Below, in pieces: positions 1-28,918 of a stretch of DNA of 28,918 nt (positions are counted from its first letter, which is position 1; every line of letters begins with the position of its first letter). The stretch covers positions 1 through 28,918 of the IMG/VR virus record IMGVR_UViG_3300022825_000015, one strand, 5' to 3'. The notes under the pieces are model-generated. The model made no database searches. It saw only the letters and a program-made list of their open reading frames with translations, and was not told the origin of the DNA. Origin of the DNA: a virus. The translations under genes were made by a program, and so were the position numbers.

Positions 1-770
1 TCCGCAATCGTTCTGTGCTTTCTAGCTTAGGCGTTCGCACGCTCTCCGGCTTACGCGGAGACGTAGCAATTCCCACCGTCGCCGGTGGAGCGACTGCATA
101 TTGGCTCAACGAAAAAGGTGAAGCTACCGCTTCGGATCAAGCATTCGGGCAAATCGGAATGACTCCCAAGCGCCTAGTCGGCAACACTGCATACAGCAAG
201 CAATTGCTAACGCAGTCCAGCATCGGCGTAGAGGCATTTATACGTGATGACTTGATGACAGCCTTGGCACTTGCTAAAGACCTTGCTGGCATCGCTGGCA
301 CTGGGGTGGGCGGGCAGCCTAAAGGCATCATGAACACGACCGGCGTTGGCTCTGTGACGTTCGGCGCAACTGCAACCCGCGCAAAGGCAATCGAGTTTCA
401 GGCAGCCGTCGCAACTGCCAACGCATCACGCGGATCGCTGAACTACCTTACATCGCCCGCAGTTGCTGGCGCATGGATGGGCATCACCTCCGAAGCCGGA
501 ACTGCTCAGTGGTTATGGATGGGCAACATTGACGAAGGTCAAGTCGTTGGTCGCCCTTGCCAGTCGAGCAACCAGATACCCGACAACAAGATGATCTACG
601 GCAACTTCAACGATTGCTTGTTCGGCGACTGGGACGGCATGGACGTCGTAGTTGATCCTTACAGTCTCAAGAAGACTGGGCAGATCGAAGTCACAATCCA
701 ATTGCTGACCGATTTCGCTGTCCGCCACGCCGCCTCGTTTGTCGTGTCTTCGGACGCAGGCAACCAGTAA
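1..770 (+). CDS. HK97-family major capsid protein, C-terminal part (5' end outside window)
   Basis: The reading frame is open from the first base, so the start lies upstream; the GTG at 15 is internal. The visible part begins RNRSVLSSLGVRTLSG and continues with DVAIPTVAGGATAYWLNEKG. This is the typical pattern of HK97-fold capsid subunits in the phage_capsid family, where the segment just after the delta domain reads 'R..S....LG...L.G...G...IP...GG..A.W..E'. The C-terminal part (VVDPYSLKKTGQIEVTIQLLTDFAVRHAASFVV) is the usual E-loop/P-domain ending. The protein builds the icosahedral shell. It is followed at 20 bases by small structural genes and then two terminators, the expected place for the most abundant late product. 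About 255 residues are visible. Family assignment is by recognition, without a database search. Confidence 0.9.
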   Translation, partial: RNRSVLSSLGVRTLSGLRGDVAIPTVAGGATAYWLNEKGEATASDQAFGQIGMTPKRLVGNTAYSKQLLTQSSIGVEAFIRDDLMTALALAKDLAGIAGTGVGGQPKGIMNTTGVGSVTFGATATRAKAIEFQAAVATANASRGSLNYLTSPAVAGAWMGITSEAGTAQWLWMGNIDEGQVVGRPCQSSNQIPDNKMIYGNFNDCLFGDWDGMDVVVDPYSLKKTGQIEVTIQLLTDFAVRHAASFVVSSDAGNQ

Positions 771-790
771 CCACTGACCGACCACGCAGC

Positions 791-1030
791 ATGAAAATCA
801 TAATCACTCAGCCGACAGTTTGCGGCGGTAATCACGTCTCCATTGACGACGTTATCGATGCAACTGAATCAGACGCTCGTATGTTAATCCGTATCGGGAA
901 AGCGGATACATACAGCGAGCCGCTGCCTGCGCCGAGTGACAATGACGATCAGGGGCCTTTGATTCCATCCCGTATAGCAAAGGCCCCTCGCCGCAAAGTC
1001 AGTCGTTCAAAAACTTCAACCACAAAATAA
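791..1030 (+). CDS. Small capsid-adjacent protein (DUF7210-like)
   Basis: This 79-residue protein lies 20 bases after the capsid gene. The N-terminal half (MKIIITQPTVCGGNHVSIDDVIDATESDARMLIRIGKA when split) has the layout 'basic strand - V...GD.ID....DA..LI..G.A' seen in small phage proteins next to capsid or tail genes. The C-terminal 25 residues are Lys/Arg/Ser-rich and probably disordered. The 52-residue protein at 3739 has the same layout (ISDGVAQQLIDGGFAKEV), so the two may be paralogues. Its precise role is unknown; a head or connector accessory is likely from position. An imperfect GTATC(G)-N7-GGATAC palindrome lies inside the gene at 891-909. Confidence 0.7.
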   Translation: MKIIITQPTVCGGNHVSIDDVIDATESDARMLIRIGKADTYSEPLPAPSDNDDQGPLIPSRIAKAPRRKVSRSKTSTTK

Positions 1031-1039
1031 TCTAAGACC

Positions 1040-1432
1040 ATGAGTATTCCTACTAAAGTAACATCGCTGACCAACGTGTCAGTTCTCCCCGCAGCATTGC
1101 GCACAGGCGCAGTGGACGGAGCAGGTATTGACCTTCGCGACTTCAATGGCCAAGTGGTCGTCGTCGTCAACAGCGGCAACATCACATCGGGCGCGACAGA
1201 CTCGACGTTTCCGATTTCGCTGATGACCGGTGCTACCACTAGCATCGGCGATGCATCGGCCGCTACGCTCGACACGACCATCACAGCGACCAACGTCGGC
1301 AGCTTACAGACGGCCACCGTGGACACGCGCAAAGCCGATCGGTATTTGTTCGCGCGCTGCACTATCACCGGTGACTCAGATCCCGCGTTTCCGATCTCGA
1401 TCAGCTTGATCGGATCACCGCAAACAGCATAA
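1040..1432 (+). CDS. Hypothetical virion protein, possibly head decoration
   Basis: The 130-residue protein is rich in Thr, Ser, Val and Ala with alternating hydrophobic residues, the profile of an all-beta virion protein. Examples are NGQVVVVVNSGNITSG near residue 35 and a C-terminal FPISISLIGSPQ strand. I do not recognise the family. It lies between the capsid gene and two terminators, so it is probably co-transcribed with the capsid and may be a decoration or spike protein. The 99-residue protein at 10423 has a similar beta-rich build with one N(G/S)xITxGATDST-like region, but the similarity is too weak to claim common descent. The start ATG follows 'ctaagacc', with no Shine-Dalgarno sequence. 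Confidence 0.75.
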   Translation: MSIPTKVTSLTNVSVLPAALRTGAVDGAGIDLRDFNGQVVVVVNSGNITSGATDSTFPISLMTGATTSIGDASAATLDTTITATNVGSLQTATVDTRKADRYLFARCTITGDSDPAFPISISLIGSPQTA

Positions 1433-1468
1433 TTTTCGTTAGGGGTAACGAGATAGTAAATACAGCGG

Positions 1469-1500
1469 AAGGGGCGCCTCGGAAGGGGCGCTCCTTTTTT
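1469..1500 (+). terminator. Rho-independent terminator after the capsid cluster
   Basis: A 12-bp stem AAGGGGCGCCTC / GGGGCGCTCCTT with a GGAA tetraloop (two wobble pairs) runs directly into six T residues. It ends transcription after the gene at 1040. Confidence 0.9.
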
Positions 1501-1574
1501 GTGCAATAAAGACGCTTAAAGATTTATCTCAGTAGAACGCCTAGCTAGTGAACTCGTTTCCCTAGCGACCCCAC

Positions 1575-1600
1575 AGCCCCGCAGTAATGCGGGGCTTTTT
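1575..1600 (+). terminator. Second rho-independent terminator
   Basis: A perfect 8-bp stem AGCCCCGC / GCGGGGCT with a six-base loop is followed by TTTTT. It stands 75 bases after the first terminator and 43 bases before the next start. The pair should strongly reduce read-through from capsid to connector genes, a common way to set capsid excess. Confidence 0.9.
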
Positions 1601-1642
1601 CGCGTCTTGCCATTTCAGCGGATCCAGTCCACAACTACACGC

Positions 1643-1978
1643 ATGAGCGATTTTGACGACTTCTTTTCCATCGCCGCACCCGAGTTCTCGGCTGAGATGA
1701 ACGATCCTATCAGCTTCGGCAGCGACACCGCAGCAAAGGTTGATTGCACGTTCGACAGCCTTGACATGCAGGTCGGATTCACGCGGCACGGCGACACCGA
1801 GAACGTGACAGCCCGCGCTGTCGTCGCGATGGCGTCCCTTGAAACCGTGCCCAAGCAGAAGAGCCGCGTTTACCGCCACAAGACACAGAAGACCTACTAC
1901 GTCGTCAGCGTGAGCACGGACGCGGGACACGTAGAGCTGTCGCTAACCGAAGAGGGAGCGAAACGCGGTAATGGCTAA
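1643..1978 (+). CDS. Head-tail joining protein (lambda gpFII-like candidate)
   Basis: This 111-residue protein starts at the ATG at 1643; a TTG at 1607 would extend it but overlaps the terminator spacer. It begins MSDFDDFFSIAAPEF, close to the start of lambda FII-type head-tail attachment proteins (short acidic N-terminus, 'DFD.LF..A'). A beta-rich body follows with KSRVYRHKTQKTYYVVSV near the C-terminus, the position of the conserved 'Y.V..V..D..G...L.L' strand in that family. It overlaps the next gene by 8 bases, so the two are probably translationally coupled. Length and position between capsid and tail genes fit the assignment; the sequence match alone would not be enough. Confidence 0.65.
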   Translation: MSDFDDFFSIAAPEFSAEMNDPISFGSDTAAKVDCTFDSLDMQVGFTRHGDTENVTARAVVAMASLETVPKQKSRVYRHKTQKTYYVVSVSTDAGHVELSLTEEGAKRGNG

Positions 1979-2762
1979 GGGTAAAACAGGCATCACGCTC
2001 GATGATAGCGTCTATCGCCGCAAGATCAAAGAGATGGCTAGGCGACTCAATATAGTTGAGCGCGACCTAGTGCAAGAGCAAGGAGCTTTACACGCAATCG
2101 ATATGGCCAAACGCACGCCGCCGTTCGTGCGGTTCCCCGGCGGCAAGTCTATCGGCACGAAAGCTGATTACATTCAGGGCGTGGAAGCTATCCGGCGAGA
2201 CATGCTCAATATCTGCCGCCCCAAAAAACCGGGGTTGATTGATTTTTGCAAAAAAACGTTTGGAATAGGATTTACCGATAGAGAGATACGAACCCGTAGC
2301 GGGCGCATAATCCGATACTCCTACGCTCGCATCGGGATGGATAAGCAAGATATACACCAATGGCACGAGCAGCACCGCAGACCATCAAGCGGGCGCACGT
2401 CCCACAAGCAGAGCATTGACACGATGTGGGTAGATGAGGACATGCTCGAAGATTACATCGCATGGCGCATCCGTGCCATCGGCACTGCAAAGGCGTCGTT
2501 TTTCGGGGCGGCAAAGAAGCTTGACCCGGGTAACAAGACGGGCGCGCCCGTATGGGTTAAAAAACACGTCGCCAAGTCTGGCGGCACTGGGCGAATCGTA
2601 GTTGATTCCAAAGGCCCGACAGCCACCTACTCAGCAAGCGCTGCGGGCATACAGGTTCCGCTGCGCAGCATCAAGCGGGTTACTAGCAATCGGCTGAAGT
2701 CTATGGTTAAGCGGATGAAAGACCTCGCTCGGCAGTCTGCAAAGAAATCAGGGTTTAAGTAG
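1971..2762 (+). CDS. Tail completion / minor tail protein (gpZ or HK97 gp10-like candidate)
   Basis: This 263-residue basic protein is coupled to the preceding head-tail joining gene by an 8-base overlap. The order joining protein, basic neck protein, tail terminator, tail tube is conserved in siphophages, which is the main ground for the call. The N-terminus (DSVYRRKIKEMARRLNIVERDLVQEQG) is a charged helix like the helical start of HK97 gp10-type proteins. The C-terminal 60 residues are Lys/Ser-rich and end in a basic helix. The protein is longer than gp10 (about 110-150) and closer to gpZ (about 190-200). A central insertion around residues 85-150 is rich in Arg and His. Confidence 0.55.
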   Translation: MAKGKTGITLDDSVYRRKIKEMARRLNIVERDLVQEQGALHAIDMAKRTPPFVRFPGGKSIGTKADYIQGVEAIRRDMLNICRPKKPGLIDFCKKTFGIGFTDREIRTRSGRIIRYSYARIGMDKQDIHQWHEQHRRPSSGRTSHKQSIDTMWVDEDMLEDYIAWRIRAIGTAKASFFGAAKKLDPGNKTGAPVWVKKHVAKSGGTGRIVVDSKGPTATYSASAAGIQVPLRSIKRVTSNRLKSMVKRMKDLARQSAKKSGFK

Positions 2763-2767
2763 AGTTC

Positions 2768-2803
2768 TTGACTTTTCTTAATGTATCCATAAAACGGATA
2801 CAC
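2768..2803 (+). promoter_or_regulatory. 21-bp GTATCC motif (perfect palindrome form) with upstream TTGACT
   Basis: GTATCC-N7-GGATAC at 2783-2801 is a perfect 6-bp inverted repeat, one base longer on each side (T...A), followed by AC to complete the 21-bp motif. It ends one base before the ATG at 2805. TTGACT at 2768 with 16-base spacing to TAAAAC (2790) is a possible promoter whose transcript would begin at or within a few bases of the ATG. Confidence 0.55.
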
Positions 2804-2804
2804 A

Positions 2805-3311
2805 ATGGCAGCAACATCCGAGCAGCAACTTTACAACTTCGAGGGCAATATGGAGGCATCGTTTCGCGCATGGCTACAGGCTAAAGCGCTCGAAACGACT
2901 GTATCGGAAGCCACCGAAACCGCCGACGACAACCTGATCTACGCGCAGTTCCAAGTCGGCACGAGCACCGAGCACGTGGGATACAAGGCCGACGGAACCA
3001 CGCAGGAATACGATCAGTATGCCTGCGCCGTATCAATCGTTATACGCACACGCAGGCACTCAGAGGACGAGAGCTCAACCGCAAGCATCAACACGCTGCA
3101 TCAAGAGCGCGTCGGCTTAGTCCGCAAGTGGCTTTCAGTCTCGCAGGCGCGCGGCGGGGGCAACCTCGAAGGCTTCCTTACTCTCTACGAGTTACAATTC
3201 CTCGTCCCGCAGGCTGCCGAATACGACGTTGAAGCCCCCGACACGGACATCACGACGCTCAACTTTGCAGGTCAATTTTCAATCTTGCCAAATGCGTGGC
3301 CTGTATCATGA
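2805..3311 (+). CDS. Tail terminator / tail completion candidate
   Basis: This 168-residue acidic protein occupies the slot of the tail terminator (lambda gpU) between the neck protein and the tail-tube candidate. It has an N-terminal helix (EQQLYNFEGNMEASFRAWLQ) and a strand region QYACAVSIVIRTRRHSED near residue 75, comparable with the 'Y.....I.I.T......' strands of terminator-like proteins that read a local helix plus a four-strand sheet. I do not recognise it by sequence alone. Translation seems to start at ATG 2805, directly behind the GTATCC motif and with no Shine-Dalgarno sequence. Confidence 0.5.
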   Translation: MAATSEQQLYNFEGNMEASFRAWLQAKALETTVSEATETADDNLIYAQFQVGTSTEHVGYKADGTTQEYDQYACAVSIVIRTRRHSEDESSTASINTLHQERVGLVRKWLSVSQARGGGNLEGFLTLYELQFLVPQAAEYDVEAPDTDITTLNFAGQFSILPNAWPVS

Positions 3312-3323
3312 TTCTGGATACAA
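3303..3323 (+). promoter_or_regulatory. Variant 21-bp motif, GTATCA-N7-GGATAC-AA
   Basis: It has the same 6-7-6+2 layout as the perfect copies, with one mismatch in the first half-site. It overlaps the stop codon of the upstream gene and lies 36 bases before ATG 3360. An ATGA at 3308 opens a 15-codon frame ending at 3355, which I treat as noise. Confidence 0.35.
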
Positions 3324-3359
3324 CGCATTTTATAAACTCACAACCAACCACATAATACC

Positions 3360-3734
3360 ATGGCTATTCCATTCCCATCAGTCGCTGATCTGCCCCAAGG
3401 CTTTGAAAGCGTCACCATTAACAGCGTAGCCTACAAGGTTGACGCCGTTTCTCTCGCCTCAATAGAAACCCGAGTCATTGAGCGCACCGACGCAAACGGT
3501 GACGCCGCTGATTTCATGATTCGCGTATCCGCTGGAAAGATCCAAGGATCTCTGACGCTGCAACGTGCCTTGACTACTACCGCTTTTCCGCCCGCTGGTG
3601 AAAGCTTCACTTACGACTACGATCGCAGCGGCACTGCCTCTACGCTCGTTACAACTGGCGTGACTAATAACCGCGACAAGGACACGTTCGACACTTTCGA
3701 GGTGCCCGTTCTCCTGCAAGCCTATCAAGCATAA
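3360..3734 (+). CDS. Tail tube / major tail protein candidate
   Basis: This 124-residue beta-rich protein begins MAIPFPSVADLPQGFESVTI. It follows the tail terminator candidate and precedes the tail chaperone and tape measure genes, the standard slot of the major tail protein. Its short length would fit a minimal tail-tube fold. It has a strand-rich core (FMIRVSAGKIQGSLTLQRA) and a C-terminal DTFEVPVLLQAYQ strand. It could instead be a tail accessory protein. The sequence is not a family member I recognise; the assignment comes mainly from gene order. Confidence 0.5.
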   Translation: MAIPFPSVADLPQGFESVTINSVAYKVDAVSLASIETRVIERTDANGDAADFMIRVSAGKIQGSLTLQRALTTTAFPPAGESFTYDYDRSGTASTLVTTGVTNNRDKDTFDTFEVPVLLQAYQA

Positions 3735-3738
3735 TCCC

Positions 3739-3897
3739 ATGACCATCGAACTAACACAAACACGCAGCATTCGCGGGGTCTGGCAAAAAGTCGGCACCGT
3801 TCACACCATCTCCGACGGGGTTGCACAGCAGCTCATTGACGGAGGGTTCGCGAAGGAAGTAAAGCCCGCGCCGAAGCCCGCAGCCTCGGTAAAGTAA
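3739..3897 (+). CDS. Small 52-residue protein (DUF7210-like)
   Basis: ATG at 3739, four bases after the previous stop, opens a 52-codon frame ending TAA at 3895-3897. The protein reads MTIELTQTRSIRGVWQK, then VGTVHTISDGVAQQLIDGG, then a Lys/Pro/Ala-rich tail (KPAPKPAASVK). The 'G....I.D..A..LI..G.A' pattern matches the protein at 791. It lies between tail genes and before a terminator, so it is probably translated with them. It is too short for most automatic gene calls. Confidence 0.65.
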   Translation: MTIELTQTRSIRGVWQKVGTVHTISDGVAQQLIDGGFAKEVKPAPKPAASVK

Positions 3898-3924
3898 CCA
3901 AACGACAACCGCTTTTAACCCTCG

Positions 3925-3950
3925 TTCGCCCAGTGCGGGCGGGGGTTTTT
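3925..3950 (+). terminator. Probable rho-independent terminator before the tail chaperone
   Basis: CGCCC-AGTGC-GGGCG (3927-3941) with two flanking T-G wobble pairs is followed by GGG and TTTTT. The stem is short but GC-only. It ends 11 bases before ATG 3962. Confidence 0.65.
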
Positions 3951-3961
3951 CGTAACCTATA

Positions 3962-4603
3962 ATGCCAACCATAAACCAACTCAGCGAGCATTACACCGCA
4001 GAGCGCGAGCGCATCATTGAGGCTCGCCTCATGTCGTGGTCGTCTGTTTACGGCGTCTCATCTGTATTCGGAATATCGATACACCCGTTAACGATGCTAG
4101 CTTGGGTTGACCTCAAGGTGAGCGGCAACGCGTTTGTCAACGCAACCGAGCCAAGCGAGCCAGACGTGTTCGCTTATCTATGGAGAAACAGCACAGCATA
4201 CGATTCCCGTAGGACAGTGAGCGCGTGGTGGGCTAAGCGCCGCGTCCGTAGGGCAATACGCCGCTCCGACCTAGTAGGCGTCCTGACAGCCGTATACGAG
4301 CACGTAGCGGAGGCATTCGACGAGTCACCGCAAACAGCAACCAAGGGCAGCGGCGTTCAGCGGAGCAATAAGATGCCAGCAATCGAGGGATGCGTTAGCG
4401 CGACTGACGAGCTGGCCAGCCGATACGGATGCACGCCGGACACGATTTGCAACTGGCCTATGAGTAAAATATTCCAGTGCCAGAAGGCGGCGCGTATTGC
4501 GACGGTGCCAGAGTATGACCCGCTTGAGCCGGACTCGCTGCGACAAATAGCAAGTGCGATCCTAGAAAAGCTGAATGAACCAAAGACCGAGGAAAACGAA
4601 TAA
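3962..4603 (+). CDS. Tail assembly chaperone candidate
   Basis: This 213-residue protein lies immediately upstream of the tape measure gene, with stop and start overlapping as TAATG at 4601-4605. That is the position of tail assembly chaperones (lambda gpG/gpT). It is mostly helical with an aromatic-rich middle (DVFAYLWRNSTAYDSRRTVSAWW near residue 69) followed by a strongly basic helix. I found no obvious slippery heptamer, so there is no evidence for the usual frameshift product. The second half (SATDELASRYGCTPDTICNWPMSKIFQCQKAARI, residues 145-178) resembles the C-terminal part of chaperones that read 'lae.yg..p..i...p......l'. Moderate confidence, from position plus this pattern. Confidence 0.6.
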   Translation: MPTINQLSEHYTAERERIIEARLMSWSSVYGVSSVFGISIHPLTMLAWVDLKVSGNAFVNATEPSEPDVFAYLWRNSTAYDSRRTVSAWWAKRRVRRAIRRSDLVGVLTAVYEHVAEAFDESPQTATKGSGVQRSNKMPAIEGCVSATDELASRYGCTPDTICNWPMSKIFQCQKAARIATVPEYDPLEPDSLRQIASAILEKLNEPKTEENE

Positions 4604-6393
4604 TGGCTCGTGAAGATATAACAGTAAAATTCAACCTAGACGATTCTGGGTTTAAGGGCGGCATCAAGCGCGCTACAGGCGCAATTAACGGTTTCGGCAA
4701 GTCCGCGCTCGGCGCAGCTAATAAGCTCGCTAAAATGGGATTTGCAGCCGCCGCTGCGGGCGTAGCGTTACTTGTCCGCAACGCTATACAACTCGGCTCT
4801 GAGCTTTCCGACATTGCCATATCTACAGGGTTTGCTACCGAAGAATTTCAGGTTTTCCGCGGCGCTTTGATCGAGGCCGGCGGCGACGCTAAAAGCATGG
4901 AGAAGGCTATCCTAATCATGCAGAAAGCCGTAGTGCAAGGCTCTGAGGGGTTGACTACCTACGTGCGAGCTTTTGAGCGGCTAGGGCTTAACGTTGACGA
5001 CTTGCGAGCCATGAAGCCCGAGGATCAGTTCAAGACCATCGGCAAGGCCATTGCGGGAGCGGCAGATCAACAAGGCGCCCTGACGGCGGCAATCGAAATT
5101 TTCGGACAGCGCAACGCACCCCGCTTAATCGAGGTATTTAAGCGCCTAGACGAAGACGGCTACGGTAAGATGGCCGAAGACATTGAATCAGCATTCGGCA
5201 TTATGAGCGCGGAAACTCAGGCGGCTCTCGATAAAGCAGCCGACTCGATTGAAAAGTTTAAAAGCAGAGCAACGATATTTGTAGGCGATCTAATTTCTGG
5301 CGATGCCGACGGTGCCGCAATTAAAGCCCTTGGCTTCAAACTTATGGCCGTGCTCGGTCGGTTTGGCGGGGGGCTAATTGACTTCTTAGTTGACGCAGCG
5401 AGCGGCATTCAAGCAGGCTTCGGAGCAGCATTTGACTTAGTATCTCTACGATTAAAATCAGGGATTGAAACAGCTATTTTGACCGGGTTGCTATTTCTTG
5501 CAGAGCTTAAAACTAAAGCTGCTGAGCTTAACCCTTTTGCAAGCGTTGAAGAAAGTTCGGCGGCAATGACTGAGCAACTTAATCTTGAAAAAAAAATCAA
5601 TGCTATCCAGAAAAAGCGTGCTGAAGAAAATAAGAAAAGCTTTGCAGATTTATTCGCTGAGCGCGTAAACGGCGAATCAAAGGTTGCTGAGGAAAACGCA
5701 GCATTCTGGAATGCGAAAGCGGACGAGCAAGAGCGGTTGCTTGAGATTTCCCGCGCCGAATTCAAACTTGCTCAAGATGAAAAGGAAGCGGCTCGCAAGG
5801 CTATCCGTGACGCAATGGCCGATGGAGGCGATCTAGAGCGGCAAAAAAAGCTGATGGACATGAAGCTTGCCGCGCTCAAAGCGGAGACGCGAGGGGAAGA
5901 CGCATTGGCTGAGGCACTAAGAAATCGAATAAAACTAGCCGAGCGCATACTCGAAATAATGAATAAAACTGGCGCGACCAAGCGCGAGGCGACCATCATA
6001 GCAAACAAACAGATCAAAGCTGAGTTATCAGGAGGTGGCAGCAGCGGCGAATCGACTGGCAGCAGTGAGGGCAATTCAACAGGCGGCTCAACGGGTGGCA
6101 GATCCAACCAACCAAGCGACATCGTGCGCGGCAACATCAGAACAGGCCGCATTACGAGTGTCGGATTGGGCACCCGTGAGTCACGCTTCGGGCCTACGCC
6201 CACGATGGACGAGCGCGAACGCGCTGCAGGTCTCACCCTCGCGGGGAACAACACCATGCGCGGGCGGGCATCAACTGGCGCGGGCGGCAAGGCTGGCGAC
6301 GAGGGCGCAGCAACTGGCAAGGCCGACAATCTACCGCAAGAGCAATTATCAGTTCTTAAATCAATAGAATTGGAGATAAAGAAAAACCCATGA
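4603..6393 (+). CDS. Tail tape measure protein
   Basis: This 596-residue protein sets tail length; at about 1.5 Angstrom per helical residue it would predict a tail near 90 nm, rather short. The N-terminus (LDDSGFKGGIKRATGAINGFGKSALGAANKL) followed by an Ala/Gly/Val-rich hydrophobic stretch at about residues 44-60 is typical of tape measures. So is the 'sa.atG....eF...' segment near residue 75 (ISTGFATEEFQVFRGALIEAGGD). A second hydrophobic region spans residues 245-300, and a Glu/Lys-rich helical region that could be coiled coil spans about 325-470. A Gly/Ser-rich linker (GGGSSGESTGSSEGNSTGGS, near 485) precedes a short tail. Overlapping starts with both neighbours imply one translation unit. 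Confidence 0.9.
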   Translation: MAREDITVKFNLDDSGFKGGIKRATGAINGFGKSALGAANKLAKMGFAAAAAGVALLVRNAIQLGSELSDIAISTGFATEEFQVFRGALIEAGGDAKSMEKAILIMQKAVVQGSEGLTTYVRAFERLGLNVDDLRAMKPEDQFKTIGKAIAGAADQQGALTAAIEIFGQRNAPRLIEVFKRLDEDGYGKMAEDIESAFGIMSAETQAALDKAADSIEKFKSRATIFVGDLISGDADGAAIKALGFKLMAVLGRFGGGLIDFLVDAASGIQAGFGAAFDLVSLRLKSGIETAILTGLLFLAELKTKAAELNPFASVEESSAAMTEQLNLEKKINAIQKKRAEENKKSFADLFAERVNGESKVAEENAAFWNAKADEQERLLEISRAEFKLAQDEKEAARKAIRDAMADGGDLERQKKLMDMKLAALKAETRGEDALAEALRNRIKLAERILEIMNKTGATKREATIIANKQIKAELSGGGSSGESTGSSEGNSTGGSTGGRSNQPSDIVRGNIRTGRITSVGLGTRESRFGPTPTMDERERAAGLTLAGNNTMRGRASTGAGGKAGDEGAATGKADNLPQEQLSVLKSIELEIKKNP

Positions 6394-7304
6394 GCATACC
6401 ATACACCCACGGCGATTTTACGACGCCTCGCGCGACAACCGACAGCTACGTCGAATATCCATTTATTGAGCAGGGCGATAACGCTACGAAAATATACCAC
6501 CTCGTTTGCAAGGTTAACCGTGCAGACTACGCACCGCTCGCACTCGATACGACGATGGCAAGCGCATCAAATGCCGATGTCATCGCCCTACCGTTTACCG
6601 CTGATGCAGCCGCTTATTACGTCGGTGACACGACCCCGCAATCGATCGATGGCGCAATCGTCCAGTTTGAGCGAATCTTTTCCAACATCCCGGTTACCCG
6701 CAATAACGTATTCGGCGGCACCTACGCGTTCACCTATCCCGGCGTCAGGGCTGACTCTACCGACGGCACCGTCCGCACCGTCAGCTCACCGTCAACCGCA
6801 TCGAACGTCACGTCACTACCAGCCACCAACACGGTTACGGTGGGGGATGTCATCGCTTACAGAATTAACAGCACTATCGGCGCGATTACGCTCAGTGTGC
6901 AAGGCATGGCACACGCATTGCCTGGCACGACAACGAGCGTCGTCAAGATCCCCGCGATTAACATCGGGACAACCTTTGTTGACGGGACATTAACCGAGCT
7001 GACCATTCAGCCGCGTGCGCAGAAATCAATACCTAGCGGATCGGTAATAGATTACACTTACTACCTGCCCGGCGTTACGCCGGGTATCACCACCTTTGAC
7101 GATGTCGATGAGACTGATACGTTCACCGCATTCTCGGCACGCACTGGCGAGTCCGTCAGCACGCTAGACGTTAACACGATCCCCGATGGAGTGACCTACC
7201 AGGCGCAAGTCACGGCGGGCGAATACTTAGTCGTAGCATCCGAAGTGACGCGCTTCCGGGGCAACATCATTCAGCGGGCCGATGTGAAAGTGAGGGCGCT
7301 ATAA
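6390..7304 (+). CDS. Tail tip/baseplate-region protein, function unknown
   Basis: This 304-residue Thr/Val-rich protein directly follows the tape measure gene, overlapping it by ATGA. That position usually holds distal tail or tail tip proteins. It looks all-beta: long runs of alternating hydrophobic and Thr/Ser residues, and a middle section (NTVTVGDVIAYRINSTIGAITLSVQG, residues 147-172) that resembles an immunoglobulin-like or beta-sandwich module. An N-terminal part (PFIEQGDNATKIYHLVCKVNRADYAPL) could be the tail-binding domain. I do not recognise the family. Confidence 0.65.
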   Translation: MSIPYTHGDFTTPRATTDSYVEYPFIEQGDNATKIYHLVCKVNRADYAPLALDTTMASASNADVIALPFTADAAAYYVGDTTPQSIDGAIVQFERIFSNIPVTRNNVFGGTYAFTYPGVRADSTDGTVRTVSSPSTASNVTSLPATNTVTVGDVIAYRINSTIGAITLSVQGMAHALPGTTTSVVKIPAINIGTTFVDGTLTELTIQPRAQKSIPSGSVIDYTYYLPGVTPGITTFDDVDETDTFTAFSARTGESVSTLDVNTIPDGVTYQAQVTAGEYLVVASEVTRFRGNIIQRADVKVRAL

Positions 7305-7579
7305 TGGGCAGCATCAAGGAAGTCACGAGCGGATCGCTCGCCAAAAACAACAAGCTCAACGAGGTAATTCGAGCGATCAATGCGCTGAACGGAATGACCG
7401 TAAGGGAGGGCTCATCTACGGAATCGCCGAAGCTCGTAGTAGGCGACGCGAAGGTGGAGCTTATAACTACAGCGGGAGGTGCGGGAGGTGCGGGAAGCGA
7501 GTCCATTGATGTAATATGGTGCATTAACGGAGTCCCGACAAACGGAACCGTAGTAGGCACGATTGGAGACGCCGTATAA
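7304..7579 (+). CDS. Small tail-region protein
   Basis: This 91-residue protein is joined by TAATG to the gene before it and by TAATG to the gene after it. The N-terminal half (KNNKLNEVIRAINALNGMTV) is a helix followed by a strand, then a Gly/Ala-rich segment with two GGAGGAG-like units. A helix of this type, 'NKL.e.I.aiN.L.nm.v', is common at the start of small virion proteins that attach fibre or tip proteins. Function unknown. Confidence 0.65.
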   Translation: MGSIKEVTSGSLAKNNKLNEVIRAINALNGMTVREGSSTESPKLVVGDAKVELITTAGGAGGAGSESIDVIWCINGVPTNGTVVGTIGDAV

Positions 7580-8277
7580 TGCCAACTGCAACATCATTTA
7601 ATGCACTAGGAAGTGGCAACGGGTTTTCGTTTTGCTTGGATAAAGTTGACGTTTCTGATTATGACAATATTTCACCGTGGACACTTAGTCAGGCTTGCGC
7701 TATCTACTGGAATCTAAACGCAATAATAGGATTTTTTAATATAGTTGATGTTGATACACTGGAAAACGTTCCAATTAATGACGTTCGAATCGGAGATGAT
7801 ATTCGCTACAACTCTGAAAATGGTAATGAAACAAGCGATGACTCTGATTACTCAGAAGTGGTGCCAACACAGAGGGTTTGCAATTCTAGCCGGACGGGAG
7901 AAAAAGACACTGAATTAGGAAATGGATTTAATGATTCAAGAATATCTGCTAGATTGGAAAGCAATTGCATTGTTAAATATTATGATGGGGACACATCTGA
8001 CGAGGACAACTTTTTGGGGTATGGAATGAAAATTGACTCTATTGCTCAACCACTTGGATTTGCTTACGGTTTTGTAGTAAATAGTGGTTCTCAGTTTGCT
8101 CACACAATTATCACAACGTTTTACAAGGCTACTGATTACGGCTCTTTAGCACCTTACATAACAGTGTCAGAAGTTACTTTTAGCGGAATACCTTTGCTCA
8201 AATTAAAAATTGAAACGGGTTCTTCTGGATTAGGCTCAGACATTACCGACCTAGAATTTTACACCTACACCACTTAA
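7579..8277 (+). CDS. AT-rich tail-region protein of unknown function
   Basis: This 232-residue acidic, Asn/Ser/Tyr-rich protein lies between tail tip genes. Its codon usage is clearly more AT-rich than the flanking genes (many TTT, GAT, AAT, TTA), which suggests separate origin. The protein contains four Cys and an Asp-rich loop (NGNETSDDSDYSEVVP near residue 82). No family is recognised; from position it may be a fibre or adhesion accessory. The frame continues in phase beyond its TAA for 43 more sense codons (see 8278-8409), which may be a relic or a rare read-through extension. Confidence 0.7.
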   Translation: MPTATSFNALGSGNGFSFCLDKVDVSDYDNISPWTLSQACAIYWNLNAIIGFFNIVDVDTLENVPINDVRIGDDIRYNSENGNETSDDSDYSEVVPTQRVCNSSRTGEKDTELGNGFNDSRISARLESNCIVKYYDGDTSDEDNFLGYGMKIDSIAQPLGFAYGFVVNSGSQFAHTIITTFYKATDYGSLAPYITVSEVTFSGIPLLKLKIETGSSGLGSDITDLEFYTYTT

Positions 8278-8409
8278 CCCACCCACACCACTGACGGCGA
8301 TACGGGATGGGGAAGCATTACCACGAGCCAACAAGGCGCAGTCAGTCCAGTAATACATATCAAGAGCGAGGCGTCTACGGAAGTGCTTTTCGCCATTGCG
8401 CCGCAGTAA
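8278..8409 (+). pseudogene. In-frame coding remnant after the stop of the AT-rich gene
   Basis: The frame of the gene ending at 8277 remains open after TAA to a second TAA at 8407. It translates to a protein-like sequence: TTDGDTGWGSITTSQQ, GAVSPVIHIKSEASTE, VLFAIAPQ. Base composition is GC-rich like the older tail genes and unlike the 7579 gene. The simplest reading is the 3' end of a previous gene whose 5' part was replaced by the AT-rich one. Low-level stop read-through giving a 276-residue protein is the alternative. Either would explain why a 177-base gap exists in an otherwise tightly packed operon. Confidence 0.45.
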
Positions 8410-8417
8410 CCGCAAGA

Positions 8418-8453
8418 TTGACATTTGCCGCCGTATCCGTTTTATGGATACAC
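8418..8453 (+). promoter_or_regulatory. 21-bp GTATCC motif (perfect palindrome, core inverted) with upstream TTGACA
   Basis: GTATCC-N7-GGATAC at 8433-8451 plus AC. Its 19-bp core is the exact reverse complement of the core at 2783-2801, while the downstream bases ACACAATGGCA are the same. TTGACA at 8418 is 37 bases before ATG 8455, the same distance as at 2768. The -10 region is weak (TTTATG at 17 bases). Confidence 0.55.
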
Positions 8454-8454
8454 A

Positions 8455-10368
8455 ATGGCAATCGACCTTTACATAAACACCGAAGCCCGCAGCCTCGAAA
8501 CTGCAATCGTGACAGGCACCAAGCGGCCAACTGAGTCCGCCCGAATCCGCGAGTTCGTGCAGGGTGCCGATCAGGACTACATCTTGCACCTGATCAATAC
8601 CGACGGTAGCTACGACAGCCGCAGCGGTGACGCAGCCGTAGCAATGCGCGTAGGCGTGTCTGTGCGGGGCGGCACCGCCAAGACTGGCAAGTTCACCCTG
8701 ACCGCTGGCGCAATCACCTCAGAGGCTATCAGCTTCGGCGCGTCGGCCTCTGCACTTGAGGCGGCGCTCAACCGCATGAACTCCGGCGCAGGGCCATACG
8801 GCGACAAGGTGAAGGCGCAGAAACTCGGTGACGGCATGTGGCTCATTATCTTTGACACCGCTGGCGCTCAAGATGCGCTGGCCGCCGAAAGCCTAAACCT
8901 ATTCCCTGAGTCTGGCGTCATCCCAAACCTCTACGTGACCGGCACATCAACCATACGTTGCCAGCAGATCATCCGCGTAGCCCGTCAGCCCGCAATCTAC
9001 AGCGAGACATGGACAGCAGCGGGCACCACGTTCACGGGCACGCTCGACGCATCAACCGCCCGCGTGGCGCAACTGCTCAACGACGACCGCAGCGCTCAAG
9101 TCGTGTTCGAGGTCAAGGCCGACGACACCATCCTTTGCTCCGTCCCTTGCCGCATCCTGCCCGCCGTAGCCGACACTAGCTCATTCACCGGCGCAAGCCT
9201 TCCGACCTCTGCAACCGAGGCTTACGTGACCGCAGCCATTGCAGGTAGCCGCTCGCTGATCGGCAATACGATATTCGTGGCTAAGAATGGCACCGACACC
9301 CGCACCGGCCTCGACCCTCACGACATCCGCAAACCGTTTCTGACCGTCAACGCAGCGCAGGCAGTGGCGGTGAGCGGCGACACTATCATGGTGTTTGCTG
9401 GCGACTACAGCGCAGAGACCGCGCTCGGTGGCGTGGACGGCGTCTACTATCAAGGTCTGGACGGCGCAACGTTGCCAGCGTTTAACGTGGTGACTGGGAT
9501 TACTATTTACGGCAGCGGATTGGCGCAGTCGCTCACTTGCAATCATGCCAGCGCGGTGATGAATTTCGCGCGGATGGATGCGGTTACTTCTATTACTTGC
9601 TCTAGCGGCGAGCAAACCGCTGGCAACGCGGGCACTTATATTGAGTGCAACGGCGGAATCCAGGCAGCAGGTAATGCTGGCACTTCTATTTATTGCTCTA
9701 GCGGCGAGCAAACCGCTGGCAACGCGGGCACTTATATTGAGTGCTACAACGGCGAGCAAACCGCAGGTAACGCTGGCGATAATATTGTTTGCTACAACGG
9801 CGTGCAGACAGCAGGTAACGCTGGCGATAATATTGTTTGCTACAACGGCGTGCAGACAGCAGGCAACGCAGGCACTTCTATTTCTTGCTCCGGCGGAGTG
9901 CAAAACGCAGGCAACGCAGGCACTTTTATTGCTTGCAGCGCCGGCGTGCAAACAATCACTCGCGCAAACTTCACCTCAACAGACCGCCCCGTCAGATTGT
10001 CAGGATCAGGCAGCCTCACCATCACGGGCCGCATCGAGTCCACCCAGTCAAACGGTGTGATCGTGGACATCTCAAATAACTGGAGCGGCACACTCAACGC
10101 CGTCGACTGCGACCTCACAGCCACAACCGTCGGTGGCGACGGCGCAACCATCGGCATCAATTACGGCACTGGCGTCACGGGCAATGTGCAGCTCAAGAAC
10201 TGCACCATCATCACGGCCAAGAACGGCAGCGGCACCGCCAAGAGCATCGACGCGCCATCAGCACAGACCGTCTACGTGCAGGGCTCGCTCAACCAAACAC
10301 ACGCGGTTGATTCCGACATCACGCTGGCAGGCGGCGCTGCGATCACCAACACCGCATTCACCGTGTAG
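8455..10368 (+). CDS. Tail fibre/spike with beta-helix-like 16-residue cysteine repeats
   Basis: This 637-residue protein starts at ATG 8455; a TTG at 8425 is also in frame but would place the 21-bp motif inside the gene. Residues 1-240 are a beta-rich N-terminal region (MAIDLYINTEARSLETAIVTGTK...), probably the tail-attachment part. Around residue 275, IFVAKNGTDTRTGLDPHDIRKPFLTVNAAQA is the 'V...G.D...G.. ..pf.ti..A' opening of pectate-lyase-like right-handed beta-helix proteins. Residues 378-505 hold eight 16-residue repeats, each with a Cys at position 5 and most ending QTAGNAG. The end (residues 506-637) looks like further beta-helix rungs. It is probably a receptor-binding or depolymerising fibre; no catalytic residues can be assigned. 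Confidence 0.75.
   Translation: MAIDLYINTEARSLETAIVTGTKRPTESARIREFVQGADQDYILHLINTDGSYDSRSGDAAVAMRVGVSVRGGTAKTGKFTLTAGAITSEAISFGASASALEAALNRMNSGAGPYGDKVKAQKLGDGMWLIIFDTAGAQDALAAESLNLFPESGVIPNLYVTGTSTIRCQQIIRVARQPAIYSETWTAAGTTFTGTLDASTARVAQLLNDDRSAQVVFEVKADDTILCSVPCRILPAVADTSSFTGASLPTSATEAYVTAAIAGSRSLIGNTIFVAKNGTDTRTGLDPHDIRKPFLTVNAAQAVAVSGDTIMVFAGDYSAETALGGVDGVYYQGLDGATLPAFNVVTGITIYGSGLAQSLTCNHASAVMNFARMDAVTSITCSSGEQTAGNAGTYIECNGGIQAAGNAGTSIYCSSGEQTAGNAGTYIECYNGEQTAGNAGDNIVCYNGVQTAGNAGDNIVCYNGVQTAGNAGTSISCSGGVQNAGNAGTFIACSAGVQTITRANFTSTDRPVRLSGSGSLTITGRIESTQSNGVIVDISNNWSGTLNAVDCDLTATTVGGDGATIGINYGTGVTGNVQLKNCTIITAKNGSGTAKSIDAPSAQTVYVQGSLNQTHAVDSDITLAGGAAITNTAFTV
9586..9969 (+). repeat. Eight tandem 48-bp repeats coding 16-residue rungs
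   Basis: Eight in-frame units of exactly 48 bp begin at 9586. The pattern is (T/D)xI.C..G.QTAGNAG. Units 1 and 3 differ by two or three bases, and units 5 and 6 by two, so units have been copied recently, while unit 8 has diverged. Cys recurs every 16 residues. Confidence 0.95.
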
Positions 10369-10387
10369 CCGACCGCCGCGAATCACT

Positions 10388-10418
10388 TTGACAAAACGTA
10401 TCCATAATCCTAATACAC
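10388..10418 (+). promoter_or_regulatory. Promoter with 21-bp GTATCC motif; predicts leaderless mRNA
   Basis: TTGACA (10388-10393), 17-base spacer, TAATAC (10411-10416), then six bases and ATG 10423. The spacing is ideal for a housekeeping-sigma promoter, and transcription would begin at or beside the ATG. The 21-bp motif (10398-10418) covers the spacer and the -10 hexamer. Confidence 0.65.
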
Positions 10419-10422
10419 TACC

Positions 10423-10722
10423 ATGAGCCAACTTCCCGCACTCACTGCCAACGGCAGCACCACACCAATCGCCGCAAACGGCGCTTACACACTCTCCGCG
10501 GCTGGCACGTTCGACAGCGCGACCGTAACCATGCAAGCGTCATGGGACGGCGGCACCACATACCACGACTTGACTGACTCCAACGGCACGGCGTTTGCAG
10601 CTACGGACAACAAAGCCGAGAACATCGATGTGGCAAAGTGCCTGTTTCGCGCAACCATGACCGACGCAGGCGGTTCTTCCAGCGTGATCGTTTCAATCTC
10701 AACCTTCCGCGACCTCCGCTAA
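10423..10722 (+). CDS. Small beta-rich virion protein
   Basis: This 99-residue protein lies between two fibre genes and is joined to the next by TAATG. The middle (GTFDSATVTMQASWDGGTTYHDLTDSNG, residues 25-52) is the typical pattern of small phage beta-sandwich proteins that read 'sg.f.gatV.lq.s.DgGttw..l....g'. Those are often found beside fibre or head-fibre genes. The role may be an adaptor or a decoration of the fibre, but this is inferred. The start lies six bases after a well-formed -10 hexamer and no ribosome-binding sequence is possible in between. Confidence 0.7.
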   Translation: MSQLPALTANGSTTPIAANGAYTLSAAGTFDSATVTMQASWDGGTTYHDLTDSNGTAFAATDNKAENIDVAKCLFRATMTDAGGSSSVIVSISTFRDLR

Positions 10723-12383
10723 TGCCAGTGCAGCCCATAGTCCGCAGCATCGTCCGCCCGACAGTCACCGGCATCGTCCGAAGTTTCGGGCAGCGGGCAA
10801 GCCCACTTGACGCCTACCCCGGAGCAGCAGGAGCATACTCCCCGATGGCACTGGCGAAAGATTTTGCGTCAGGCTCGCCTACAATTAACGCACAGCGGAA
10901 CAGCGACGAAGCTCGACGAGATTTTACTTATCAAGAAATCATAAATGGAGACCTTGCTACATGGTCTCAATCGGGCGGAGCGTGGATTTTTATTTATTAC
11001 GACCAATCTGGAAATACCAATAATTTAGTGCAAGCGACTCGATCTGCGCAGCATCAAATAGTTGCTGCGGGTGTGCTGCTCACACAGCAAGAAATGCCTT
11101 GCGGGGTTTCCACGGGAACCAGTTTCTACGACTTTGAGACAACCGTTTCTTTGACTGGAGCGTTTTCTGTTTTTTCGGTGGTAGAGTATGGGGTAGGAGG
11201 AAACGGTACATTGTTAGGGGCAACGGGGTCACCTAACCCTCGACTTCGCGCAGTAGAAACCTCGGGAAATTGGGAAATTGTTAATGGCGATGGAACAGTT
11301 AATATCAATGTAGGTTACTCTAATGATCGCCGTAGGCTTTCGCACATAAGGACAGCAGCAAATGTAAATAACGTCAGAACAGGAACTTTTTCTAGGGGAA
11401 CCGCGTCGCTTTCTGGCACGTTTTCTTTTTCCCGTGCTTTTTCCCGAAATAATGGGTTTGATTCTATTGATGGAAAAGTTCAGGTCTTAATAATTTACGC
11501 ATCTGATCAAACGTCAAACCAAGCGGGGATTGATGCAAAACTAAATGCTCTATTAAAAAAGCCTAAGGATGTTTTTATTATGTTAGGTCAATCAAATATG
11601 GTTGGGCGTAATGTAGATGGGACATCAGCAACAACTCGTGCAAACGATGGTAACCTCCTTGAGCAACGAAATTTAGGGGGCAGTGACGAATTTTATGGCA
11701 GATTTTTAGATTATTACCCGTCTGGCTCAGTTACAGGATTCGGCCCTAATGTTGGATTATCTCGTTATCTCTATGCCACTCACGGCAGTAGGAATATAAA
11801 CATAGTAAGATTTGCCATCGGAGGAACATCTGTTGCGTCATTTTTAGCCGAAAGCCGCAGACTACTAGACCCCCAAGACGACTTGCCTCCAGGTGACGCG
11901 GATCAGTGGGCTTCAATGATTGCTTATGTTAATGCAAGGCTTGCCAAAATACAGGAAGATTCTGGCTCTTCCGTTCGTATTTATTTCGTGTGGTTTCAAG
12001 GCGCAGAGGATTCAAACTACACGGGTTCAGAAGGAGGCTACACACAAGATTTAGCTGGCATGTATCAAACGCACCTTACTCGCTTACTTGAAGATTTACG
12101 CGCTAATGTAACAGGGGCAACTTCCGCCACTCGCGCTATTATTATACGGTCACCTGATTGGAATGGTAATGGTGAGGGCGGTGGAGATAAACCAGGTCAG
12201 AATGAAGTCCGCGCAGCACAGGTGACCGTTGCAAATTTAAGCTCAGCTAATATCTGGGTGGATTCCGATTCTCCCGAAGGTGTTACAGCCACATGGGAAG
12301 ACGCTAGCCATATAGATGCCGCGACTCAAGAGCGTCTAGGTATTGCTACCGCAAAAGCTTGGATCAATAATTCAAACGGATAA
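10722..12383 (+). CDS. Tail fibre with LamG-like N-terminal region and SGNH (sialate O-acetylesterase-type) esterase domain
   Basis: This 553-residue protein starts at ATG 10722 (TAATG overlap); the frame is open further upstream but that is within the previous gene. Residues 27-250 (DAYPGAAGAYSPMAL..., WIFIYYDQSGNTNNLVQAT...) match the jelly-roll module found in many phage fibres. Residues 285-545 are an SGNH hydrolase of the SASA/DUF303 type: block I GQSNM at 289-293 (Ser291 nucleophile), block II GGTSV at 367, WFQGAED at 424-430, and DASH at 527-530 giving Asp527 and His530. It should remove O-acetyl groups from surface glycans during adsorption. The first 55 codons are GC-rich and the rest AT-rich, a sign of domain exchange. 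Confidence 0.88.
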   Translation: MPVQPIVRSIVRPTVTGIVRSFGQRASPLDAYPGAAGAYSPMALAKDFASGSPTINAQRNSDEARRDFTYQEIINGDLATWSQSGGAWIFIYYDQSGNTNNLVQATRSAQHQIVAAGVLLTQQEMPCGVSTGTSFYDFETTVSLTGAFSVFSVVEYGVGGNGTLLGATGSPNPRLRAVETSGNWEIVNGDGTVNINVGYSNDRRRLSHIRTAANVNNVRTGTFSRGTASLSGTFSFSRAFSRNNGFDSIDGKVQVLIIYASDQTSNQAGIDAKLNALLKKPKDVFIMLGQSNMVGRNVDGTSATTRANDGNLLEQRNLGGSDEFYGRFLDYYPSGSVTGFGPNVGLSRYLYATHGSRNINIVRFAIGGTSVASFLAESRRLLDPQDDLPPGDADQWASMIAYVNARLAKIQEDSGSSVRIYFVWFQGAEDSNYTGSEGGYTQDLAGMYQTHLTRLLEDLRANVTGATSATRAIIIRSPDWNGNGEGGGDKPGQNEVRAAQVTVANLSSANIWVDSDSPEGVTATWEDASHIDAATQERLGIATAKAWINNSNG

Positions 12384-12392
12384 TTTAAGACC

Positions 12393-12677
12393 ATGCCAAA
12401 CCAATCCAACACGATTCAAATCCCGAACAAATACGCGAGCTTAATACTGGTAGGATCGCTACTATTTTTAGGAATGGTATCGATCTACGCAGGCACCGAA
12501 GCCCGCGACCTCAAAAAAGCCGTGCAGGCAAGCAGCATGGCAGACGAGCGACAAGACGCGACGATTGACGCGATACTGCAAACGCAAGCGGACGGCAAAA
12601 AGGCCACCGAAAAACTGACTGATGCCGTGATCGGGCTGACCGTTGAAATCGCCAAGATACCGCGAGACAACCAATGA
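12393..12677 (+). CDS. Membrane protein with coiled-coil tail; inner-membrane spanin candidate
   Basis: This 94-residue protein has one transmembrane segment (residues about 15-34, YASLILVGSLLFLGMVSIYA). An Arg/Lys/Glu-rich helical tail follows with hydrophobic spacing typical of a coiled coil (DLKKAVQASSMADERQDATID...). This N-in topology, the small size and the overlap (ATGA) with a proline-rich lipoprotein match the Rz/Rz1 arrangement. A holin or a simple tail-associated membrane protein is possible. No endolysin was seen nearby, which lowers confidence in a lysis cassette. Confidence 0.5.
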   Translation: MPNQSNTIQIPNKYASLILVGSLLFLGMVSIYAGTEARDLKKAVQASSMADERQDATIDAILQTQADGKKATEKLTDAVIGLTVEIAKIPRDNQ

Positions 12678-12904
12678 CCGACCGCATCATCACCGCCGTA
12701 CTTGCTGTATCCGTAATCCTGATACACTGCGCAGGGTGTGCGTCGCGACCACTTCCGACGCCGATGGCAACGGTTGATATTTACGTGACCGACGATGGAT
12801 TCTTCGTGATCACCGAGCGCGACTCTGACGAGTCTATCGCCTACAGATTTAACGTCACAGATATCCACCCAATCGAACCGCCAACACCAATCCCAACGCC
12901 ATGA
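12674..12904 (+). CDS. Small proline-rich lipoprotein; outer-membrane spanin candidate
   Basis: This 76-residue protein has a signal peptide (MTDRIITAVLAVSVILIHCAGC) whose lipobox ends at Cys22. The remaining 54 residues contain eleven Pro, ending PIEPPTPIPTP, as in Rz1-type outer-membrane spanins. It overlaps the preceding membrane protein by ATGA and the next lipoprotein by ATGA. The leader also carries a perfect form of the 21-bp GTATCC motif at the DNA level. Confidence 0.6.
   Translation: MTDRIITAVLAVSVILIHCAGCASRPLPTPMATVDIYVTDDGFFVITERDSDESIAYRFNVTDIHPIEPPTPIPTP
12707..12727 (+). promoter_or_regulatory. 21-bp GTATCC motif inside the lipoprotein leader
   Basis: GTATCC-GTAATCC-TGATAC-AC in the signal-peptide coding region, in frame as VSVILI. 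It matches 10398-10418 at 19 of 21 positions. The match in a coding region can come from a shared peptide with 12934, so its function as a site is uncertain. Confidence 0.35.
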
Positions 12905-13554
12905 CACTCCGAAACATCACAACCCTTTTTACTGTATCCATAATCCTGATACTGGGCGCAGGTTGTTCGAGTGTCGGACTCCAGAGCAAGCGCATTTTCC
13001 AAGACAACGTCGCCGCGCCCGTGGTCAAGGAGGTTACCGAGGACATCCGCCAAGCCGCCGACTACTTGTCAAAAGCCGTAGAACAGCCCGCAGAAGCAAA
13101 GGGCGTAGCGATAGACCTCTCGCAGCGTGTAGGCTCTCCTGAGCGTCCTATCCTCGCAGCAAACGACGTTTCCGCCGCACTGACCAAAGGTAACCGCTCA
13201 CACGAGGATGATCTAGCCGACTTGATGGCATGGCTCGACAAGCGCGAAGGCACGGCACTGGAAGGCACTGGACTGTCGCTATGGGGCGCAGGCGGCTTTG
13301 TCGTCGTGCTGCTGATCGTCGTCGCTTGCGTGCTAGTGCCTGCGCTAATCCCGCTCGTCATACAGCTAGTGCAGACCATTGCAGGCACATCGCGAGCCGT
13401 GCTAAAGCAGACAGGCGCGGCCATGGTGTCGGCGATTAGCGAATGGGAAACCGAAAACCCGACCGAAGCCGAAGAACTAAAGGCGATACTGTCGCGCAAG
13501 ATGGACACCAAGAGTAAGACGATCGTCAAGAAGCTCAAAGCTGGCCATCTCTAG
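12901..13554 (+). CDS. Lipoprotein with an internal transmembrane region; function unknown
   Basis: This 217-residue protein has a lipoprotein signal (TLFTVSIILILGAGC, Cys22). It has a helical middle region with Glu/Lys-rich segments and a second strongly hydrophobic region at about residues 131-158 (GGFVVVLLIVVACVLVPALIPLVIQLV). A basic helical end (AILSRKMDTKSKTIVKKLKAGHL) follows. A lipid anchor followed by a membrane-spanning segment is unusual for an outer-membrane lipoprotein and suggests an inner-membrane or bridging protein. Its position at the end of the late operon, behind the two spanin candidates, suggests lysis or superinfection exclusion. Its leader is similar to that of 12674 (VS(V/I)ILI), so the two may have arisen by partial duplication. 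Confidence 0.6.
   Translation: MTLRNITTLFTVSIILILGAGCSSVGLQSKRIFQDNVAAPVVKEVTEDIRQAADYLSKAVEQPAEAKGVAIDLSQRVGSPERPILAANDVSAALTKGNRSHEDDLADLMAWLDKREGTALEGTGLSLWGAGGFVVVLLIVVACVLVPALIPLVIQLVQTIAGTSRAVLKQTGAAMVSAISEWETENPTEAEELKAILSRKMDTKSKTIVKKLKAGHL
12934..12952 (+). promoter_or_regulatory. GTATCC motif inside the second lipoprotein leader
   Basis: GTATCC-ATAATCC-TGATAC, then TG instead of AC. Same relation to the coding frame as 12707-12727. Confidence 0.3.
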
Positions 13555-13615
13555 TGCCAGCGCCCACGCAGCGACAACTGCACTGGTATTGTGCTAAACA
13601 GCACCTCAAATCACG

Positions 13616-13658
13616 CCGCCTGCGACTATGCCTACACGAGCTAGTCAAGGCGGTTTTT
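13616..13658 (+). terminator. Probable terminator at the end of the late operon
   Basis: CCGCC (13616-13620) pairs with GGCGG (13649-13653) and GACT (13624) with AGTC (13643), with a small internal loop and 15-base apical loop, followed by TTTTT. It separates the late (+) genes from the convergent (-) genes. Confidence 0.6.
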
Positions 13659-13683
13659 CCGTCGCTGCGGTTGCCGCTGTGAC

Positions 13684-13923
13684 TTACAGGTTTTTCTCAA
13701 TCCGCGCCATCTCCGCAATCCGCGACGGCTTATCAACCACAAACCAGAACGCCCGCGCAGCCCGCACGAACGCGCCGATCCACGCCCACGTCACGACAGC
13801 CGAGAACTGCATAGCCTCGCCCGCCGTGTTTTCGCCGGTGAACACCAGCTCGATGCCGTCTAGGGTCAGCGCGAACTTCGGCACGTTGACGCGCCGGAAT
13901 CTGTATTTGTGCGCTTCACTCAT
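13684..13923 (-). CDS. Small protein with a hydrophobic segment, last gene of the minus-strand arm
   Basis: This 79-residue protein overlaps the preceding gene by 8 bases, with a GGAGG six bases before the ATG. The N-terminal half is basic (AHKYRFRRVNVPKFALTLDG); residues 41-63 (FSAVVTWAWIGAFVRAARAFWFVV) form one amphipathic or membrane-associating helix. Nothing is recognised. Its position at the end of a string of overlapping tiny genes suggests an accessory phage protein. Confidence 0.55.
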   Translation of the reverse strand: MSEAHKYRFRRVNVPKFALTLDGIELVFTGENTAGEAMQFSAVVTWAWIGAFVRAARAFWFVVDKPSRIAEMARIEKNL

Positions 13924-14182
13924 GTTCGCCCTCCGCGTCTAAAATCGCGTCAATGTCAAACCGGCTCCAGCAGTCCAACCGATCAAGGGAGTCGTCGCTT
14001 TCGCTTAGCAGCCAGTCCAGCCGCGCCCGCTCAGCAGCAAGATCAGCCTCGGCGGCGTGCATGCGCAGCTCGATCTTGCGGCAAAACGCGGCGTTGATCG
14101 TGTGCCCATAGCCGCGCCCTTCGTCGATGAGCTGGCGGTCGGTCAGCGGTGTGGTGGTTGGTGTGGTGGTTGGCGTGCTCAT
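13916..14182 (-). CDS. Phage accessory protein with 'RLDWLL' motif
   Basis: This 88-residue protein uses ATG 14182, which overlaps the upstream stop as ATGA; a longer frame to 14377 would run through the upstream gene. A GGAGG lies 10 bases before the start. After a Thr/Pro-repeat N-terminus (TPTTTPTTTP) it has a helix with Glu/Ala/Arg and then RLDWLLSESDDSLDRLD, followed by FDIDAILDAEGE. The 'RLDWL......R..ID.A.' ending is common in small proteins of temperate phage early regions. Function unknown. Confidence 0.6.
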   Translation of the reverse strand: MSTPTTTPTTTPLTDRQLIDEGRGYGHTINAAFCRKIELRMHAAEADLAAERARLDWLLSESDDSLDRLDCWSRFDIDAILDAEGEHE

Positions 14183-14478
14183 AGTGCGCAATCCTCCATT
14201 GCTGCCGTCAGGGTTGCAAAAGTGGCCTCTGCCTCTCGCAATGTCTGAAACGACCAGCCAGCGCGCCCCCACAACGTAGACGAGGGGTAAGACTCCGTTC
14301 CTTTCAGTGTCTTCTTGCCGACTGGCCAAGTGTAATCGGCCTTTGCTCGTTGGATCGTAATGACCTCGTAGCTGCAATGCCCTGCGCCCTTGCTTTTTCG
14401 GTATAGCGCATGCCCTGCGGTGCGCGTGAGTTGATCGTAATCAAAGCCGTCGTGGCGAATGTGAGTAGGTAGTTTCAT
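14179..14478 (-). CDS. Hypothetical small phage protein
   Basis: This 99-residue protein is coupled to both neighbours by ATGA overlaps. It has aromatic and basic character (MKLPTHIRHDGFDYDQLTRT, YEVITIQRAKADYTWPVGKK). The region SSTLWGRAGWSFQTLREAEATFATL near the end resembles the 'G..W......A...F..l' ending of small phage proteins that describe the displayed form of a field; no function is established. Not recognised further. Confidence 0.55.
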   Translation of the reverse strand: MKLPTHIRHDGFDYDQLTRTAGHALYRKSKGAGHCSYEVITIQRAKADYTWPVGKKTLKGTESYPSSTLWGRAGWSFQTLREAEATFATLTAAMEDCAL

Positions 14479-15068
14479 AGTGATTCGAGAATCTCCTTAC
14501 TGTTAGTGATTGCGTGCGACATTGCGGCTTTCCACCCTGCGCGGAAGTGCTCTTCGCGGGGAAACGTATACGCGCCCCCATTTGAGTGAGCATTCCACGC
14601 TACATCAATTGCGCACGGCGCAACGTATGCGCGGATGCGGCAGTGGTCGGGGTAGTTCCTTTGTGTCCATGCGGTGCGCACGTCAACGGCGTAGTGGCTA
14701 CGGGGTGCGTCAAATCCGCCAACCCATTGACTGCGTGAATCCACCATGTAATATTGCCCTTCTGACTCGGGGATGTCTTTGCCAAATCCCACATACGCCA
14801 GCCACGGCGCCAGCTCCGGGCAGCCGGCTGGCGCGCGGCACGGGTCAAGCTCGGTGACGGTGAAGCAGTGCTGCAATTGCAGCAAGTAACTGTCGTTAAA
14901 CACCTGATAGGGATTTAAGCAATTAAACTTAATCGCCAAGAGCCTAAGCTCAATATAATCAAGGTCAGGGCCCATCTGAAAATATAGGGATTCGCCAGCC
15001 TCCGTAAGTCGAAGTGCTTCACCTGTGCTGGCGACTAGCGCGTATGTTTTGATTGTTTCGTTTTTCAT
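14475..15068 (-). CDS. Hypothetical phage protein with C-terminal 'F.AGW.AA' motif
   Basis: This 197-residue protein starts at ATG 15068; the frame is open to 15290, but the 21-bp motif (15075-15095) and a small gene lie there. It contains several aromatic clusters (YLLQLQHCFTVTE, WLAYVGFGKD, QYYMVDSRSQWVGGFD), and ends EEHFRAGWKAAMSHAI. The 'F..GW.AA' ending is frequent in early-region proteins of phages with DUF551-type neighbours. It could be a multi-domain derivative of those. Function unknown; it leads a set of four overlapping genes down to 13684. Confidence 0.6.
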   Translation of the reverse strand: MKNETIKTYALVASTGEALRLTEAGESLYFQMGPDLDYIELRLLAIKFNCLNPYQVFNDSYLLQLQHCFTVTELDPCRAPAGCPELAPWLAYVGFGKDIPESEGQYYMVDSRSQWVGGFDAPRSHYAVDVRTAWTQRNYPDHCRIRAYVAPCAIDVAWNAHSNGGAYTFPREEHFRAGWKAAMSHAITNSKEILESL

Positions 15069-15074
15069 AGTCGT

Positions 15075-15095
15075 GTGTAGTTGATTTATGGATAC
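15075..15095 (-). promoter_or_regulatory. 21-bp GTATCC motif, minus-strand copy
   Basis: On the minus strand GTATCC-ATAAATC-AACTAC-AC ends six bases before ATG 15068. It has the same orientation to its gene as the plus-strand copies and is almost identical to that at 23203, which makes chance or a shared coding constraint unlikely. Confidence 0.6.
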
Positions 15096-15097
15096 GC

Positions 15098-15199
15098 TCA
15101 CAGGCCCGCCCGCCACGACATGACCACGACTATAAGCGCAGCAGCAGACGGGGCGAGTAGGCACGCTGTGAGCGCGTAGAGTGCGAGTGCGTAGATCAC
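15098..15199 (-). CDS. 33-residue membrane peptide
   Basis: A GTG at 15199-15197 overlaps the stop of the HTH gene (GTGA). The 33 codons run to TGA at 15098, just before the 21-bp motif. The peptide is one hydrophobic helix (YALALYALTACLLAPS, then AAALIVVVM) ending in SWRAGL. The hydrophobic register and the stop/start overlap are the evidence; no family is known. It may be a small membrane-acting accessory peptide. Confidence 0.4.
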   Translation of the reverse strand: MIYALALYALTACLLAPSAAALIVVVMSWRAGL

Positions 15200-15453
15200 G
15201 CGAGCTCCGCTCTCCTAGCGCGCGCAGTGCGGCAGTAGATGCTTTGCGGATGGATGCCGAGATCGGCAGCGACGGCAGACGGACGCTCACCGTTGCCGAC
15301 GCGGATCATTGCGGCGTCAACCGTGCTGGAGTCGGATCGGCTGCGGTTGCCGTCGCAAATGTCGCCAGTCCGCATCATTGTTTCCATCTTGAGCTTGAGT
15401 GAGTTAGCGTAATCCATGCAGTGGGATTCGCGGGAGTGATTCATGTGAAGCAT
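15196..15453 (-). CDS. Small HTH-like DNA-binding protein
   Basis: This protein has up to 85 residues (start ATG 15453; ATGs at codons 4 and 13 are alternatives). The C-terminal 45 residues (VDAAMIRVGNGERPSAVAADLG, IHPQSIYCRTARARRAEL) fit a Trp/resolvase-like helix-turn-helix: helix, short turn, 'ps.vA..LGi...tIy.r..raR' recognition helix. This could be a transcription regulator of the minus arm or a small terminase-like HTH. It lies downstream of the helicase (33-base gap). Confidence 0.55.
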   Translation of the reverse strand: MLHMNHSRESHCMDYANSLKLKMETMMRTGDICDGNRSRSDSSTVDAAMIRVGNGERPSAVAADLGIHPQSIYCRTARARRAELA

Positions 15454-15486
15454 AGTTCGTAGTGGGTTCGGTGTGGTGCTCGTCGG

Positions 15487-16884
15487 CTAGGTTAGCCAGC
15501 TTGGAATAATTGCTTTTACGGATGGATTATAGTCGTTCCTTTCGTGATTCATAAAATCCGACATAAGGTCAACCATTCGGTCAAATCCCTCTTCGGACAA
15601 TTTTGTTTTTCGCTGTAGGTTTTTCAGCACCGCTTCGTCGGCTTGAGTGCTCACGACATCAATGTCAACGGAACTAGTCTGACCAAATCGCCAAGACCGG
15701 CGCACGCATTGATAATACTGCTCGAAGCTGTGAGACGGGAACACGGTTTGATGATTACAGTGCTGCCAATTGTGCCCAAATCCTGCCAGCTTTGGCTTAG
15801 TAACCAATGCTTTTATCTCGCCTCTCCGAAATGCTTTAAGCTTTTCCTCTTTCACTTCGTCAAGCTCCGATCCGGTAAGCTCAACTGATCCCGGTATCAT
15901 GTCAGTTACGATCCTTGATTCCGCGTTAGTTGACACCCATGATACTGACGTAGTGCCGCGATCAACGACTAATTTAGCGGCAAGCTCGCACCGCTCGTTG
16001 ATAGTCCTAGTCCTTGCTTGCCGTTGCTCTAATAGTCCTACCGCCGGGAGGGCGAATAAGAACCCATCCGCTACGGTTTCAGATTTTACTAGGTGCAAGT
16101 TTTCGCGTAGCTCTGGCAAGTCGTATCCAGTGTCGTCATACCCAAGGTCTGATGGCTTACGAATAGCTCTAGCCCATGAGCATACCCATCTCCAAAACTC
16201 CTCTTGAGAGTGTCCTTTGAATCTCATCTTTCCGCCGAATGACCTAGATCCTCCGCGTGCCTTTCCGCCTGAACCGCCAATAGCCATACTTCCATCGTCC
16301 GATTTGAAAAACTTTTTAAGCATATCCATATATCCGAAATGCCCCAAAGCCTCAGAGCTAGTTCCCAGCTCTATATAGTCATTCGGCGATGCTGTAGCGG
16401 TGCATAGTAGCCGGTATGACATTTTCCGCATAAATGCGGTTACCTCCATCTTGGTCTTACCTTTTACGTTTTTAAGGATGCTGGATTCGTCGCAAACGCA
16501 TCCTACAAAATCTTTTGAGTCGTATTTATGAAGTTGCTCATAATTGGTTATGACTATCTTGCAATCTGGTAAAACTCCATCACGCGCTCTCTCGGCTTCG
16601 ATCCCAAACTTTTCGGCCTCTTCTACCGTCTGCTCGCTTATAGATAGAGGAGTCAATACCATTACGCGCCCGTTTGTTTTCATTGCGATGTTTTGCGCCC
16701 ATACCAATTGTTGAACTGTCTTACCTAGTCCGCAGTCCTCGAAAAGCCCACATCGTGCATTAAGAACAGACCATTGAACTAGGGACTTTTGAAAGTCCTT
16801 TAGATAGTCGGGAACGAACAGGGCATCAAATCCACCCTCCTTTGCAAATTGAGTTTTGCCGCCTATAAAAATGTCGAAGCTCAT
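15487..16884 (-). CDS. SNF2-type superfamily II helicase/ATPase
   Basis: This 465-residue protein has the full SF2 motif set: Walker A CGLFEDCGLGKT (ending at 56), motif II DESS at 132-135 (DExx with Ser-Ser), motif III CTATASPND (161-169), and motif VI QCVRRSWRFGQ (392-402) with arginine finger. The second RecA domain includes TKPKLAGFGHNWQHC, as in SNF2-like proteins. It should be a dsDNA translocase using ATP; no nuclease domain is visible. A basic Gly-rich loop (GGSGGKARGGSRSFGGK, near 205) probably contacts DNA. It overlaps the methyltransferase by ATGA, with AGGAGG ten bases upstream. This is a compact version, shorter than restriction-system helicases (700+). Confidence 0.9.
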   Translation of the reverse strand: MSFDIFIGGKTQFAKEGGFDALFVPDYLKDFQKSLVQWSVLNARCGLFEDCGLGKTVQQLVWAQNIAMKTNGRVMVLTPLSISEQTVEEAEKFGIEAERARDGVLPDCKIVITNYEQLHKYDSKDFVGCVCDESSILKNVKGKTKMEVTAFMRKMSYRLLCTATASPNDYIELGTSSEALGHFGYMDMLKKFFKSDDGSMAIGGSGGKARGGSRSFGGKMRFKGHSQEEFWRWVCSWARAIRKPSDLGYDDTGYDLPELRENLHLVKSETVADGFLFALPAVGLLEQRQARTRTINERCELAAKLVVDRGTTSVSWVSTNAESRIVTDMIPGSVELTGSELDEVKEEKLKAFRRGEIKALVTKPKLAGFGHNWQHCNHQTVFPSHSFEQYYQCVRRSWRFGQTSSVDIDVVSTQADEAVLKNLQRKTKLSEEGFDRMVDLMSDFMNHERNDYNPSVKAIIPSWLT

Positions 16885-17861
16885 AGTGCTAGATCCTCCT
16901 GGTTCGACTGCGACTTAACCTCTTGCATGTTTTTAATGGCTTGCTTGAAATAACTCTCCTTTAGCTCAAATCCTATGGCTTTTCGGTCATTAAGAACCGC
17001 GCCAAAGCACTCCGATCCGACTCCCATGAATGGAGTCATTACTATTTCGCCTGGGTTGCTCCTTAGCACAACGACTCGCTCAATCACGTCCAACTGTAAC
17101 GGGTGAACGTGTCGCTCGTCGTCCGGGTCTTTGCTCTCCTCGTATGGCAACACCTCGCCGATTCGGATGTCATCCCAAATGCTAGATGCGTAGTTTCTCC
17201 AAATAAAATGAGAGAAGCGGTTCTTTTTCTGATCGCCTACAAATCCGCGCCAATCCAATGCTTCGGTAGGGATTTTGTTTGCACCGGCGTATCTATGCAA
17301 TCCGGTAGGATACGATACAGGCACGGCGTTTTCGCCCCGCTTGCGGAACTCCAAAATGTAGTCTGCGCCCGCAACCGTAGTCAGCGTAGCATCGTCGCAA
17401 ATCTGCTTATGCGCGAGGCCTTTTGACATCGTGCGAAGGCGCACGGCTAGAGGCTCCTTCCATACGGCGCGGCGTGTCCAAAAGTCAAACCCTAGCTTTT
17501 CATGTAGCCGGATAATGTCGCCGGGGAAGTCTTTGTATCCGCCGATAGTGGCAGAGCTTCCAGACTTAGGAGTGTCCATGCAGTGGACTACAGTGAATCG
17601 ACCCGGCTTTGTCGTCCTCGCGATCTGCGAAACTACGTATTCGTAATGCTCAAAAAACTCTTCGTAGTTGTCGCAATTGCTAAGGTCGCGAGGCGACGAA
17701 GAGTATTGATACATTCCGCAAAAAGGCGGAGAATATACTGACAAATCGACTGAGTTGTCGGGTAGCATTTCCATTCCGTCTATGCAGTCGGAATGGTATA
17801 TTGACCAGTTTTCGCCGTGTGCCTCATTTAGCACGTTTCCTGTTTCTCGTTCTTTTTCCAT
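16881..17861 (-). CDS. Beta-class DNA methyltransferase (N4-cytosine or N6-adenine)
   Basis: This 326-residue protein has motif IV SPPF at 44-47 near the N-terminus and motif I TPFMGVGS at 276-283 near the C-terminus. That order, with a target-recognition region between, defines the beta class. SPPF is the variant more often seen in N4-cytosine enzymes, although N6-adenine activity cannot be excluded. The end IGFELKESYFKQA is motif II. It transfers a methyl group from SAM to DNA bases. It is first in an operon with an SNF2-type ATPase, without a restriction nuclease, and lies behind a TGCACA/TTGAC-type promoter. The role may be self-protection from host restriction or epigenetic control. Confidence 0.92.
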   Translation of the reverse strand: MEKERETGNVLNEAHGENWSIYHSDCIDGMEMLPDNSVDLSVYSPPFCGMYQYSSSPRDLSNCDNYEEFFEHYEYVVSQIARTTKPGRFTVVHCMDTPKSGSSATIGGYKDFPGDIIRLHEKLGFDFWTRRAVWKEPLAVRLRTMSKGLAHKQICDDATLTTVAGADYILEFRKRGENAVPVSYPTGLHRYAGANKIPTEALDWRGFVGDQKKNRFSHFIWRNYASSIWDDIRIGEVLPYEESKDPDDERHVHPLQLDVIERVVVLRSNPGEIVMTPFMGVGSECFGAVLNDRKAIGFELKESYFKQAIKNMQEVKSQSNQEDLAL

Positions 17862-17923
17862 ATTTCGTAGTTTCCTATCGTGTGTGTTCGTCGCGTTAAT
17901 CGCTTCGATACCAAGACTCTGGA

Positions 17924-17962
17924 CGGCGTTGTGCAGGTCGTCAAGTCTTTTTTGTGCATATT
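17924..17962 (-). promoter_or_regulatory. TGCACA/TTGAC/ACCTGCAC promoter-operator, copy 1
   Basis: On the minus strand: ATATGCACAA, AAAAGAC, TTGACG (17944-17939), ACCTGCACAACGC. It lies about 80 bases before the methyltransferase start and shares this order with three other sites (19501, 20919, 21440). No good -10 element is seen at 17 bases, so the leader may start further down. Confidence 0.55.
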
Positions 17963-17972
17963 TATTGATTAT

Positions 17973-18269
17973 TTACTGATAGCTAATATCCAGCCCCAAC
18001 GCTTGCGCGACTACGTGCTCAGCCAACGCACCATTAGAGTGCGCCCATCCCCGCAGCATGTAGACGGCATCGACGCAGAGCAGCTGCGCGATCGACAGCC
18101 GCATATACTGCGCGTGGGTGACCGCAGAAGCGCCGTCGTAGTTGACCGCTGGGTCGATGACCGCGTAGCCTAGCTGCCGCCACTCGTAAGCAGAAGAGGC
18201 GAACGCGGGGCGATTGTGTAGCGGGATGCCCGTGATCGGGCCGCTGATGTAGATGATGCGTGTTTTCAT
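17973..18269 (-). CDS. DUF4406 protein (nucleoside 2-deoxyribosyltransferase-like)
   Basis: This 98-residue protein starts at ATG 18269 (frame open to 18440 but without support). It begins IIYISGPITGIP, then FASSAYEWRQLGYAVIDPA, and ends DAVYMLRGWAHSNGALAEHVVAQALGL. This is the full DUF4406 pattern (ISGP.tG, N/F..A...L...G..V..P, L...D.v.mL.gW..S.GA..E...A). The fold resembles nucleoside 2-deoxyribosyltransferases, with Ser-Gly-Ala-x-x-Glu near the end. In phages it may act in nucleotide metabolism or on NAD-like ligands, but no function is proven. It is read toward the methyltransferase gene. Confidence 0.8.
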   Translation of the reverse strand: MKTRIIYISGPITGIPLHNRPAFASSAYEWRQLGYAVIDPAVNYDGASAVTHAQYMRLSIAQLLCVDAVYMLRGWAHSNGALAEHVVAQALGLDISYQ

Positions 18270-18277
18270 AGTGTTTG

Positions 18278-18406
18278 TTAGAATGAAATGCTCACATTCG
18301 TGAACACCCATATAATTATTTCGATAAGTTTCCACACACCGAAGATTCCGAATATCGAAAGAATCGCTATAAACGTTCCGAGACCTGCAAACATGTTTCC
18401 GTCCAT
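18278..18406 (-). CDS. 42-residue membrane peptide
   Basis: ATG at 18406 opens 42 codons ending TAA at 18278, nine bases before the DUF4406 gene. The peptide starts MDGNMFAGLGTFIAI and has two hydrophobic stretches (TFIAILSIFGIFGVW and IEIIIWVFTNVSISF) separated by one Lys/Leu turn. It may be one long or two short membrane helices. Base composition is more AT-rich than neighbours. It could be an inner-membrane peptide, for example of an exclusion or toxin-like system, but no function can be assigned. Confidence 0.5.
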   Translation of the reverse strand: MDGNMFAGLGTFIAILSIFGIFGVWKLIEIIIWVFTNVSISF

Positions 18407-18439
18407 AATATTTTAGTAGTTGGTAATTTAATGAAATCA

Positions 18440-18610
18440 CTACCCTTTGAAATTGACCCGAGCCTTCGGCATCAGCCGGCCTTCCCTCTGCGCCTCCATG
18501 CGCTCGCTGTCGCGGTCAGGCTCGCGCTCGATGAACGCGGGGCGGCCGTATGGGCTGAGGCGGGCGCAGTGTGTGGGCTGCTCGGTGGGGGGTGGCTGTT
18601 TGTCGGTCAT
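18440..18610 (-). CDS. 56-residue Pro/Arg-rich protein
   Basis: ATG 18610 follows 'cacgaact', the same context as other minus-arm starts (15453, 20989). The protein is polar (TDKQPPPTEQPTHCARLSPY, IEREPDRDSERMEAQREGR) and likely disordered, ending PKARVNFKG. A (TG)n microsatellite lies at 18613-18630 just upstream. Not recognised; the gene could be real or small and dispensable. Confidence 0.4.
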   Translation of the reverse strand: MTDKQPPPTEQPTHCARLSPYGRPAFIEREPDRDSERMEAQREGRLMPKARVNFKG

Positions 18611-19020
18611 AGTTCGTGTGTGTGTGTGTGAAAGTGTCCCCGCTTGCCTTATTGAGTTGCTGCACGGCGGGAGCGCGCACATCGCCGAAAGGCTCGGCCT
18701 TACCCTTAACATGCTTCGGGCTTCGATTCACTTTATCTTACGACCGTCTGGTCATGGCATGGCAAAGTGTCCACCAGCCGCGATCCCCCACACTTCCTCG
18801 CGGTGTACTGCATATAGGATTATCAGACCCTTCGGGGGGCTGCTGGTGGGAGCAAACGCAGACGGCGCGGTGTGCGCAGAGGGAAACAAAAACCTCGTCT
18901 GTGAATGCCCTGAAATTGATAAAGAACGTGCCGTCTTTCCGGCTGCCATGCCCCATCTACGGTTGAGGTTTTGCGGCGTCAAGTCCAGCCCTTGACTCGG
19001 GCTCGTGATGGTGTGAGCCG
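18611..19020 (-). other. 410-bp region without a clear gene; structured RNA or weak small ORF
   Basis: Several frames are open on both strands but none has a convincing protein. A minus frame from ATG 18949 to 18752 (65 aa; MAAGKTARSLSISGH..., ends VHREEVWGIAAGGHFAMP) starts four bases after a possible promoter (TTGACG 18982-18977, 17 bases, TAGATG). From memory it resembles the odd small proteins annotated as Ash- or Icd-like near P4-type immunity regions. The DNA also has long inverted repeats: CCACCAGC 18771-18778 with GCTGGTGG 18842-18849, CCCCC 18785 with GGGGG 18834. A compact three-way junction at 18859-18901 has arms CAGAC/GTCTG, GCGC/GCGC, GAGG/CCTC. I read it as structured RNA with low confidence. 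Confidence 0.35.
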
Positions 19021-19248
19021 TCAGGCGATGGGAAGTGTTCGCCAGTGCGTAATCGTAGATGGCTTGCAGTGCTCGCCTGGCTCGTTTTCGACCCCTGCAA
19101 TTCCGTAGCCATTGTATTTTCCTCGCTGGATTAAGTACATTTGCTCTTTGTAAAATCCGAAATTTAGCACTTCAAAAGCAACGCCCTTTGGGGGCCTACT
19201 TGACTTGATCGACTTCCAGCGATTTGGGGCTTTGTTAATAGTGTTCAT
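19021..19248 (-). CDS. DUF551-like phage protein
   Basis: This 75-residue protein starts at ATG 19248 (GGAT near 10 bases upstream; ATG 19266 is also possible). The order W-K-S-I-K, RPPKGVAFEVL, a middle repeat of aromatic residues, and the C-terminal 'ITHWRTLPIA' matches DUF551-like proteins, which read 'W..v...lP..g..V.v.......ITHW..LP'. Function unknown; such proteins are common in phage early regions. It lies behind the 19253 gene. Confidence 0.65.
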   Translation of the reverse strand: MNTINKAPNRWKSIKSSRPPKGVAFEVLNFGFYKEQMYLIQRGKYNGYGIAGVENEPGEHCKPSTITHWRTLPIA

Positions 19249-19252
19249 GTTT

Positions 19253-19495
19253 TTAATATCCTGCATTCATTTCAATTAAACCAGATTTGCGACGGGCAAC
19301 AGCGCGCTCTTCGCATTTAGCAAAAACTTTTTCCATTTTTTCTTTAGCAATTTTTGATGCCTCAACTGTTACGGCAAGCTCGCGACGTGCAACGCTTTCA
19401 CGGTCGCGGCAGTAAGTTAGCGCAGCTTGGGCTTTTTGCACCAGCGCCTTATCTTTGTTTTCGTTTTCTTCTGCTGTATTTACGATGTTGTCCAT
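19253..19495 (-). CDS. Small helical protein behind a TGCACAC promoter
   Basis: This 80-residue protein starts at ATG 19495 (frame open to 19522, but that would include the -10 region). It is almost all helix and highly charged (NTAEENENKDKALVQKAQAAL, VEASKIAKEKMEKVFAKCEERAVARR). The first four codons (MDNI) and the sequence upstream are nearly the same as in the plus-strand gene at 21490, although the rest of the protein differs. A regulator or a small coiled-coil accessory is possible. Not recognised. Confidence 0.6.
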   Translation of the reverse strand: MDNIVNTAEENENKDKALVQKAQAALTYCRDRESVARRELAVTVEASKIAKEKMEKVFAKCEERAVARRKSGLIEMNAGY

Positions 19496-19500
19496 GCCCC

Positions 19501-19546
19501 CAACATGCGCCGACCTGCACACGTGTCAAACACTTGTGTGCATATT
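19501..19546 (-). promoter_or_regulatory. TGCACAC/TTGACA promoter-operator, copy 2; predicts leaderless mRNA
   Basis: Minus strand: TATGCACACAA, TTGACA (19529-19524), 17 bases, ATGTTG (19506-19501), GGGGC, ATG 19495. TGCACAC and GTGTGCA form a perfect 7-bp inverted repeat (19542-19536 / 19522-19516) around the -35 box. The half GTGCAGGTCG is the reverse complement of CGACCTGCAC in the other copies. Confidence 0.65.
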
Positions 19547-19567
19547 TATGAAATAAATAGTCGCGCC

Positions 19568-19810
19568 CTACTCAGCCGCGATTCCGCGCATCCGCAGAAT
19601 CGCCGTCATTGCACCAGCCCGCTGACCAGCCAGCCTCGCTGCCAGCTTCCGCGCAGCCTTGACCTCGCTCGCCCGCTGCGCCTGGTAGGCTTCGAGGTCT
19701 CGGTCTATGTAGCCATCGATGACCGGCGGTAGTCCACGGTCGGCTCGCTGCTGCTTTCGCTCGGCGGCCTTCGTCGCCTTTTCCCTGTCGGTCATTCGCG
19801 GTCGTCCCAT
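19568..19810 (-). CDS. Small basic protein at the head of the minus arm
   Basis: This 80-residue protein begins MGRPRMTDREKATKAAERKQQ and is Arg/Lys/Ala-rich with two helices (residues 4-25 and 40-72). The GRPR start is similar to an AT-hook, and the protein could bind DNA or RNA. It lies nearest the hub, with a possible TTGACG box 37 bases upstream of the ATG. The end of the frame is TAG at 19568. Function unknown; a small regulator is one option. Confidence 0.6.
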   Translation of the reverse strand: MGRPRMTDREKATKAAERKQQRADRGLPPVIDGYIDRDLEAYQAQRASEVKAARKLAARLAGQRAGAMTAILRMRGIAAE

Positions 19811-19820
19811 AGGAGGGCAC

Positions 19821-19847
19821 TTTCTAGCGTGGTATGCGGCGCGTCAA
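19821..19847 (-). promoter_or_regulatory. Possible promoter of the 19810 gene
   Basis: TTGACG (19847-19842) and TAGAAA (19826-19821) with a short 15-base spacer; the -35 box is 37 bases before ATG 19810, as at 2768 and 8418. Weak by itself. Confidence 0.35.
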
Positions 19848-19880
19848 GGCATTGTAATAAAAAATATGGCAATAGGGCTT

Positions 19881-19901
19881 GTATTCACAATCTGAATACG
19901 C
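19881..19901. promoter_or_regulatory. Palindromic site GTATTC-N7-GAATAC
   Basis: The 6-7-6 palindrome layout is the same as that of the GTATCC motif, with one base changed in each half. It stands about 70 bases upstream of the 19810 start and 48 bases upstream of the first hub terminator. It could be an operator for divergent transcription. Confidence 0.45.
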
Positions 19902-19948
19902 ACAGTGACAGATGCAAAGACGGTTTCGTAGTCGTTCTTCGTGTGTTA

Positions 19949-19985
19949 AGCGTCCCCACTAACTGAATAGGTGGGGGCGCTTTTT
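19949..19985 (+). terminator. Strong rho-independent terminator in the hub
   Basis: AGCGTCCCCAC / GTGGGGGCGCT is an 11-bp stem (one wobble), loop of 11 bases, followed by TTTTTATTTTT. No gene precedes it on this strand, so it would end an unseen short RNA starting after about 19860. Confidence 0.85.
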
Positions 19986-19991
19986 ATTTTT

Positions 19992-20047
19992 CCCCGGGGA
20001 CTTCTTCCTTAACCCTTTGCAGTTAATAGGAGCCGGGGTTCTTTTTT
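19992..20047 (+). terminator. Second hub terminator-type hairpin
   Basis: CCCCGG (19992) pairs with CCGGGG (20033). Inside, TCC and TTAAC pair with GTTAA and GGA with a 2-3 base bulge. TTCTTTTTT follows. It ends 12 bases before the -35 box at 20059. Confidence 0.65.
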
Positions 20048-20058
20048 CGTATAAGGTA

Positions 20059-20088
20059 TTGACACGCGGGCGATTCGCTGCATTTGTA
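20059..20088 (+). promoter_or_regulatory. Promoter of the candidate small RNA
   Basis: TTGACA at 20059-20064; TTTGTA at 20083 (18 bases) or ATTTGT at 20082 (17 bases). The -35 is perfect and the -10 weak. It stands directly after a terminator and about 100 bases before the next, as expected for an independent small RNA gene. Confidence 0.45.
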
Positions 20089-20093
20089 GGAGT

Positions 20094-20189
20094 ATCGAAA
20101 CGACCTCGTAGCCTGCCAGCACGAAATATTTCCCGTCCAATGTGACACTTTAAAACCGAGATTTTGCTGGCAGGCGTCTCGGTTTTTTT
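20094..20189 (+). ncRNA. Candidate small regulatory RNA with pseudoknot or switch topology
   Basis: No ORF with a start lies here, but the stretch has a promoter-like sequence upstream and a terminator downstream. GCCTGCCAGCA (20111-20121) is fully complementary to TGCTGGCAGGC (20165-20175). The latter is the loop of the terminator hairpin AACCGAGA (20154) / TCTCGGTT (20177). The order A-B-A'-B' allows an 11-bp helix that either makes a pseudoknot or competes with terminator folding. This could be an antisense or immunity RNA, or the leader attenuator of what follows. Size about 95 nt. Unknown class. Confidence 0.45.
20154..20189 (+). terminator. Third hub terminator (regulated candidate)
   Basis: An 8-bp stem AACCGAGA / TCTCGGTT with 15-base loop, followed by a run of seven T (20183-20189). 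The loop contains the complementary segment described under the small RNA. Confidence 0.8.
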
Positions 20190-20199
20190 GGTCTCAGTT

Positions 20200-20392
20200 T
20201 ATAGGAGCAAGCGATGAGATCCATTAGCCCGAGTCCTACGGTGCAGTCGTCAACTCATAACTGGGGACTGCTTAATACGGATTCGATGACCGCTTCAGGA
20301 ATGTCATCGCGTGCACTACCCTGCTATCATGCCTACTCATCGGGAACTGAGGCCAGCATCGGGGGTAGAGCGAAAAGCTTGGCCTCTTTTTT
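20200..20392 (+). ncRNA. Second candidate structured RNA (or leader ORF) in the hub
   Basis: Three successive hairpins are seen: GCAGTC/GACTGC (20243-20248 / 20266-20271), CGATGAC/GTCATCG (20285-20291 / 20304-20310), and a terminator (20349-20392). A frame of 81 codons starts at ATG 20214 with a good AGGAG six bases before it. But it runs through the terminator, has Ser-rich unstructured content and no recognisable family. Structured RNA is therefore preferred, with a leader peptide as the alternative. Confidence 0.35.
20349..20392 (+). terminator. Fourth hub terminator
   Basis: GAGGCCA (20349) / TGGCCTC (20380), 24-base loop, followed by TTTTTT. Confidence 0.75.
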
Positions 20393-20506
20393 AAGGACAG
20401 CACGATTCTCCCATAATTCAAGGTTTAGGCTTTGGGGTATGGGGGAACCGTGCCCGTAGCCCGGCGCAGCATTTTTAATAAGGTTTGCCACGTAGCATCC
20501 CGCCAC

Positions 20507-20527
20507 GTATCCAGAAACCAACTACAC
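20507..20527 (+). promoter_or_regulatory. 21-bp GTATCC motif before gene 20543
   Basis: GTATCC-AGAAACC-AACTAC-AC, 15 bases before ATG 20543. No TTGAC box at the expected place; a TTGCCA lies at 20486. Confidence 0.55.
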
Positions 20528-20542
20528 TACCACGAAACGACC

Positions 20543-20917
20543 ATGAACGACCCCGACACGATCACACTAGGATTCCCTGACATCGAAATGCTGAAGACTT
20601 CGAAAGGCGGCTACAAGCGCAAGACGCTCGAATACATAGGCGTAAGCTGGCCACCGAAAAAAGGCTGGCCTGCCCGCATCGTCGGAAACGTGATTAAACT
20701 GTCCGCATACGAGGCCGCCCTACATGATACTGAAATTCCGTCAGGGAAGAAAAACCAGCAACCCGAGCCGAGGCACCCCGAAGCCCCGCGCTCACGTGGG
20801 GAAATGCTCACAGTCATTCAGCGGTGCCAAGCCGGGGACATTGATGCCCTCGGGATGCTGCGGATATTTGAGCACGAGACTGACAAAGCGATTTCGGCTG
20901 TTTTGGCTGACTCGTAA
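20543..20917 (+). CDS. Hypothetical protein, first gene of the plus early arm
   Basis: This 124-residue protein starts at ATG 20543 in the recurring 'acgaccATG' context (the open frame extends upstream without support). Residues 5-52 (DTITLGFPDIEMLKTSKGGY, KRKTLEYIGVSWPPKKGWPAR, IVGNVIKL) are compact and basic. A Pro/Arg-rich linker follows (QQPEPRHPEAPRSRG) and then a C-terminal helical part (MLTVIQRCQAGDIDALGMLRIF). It may be a DNA-binding protein with a small helical dimerisation domain; no family recognised. Confidence 0.6.
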   Translation: MNDPDTITLGFPDIEMLKTSKGGYKRKTLEYIGVSWPPKKGWPARIVGNVIKLSAYEAALHDTEIPSGKKNQQPEPRHPEAPRSRGEMLTVIQRCQAGDIDALGMLRIFEHETDKAISAVLADS

Positions 20918-20918
20918 A

Positions 20919-20948
20919 ATATGCACACAAGTATTGACAGACCTGCAC
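20919..20948 (+). promoter_or_regulatory. TGCACACAA/TTGACA/ACCTGCAC promoter-operator, copy 3
   Basis: ATATGCACACAA, GTA, TTGACA (20934-20939), GACCTGCACGA. Located in the gap before ATG 20989, 50 bases upstream. Confidence 0.6.
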
Positions 20949-20988
20949 GAACCCGCGCAAGGTGCAGCTACGAAAACACGACACGACT

Positions 20989-21435
20989 ATGGAACCAAAA
21001 AAGCCCCGTAAAAACGCCAAGCCAGTCAACCCCGTAACCGGCATCACGGACGGCAAACTGCGCACGCTGATCAAAGGCAACCTGCGCCCAATCTGGCGCG
21101 ACACGTCACGGCGCGTATTCATCGCGTCGATCCGTCGCCAAGAGCTAAACCCTGCGACTGGCAAAATGCGTTTCGTCATAGATTGCGCGGCCTGCTCCCG
21201 CACTATGGGAATATCGGAGAAGGAGTTTCGGAAACTCAAAAGCGGCAAGAAACGCGCCAAAGCAAGCCTGGTGTATGAGATTGACCACGTGGACGGGATC
21301 ACGCCGTTAGCGGGCATCCAGGACACTCTAGGCGACTACGTGCATTCATTGCTATTCGGTGCGCAGCAGGCGGTTTGCCACGCGTGCCACGCTGAGCGGA
21401 CGGCTCGGCAATTAGGGGCGCGTAAAAATAAATAA
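20989..21435 (+). CDS. HNH-type nuclease candidate
   Basis: This 148-residue basic protein starts at ATG 20989 in the 'cacgactATG' context. Two CxxC pairs (C66/C69 and C130/C133) flank EIDHVDGITPL (98-108), followed by QQAVCHACHAERTAR. This is the zinc-supported HNH arrangement (CxxC ... DH ... CxxCH). D99-H100 would provide the metal-binding and general-base His, and H134 or H131 the last His. It has its own TGCACAC-type promoter. It could be a free-standing homing endonuclease or a recombination nuclease. The catalytic assignment is by motif only. Confidence 0.7.
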   Translation: MEPKKPRKNAKPVNPVTGITDGKLRTLIKGNLRPIWRDTSRRVFIASIRRQELNPATGKMRFVIDCAACSRTMGISEKEFRKLKSGKKRAKASLVYEIDHVDGITPLAGIQDTLGDYVHSLLFGAQQAVCHACHAERTARQLGARKNK

Positions 21436-21439
21436 ATAA

Positions 21440-21484
21440 ATGTGCACACAAAGACTTGACGACCTGCACAATGCGCCCATGTTG
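21440..21484 (+). promoter_or_regulatory. TGCACACAA/TTGACG/ACCTGCAC promoter-operator, copy 4; predicts leaderless mRNA
   Basis: ATGTGCACACAA, AGAC, TTGACG (21456-21461), 17 bases, ATGTTG (21479-21484), GGGGA, ATG 21490. The 34-base -35-to-ATG distance is the same as at 19495 on the other strand. Confidence 0.65.
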
Positions 21485-21489
21485 GGGGA

Positions 21490-21681
21490 ATGGACAATAT
21501 AAATTATCAAATCGAAAAAGCAAAATCAACTCTACGCGGCACAATGGCTGCAATCAACAGCGGCACACTTGCCAAGTGGGAAATGAAGGAATTTCAAGCG
21601 GCAAGACTTCAAATGATTGCGACAATTAAAAATTGGGTTGGGATCAAACGTGAATACCTTGAAATTTACGGGAACAGATAA
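21490..21681 (+). CDS. Small helical protein behind the duplicated promoter
   Basis: This 63-residue protein (MDNINYQIEKAKSTLRGTM, INSGTLAKWEMKEFQAARLQM, WVGIKREYLEIYGNR) is fully helical and basic. It shares the MDNI start and upstream region with the 19253-19495 gene, but not the rest. It could be a small regulatory or anti-host protein. A terminator follows, so it may be a one-gene unit. Confidence 0.65.
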   Translation: MDNINYQIEKAKSTLRGTMAAINSGTLAKWEMKEFQAARLQMIATIKNWVGIKREYLEIYGNR

Positions 21682-21707
21682 CTGAAACCAAACCACCCAC
21701 AGCCCCC

Positions 21708-21734
21708 AGCCTGCCCTCACACGGCGGGCTTTTT
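21708..21734 (+). terminator. Rho-independent terminator
   Basis: AGCCTGCC / GGCGGGCT (8 bp, one wobble), seven-base loop, TTTT. Confidence 0.85.
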
Positions 21735-21766
21735 GGGTGCCAGCATTCCGCCGGTCACCACCCATT

Positions 21767-22135
21767 ATGAGCACATTTACAATTAAAGGCCGCGTGACGG
21801 TCATCAAGGACGAGCAGACGTTCGGCAGCGGCTTTAACAAGCGCGAATTCGTGATAAGCGACGAAGCGGACAAATACCCGCAGGAGATTCAGTTTGAGAC
21901 CGTGAAGGATAAGACCGAGCTGGTAGCGAAACTAAACCTAGGTGATCTAGTCGAAATCGGATTCGTTATTAACGGGCGCGAGTATAACGAGAAGTATTAC
22001 GTAAATCTCAAAGCGCTACAGATCACCGTGCTAGAGTCGGCGAACCCGGCACCGCGCACCGTGCAAACGGCAGACGCCCCCGAGGGCGACGGATTTGACC
22101 TCGACGATCCGCTAGGCGAAGACGTTCCTTTCTGA
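21767..22135 (+). CDS. DUF3127 OB-fold protein with SSB-like acidic tail
   Basis: This 122-residue protein starts at ATG 21767, after the terminator. The order [66 protein letters not shown] matches DUF3127. That family reads 'GkV..i...qt...g..kreFVi......yPq.i.fe....k......l..Gd.v.v.f.i.GRey....y.nL.a..i' and is considered an OB-fold. The tail [14 protein letters not shown] is acidic with a final aromatic residue, like SSB C-termini that recruit partner proteins. It should bind single-stranded DNA in replication or recombination, in agreement with the annealing-protein gene nearby. DNA-binding function is inferred. Confidence 0.8.
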
Positions 22136-22175
22136 CCTGCAACAGCAACCAACCACAGCAACCACACCACACACC

Positions 22176-22367
22176 ATGACAGATCAACCAGCACCAATCA
22201 AAGCAGCCCGCGTCAACCGCGTGAGGCTCAACACGTTCATCACCCCGACCACGCACGCGACGGTCAAACGGCTCAACCGCGAAGGCGTCGGACGCAGCGA
22301 CGGCGCAGTCATCGACCTCGCCGTCAGTGACCTCGCATACAAGGTAGCCAAAGGGGGCAGCGAGTGA
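22176..22367 (+). CDS. Small ribbon-helix-helix-like protein
   Basis: This 63-residue protein has a short strand (RVRLNTFITP) followed by two helices (THATVKRLNREG and RSDGAVIDLAVSDLAYKVA), the order found in ribbon-helix-helix DNA-binding proteins. Its last codons overlap GTG 22364 of the annealing-protein gene. It could be a regulator of the recombination genes. Starts in the 'acacaccATG' context without a Shine-Dalgarno sequence. Confidence 0.55.
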   Translation: MTDQPAPIKAARVNRVRLNTFITPTTHATVKRLNREGVGRSDGAVIDLAVSDLAYKVAKGGSE

Positions 22368-23182
22368 GCGCGGAAACAAAGGCCACACGCCAGCCGCTAT
22401 TTGCTCGACTATCAAGCATTAACGTAAGTGAGCACACGGAAAAAAAGAAGGATCTAACGTATCTTTCTTGGGCACACGCATGGCGCATATTTAAGACTGA
22501 GGCACCTGATGCAACATATGAAATAGGTAAAACCGAAAACACTCCTGGCCTCGGATTTATGTGCCATACTAAAGTCACGGCAGAGGGCGAAAGTCATGTA
22601 ATGTGGCTACCTGTCATGGACGGAGCAAATAAAGCGCAGAAGATTGATAGCTATACCTATGAAACGCGTTACGGGCAGAAAACTTGCGAAGGCGCGACCA
22701 TGTTTGATATCAATAAAACAATTATGCGCTGCCTAGTTAAGAATCTGGCAATGTTCGGGCTAGGCATCAATATTTACGCAGGTGAAGACTTACCCGCTGG
22801 CGAGACACCTGAGGCTGAGAAACCTGCACCTAAGGCCACGACACCAACCACACCACACCCCGCCACCATACAGAAGACGCCCGCAGAAAAAGCCGAGGCA
22901 TGGGCGGCCAAACGTGCCGAGCTGAAATGGTTCGAGATTGTCAACCCGCTGGCGACTCCGGCGAAGTGGAAGGGCAAACCGCTTTCTGACCTCGCTGCTG
23001 ACGGCGACATTAAGAGCCTACAGGCAATCAAGACATTCTTTGCAAAGTCAGAAAGCGCTAACACTCCCGCGCTCACCGGGCTACTCAAAAAACTAGACAT
23101 GGCCATAGCGGAGGCCAAGTCCAACGAGGTGCCGACAGCTACCGATCCCGAAACAGGTAAAGAGGTCAATGCCCCGTATTAG
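22364..23182 (+). CDS. DUF1071 single-strand annealing protein (Sak3-like)
   Basis: This 272-residue protein starts at GTG 22364 overlapping the previous stop (GTGA). Residues 10-125 are DUF1071-like: LTYLSWAHAWRIFKTEAPDATYEI with the conserved SWA.A, then CHTKVTAEGESHVMWLPVMD, then FDINKTIMRCLVKNLAMFGLGINIYAGEDLP. The 'R...K..A.fGLG...y.ge' ending is seen throughout phage annealing proteins. It should anneal complementary single strands in recombination. The C-terminal 140 residues (Ala/Pro-rich linker and helical domain) probably bind partners such as the DUF3127 protein. No exonuclease gene is recognised in this window. Confidence 0.78.
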   Translation: MSAETKATRQPLFARLSSINVSEHTEKKKDLTYLSWAHAWRIFKTEAPDATYEIGKTENTPGLGFMCHTKVTAEGESHVMWLPVMDGANKAQKIDSYTYETRYGQKTCEGATMFDINKTIMRCLVKNLAMFGLGINIYAGEDLPAGETPEAEKPAPKATTPTTPHPATIQKTPAEKAEAWAAKRAELKWFEIVNPLATPAKWKGKPLSDLAADGDIKSLQAIKTFFAKSESANTPALTGLLKKLDMAIAEAKSNEVPTATDPETGKEVNAPY

Positions 23183-23202
23183 CTGAGCATAGACATCCCG
23201 AC

Positions 23203-23223
23203 CGTATCCACAAATCAACTACA
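23203..23223 (+). promoter_or_regulatory. 21-bp GTATCC motif before gene 23232
   Basis: GTATCC-ACAAATC-AACTAC-AC, eight bases before ATG 23232. Nearly identical to the minus-strand copy at 15075. Confidence 0.6.
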
Positions 23224-23231
23224 CTACGAGC

Positions 23232-23387
23232 ATGAGTGACCAGACCGACAAGCCCGCCTCGCCCGATAAGGTGCAAGCAGAAAAAGAAGCCTCTCTCGCC
23301 GAAGTCGCGCAGTCAATCAGTCCACGCACTGCGCGGCTGGGATGGATGCCGGACGAGTGCCGCAATTTCGAGGACTGGGACATATAA
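23232..23387 (+). CDS. 51-residue acidic protein
   Basis: ATG 23232 opens 51 codons ending TAA at 23385-23387. The sequence is charged (MSDQTDKPASPDKVQAEKEA) and has a compact C-terminus (RLGWMPDECRNFEDWDI). The presence of the 21-bp motif before it and good spacing to the next gene support reality. It was below typical gene-calling length. Function unknown. Confidence 0.5.
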   Translation: MSDQTDKPASPDKVQAEKEASLAEVAQSISPRTARLGWMPDECRNFEDWDI

Positions 23388-23429
23388 CTGTTCCTCTACC
23401 TCACCACATAACACACACACGAAAACGAA

Positions 23430-24311
23430 ATGAAAAAACCACACGAAATTACGATTCCCGAAATCGACGAAAGCGCACCGCTCGCCTTATTTAATGGCGA
23501 CCGGCTCAAACTGGAAATCGACAAGCTGGAGCTAGAAATTAAATCCCTTGTCCTCGATCCAACCAACCCCGCTGAGCACAAACACTACGGCAGCATCGGC
23601 CTCAAGATCGGTAAATTTTTCGCAGCCATCGACCGCGCTGGAAAGTCGCTAGTCGATCCACTCAAGCAGGAAGCTAAGAAGGTTGACGCTCAGCGCAGCA
23701 TTGCAAAGAGCCGAGGCGCAGAGCTCAAGGCTGATTTCCTCTTTCCGCGCACGCAATACGACGCGGAGGTCGCAGCACACGCCAAAGCGATCACGGACGC
23801 GATGGAGCTGATGCAGAACGGGCATCACCGCGTAGGTGAGTTCCGATCCGCAACGCTGGCCGAATGGGACGCGCACATTGCAGCAATCAACGCCGTGGAG
23901 CTGTCACAGTCGTTCTTCGGCGACCGCCTAGCCGAAGCCCGCGAACTGCAAGGCACCGCGCTGGAAATGAACACAGCACGCCGCGCCAAGTTTATCGAAG
24001 ACGAGGCAGCACTAGAAGCAGGCCGCGCCGCGCTCAAAGTGCAACAGGACGCCGAGGCAGCAAAGCGCCACGCTGAGCGCGTAGCGGCGCAGGAAAAGGC
24101 TAAGGGTGATGCCGCGCCCGCGCAGCCCAAAGAGGAAGTGAATCCTTTGTCACTGAAAGAGTGGGAATCAAGTATGGAATTACTCGTAAAAAATGCAAAG
24201 AATAATATTTACGGGCATCTTGTAGCTTACGGAATGCCCAAAGAAAGCGCAATTAAGTTCATCGACGCGATTGCCGATGGACTTACTGAGCACCTGAAAA
24301 TCGTAACTTAA
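23430..24311 (+). CDS. Coiled-coil protein of the recombination region
   Basis: This 293-residue highly charged helical protein has a central coiled-coil candidate (residues about 150-225, EARELQGTALEMNTARRAKF, AEAAKRHAERVAAQEKAKGD). The N-terminal region (DRLKLEIDKLELEIKSLVLD, then IDRAGKSLVDPLKQEAKKVDA) and the C-terminal helix (IYGHLVAYGMPKESAIKFIDAI) are similar in layout to DUF1351-type phage proteins found beside annealing proteins and nucleases. Such proteins may tether recombination factors. Family match is suggestive only. Confidence 0.6.
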   Translation: MKKPHEITIPEIDESAPLALFNGDRLKLEIDKLELEIKSLVLDPTNPAEHKHYGSIGLKIGKFFAAIDRAGKSLVDPLKQEAKKVDAQRSIAKSRGAELKADFLFPRTQYDAEVAAHAKAITDAMELMQNGHHRVGEFRSATLAEWDAHIAAINAVELSQSFFGDRLAEARELQGTALEMNTARRAKFIEDEAALEAGRAALKVQQDAEAAKRHAERVAAQEKAKGDAAPAQPKEEVNPLSLKEWESSMELLVKNAKNNIYGHLVAYGMPKESAIKFIDAIADGLTEHLKIVT

Positions 24312-24361
24312 TCAACCAGCCGACGCGCACCCACAGCGCGCGCCAAGGCTCAATCAACGCT

Positions 24362-24382
24362 GTATCCACAATCCCACTACAC
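24362..24382 (+). promoter_or_regulatory. 21-bp GTATCC motif directly adjoining ATG 24383
   Basis: GTATCC-ACAATCC-CACTAC-AC ends exactly at the base before the start codon, so no other translation signal can be present. Confidence 0.6.
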
Positions 24383-24895
24383 ATGCAAATACTCAAATTC
24401 ATACTCAAGCCGAAACTCGTGCTTTCAAAGATTAACAATGACTCCGACCAAGGCGAGGAAACCCGCACGAGCGAGTCACCTGAAAAGCCGATGGACGAAT
24501 GCTTCACCGCAATGCAAGCGCTCTCTGACGTTGTAATCAGCGTGCTTGAACTACCCACCACATACGCTGGCAAGAAGGGCGAGGAAACCCTGCGCCCGTA
24601 TGGTTTCAACCTGAGCCACACTAGCGAGGGGACGCGATCAATCAGCGTGCTCTTCAAGAAGGCGCTCCGAAACGGCAAGACGCACAAAGGCGAGACCCCG
24701 CTAATCCAGATCGACGAGCCAGCAGGCTCGGAGAAAGAAGAGCGCGGACTTGCTGCCGGCGAGGCGGCAACTTGCAACCAAGCAATCGCTGCCGCAACAT
24801 TGTATATCGCTGGCACGCGTCAGCAGCAGACAATGGACGGGATGATGGTAGGGAGGATTGACCCCAACCAGGAAGACCTAGGGCTAGAAGACTAA
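24383..24895 (+). CDS. Hypothetical acidic protein
   Basis: This 170-residue protein starts immediately after the GTATCC motif. N-terminus MQILKFILKPKLVLSKIN is hydrophobic/basic, then an acidic region. The middle (LSDVVISVLELPTTYAGKKGEETLRPYGFNLSH) suggests an alpha/beta fold, the C-terminus ends NQEDLGLED. Possible early-region accessory protein; not recognised. Confidence 0.6.
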   Translation: MQILKFILKPKLVLSKINNDSDQGEETRTSESPEKPMDECFTAMQALSDVVISVLELPTTYAGKKGEETLRPYGFNLSHTSEGTRSISVLFKKALRNGKTHKGETPLIQIDEPAGSEKEERGLAAGEAATCNQAIAAATLYIAGTRQQQTMDGMMVGRIDPNQEDLGLED

Positions 24896-24947
24896 CCTGT
24901 GCGCGGCGCAAGTCCGACCCTCGCGCCGCAACCAAACCACACACACC

Positions 24948-25742
24948 ATGACTACGATCCACGAAGAAGCCCGCGAGCTATACCGCCGCATTGCAGCCCG
25001 GCACAAAGCTAGCCAAGACCCGCTTGACCATCTCGTGATGGTGACGCTAGCCAAGATCATGCCGATGATACCAGAGCGCAAGCCCGGCGGACTGCACCCT
25101 TTTCACATCACGCTGATCAAGGGACTGACGCCGAACTTTGACCCCAATGTTAAACGACCTGAGAGCGAGACAAAAGCGTGGAAAAAGATCGAGGCGCACG
25201 TCACAGCAACCGGAGCGGAAACCGTCCGCATGTTTATGCGGCTCCCGAAACCAAAAGCAAAATCGAACGGCGACTCGTTTGACGACCATCTGAGTAAGCG
25301 CCCTAAGAGCGTGCAGCGGCTCTGCAATATCTACGCGGACATCCTAGCGACCGCAGACGACTATTTCAGATTGCACCCGTCCAAAGGGCGGGGCCGCAAC
25401 TCCACAGCGTCGAACACGCCATCCGCACCAGCTGACTGGGTTGACCGCGTGCCTGGCGGCTGGAAGCAATTCGCGTGGGTGGATTTCTGCCGCAAATACC
25501 CGACCGAATCAGCGCAGGTATTTCGTGGCGAAGATTTGACTATCGGATTTGAAGAGTGCACGCCTGCCGATTTAGACGCGGCCTTACGTGGCGAGGGCAT
25601 TGAGTTTAAGCCGCTGACGAAATGGCAACAAGCCGAGGCTGACGCGAGCCGACTACGCCGTAACGAGGACAAACAAGCGATGAAGTATGGACGCGCTGAG
25701 CTAGAGCGGCGTGATGGGGACGCTGTGACAAGCGGGATCTGA
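24948..25742 (+). CDS. Hypothetical protein of the early region
   Basis: This 264-residue charged protein begins MTTIHEEARELYRRIAARH. A Lys/Arg-rich middle (FMRLPKPKAKSNGDSFDDHLSKRPKSVQRLC) is followed by a Ser/Gly linker (GRGRNSTASNTPSAPAD, near 147) and a second domain with KQFAWVDFCRKYPTESAQVFRGEDL. Its location directly before a NinB-like gene suggests DNA recombination or replication. The last 40 residues are a basic helix. Not recognised; start in the 'acacaccATG' context. Confidence 0.6.
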   Translation: MTTIHEEARELYRRIAARHKASQDPLDHLVMVTLAKIMPMIPERKPGGLHPFHITLIKGLTPNFDPNVKRPESETKAWKKIEAHVTATGAETVRMFMRLPKPKAKSNGDSFDDHLSKRPKSVQRLCNIYADILATADDYFRLHPSKGRGRNSTASNTPSAPADWVDRVPGGWKQFAWVDFCRKYPTESAQVFRGEDLTIGFEECTPADLDAALRGEGIEFKPLTKWQQAEADASRLRRNEDKQAMKYGRAELERRDGDAVTSGI

Positions 25743-25746
25743 TATC

Positions 25747-26241
25747 ATGCCACCAAACAAGAAGACCTACCGAGTAATTCTACGCAGCCATGCCTACCGA
25801 GTAATTCTACGCAGCCCTGCCGACGTGGCACGAGCGCACGCGATCATTGACAACGCACAGGTGAGCGCCGAGACGCTTTACGAGGTCACGGTCAAGCCGT
25901 ATGAGCTGACACGCTCGCAGGCGCAAAACCGCCTATACCGCAAATGGCTGTCGATCATCTGCGAGGAGACGGGGCAAGACACTGAGAGCCTACACATCGT
26001 CTTCAAGGAGCGGTTTCTAGTGCCGTTGCTCTGCGCCGCAGATGATACGTTTGCTGACCGCGTGCAGGCGGTCAAACAGCTACGGCGGGACGGGGCGCAC
26101 GAGATGGCGGACTTTGCCAAAGGCATCATACTGGACTACGCCAGCACGACCTCACTGAAGGTGCGCGAAATGACAACATACCTTGACAATGTGTCGGTAT
26201 TTGCGGCTGAATTAGGCATCACGCTTTTACCACCAGAATAA
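25747..26241 (+). CDS. ninB: NinB-like recombination protein
   Basis: This 164-residue protein has the central NinB pattern: YEVTVKPYELTRSQAQNRLYRKWLSIICEETGQD ('v.vkpy...RS.aQN.lYwkwl..ia..tg'), followed by HIVFKERFLVPLL and ASTTSLKVREMTTYLDNVSVFAAELGITL. In lambda, NinB stimulates recombination by binding single-stranded DNA (ORF family). The N-terminus carries a recent 27-bp tandem duplication (25768-25821), giving TYRVILRSHAYRVILRSPAD; without it the protein would be 155 residues. It lies after recombination genes as expected. Confidence 0.8.
   Translation: MPPNKKTYRVILRSHAYRVILRSPADVARAHAIIDNAQVSAETLYEVTVKPYELTRSQAQNRLYRKWLSIICEETGQDTESLHIVFKERFLVPLLCAADDTFADRVQAVKQLRRDGAHEMADFAKGIILDYASTTSLKVREMTTYLDNVSVFAAELGITLLPPE
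25768..25821 (+). repeat. 27-bp in-frame tandem duplication in the NinB-like gene
   Basis: Two adjacent 27-bp units differ at a single base (A/C near the end). They encode YRVILRSHA and YRVILRSPA, so the frame is kept. Confidence 0.97.
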
Positions 26242-26263
26242 TAACCATCAACCAATACACACA

Positions 26264-26683
26264 ATGATAAACGAAAACACGAAACTAGAACATGGCGGCA
26301 AAGTCAAAATATCGGGATTATGGCACGGCGTTTTTTGCAGCGGCACCACAGCACCTGAAATTATAATCGGATCAGCGTATGTAAACGCAGGCCACTTAAA
26401 GGGAGTGATCGAGGCTTACGAGCCGCCCGAACCAAAACCTTACGACTGGTCGACAGGCTGCGCAACGTTTGGCGACGACATCAACGCCGCACTGACAGCA
26501 CGGCACGGCGACCCGACGATACGCACGTATGCGGGCGAGGATGCGGCGCAGTATGGGCTGACGGAGGATTCGCGCGTATTGCTCTGGGTCGATGAGCGCT
26601 GGATAAATTTCCCTTTTGAAGCTATTAGTCAAGGCGATCAATGGCGCAAGCAGCCCGCAGCACCAGAGGGAGCCACTGTATGA
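26264..26683 (+). CDS. Hypothetical protein
   Basis: This 139-residue protein has a first half of beta-type content (KLEHGGKVKISGLWHGVFCSG, IIIGSAYVNAGHLKGVIEAY) and a second half with CATFGDDINAALTARHGDPTIRTY and RVLLWVDERWINFPFEAISQGDQWR. It may be a small enzyme or adaptor. It is joined to the next gene by ATGA at 26680. Not recognised. Confidence 0.55.
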   Translation: MINENTKLEHGGKVKISGLWHGVFCSGTTAPEIIIGSAYVNAGHLKGVIEAYEPPEPKPYDWSTGCATFGDDINAALTARHGDPTIRTYAGEDAAQYGLTEDSRVLLWVDERWINFPFEAISQGDQWRKQPAAPEGATV

Positions 26684-26913
26684 GCAAACTGAAATACAGA
26701 GCCTGCCAGCGCGTGAGATTCACCGCCGCCGATACACTACGCGAGGGAGTGATCGACTTTGCACTTAGCTCGCCCGCAGACGACCCATTTGCTGACACCC
26801 TCTACGACATCCAGGACGATCAAGGGCACATGTTCTATGACATCCCAGAGGTGCAGGTGCATGGGCTGGCCGTAGCAAGGGACATATACCAGCGCAAAAG
26901 GGGGGGGGCATGA
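26680..26913 (+). CDS. Small hypothetical protein
   Basis: This 77-residue protein starts at ATG 26680 (ATGA overlap); the open frame extends to 26641 without support. The sequence is acidic in the middle (SSPADDPFADTLYDIQDDQGH) with a strand-turn profile (GHMFYDIPEVQVHGLAVARDIY). A run of nine G (26900-26908) lies in the last codons, so the end can change by slippage. The family is not recognised, but the 'V..V....' pattern with a DD loop fits a small SH3-like or chromo-type fold. Guess only. Confidence 0.5.
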   Translation: MSKLKYRACQRVRFTAADTLREGVIDFALSSPADDPFADTLYDIQDDQGHMFYDIPEVQVHGLAVARDIYQRKRGGA

Positions 26914-27236
26914 GCCGACTCAATCCAGCACACAGTCAACGCGTTACGTTGCCCCCGCACATTATGAGCTTGACGGATTCTGAGCGGCGTTATAATCCGA
27001 AGCGTAGCAAGGATGAGCAGAGCCTCGGTGCCGAGCAGCGATGCCGGGCGCACAGTGTCACGCAGGATGCCGGGCAGCAGTCACGCTGCGGTAGGTATAG
27101 GGTGACACCGTGCAGGCGCGTGGTGCGGCGTGTGAGTGAGCGGTGGATAGCGTGGGACAGGGGCACATGCAGTGCGGGGCGGGGTTTGGAACAGGGGTTG
27201 ACATTCTCCGCTAAGAGTCGGATAAGTAAGCCATGA
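26910..27236 (+). CDS. Doubtful ORF behind the G run
   Basis: ATGA at 26910 overlaps the previous stop and opens 108 codons ending TGA at 27234, overlapping ATG 27233. The first 40 residues could be real (MSRLNPAHSQRVTLPPHIMSL). The rest is Arg/Cys/Ser-rich, contains direct repeats at the DNA level (GATGCCGGGC at 27040 and 27068) and encloses the promoter at 27198. I regard the region mainly as non-coding control sequence with a possible short 5' coding part. Confidence 0.25.
   Translation: MSRLNPAHSQRVTLPPHIMSLTDSERRYNPKRSKDEQSLGAEQRCRAHSVTQDAGQQSRCGRYRVTPCRRVVRRVSERWIAWDRGTCSAGRGLEQGLTFSAKSRISKP
27160..27226 (+). promoter_or_regulatory. G-rich tract and promoter of the HTH/HNH pair; predicts leaderless mRNA
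   Basis: Four GGGG tracts (27160, 27176, 27181, 27194) with loops of 12, 1 and 9 bases could form a G-quadruplex. The last abuts TTGACA (27198-27203), followed by 17 bases, GATAAG (27221-27226), six bases and ATG 27233. Same geometry as the promoter at 10388. Confidence 0.6.
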
Positions 27237-27415
27237 AAAAACAAATTACATGGGAGTGGCTGGAAGAGCGGTTACAATTGATCAATGCCCGCGCACTTGA
27301 AAAGTGGTGTAATATGTATCGCGGCAAGCTCAACGATGTGAAACGCGGCAAGGTTAAGCTGACAAGCGCAGAGCTAGACACACTTACGGAAGCTATGGGG
27401 GAATTCAAGGTATGA
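27233..27415 (+). CDS. Small HTH-like (Cro-type) protein
   Basis: This 60-residue protein reads ARALEKWCNMYRGKLNDVKRG, then KVKLTSAELDTLTEAM, in the layout of a short helix-turn-helix regulator ('...aLek..nm.rg.L...k+Gk.kls..el..L..al'). It has its own promoter and overlaps the HNH gene by ATGA. A Cro- or excisionase-like role is possible, in particular as a regulator for the terminase region. Inferred from pattern and position. Confidence 0.5.
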   Translation: MKKQITWEWLEERLQLINARALEKWCNMYRGKLNDVKRGKVKLTSAELDTLTEAMGEFKV

Positions 27416-28245
27416 CACCGCAAGAGATGACAAACGCTCTTTGCTTCGTCGGTAAGCCAAGAGGCATGGCTAAGAACCGAGGGCTGCATACTTGGGACGT
27501 GTTAAAGTATCAAGGCAAATTGAAGCATGGTAAGGAGGGCAGCCAGTATAAGGGTAGCACCTTCGGGAAGCTTAGCATACCAATGGCGTTGATACAGTCT
27601 GCCAATGGTATGAGTAACAAGGAAATTGCGAAAGGGCAGGGAGTGGCTGAGTCAACAGTAAGTCAGTTCTTGAAACCCCTTGAGATGACCAGCTTCCGAC
27701 CTTACGGCAAGGGAATGCGATTCCCGACGCTTGAGAAAGCTTACTTACTAATGGAAGAGCAGAGGCTTAGGGAAAAAGCAAAGGAGTCGAAATACGACGA
27801 ACGGCGTCATTGGTCGAAACATACTTCAGTTGCGACACACCGAACATCTAAGAGATACCACAGTGACCCTGCCTTTCGTCTTCGCGCATGTATCTCGTCA
27901 GGACTTCGGAAGCTAATAGGAGGCAGAACTCATAGGCAGCGCAAACTAGAGAAGTTTTGCGGATGCTCGCTTGAGTATTTGAAAGCCCATATCGAATCAC
28001 AATTCACCAAGGGCATGGGATGGCATAACTCTAGTGAGTGGCATATAGATCACATCATGCCCAAGTCTTTATACGACCATGCAGATGAAGAGCAAGTAAA
28101 GCAGGCATGGAACTGGCAGAACCTTCAGCCACTGTGGGCAGCTGATAACCTAACCAAGATGACTAAGATCACCAGACCACAGCAATATCTAGTGCTGGAC
28201 ATAGGTAATCGTCCCAAAAAGAAAATGGTTCCTCTAAAAGCTTAA
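27412..28245 (+). CDS. HTH-HNH endonuclease (homing or packaging-associated)
   Basis: This 277-residue protein overlaps the previous gene by ATGA. A resolvase-like HTH lies at residues 64-90 (SANGMSNKEIAKGQGVAESTVSQFLK). The HNH nuclease domain lies at 145-250: CGCSLEYLKAHIESQFTKGM, WHIDHIMPKSLYDH (HIDH 211-214), NWQNLQPLWAADNLTK (234-249). These are the key HNH elements (His-x-Asp-His ... Asn-x-x-x-Leu-x-P-L-W...DN). Two uses are known from other phages: free-standing homing endonucleases, and HNH nucleases beside terminase that help cleave DNA during packaging. Its place before the terminase supports either. Codon usage is slightly AT-richer than in neighbours. Confidence 0.82.
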   Translation: MTPQEMTNALCFVGKPRGMAKNRGLHTWDVLKYQGKLKHGKEGSQYKGSTFGKLSIPMALIQSANGMSNKEIAKGQGVAESTVSQFLKPLEMTSFRPYGKGMRFPTLEKAYLLMEEQRLREKAKESKYDERRHWSKHTSVATHRTSKRYHSDPAFRLRACISSGLRKLIGGRTHRQRKLEKFCGCSLEYLKAHIESQFTKGMGWHNSSEWHIDHIMPKSLYDHADEEQVKQAWNWQNLQPLWAADNLTKMTKITRPQQYLVLDIGNRPKKKMVPLKA

Positions 28246-28343
28246 AAAAAACGAGGATTTACGACCTTGCTGCAAAAAGAAAACTTTTCCAAAAATCAGC
28301 AACTTGTCATCCCATTAAAAATCCGCATACTAGGATCAACAGC

Positions 28344-28370
28344 ATGAACAAAACTAATCCGAACCCATGA
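28344..28370 (+). CDS. Eight-codon upstream ORF coupled to the small terminase
   Basis: ATG 28344, eight sense codons (MNKTNPNP), TGA 28368 overlapping ATG 28367. It stands in a 121-base AT-rich gap that also holds an inverted repeat TTGCTG / CAGCAA (28269 and 28298). Could couple translation or be chance. Confidence 0.2.
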   Translation: MNKTNPNP

Positions 28371-28813
28371 GCAAACCAGCCACATTGACAATGACAAACA
28401 TCTGCGCCGGATGGGACGTCTCCCGCCCGACCGCAGCAATCCGATTGACCGGTGTGGACTTCGCGAAGAAGGGAAACTCCAAGCACTACAAATTGCGCGA
28501 CGTGGTGAAAGCCTTTGCCGATCCATCCAAGGTTGCCCCGTCCGAAATGGGAACGACCGACCGCAAGAATCTATCGCAAGCTGAGATCCAAGAAGAGAAG
28601 CTCAAGCGCCTGCGCGGCGAATCAGTCAACGCCATCGAAGTCGAAGCCCTGTTCTGCGACATCTTCAAACGCCTCGCTGACGCCATCAAGGCGTGGGACT
28701 GGCTGCCGATCAAAGCCCGCCGCTCAATCTGCGATCAAATCCGCAGCGAAATTGAGCGGTGCGGAGGAGACGTTGCCAAGTGCAGATTCAAAGTTGCCAA
28801 CCCGGAAACCTAA
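28367..28813 (+). CDS. terS: Terminase small subunit (Nu1-like candidate)
   Basis: This 148-residue protein starts with a winged-helix-type region (LTMTNICAGWDVSRPTAAIRLTGVDFAKKGNSKHYKLRDVVKAFAD). It has the 'la...GvS..T...wl......g......y.l..v' pattern of Nu1-type small terminases. A charged helical part (LSQAEIQEEKLKRLRGESVN, residues 70-90) and a C-terminal helical oligomerisation region follow. It lies one base overlap (TAATG) upstream of the large terminase and recognises the packaging site. Good position, moderate sequence match. Confidence 0.7.
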   Translation: MSKPATLTMTNICAGWDVSRPTAAIRLTGVDFAKKGNSKHYKLRDVVKAFADPSKVAPSEMGTTDRKNLSQAEIQEEKLKRLRGESVNAIEVEALFCDIFKRLADAIKAWDWLPIKARRSICDQIRSEIERCGGDVAKCRFKVANPET

Positions 28814-28918
28814 TGCCCACCGCCTACCAGCCCCTAGCCCGCGCCGCTCTCCTCTGCATCATACCAGAGGTGCCGCATGTCCATCTCTGGGCGAGGGAGC
28901 ACCGCATGATGACTTCGG
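28813..28918 (+). CDS. terL: Terminase large subunit, N-terminal start (cut by window edge)
   Basis: Only 35 residues are visible (MPTAYQPLARAALLCIIPEVP, HVHLWAREHRMMTS). The '(..)p.....WA...R.....' segment is the typical opening of GpA-family terminases (seen as 'WAd.yR.l'). With the preceding small-subunit candidate this is a good sign of the packaging module. The catalytic motifs are outside the window, so assignment depends on context. Confidence 0.6.
   Translation, partial: MPTAYQPLARAALLCIIPEVPHVHLWAREHRMMTS

Follow-up and report, generated by a model that had tools for sequence, protein, structure and literature searches.

Genomic context of the hub

The window analyzed here is a single IMG/VR virus record of 28,918 bases from an uncultured phage. 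In its left part, the recognized families include a phage capsid protein and a tape measure protein. Further right, two oppositely transcribed gene blocks are separated by ∼700 bases, referred to as the hub herein (Table 1). The leftward block encodes an SNF2-type helicase, a DNA methylase, and a DUF4406 protein, and the rightward block encodes an HNH endonuclease-like protein, an SSB (DUF3127), the Sak annealing protein, and an endonuclease VII-like protein. With the terminase of a relative as the query, the best isolate match was Verrucomicrobia phage P8625 at just 25% identity, and a terminase search of bacterial genomes for the host gave no match. Relatives were found via the flanking proteins and DNA patterns: one record is 100% identical to the window, others are ∼92% identical, and one is 88% identical. 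Their alignment comprises three lineages, and the relatives L004 and L012 have one shared type of the second predicted RNA (RNA2).

Table 1. Features of the hub and its borders, numbered along the window
Feature	Position	Strand	Remarks
Leftward gene bordering the hub	19568..19810	-	80 aa, no known family
GTATTC-N7-GAATAC dyad in front of RNA1	19881..19899	.	One of 11 dyads in the window
All dyad sites in the window	891, 2783, 3303, 3525, 4064, 8433, 10398, 12707, 12934, 16123, 19881
RNA1, predicted small RNA of ∼90 nt ending in T1	19895..19985	+	5′ end inferred; body nearly invariant; fold z −3.9
Terminator T1, 13-bp stem then T-rich tract	19948..19982	+	Stem kept in all lineages
Extra terminator-type hairpin	19998..20041	+	In a lineage-specific insertion of ∼55 bp; ΔG −10.3
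Probable RNA2 promoter, TTGACA then conserved GCTGCATTTGTAGG block	20059..20087	+	Promoter status inferred
RNA2, predicted, ∼95-100 nt, arms a-b-a′-b′ ending in T2	20092..20190	+	Attenuator-like
Arm a (GCCTGCCAGCA)	20111..20121	+
Arm b, 5′ half of terminator T2	20152..20161	+
Arm a′ (TGCTGGCAGGC), within the T2 loop	20165..20175	+	Pairs with a
Arm b′, 3′ half of T2	20177..20186	+	T-tract to 20189
RNA3, predicted rod-like RNA of ∼200 nt, reached by T2 read-through	20190..20392	+	From substitution counts and fold
ORF spanning T3	20214..20459	+	Open; non-coding codon use
Terminator T3	20349..20386	+	5′ arm alternatively closes the RNA3 rod
Long hairpin before the rightward operon	20400..20453	+	23 bp, no T-tract
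GTATCC element just upstream of the first rightward gene	20507..20530	+	Repeated at 23204
First rightward gene, other border of the hub	20543..20917	+	124 aa, no known family

The hub carries terminator-type hairpins on one strand and no genes

We scanned positions 19811-20542 for hairpins of ΔG ≤ −10 followed by at least 5 T in 8 bases. The plus strand holds exactly four such hairpins and the minus strand none, while dinucleotide shuffles of the hub (n = 100) averaged 0.25, with 2 as the highest count and none at 4 or more. Beside the extra hairpin, their ΔG values are −22.7 for T1, −15.5 for T2 (20152-20186), and −15.9 for T3. A simple consensus scanner overlooks all four because their loops exceed 8 nt. 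The 662-base stretch from 19881 to 20542 also folds better than its own shuffles, with a z of −4.6 from only 20 shuffles.

An earlier, sequence-only reading of this DNA had described a gene-free hub with four terminators and three TAGGAG segments, and every element that it listed was found within 1-2 bases of where it had been placed, or exactly there. The count of four terminators is borne out on the plus strand, but only T1, T2, and T3 are conserved across the relatives in the alignment. The fourth lies in an insertion (about 19986-20041) that is carried by the window and its 100% copy and is absent from the relatives, and its hairpin is no better than shuffles (z −0.15). Similarly, all three TAGGAG segments are present, but just the one at 20202 is conserved; the one at 20027 falls in the insertion and the one at 20087 is TAGGCG in relatives. 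We discarded the triplet as a repeated signal, since with one copy of three conserved the series is mostly coincidence. That the hub is free of genes holds: the ORF that spans T3 has a coding log-odds of −0.12 versus about 0.16 for typical accepted genes, and it is frameshifted by a 7-nt insertion in L004. The Shine-Dalgarno-like TAGGAG at 20202 and a start-like codon (ATG, but GTG in L012) are conserved before this ORF, which we considered as a leader peptide and discarded on codon use and the frameshift.

No Rfam family (release 15) reached its gathering score anywhere in the window, and the hub gave sub-threshold matches only, also at a relaxed E-value; the best of these likenesses was to terminator-bearing sRNAs such as BTnc049 (20.5 bits versus the 81.9 needed). 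Among isolate phages, plasmids, bacterial genomes, and IMG/VR, no homologue of the hub outside its own group was found by DNA similarity or pattern. Distant phages that share the helicase/methyltransferase pair (L094-L115 and Synechococcus phage S-H1) have neither a hub nor an interleaved terminator in the loci examined. Within the hub, we found no direct repeats, one inverted pair, and no minus-strand promoter-like site by the sigma-70 rule, which may not be the rule of the host. With somewhat better than even odds, the hub serves as a control region that is transcribed rightward into non-coding RNA.

RNA1 and the upstream dyad

Across the three lineages, the body of the putative RNA1 is nearly invariant except for a 1-nt indel. 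The T1 loop is altered in relatives, and L012 lacks one T-G pair of the stem, with both partners deleted together, which leaves the pairing intact. A short ORF within RNA1 (MQRRFRSR...) diverges between lineages by frameshift and is thus probably non-coding. The T1 5′ arm of RNA1 (19937-19962) is complementary to the apical part of RNA3 (20265-20285) over 16 pairs with one bulge; this complementarity exceeds most shuffles (z about −2) but is not decisive, and its conservation is not clear, so we keep it as a lead rather than a claim.

The dyad in front of RNA1 keeps its dyad form in L004, as GTATTC-N7-GGATAC, and is degenerate in L012. Dyads of the form GTATCC-N7-GGATAC, with up to 2 mismatches, occur 11 times in the window versus 0.6 expected. 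Several stand just upstream of start codons, those at 12707 and 12934 lie in coding sequence, and dyads are present in the relatives too. The dyad could be an operator or promoter element at which some phage regulator acts.

The predicted RNA2 ends in an interleaved terminator with compensatory changes

The TTGACA at 20059 and the block ∼17 bases downstream are unchanged in relatives while the intervening bases vary. Conserved ends with a variable spacer are what a promoter would be expected to show, and this element is probably the RNA2 promoter; its second hexamer is weak by the sigma-70 rule, which may not apply to the host. Downstream, four arms in the order a-b-a′-b′ form two interleaved helices. 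In the window, a:a′ has 11 perfect base pairs, and b:b′, the stem of T2, has 10 perfect base pairs and runs into the T-tract. Between RNA2 of the window and of L004 we counted 24 substitutions in 98 bases, compared with 0 in 200 for RNA3. Relatives carry different bases at ∼45% of the arm positions of a:a′ and at ∼40% of those of b:b′, and both helices are nevertheless perfect there, at unchanged lengths. Changes on both sides account for 5 of 11 pairs in a:a′ and 4 of 10 in b:b′, with no one-sided change and no broken pair, in a comparison of two sequence types. Relatives have an interrupted U-tract at T2 (GGTTCTTTTGG).

Covariation in the stems, on which the sequence-only reading had in part staked its proposal, is therefore present, from essentially two sequence types. 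As judged from the alignment, the two-sided arm changes reflect selection on pairing, through independent events that may be few. Because only two distinct RNA2 types are known, the compensatory changes may stem from few events or from one replacement by recombination. A descriptor of the a-b-a′-b′ arrangement matched only the RNA2 element in 2.99 Mb (the window and related viral loci, both strands counted) and matched 0 of 60 shuffles. This interleaved, covarying terminator, as predicted from sequence, is the new point of the analysis.

We then computed alternative folds for both RNA2 types. In stepwise folding of the growing chain, a:a′ (about −24 kcal/mol) is already formed when b′ is still incomplete. 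The minimum of the full-length RNA is a rod that includes part of b′, and it lies 6.9 kcal/mol below the forced terminator in the window and 3.6 kcal/mol below it in the relative, energies in which pseudoknots are ignored. The partner of arm a is the T2 loop (a′), and the bases recruited by the rod are those of b′, not b. Once arm a is blocked, T2 becomes the minimum-energy fold. Since stepwise folding forms a:a′ ahead of b′, the modeled T2 resembles an attenuator, with read-through as the default and termination on capture of arm a.

An unlikely, though by no means negligible, alternative is that RNA2 is a constitutive small RNA in which a:a′ and b:b′ coexist in an H-type pseudoknot, with the terminator as its cap, and which acts on other RNAs or on a protein with no switch and little read-through. 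The arms a/a′ and b/b′ have no bases in common, so both helices can be drawn at once, and two-sided changes in both would suit a structure in which both form. The junctions are also compatible with it, with a single base between a′ and b′ and an L2 of 3 nt (window) or 5 nt (relatives). However, an 11-bp helix would be strained within a hairpin loop of 15-17 nt, and the predicted rod takes up bases of b′ as well, unlike a coexisting pseudoknot.

RNA3 and the approach to the rightward operon

From 20201 onward, we observed 0 substitutions in 200 bases relative to L004 and 1 in 100 relative to L012, whereas neighboring stretches have 4-24 per 100. By our own arithmetic, the chance of 200 unchanged bases at 8% divergence is about 6 × 10−8. 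Local recombination could be an alternative source of this invariance. The fold of RNA3 is unremarkable (z −1.7). Positions 20190-20199 can pair with 20345-20354, which overlap the 5′ arm of T3, and in the model this pairing is a second potential competition with a terminator. Beyond T3, the 7-nt insertion of L004 falls in the upper stem and loop of the long hairpin, which is still paired. A 34-base near repeat (89%) at 20495-20530 and 23194-23227 places GTATCC and CTACACTAC upstream of two rightward genes.

It is quite improbable that the hub does no more than insulate the divergent operons, with its accumulated terminators blocking stray transcription and no specific small RNAs being made. 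All four hairpins do have the same orientation, and the one at 19998 is an example of how readily an additional terminator can be gained by insertion. This explanation leaves unaccounted for the two-sided change in a:a′, the conserved promoter block, and the 200 invariant bases of RNA3, and with the leftward genes pointing away there would be little to stop at T1. The sequence-only reading proposed two or three short RNAs in a row, each with a terminator of its own, which agrees with the compensated pairing of T1 and T2 and the invariance of RNA3 with T3 over 200 nt; its four terminators become three conserved ones plus a lineage-specific insertion, and the TAGGAG series falls away. That the hub makes two or three small RNAs in tandem is thus supported on sequence evidence.

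Other features of the window

On the minus strand, 18612-19020 is a stretch of ∼400 bases without a coding-like ORF, and 18620-18910 is 98% identical to L004 without gaps, with ∼310 bases inserted alongside in the relative; this is possibly another conserved RNA. A promoter-like ATATGCACACAAG...TTGAC...GACCTGCAC is repeated at 20922, 21443, and 19542 (minus strand), with the copies at 21443 and 19542 closely before ATG codons, and its TTGAC-GACCTGCAC part occurs again near 17950 (minus strand). Lastly, imperfect direct repeats of ∼60-75 bases at 9586-9931 lie within the large ORF 8425-10368, which probably encodes a repetitive tail protein.

A model of regulation by termination

As a whole, the hub is best explained by rightward tandem RNAs with an interleaved-helix attenuator at the end of RNA2, a reading to which we assign a probability of roughly 55%. 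We infer that the hub is transcribed, that its helices are rivals and not parts of a single pseudoknot, and that termination there has a regulatory effect. RNA1 would end at T1, which would also insulate the downstream part, and a second promoter at about 20059 would start RNA2. As RNA polymerase advances, arm a would pair with a′ and with part of b′, so that b:b′ is hindered and transcription reads through into RNA3 and possibly into the rightward operon. If arm a were held elsewhere, b:b′ would form and an RNA2 of ∼95 nt would be released. RNA3 would end at T3, the second terminator that looks conditional.

The search for something that might capture arm a gave no ligand, no leader peptide, and no antisense RNA. 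One speculative capturer is the terminated RNA2 itself, in which a would lie exposed on the free 5′ tail and a′ in the big loop of the hairpin, and which could capture arm a of the next nascent transcript in trans, making RNA2 a self-reinforcing shut-off switch. We regard this version as a long shot. If it were true, the fast-changing self-complementary arms would provide phage-type-specific RNA recognition, and the element would be a protein-free exclusion or copy-control device with interleaved instead of shared arms. If the attenuator reading is right, RNA folding would be the sole means by which this phage group controls the stretch between its divergent gene blocks. The terminator loop would be one strand of a second conserved helix, a layout unmatched in Rfam and unique in 3 Mb of related viral DNA, and the resulting compact switch would illustrate how arm sequences turn over while two competing helices are kept.

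Comparison with known systems

In lactococcal c2-type phages, a gene-free stretch between divergent blocks gives rise to an early, untranslated RNA presumed to be required for replication (PMC7150918), and by its sequence the hub is a positional analogue of that origin transcript. That the hub is likewise a replication origin, with its RNAs as primers or structural parts, seems improbable to us. The position in the genome and the lack of genes are the same as described for c2-type origins (PMC7150918), and no replication initiator gene was recognized in the window, although many genes there are without a family assignment and an initiator may exist among them. Against an origin, the hub has no iterons, GC skew shows no sharp switch there, and the compensatory change in three terminators speaks for a role in RNA 3′-end control. 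The c2-type blocks are moreover early versus late, and that account describes no interleaved terminator arms (PMC7150918).

The sequence-only reading had taken the hub for an early-region hub of a temperate phage, which found no support. Integrase, excisionase, and repressor were all missing among the scanned proteins of the window and of part of a 33.9-kb relative, both records being fragments, and because these lysogeny genes were not found, an immunity reading rests mainly on the position of the hub. Such a reading would have a short hub RNA terminate transcription of a lytic operon and block superinfection, as the CI RNA of phage P4 does in its leader (seqA, CI, seqC). The untranslated leader, tandem terminators, and complementary segments resemble P4 (PMC4825925), and arm sequences that diverge fast with pairing kept behave like specificity elements. 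In P4, a CI RNA is complementary to two further leader segments; the hub arms instead pair within one RNA, with no third copy of the arms in the hub, no seqA/seqC-type duplicate, and RNA1-RNA2 and RNA2-RNA3 complementarity at chance level versus shuffles. We consider P4-like immunity highly improbable.

IsrK of prophage Gifsy-1 is also a short phage RNA whose intrinsic terminator is partly read through, as is predicted for RNA2, and its longer transcript has a start codon in a folded leader (PMC4825925). It differs in that a translated ORF directly follows the terminator, whereas the ORF after RNA2 is neither coding-like nor conserved in frame and no antirepressor gene follows. In pT181-type attenuators, found in the repC leader of staphylococcal plasmids, the anti-terminator is on by default and capture of its 5′ arm yields an intrinsic terminator (PMC4878617). 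The same default and the same response are predicted for RNA2, for which we computed two alternative folds, one with an intrinsic terminator, whose helices both show two-sided changes. In pT181, however, the anti-terminator pairs directly with the 5′ part of the terminator stem, whereas arm a pairs with the T2 loop and would hinder the terminator by interleaving. A fully complementary antisense RNA is also made in pT181; in the hub we found no antisense promoter by the sigma-70 rule, which may not be that of the host, and, by the stricter scan, no minus-strand terminator. Taken together, although it departs from defining features of each, the hub would by analogy work most like a plasmid-type attenuator (PMC4878617) or like the phage RNA IsrK with its read-through (PMC4825925).
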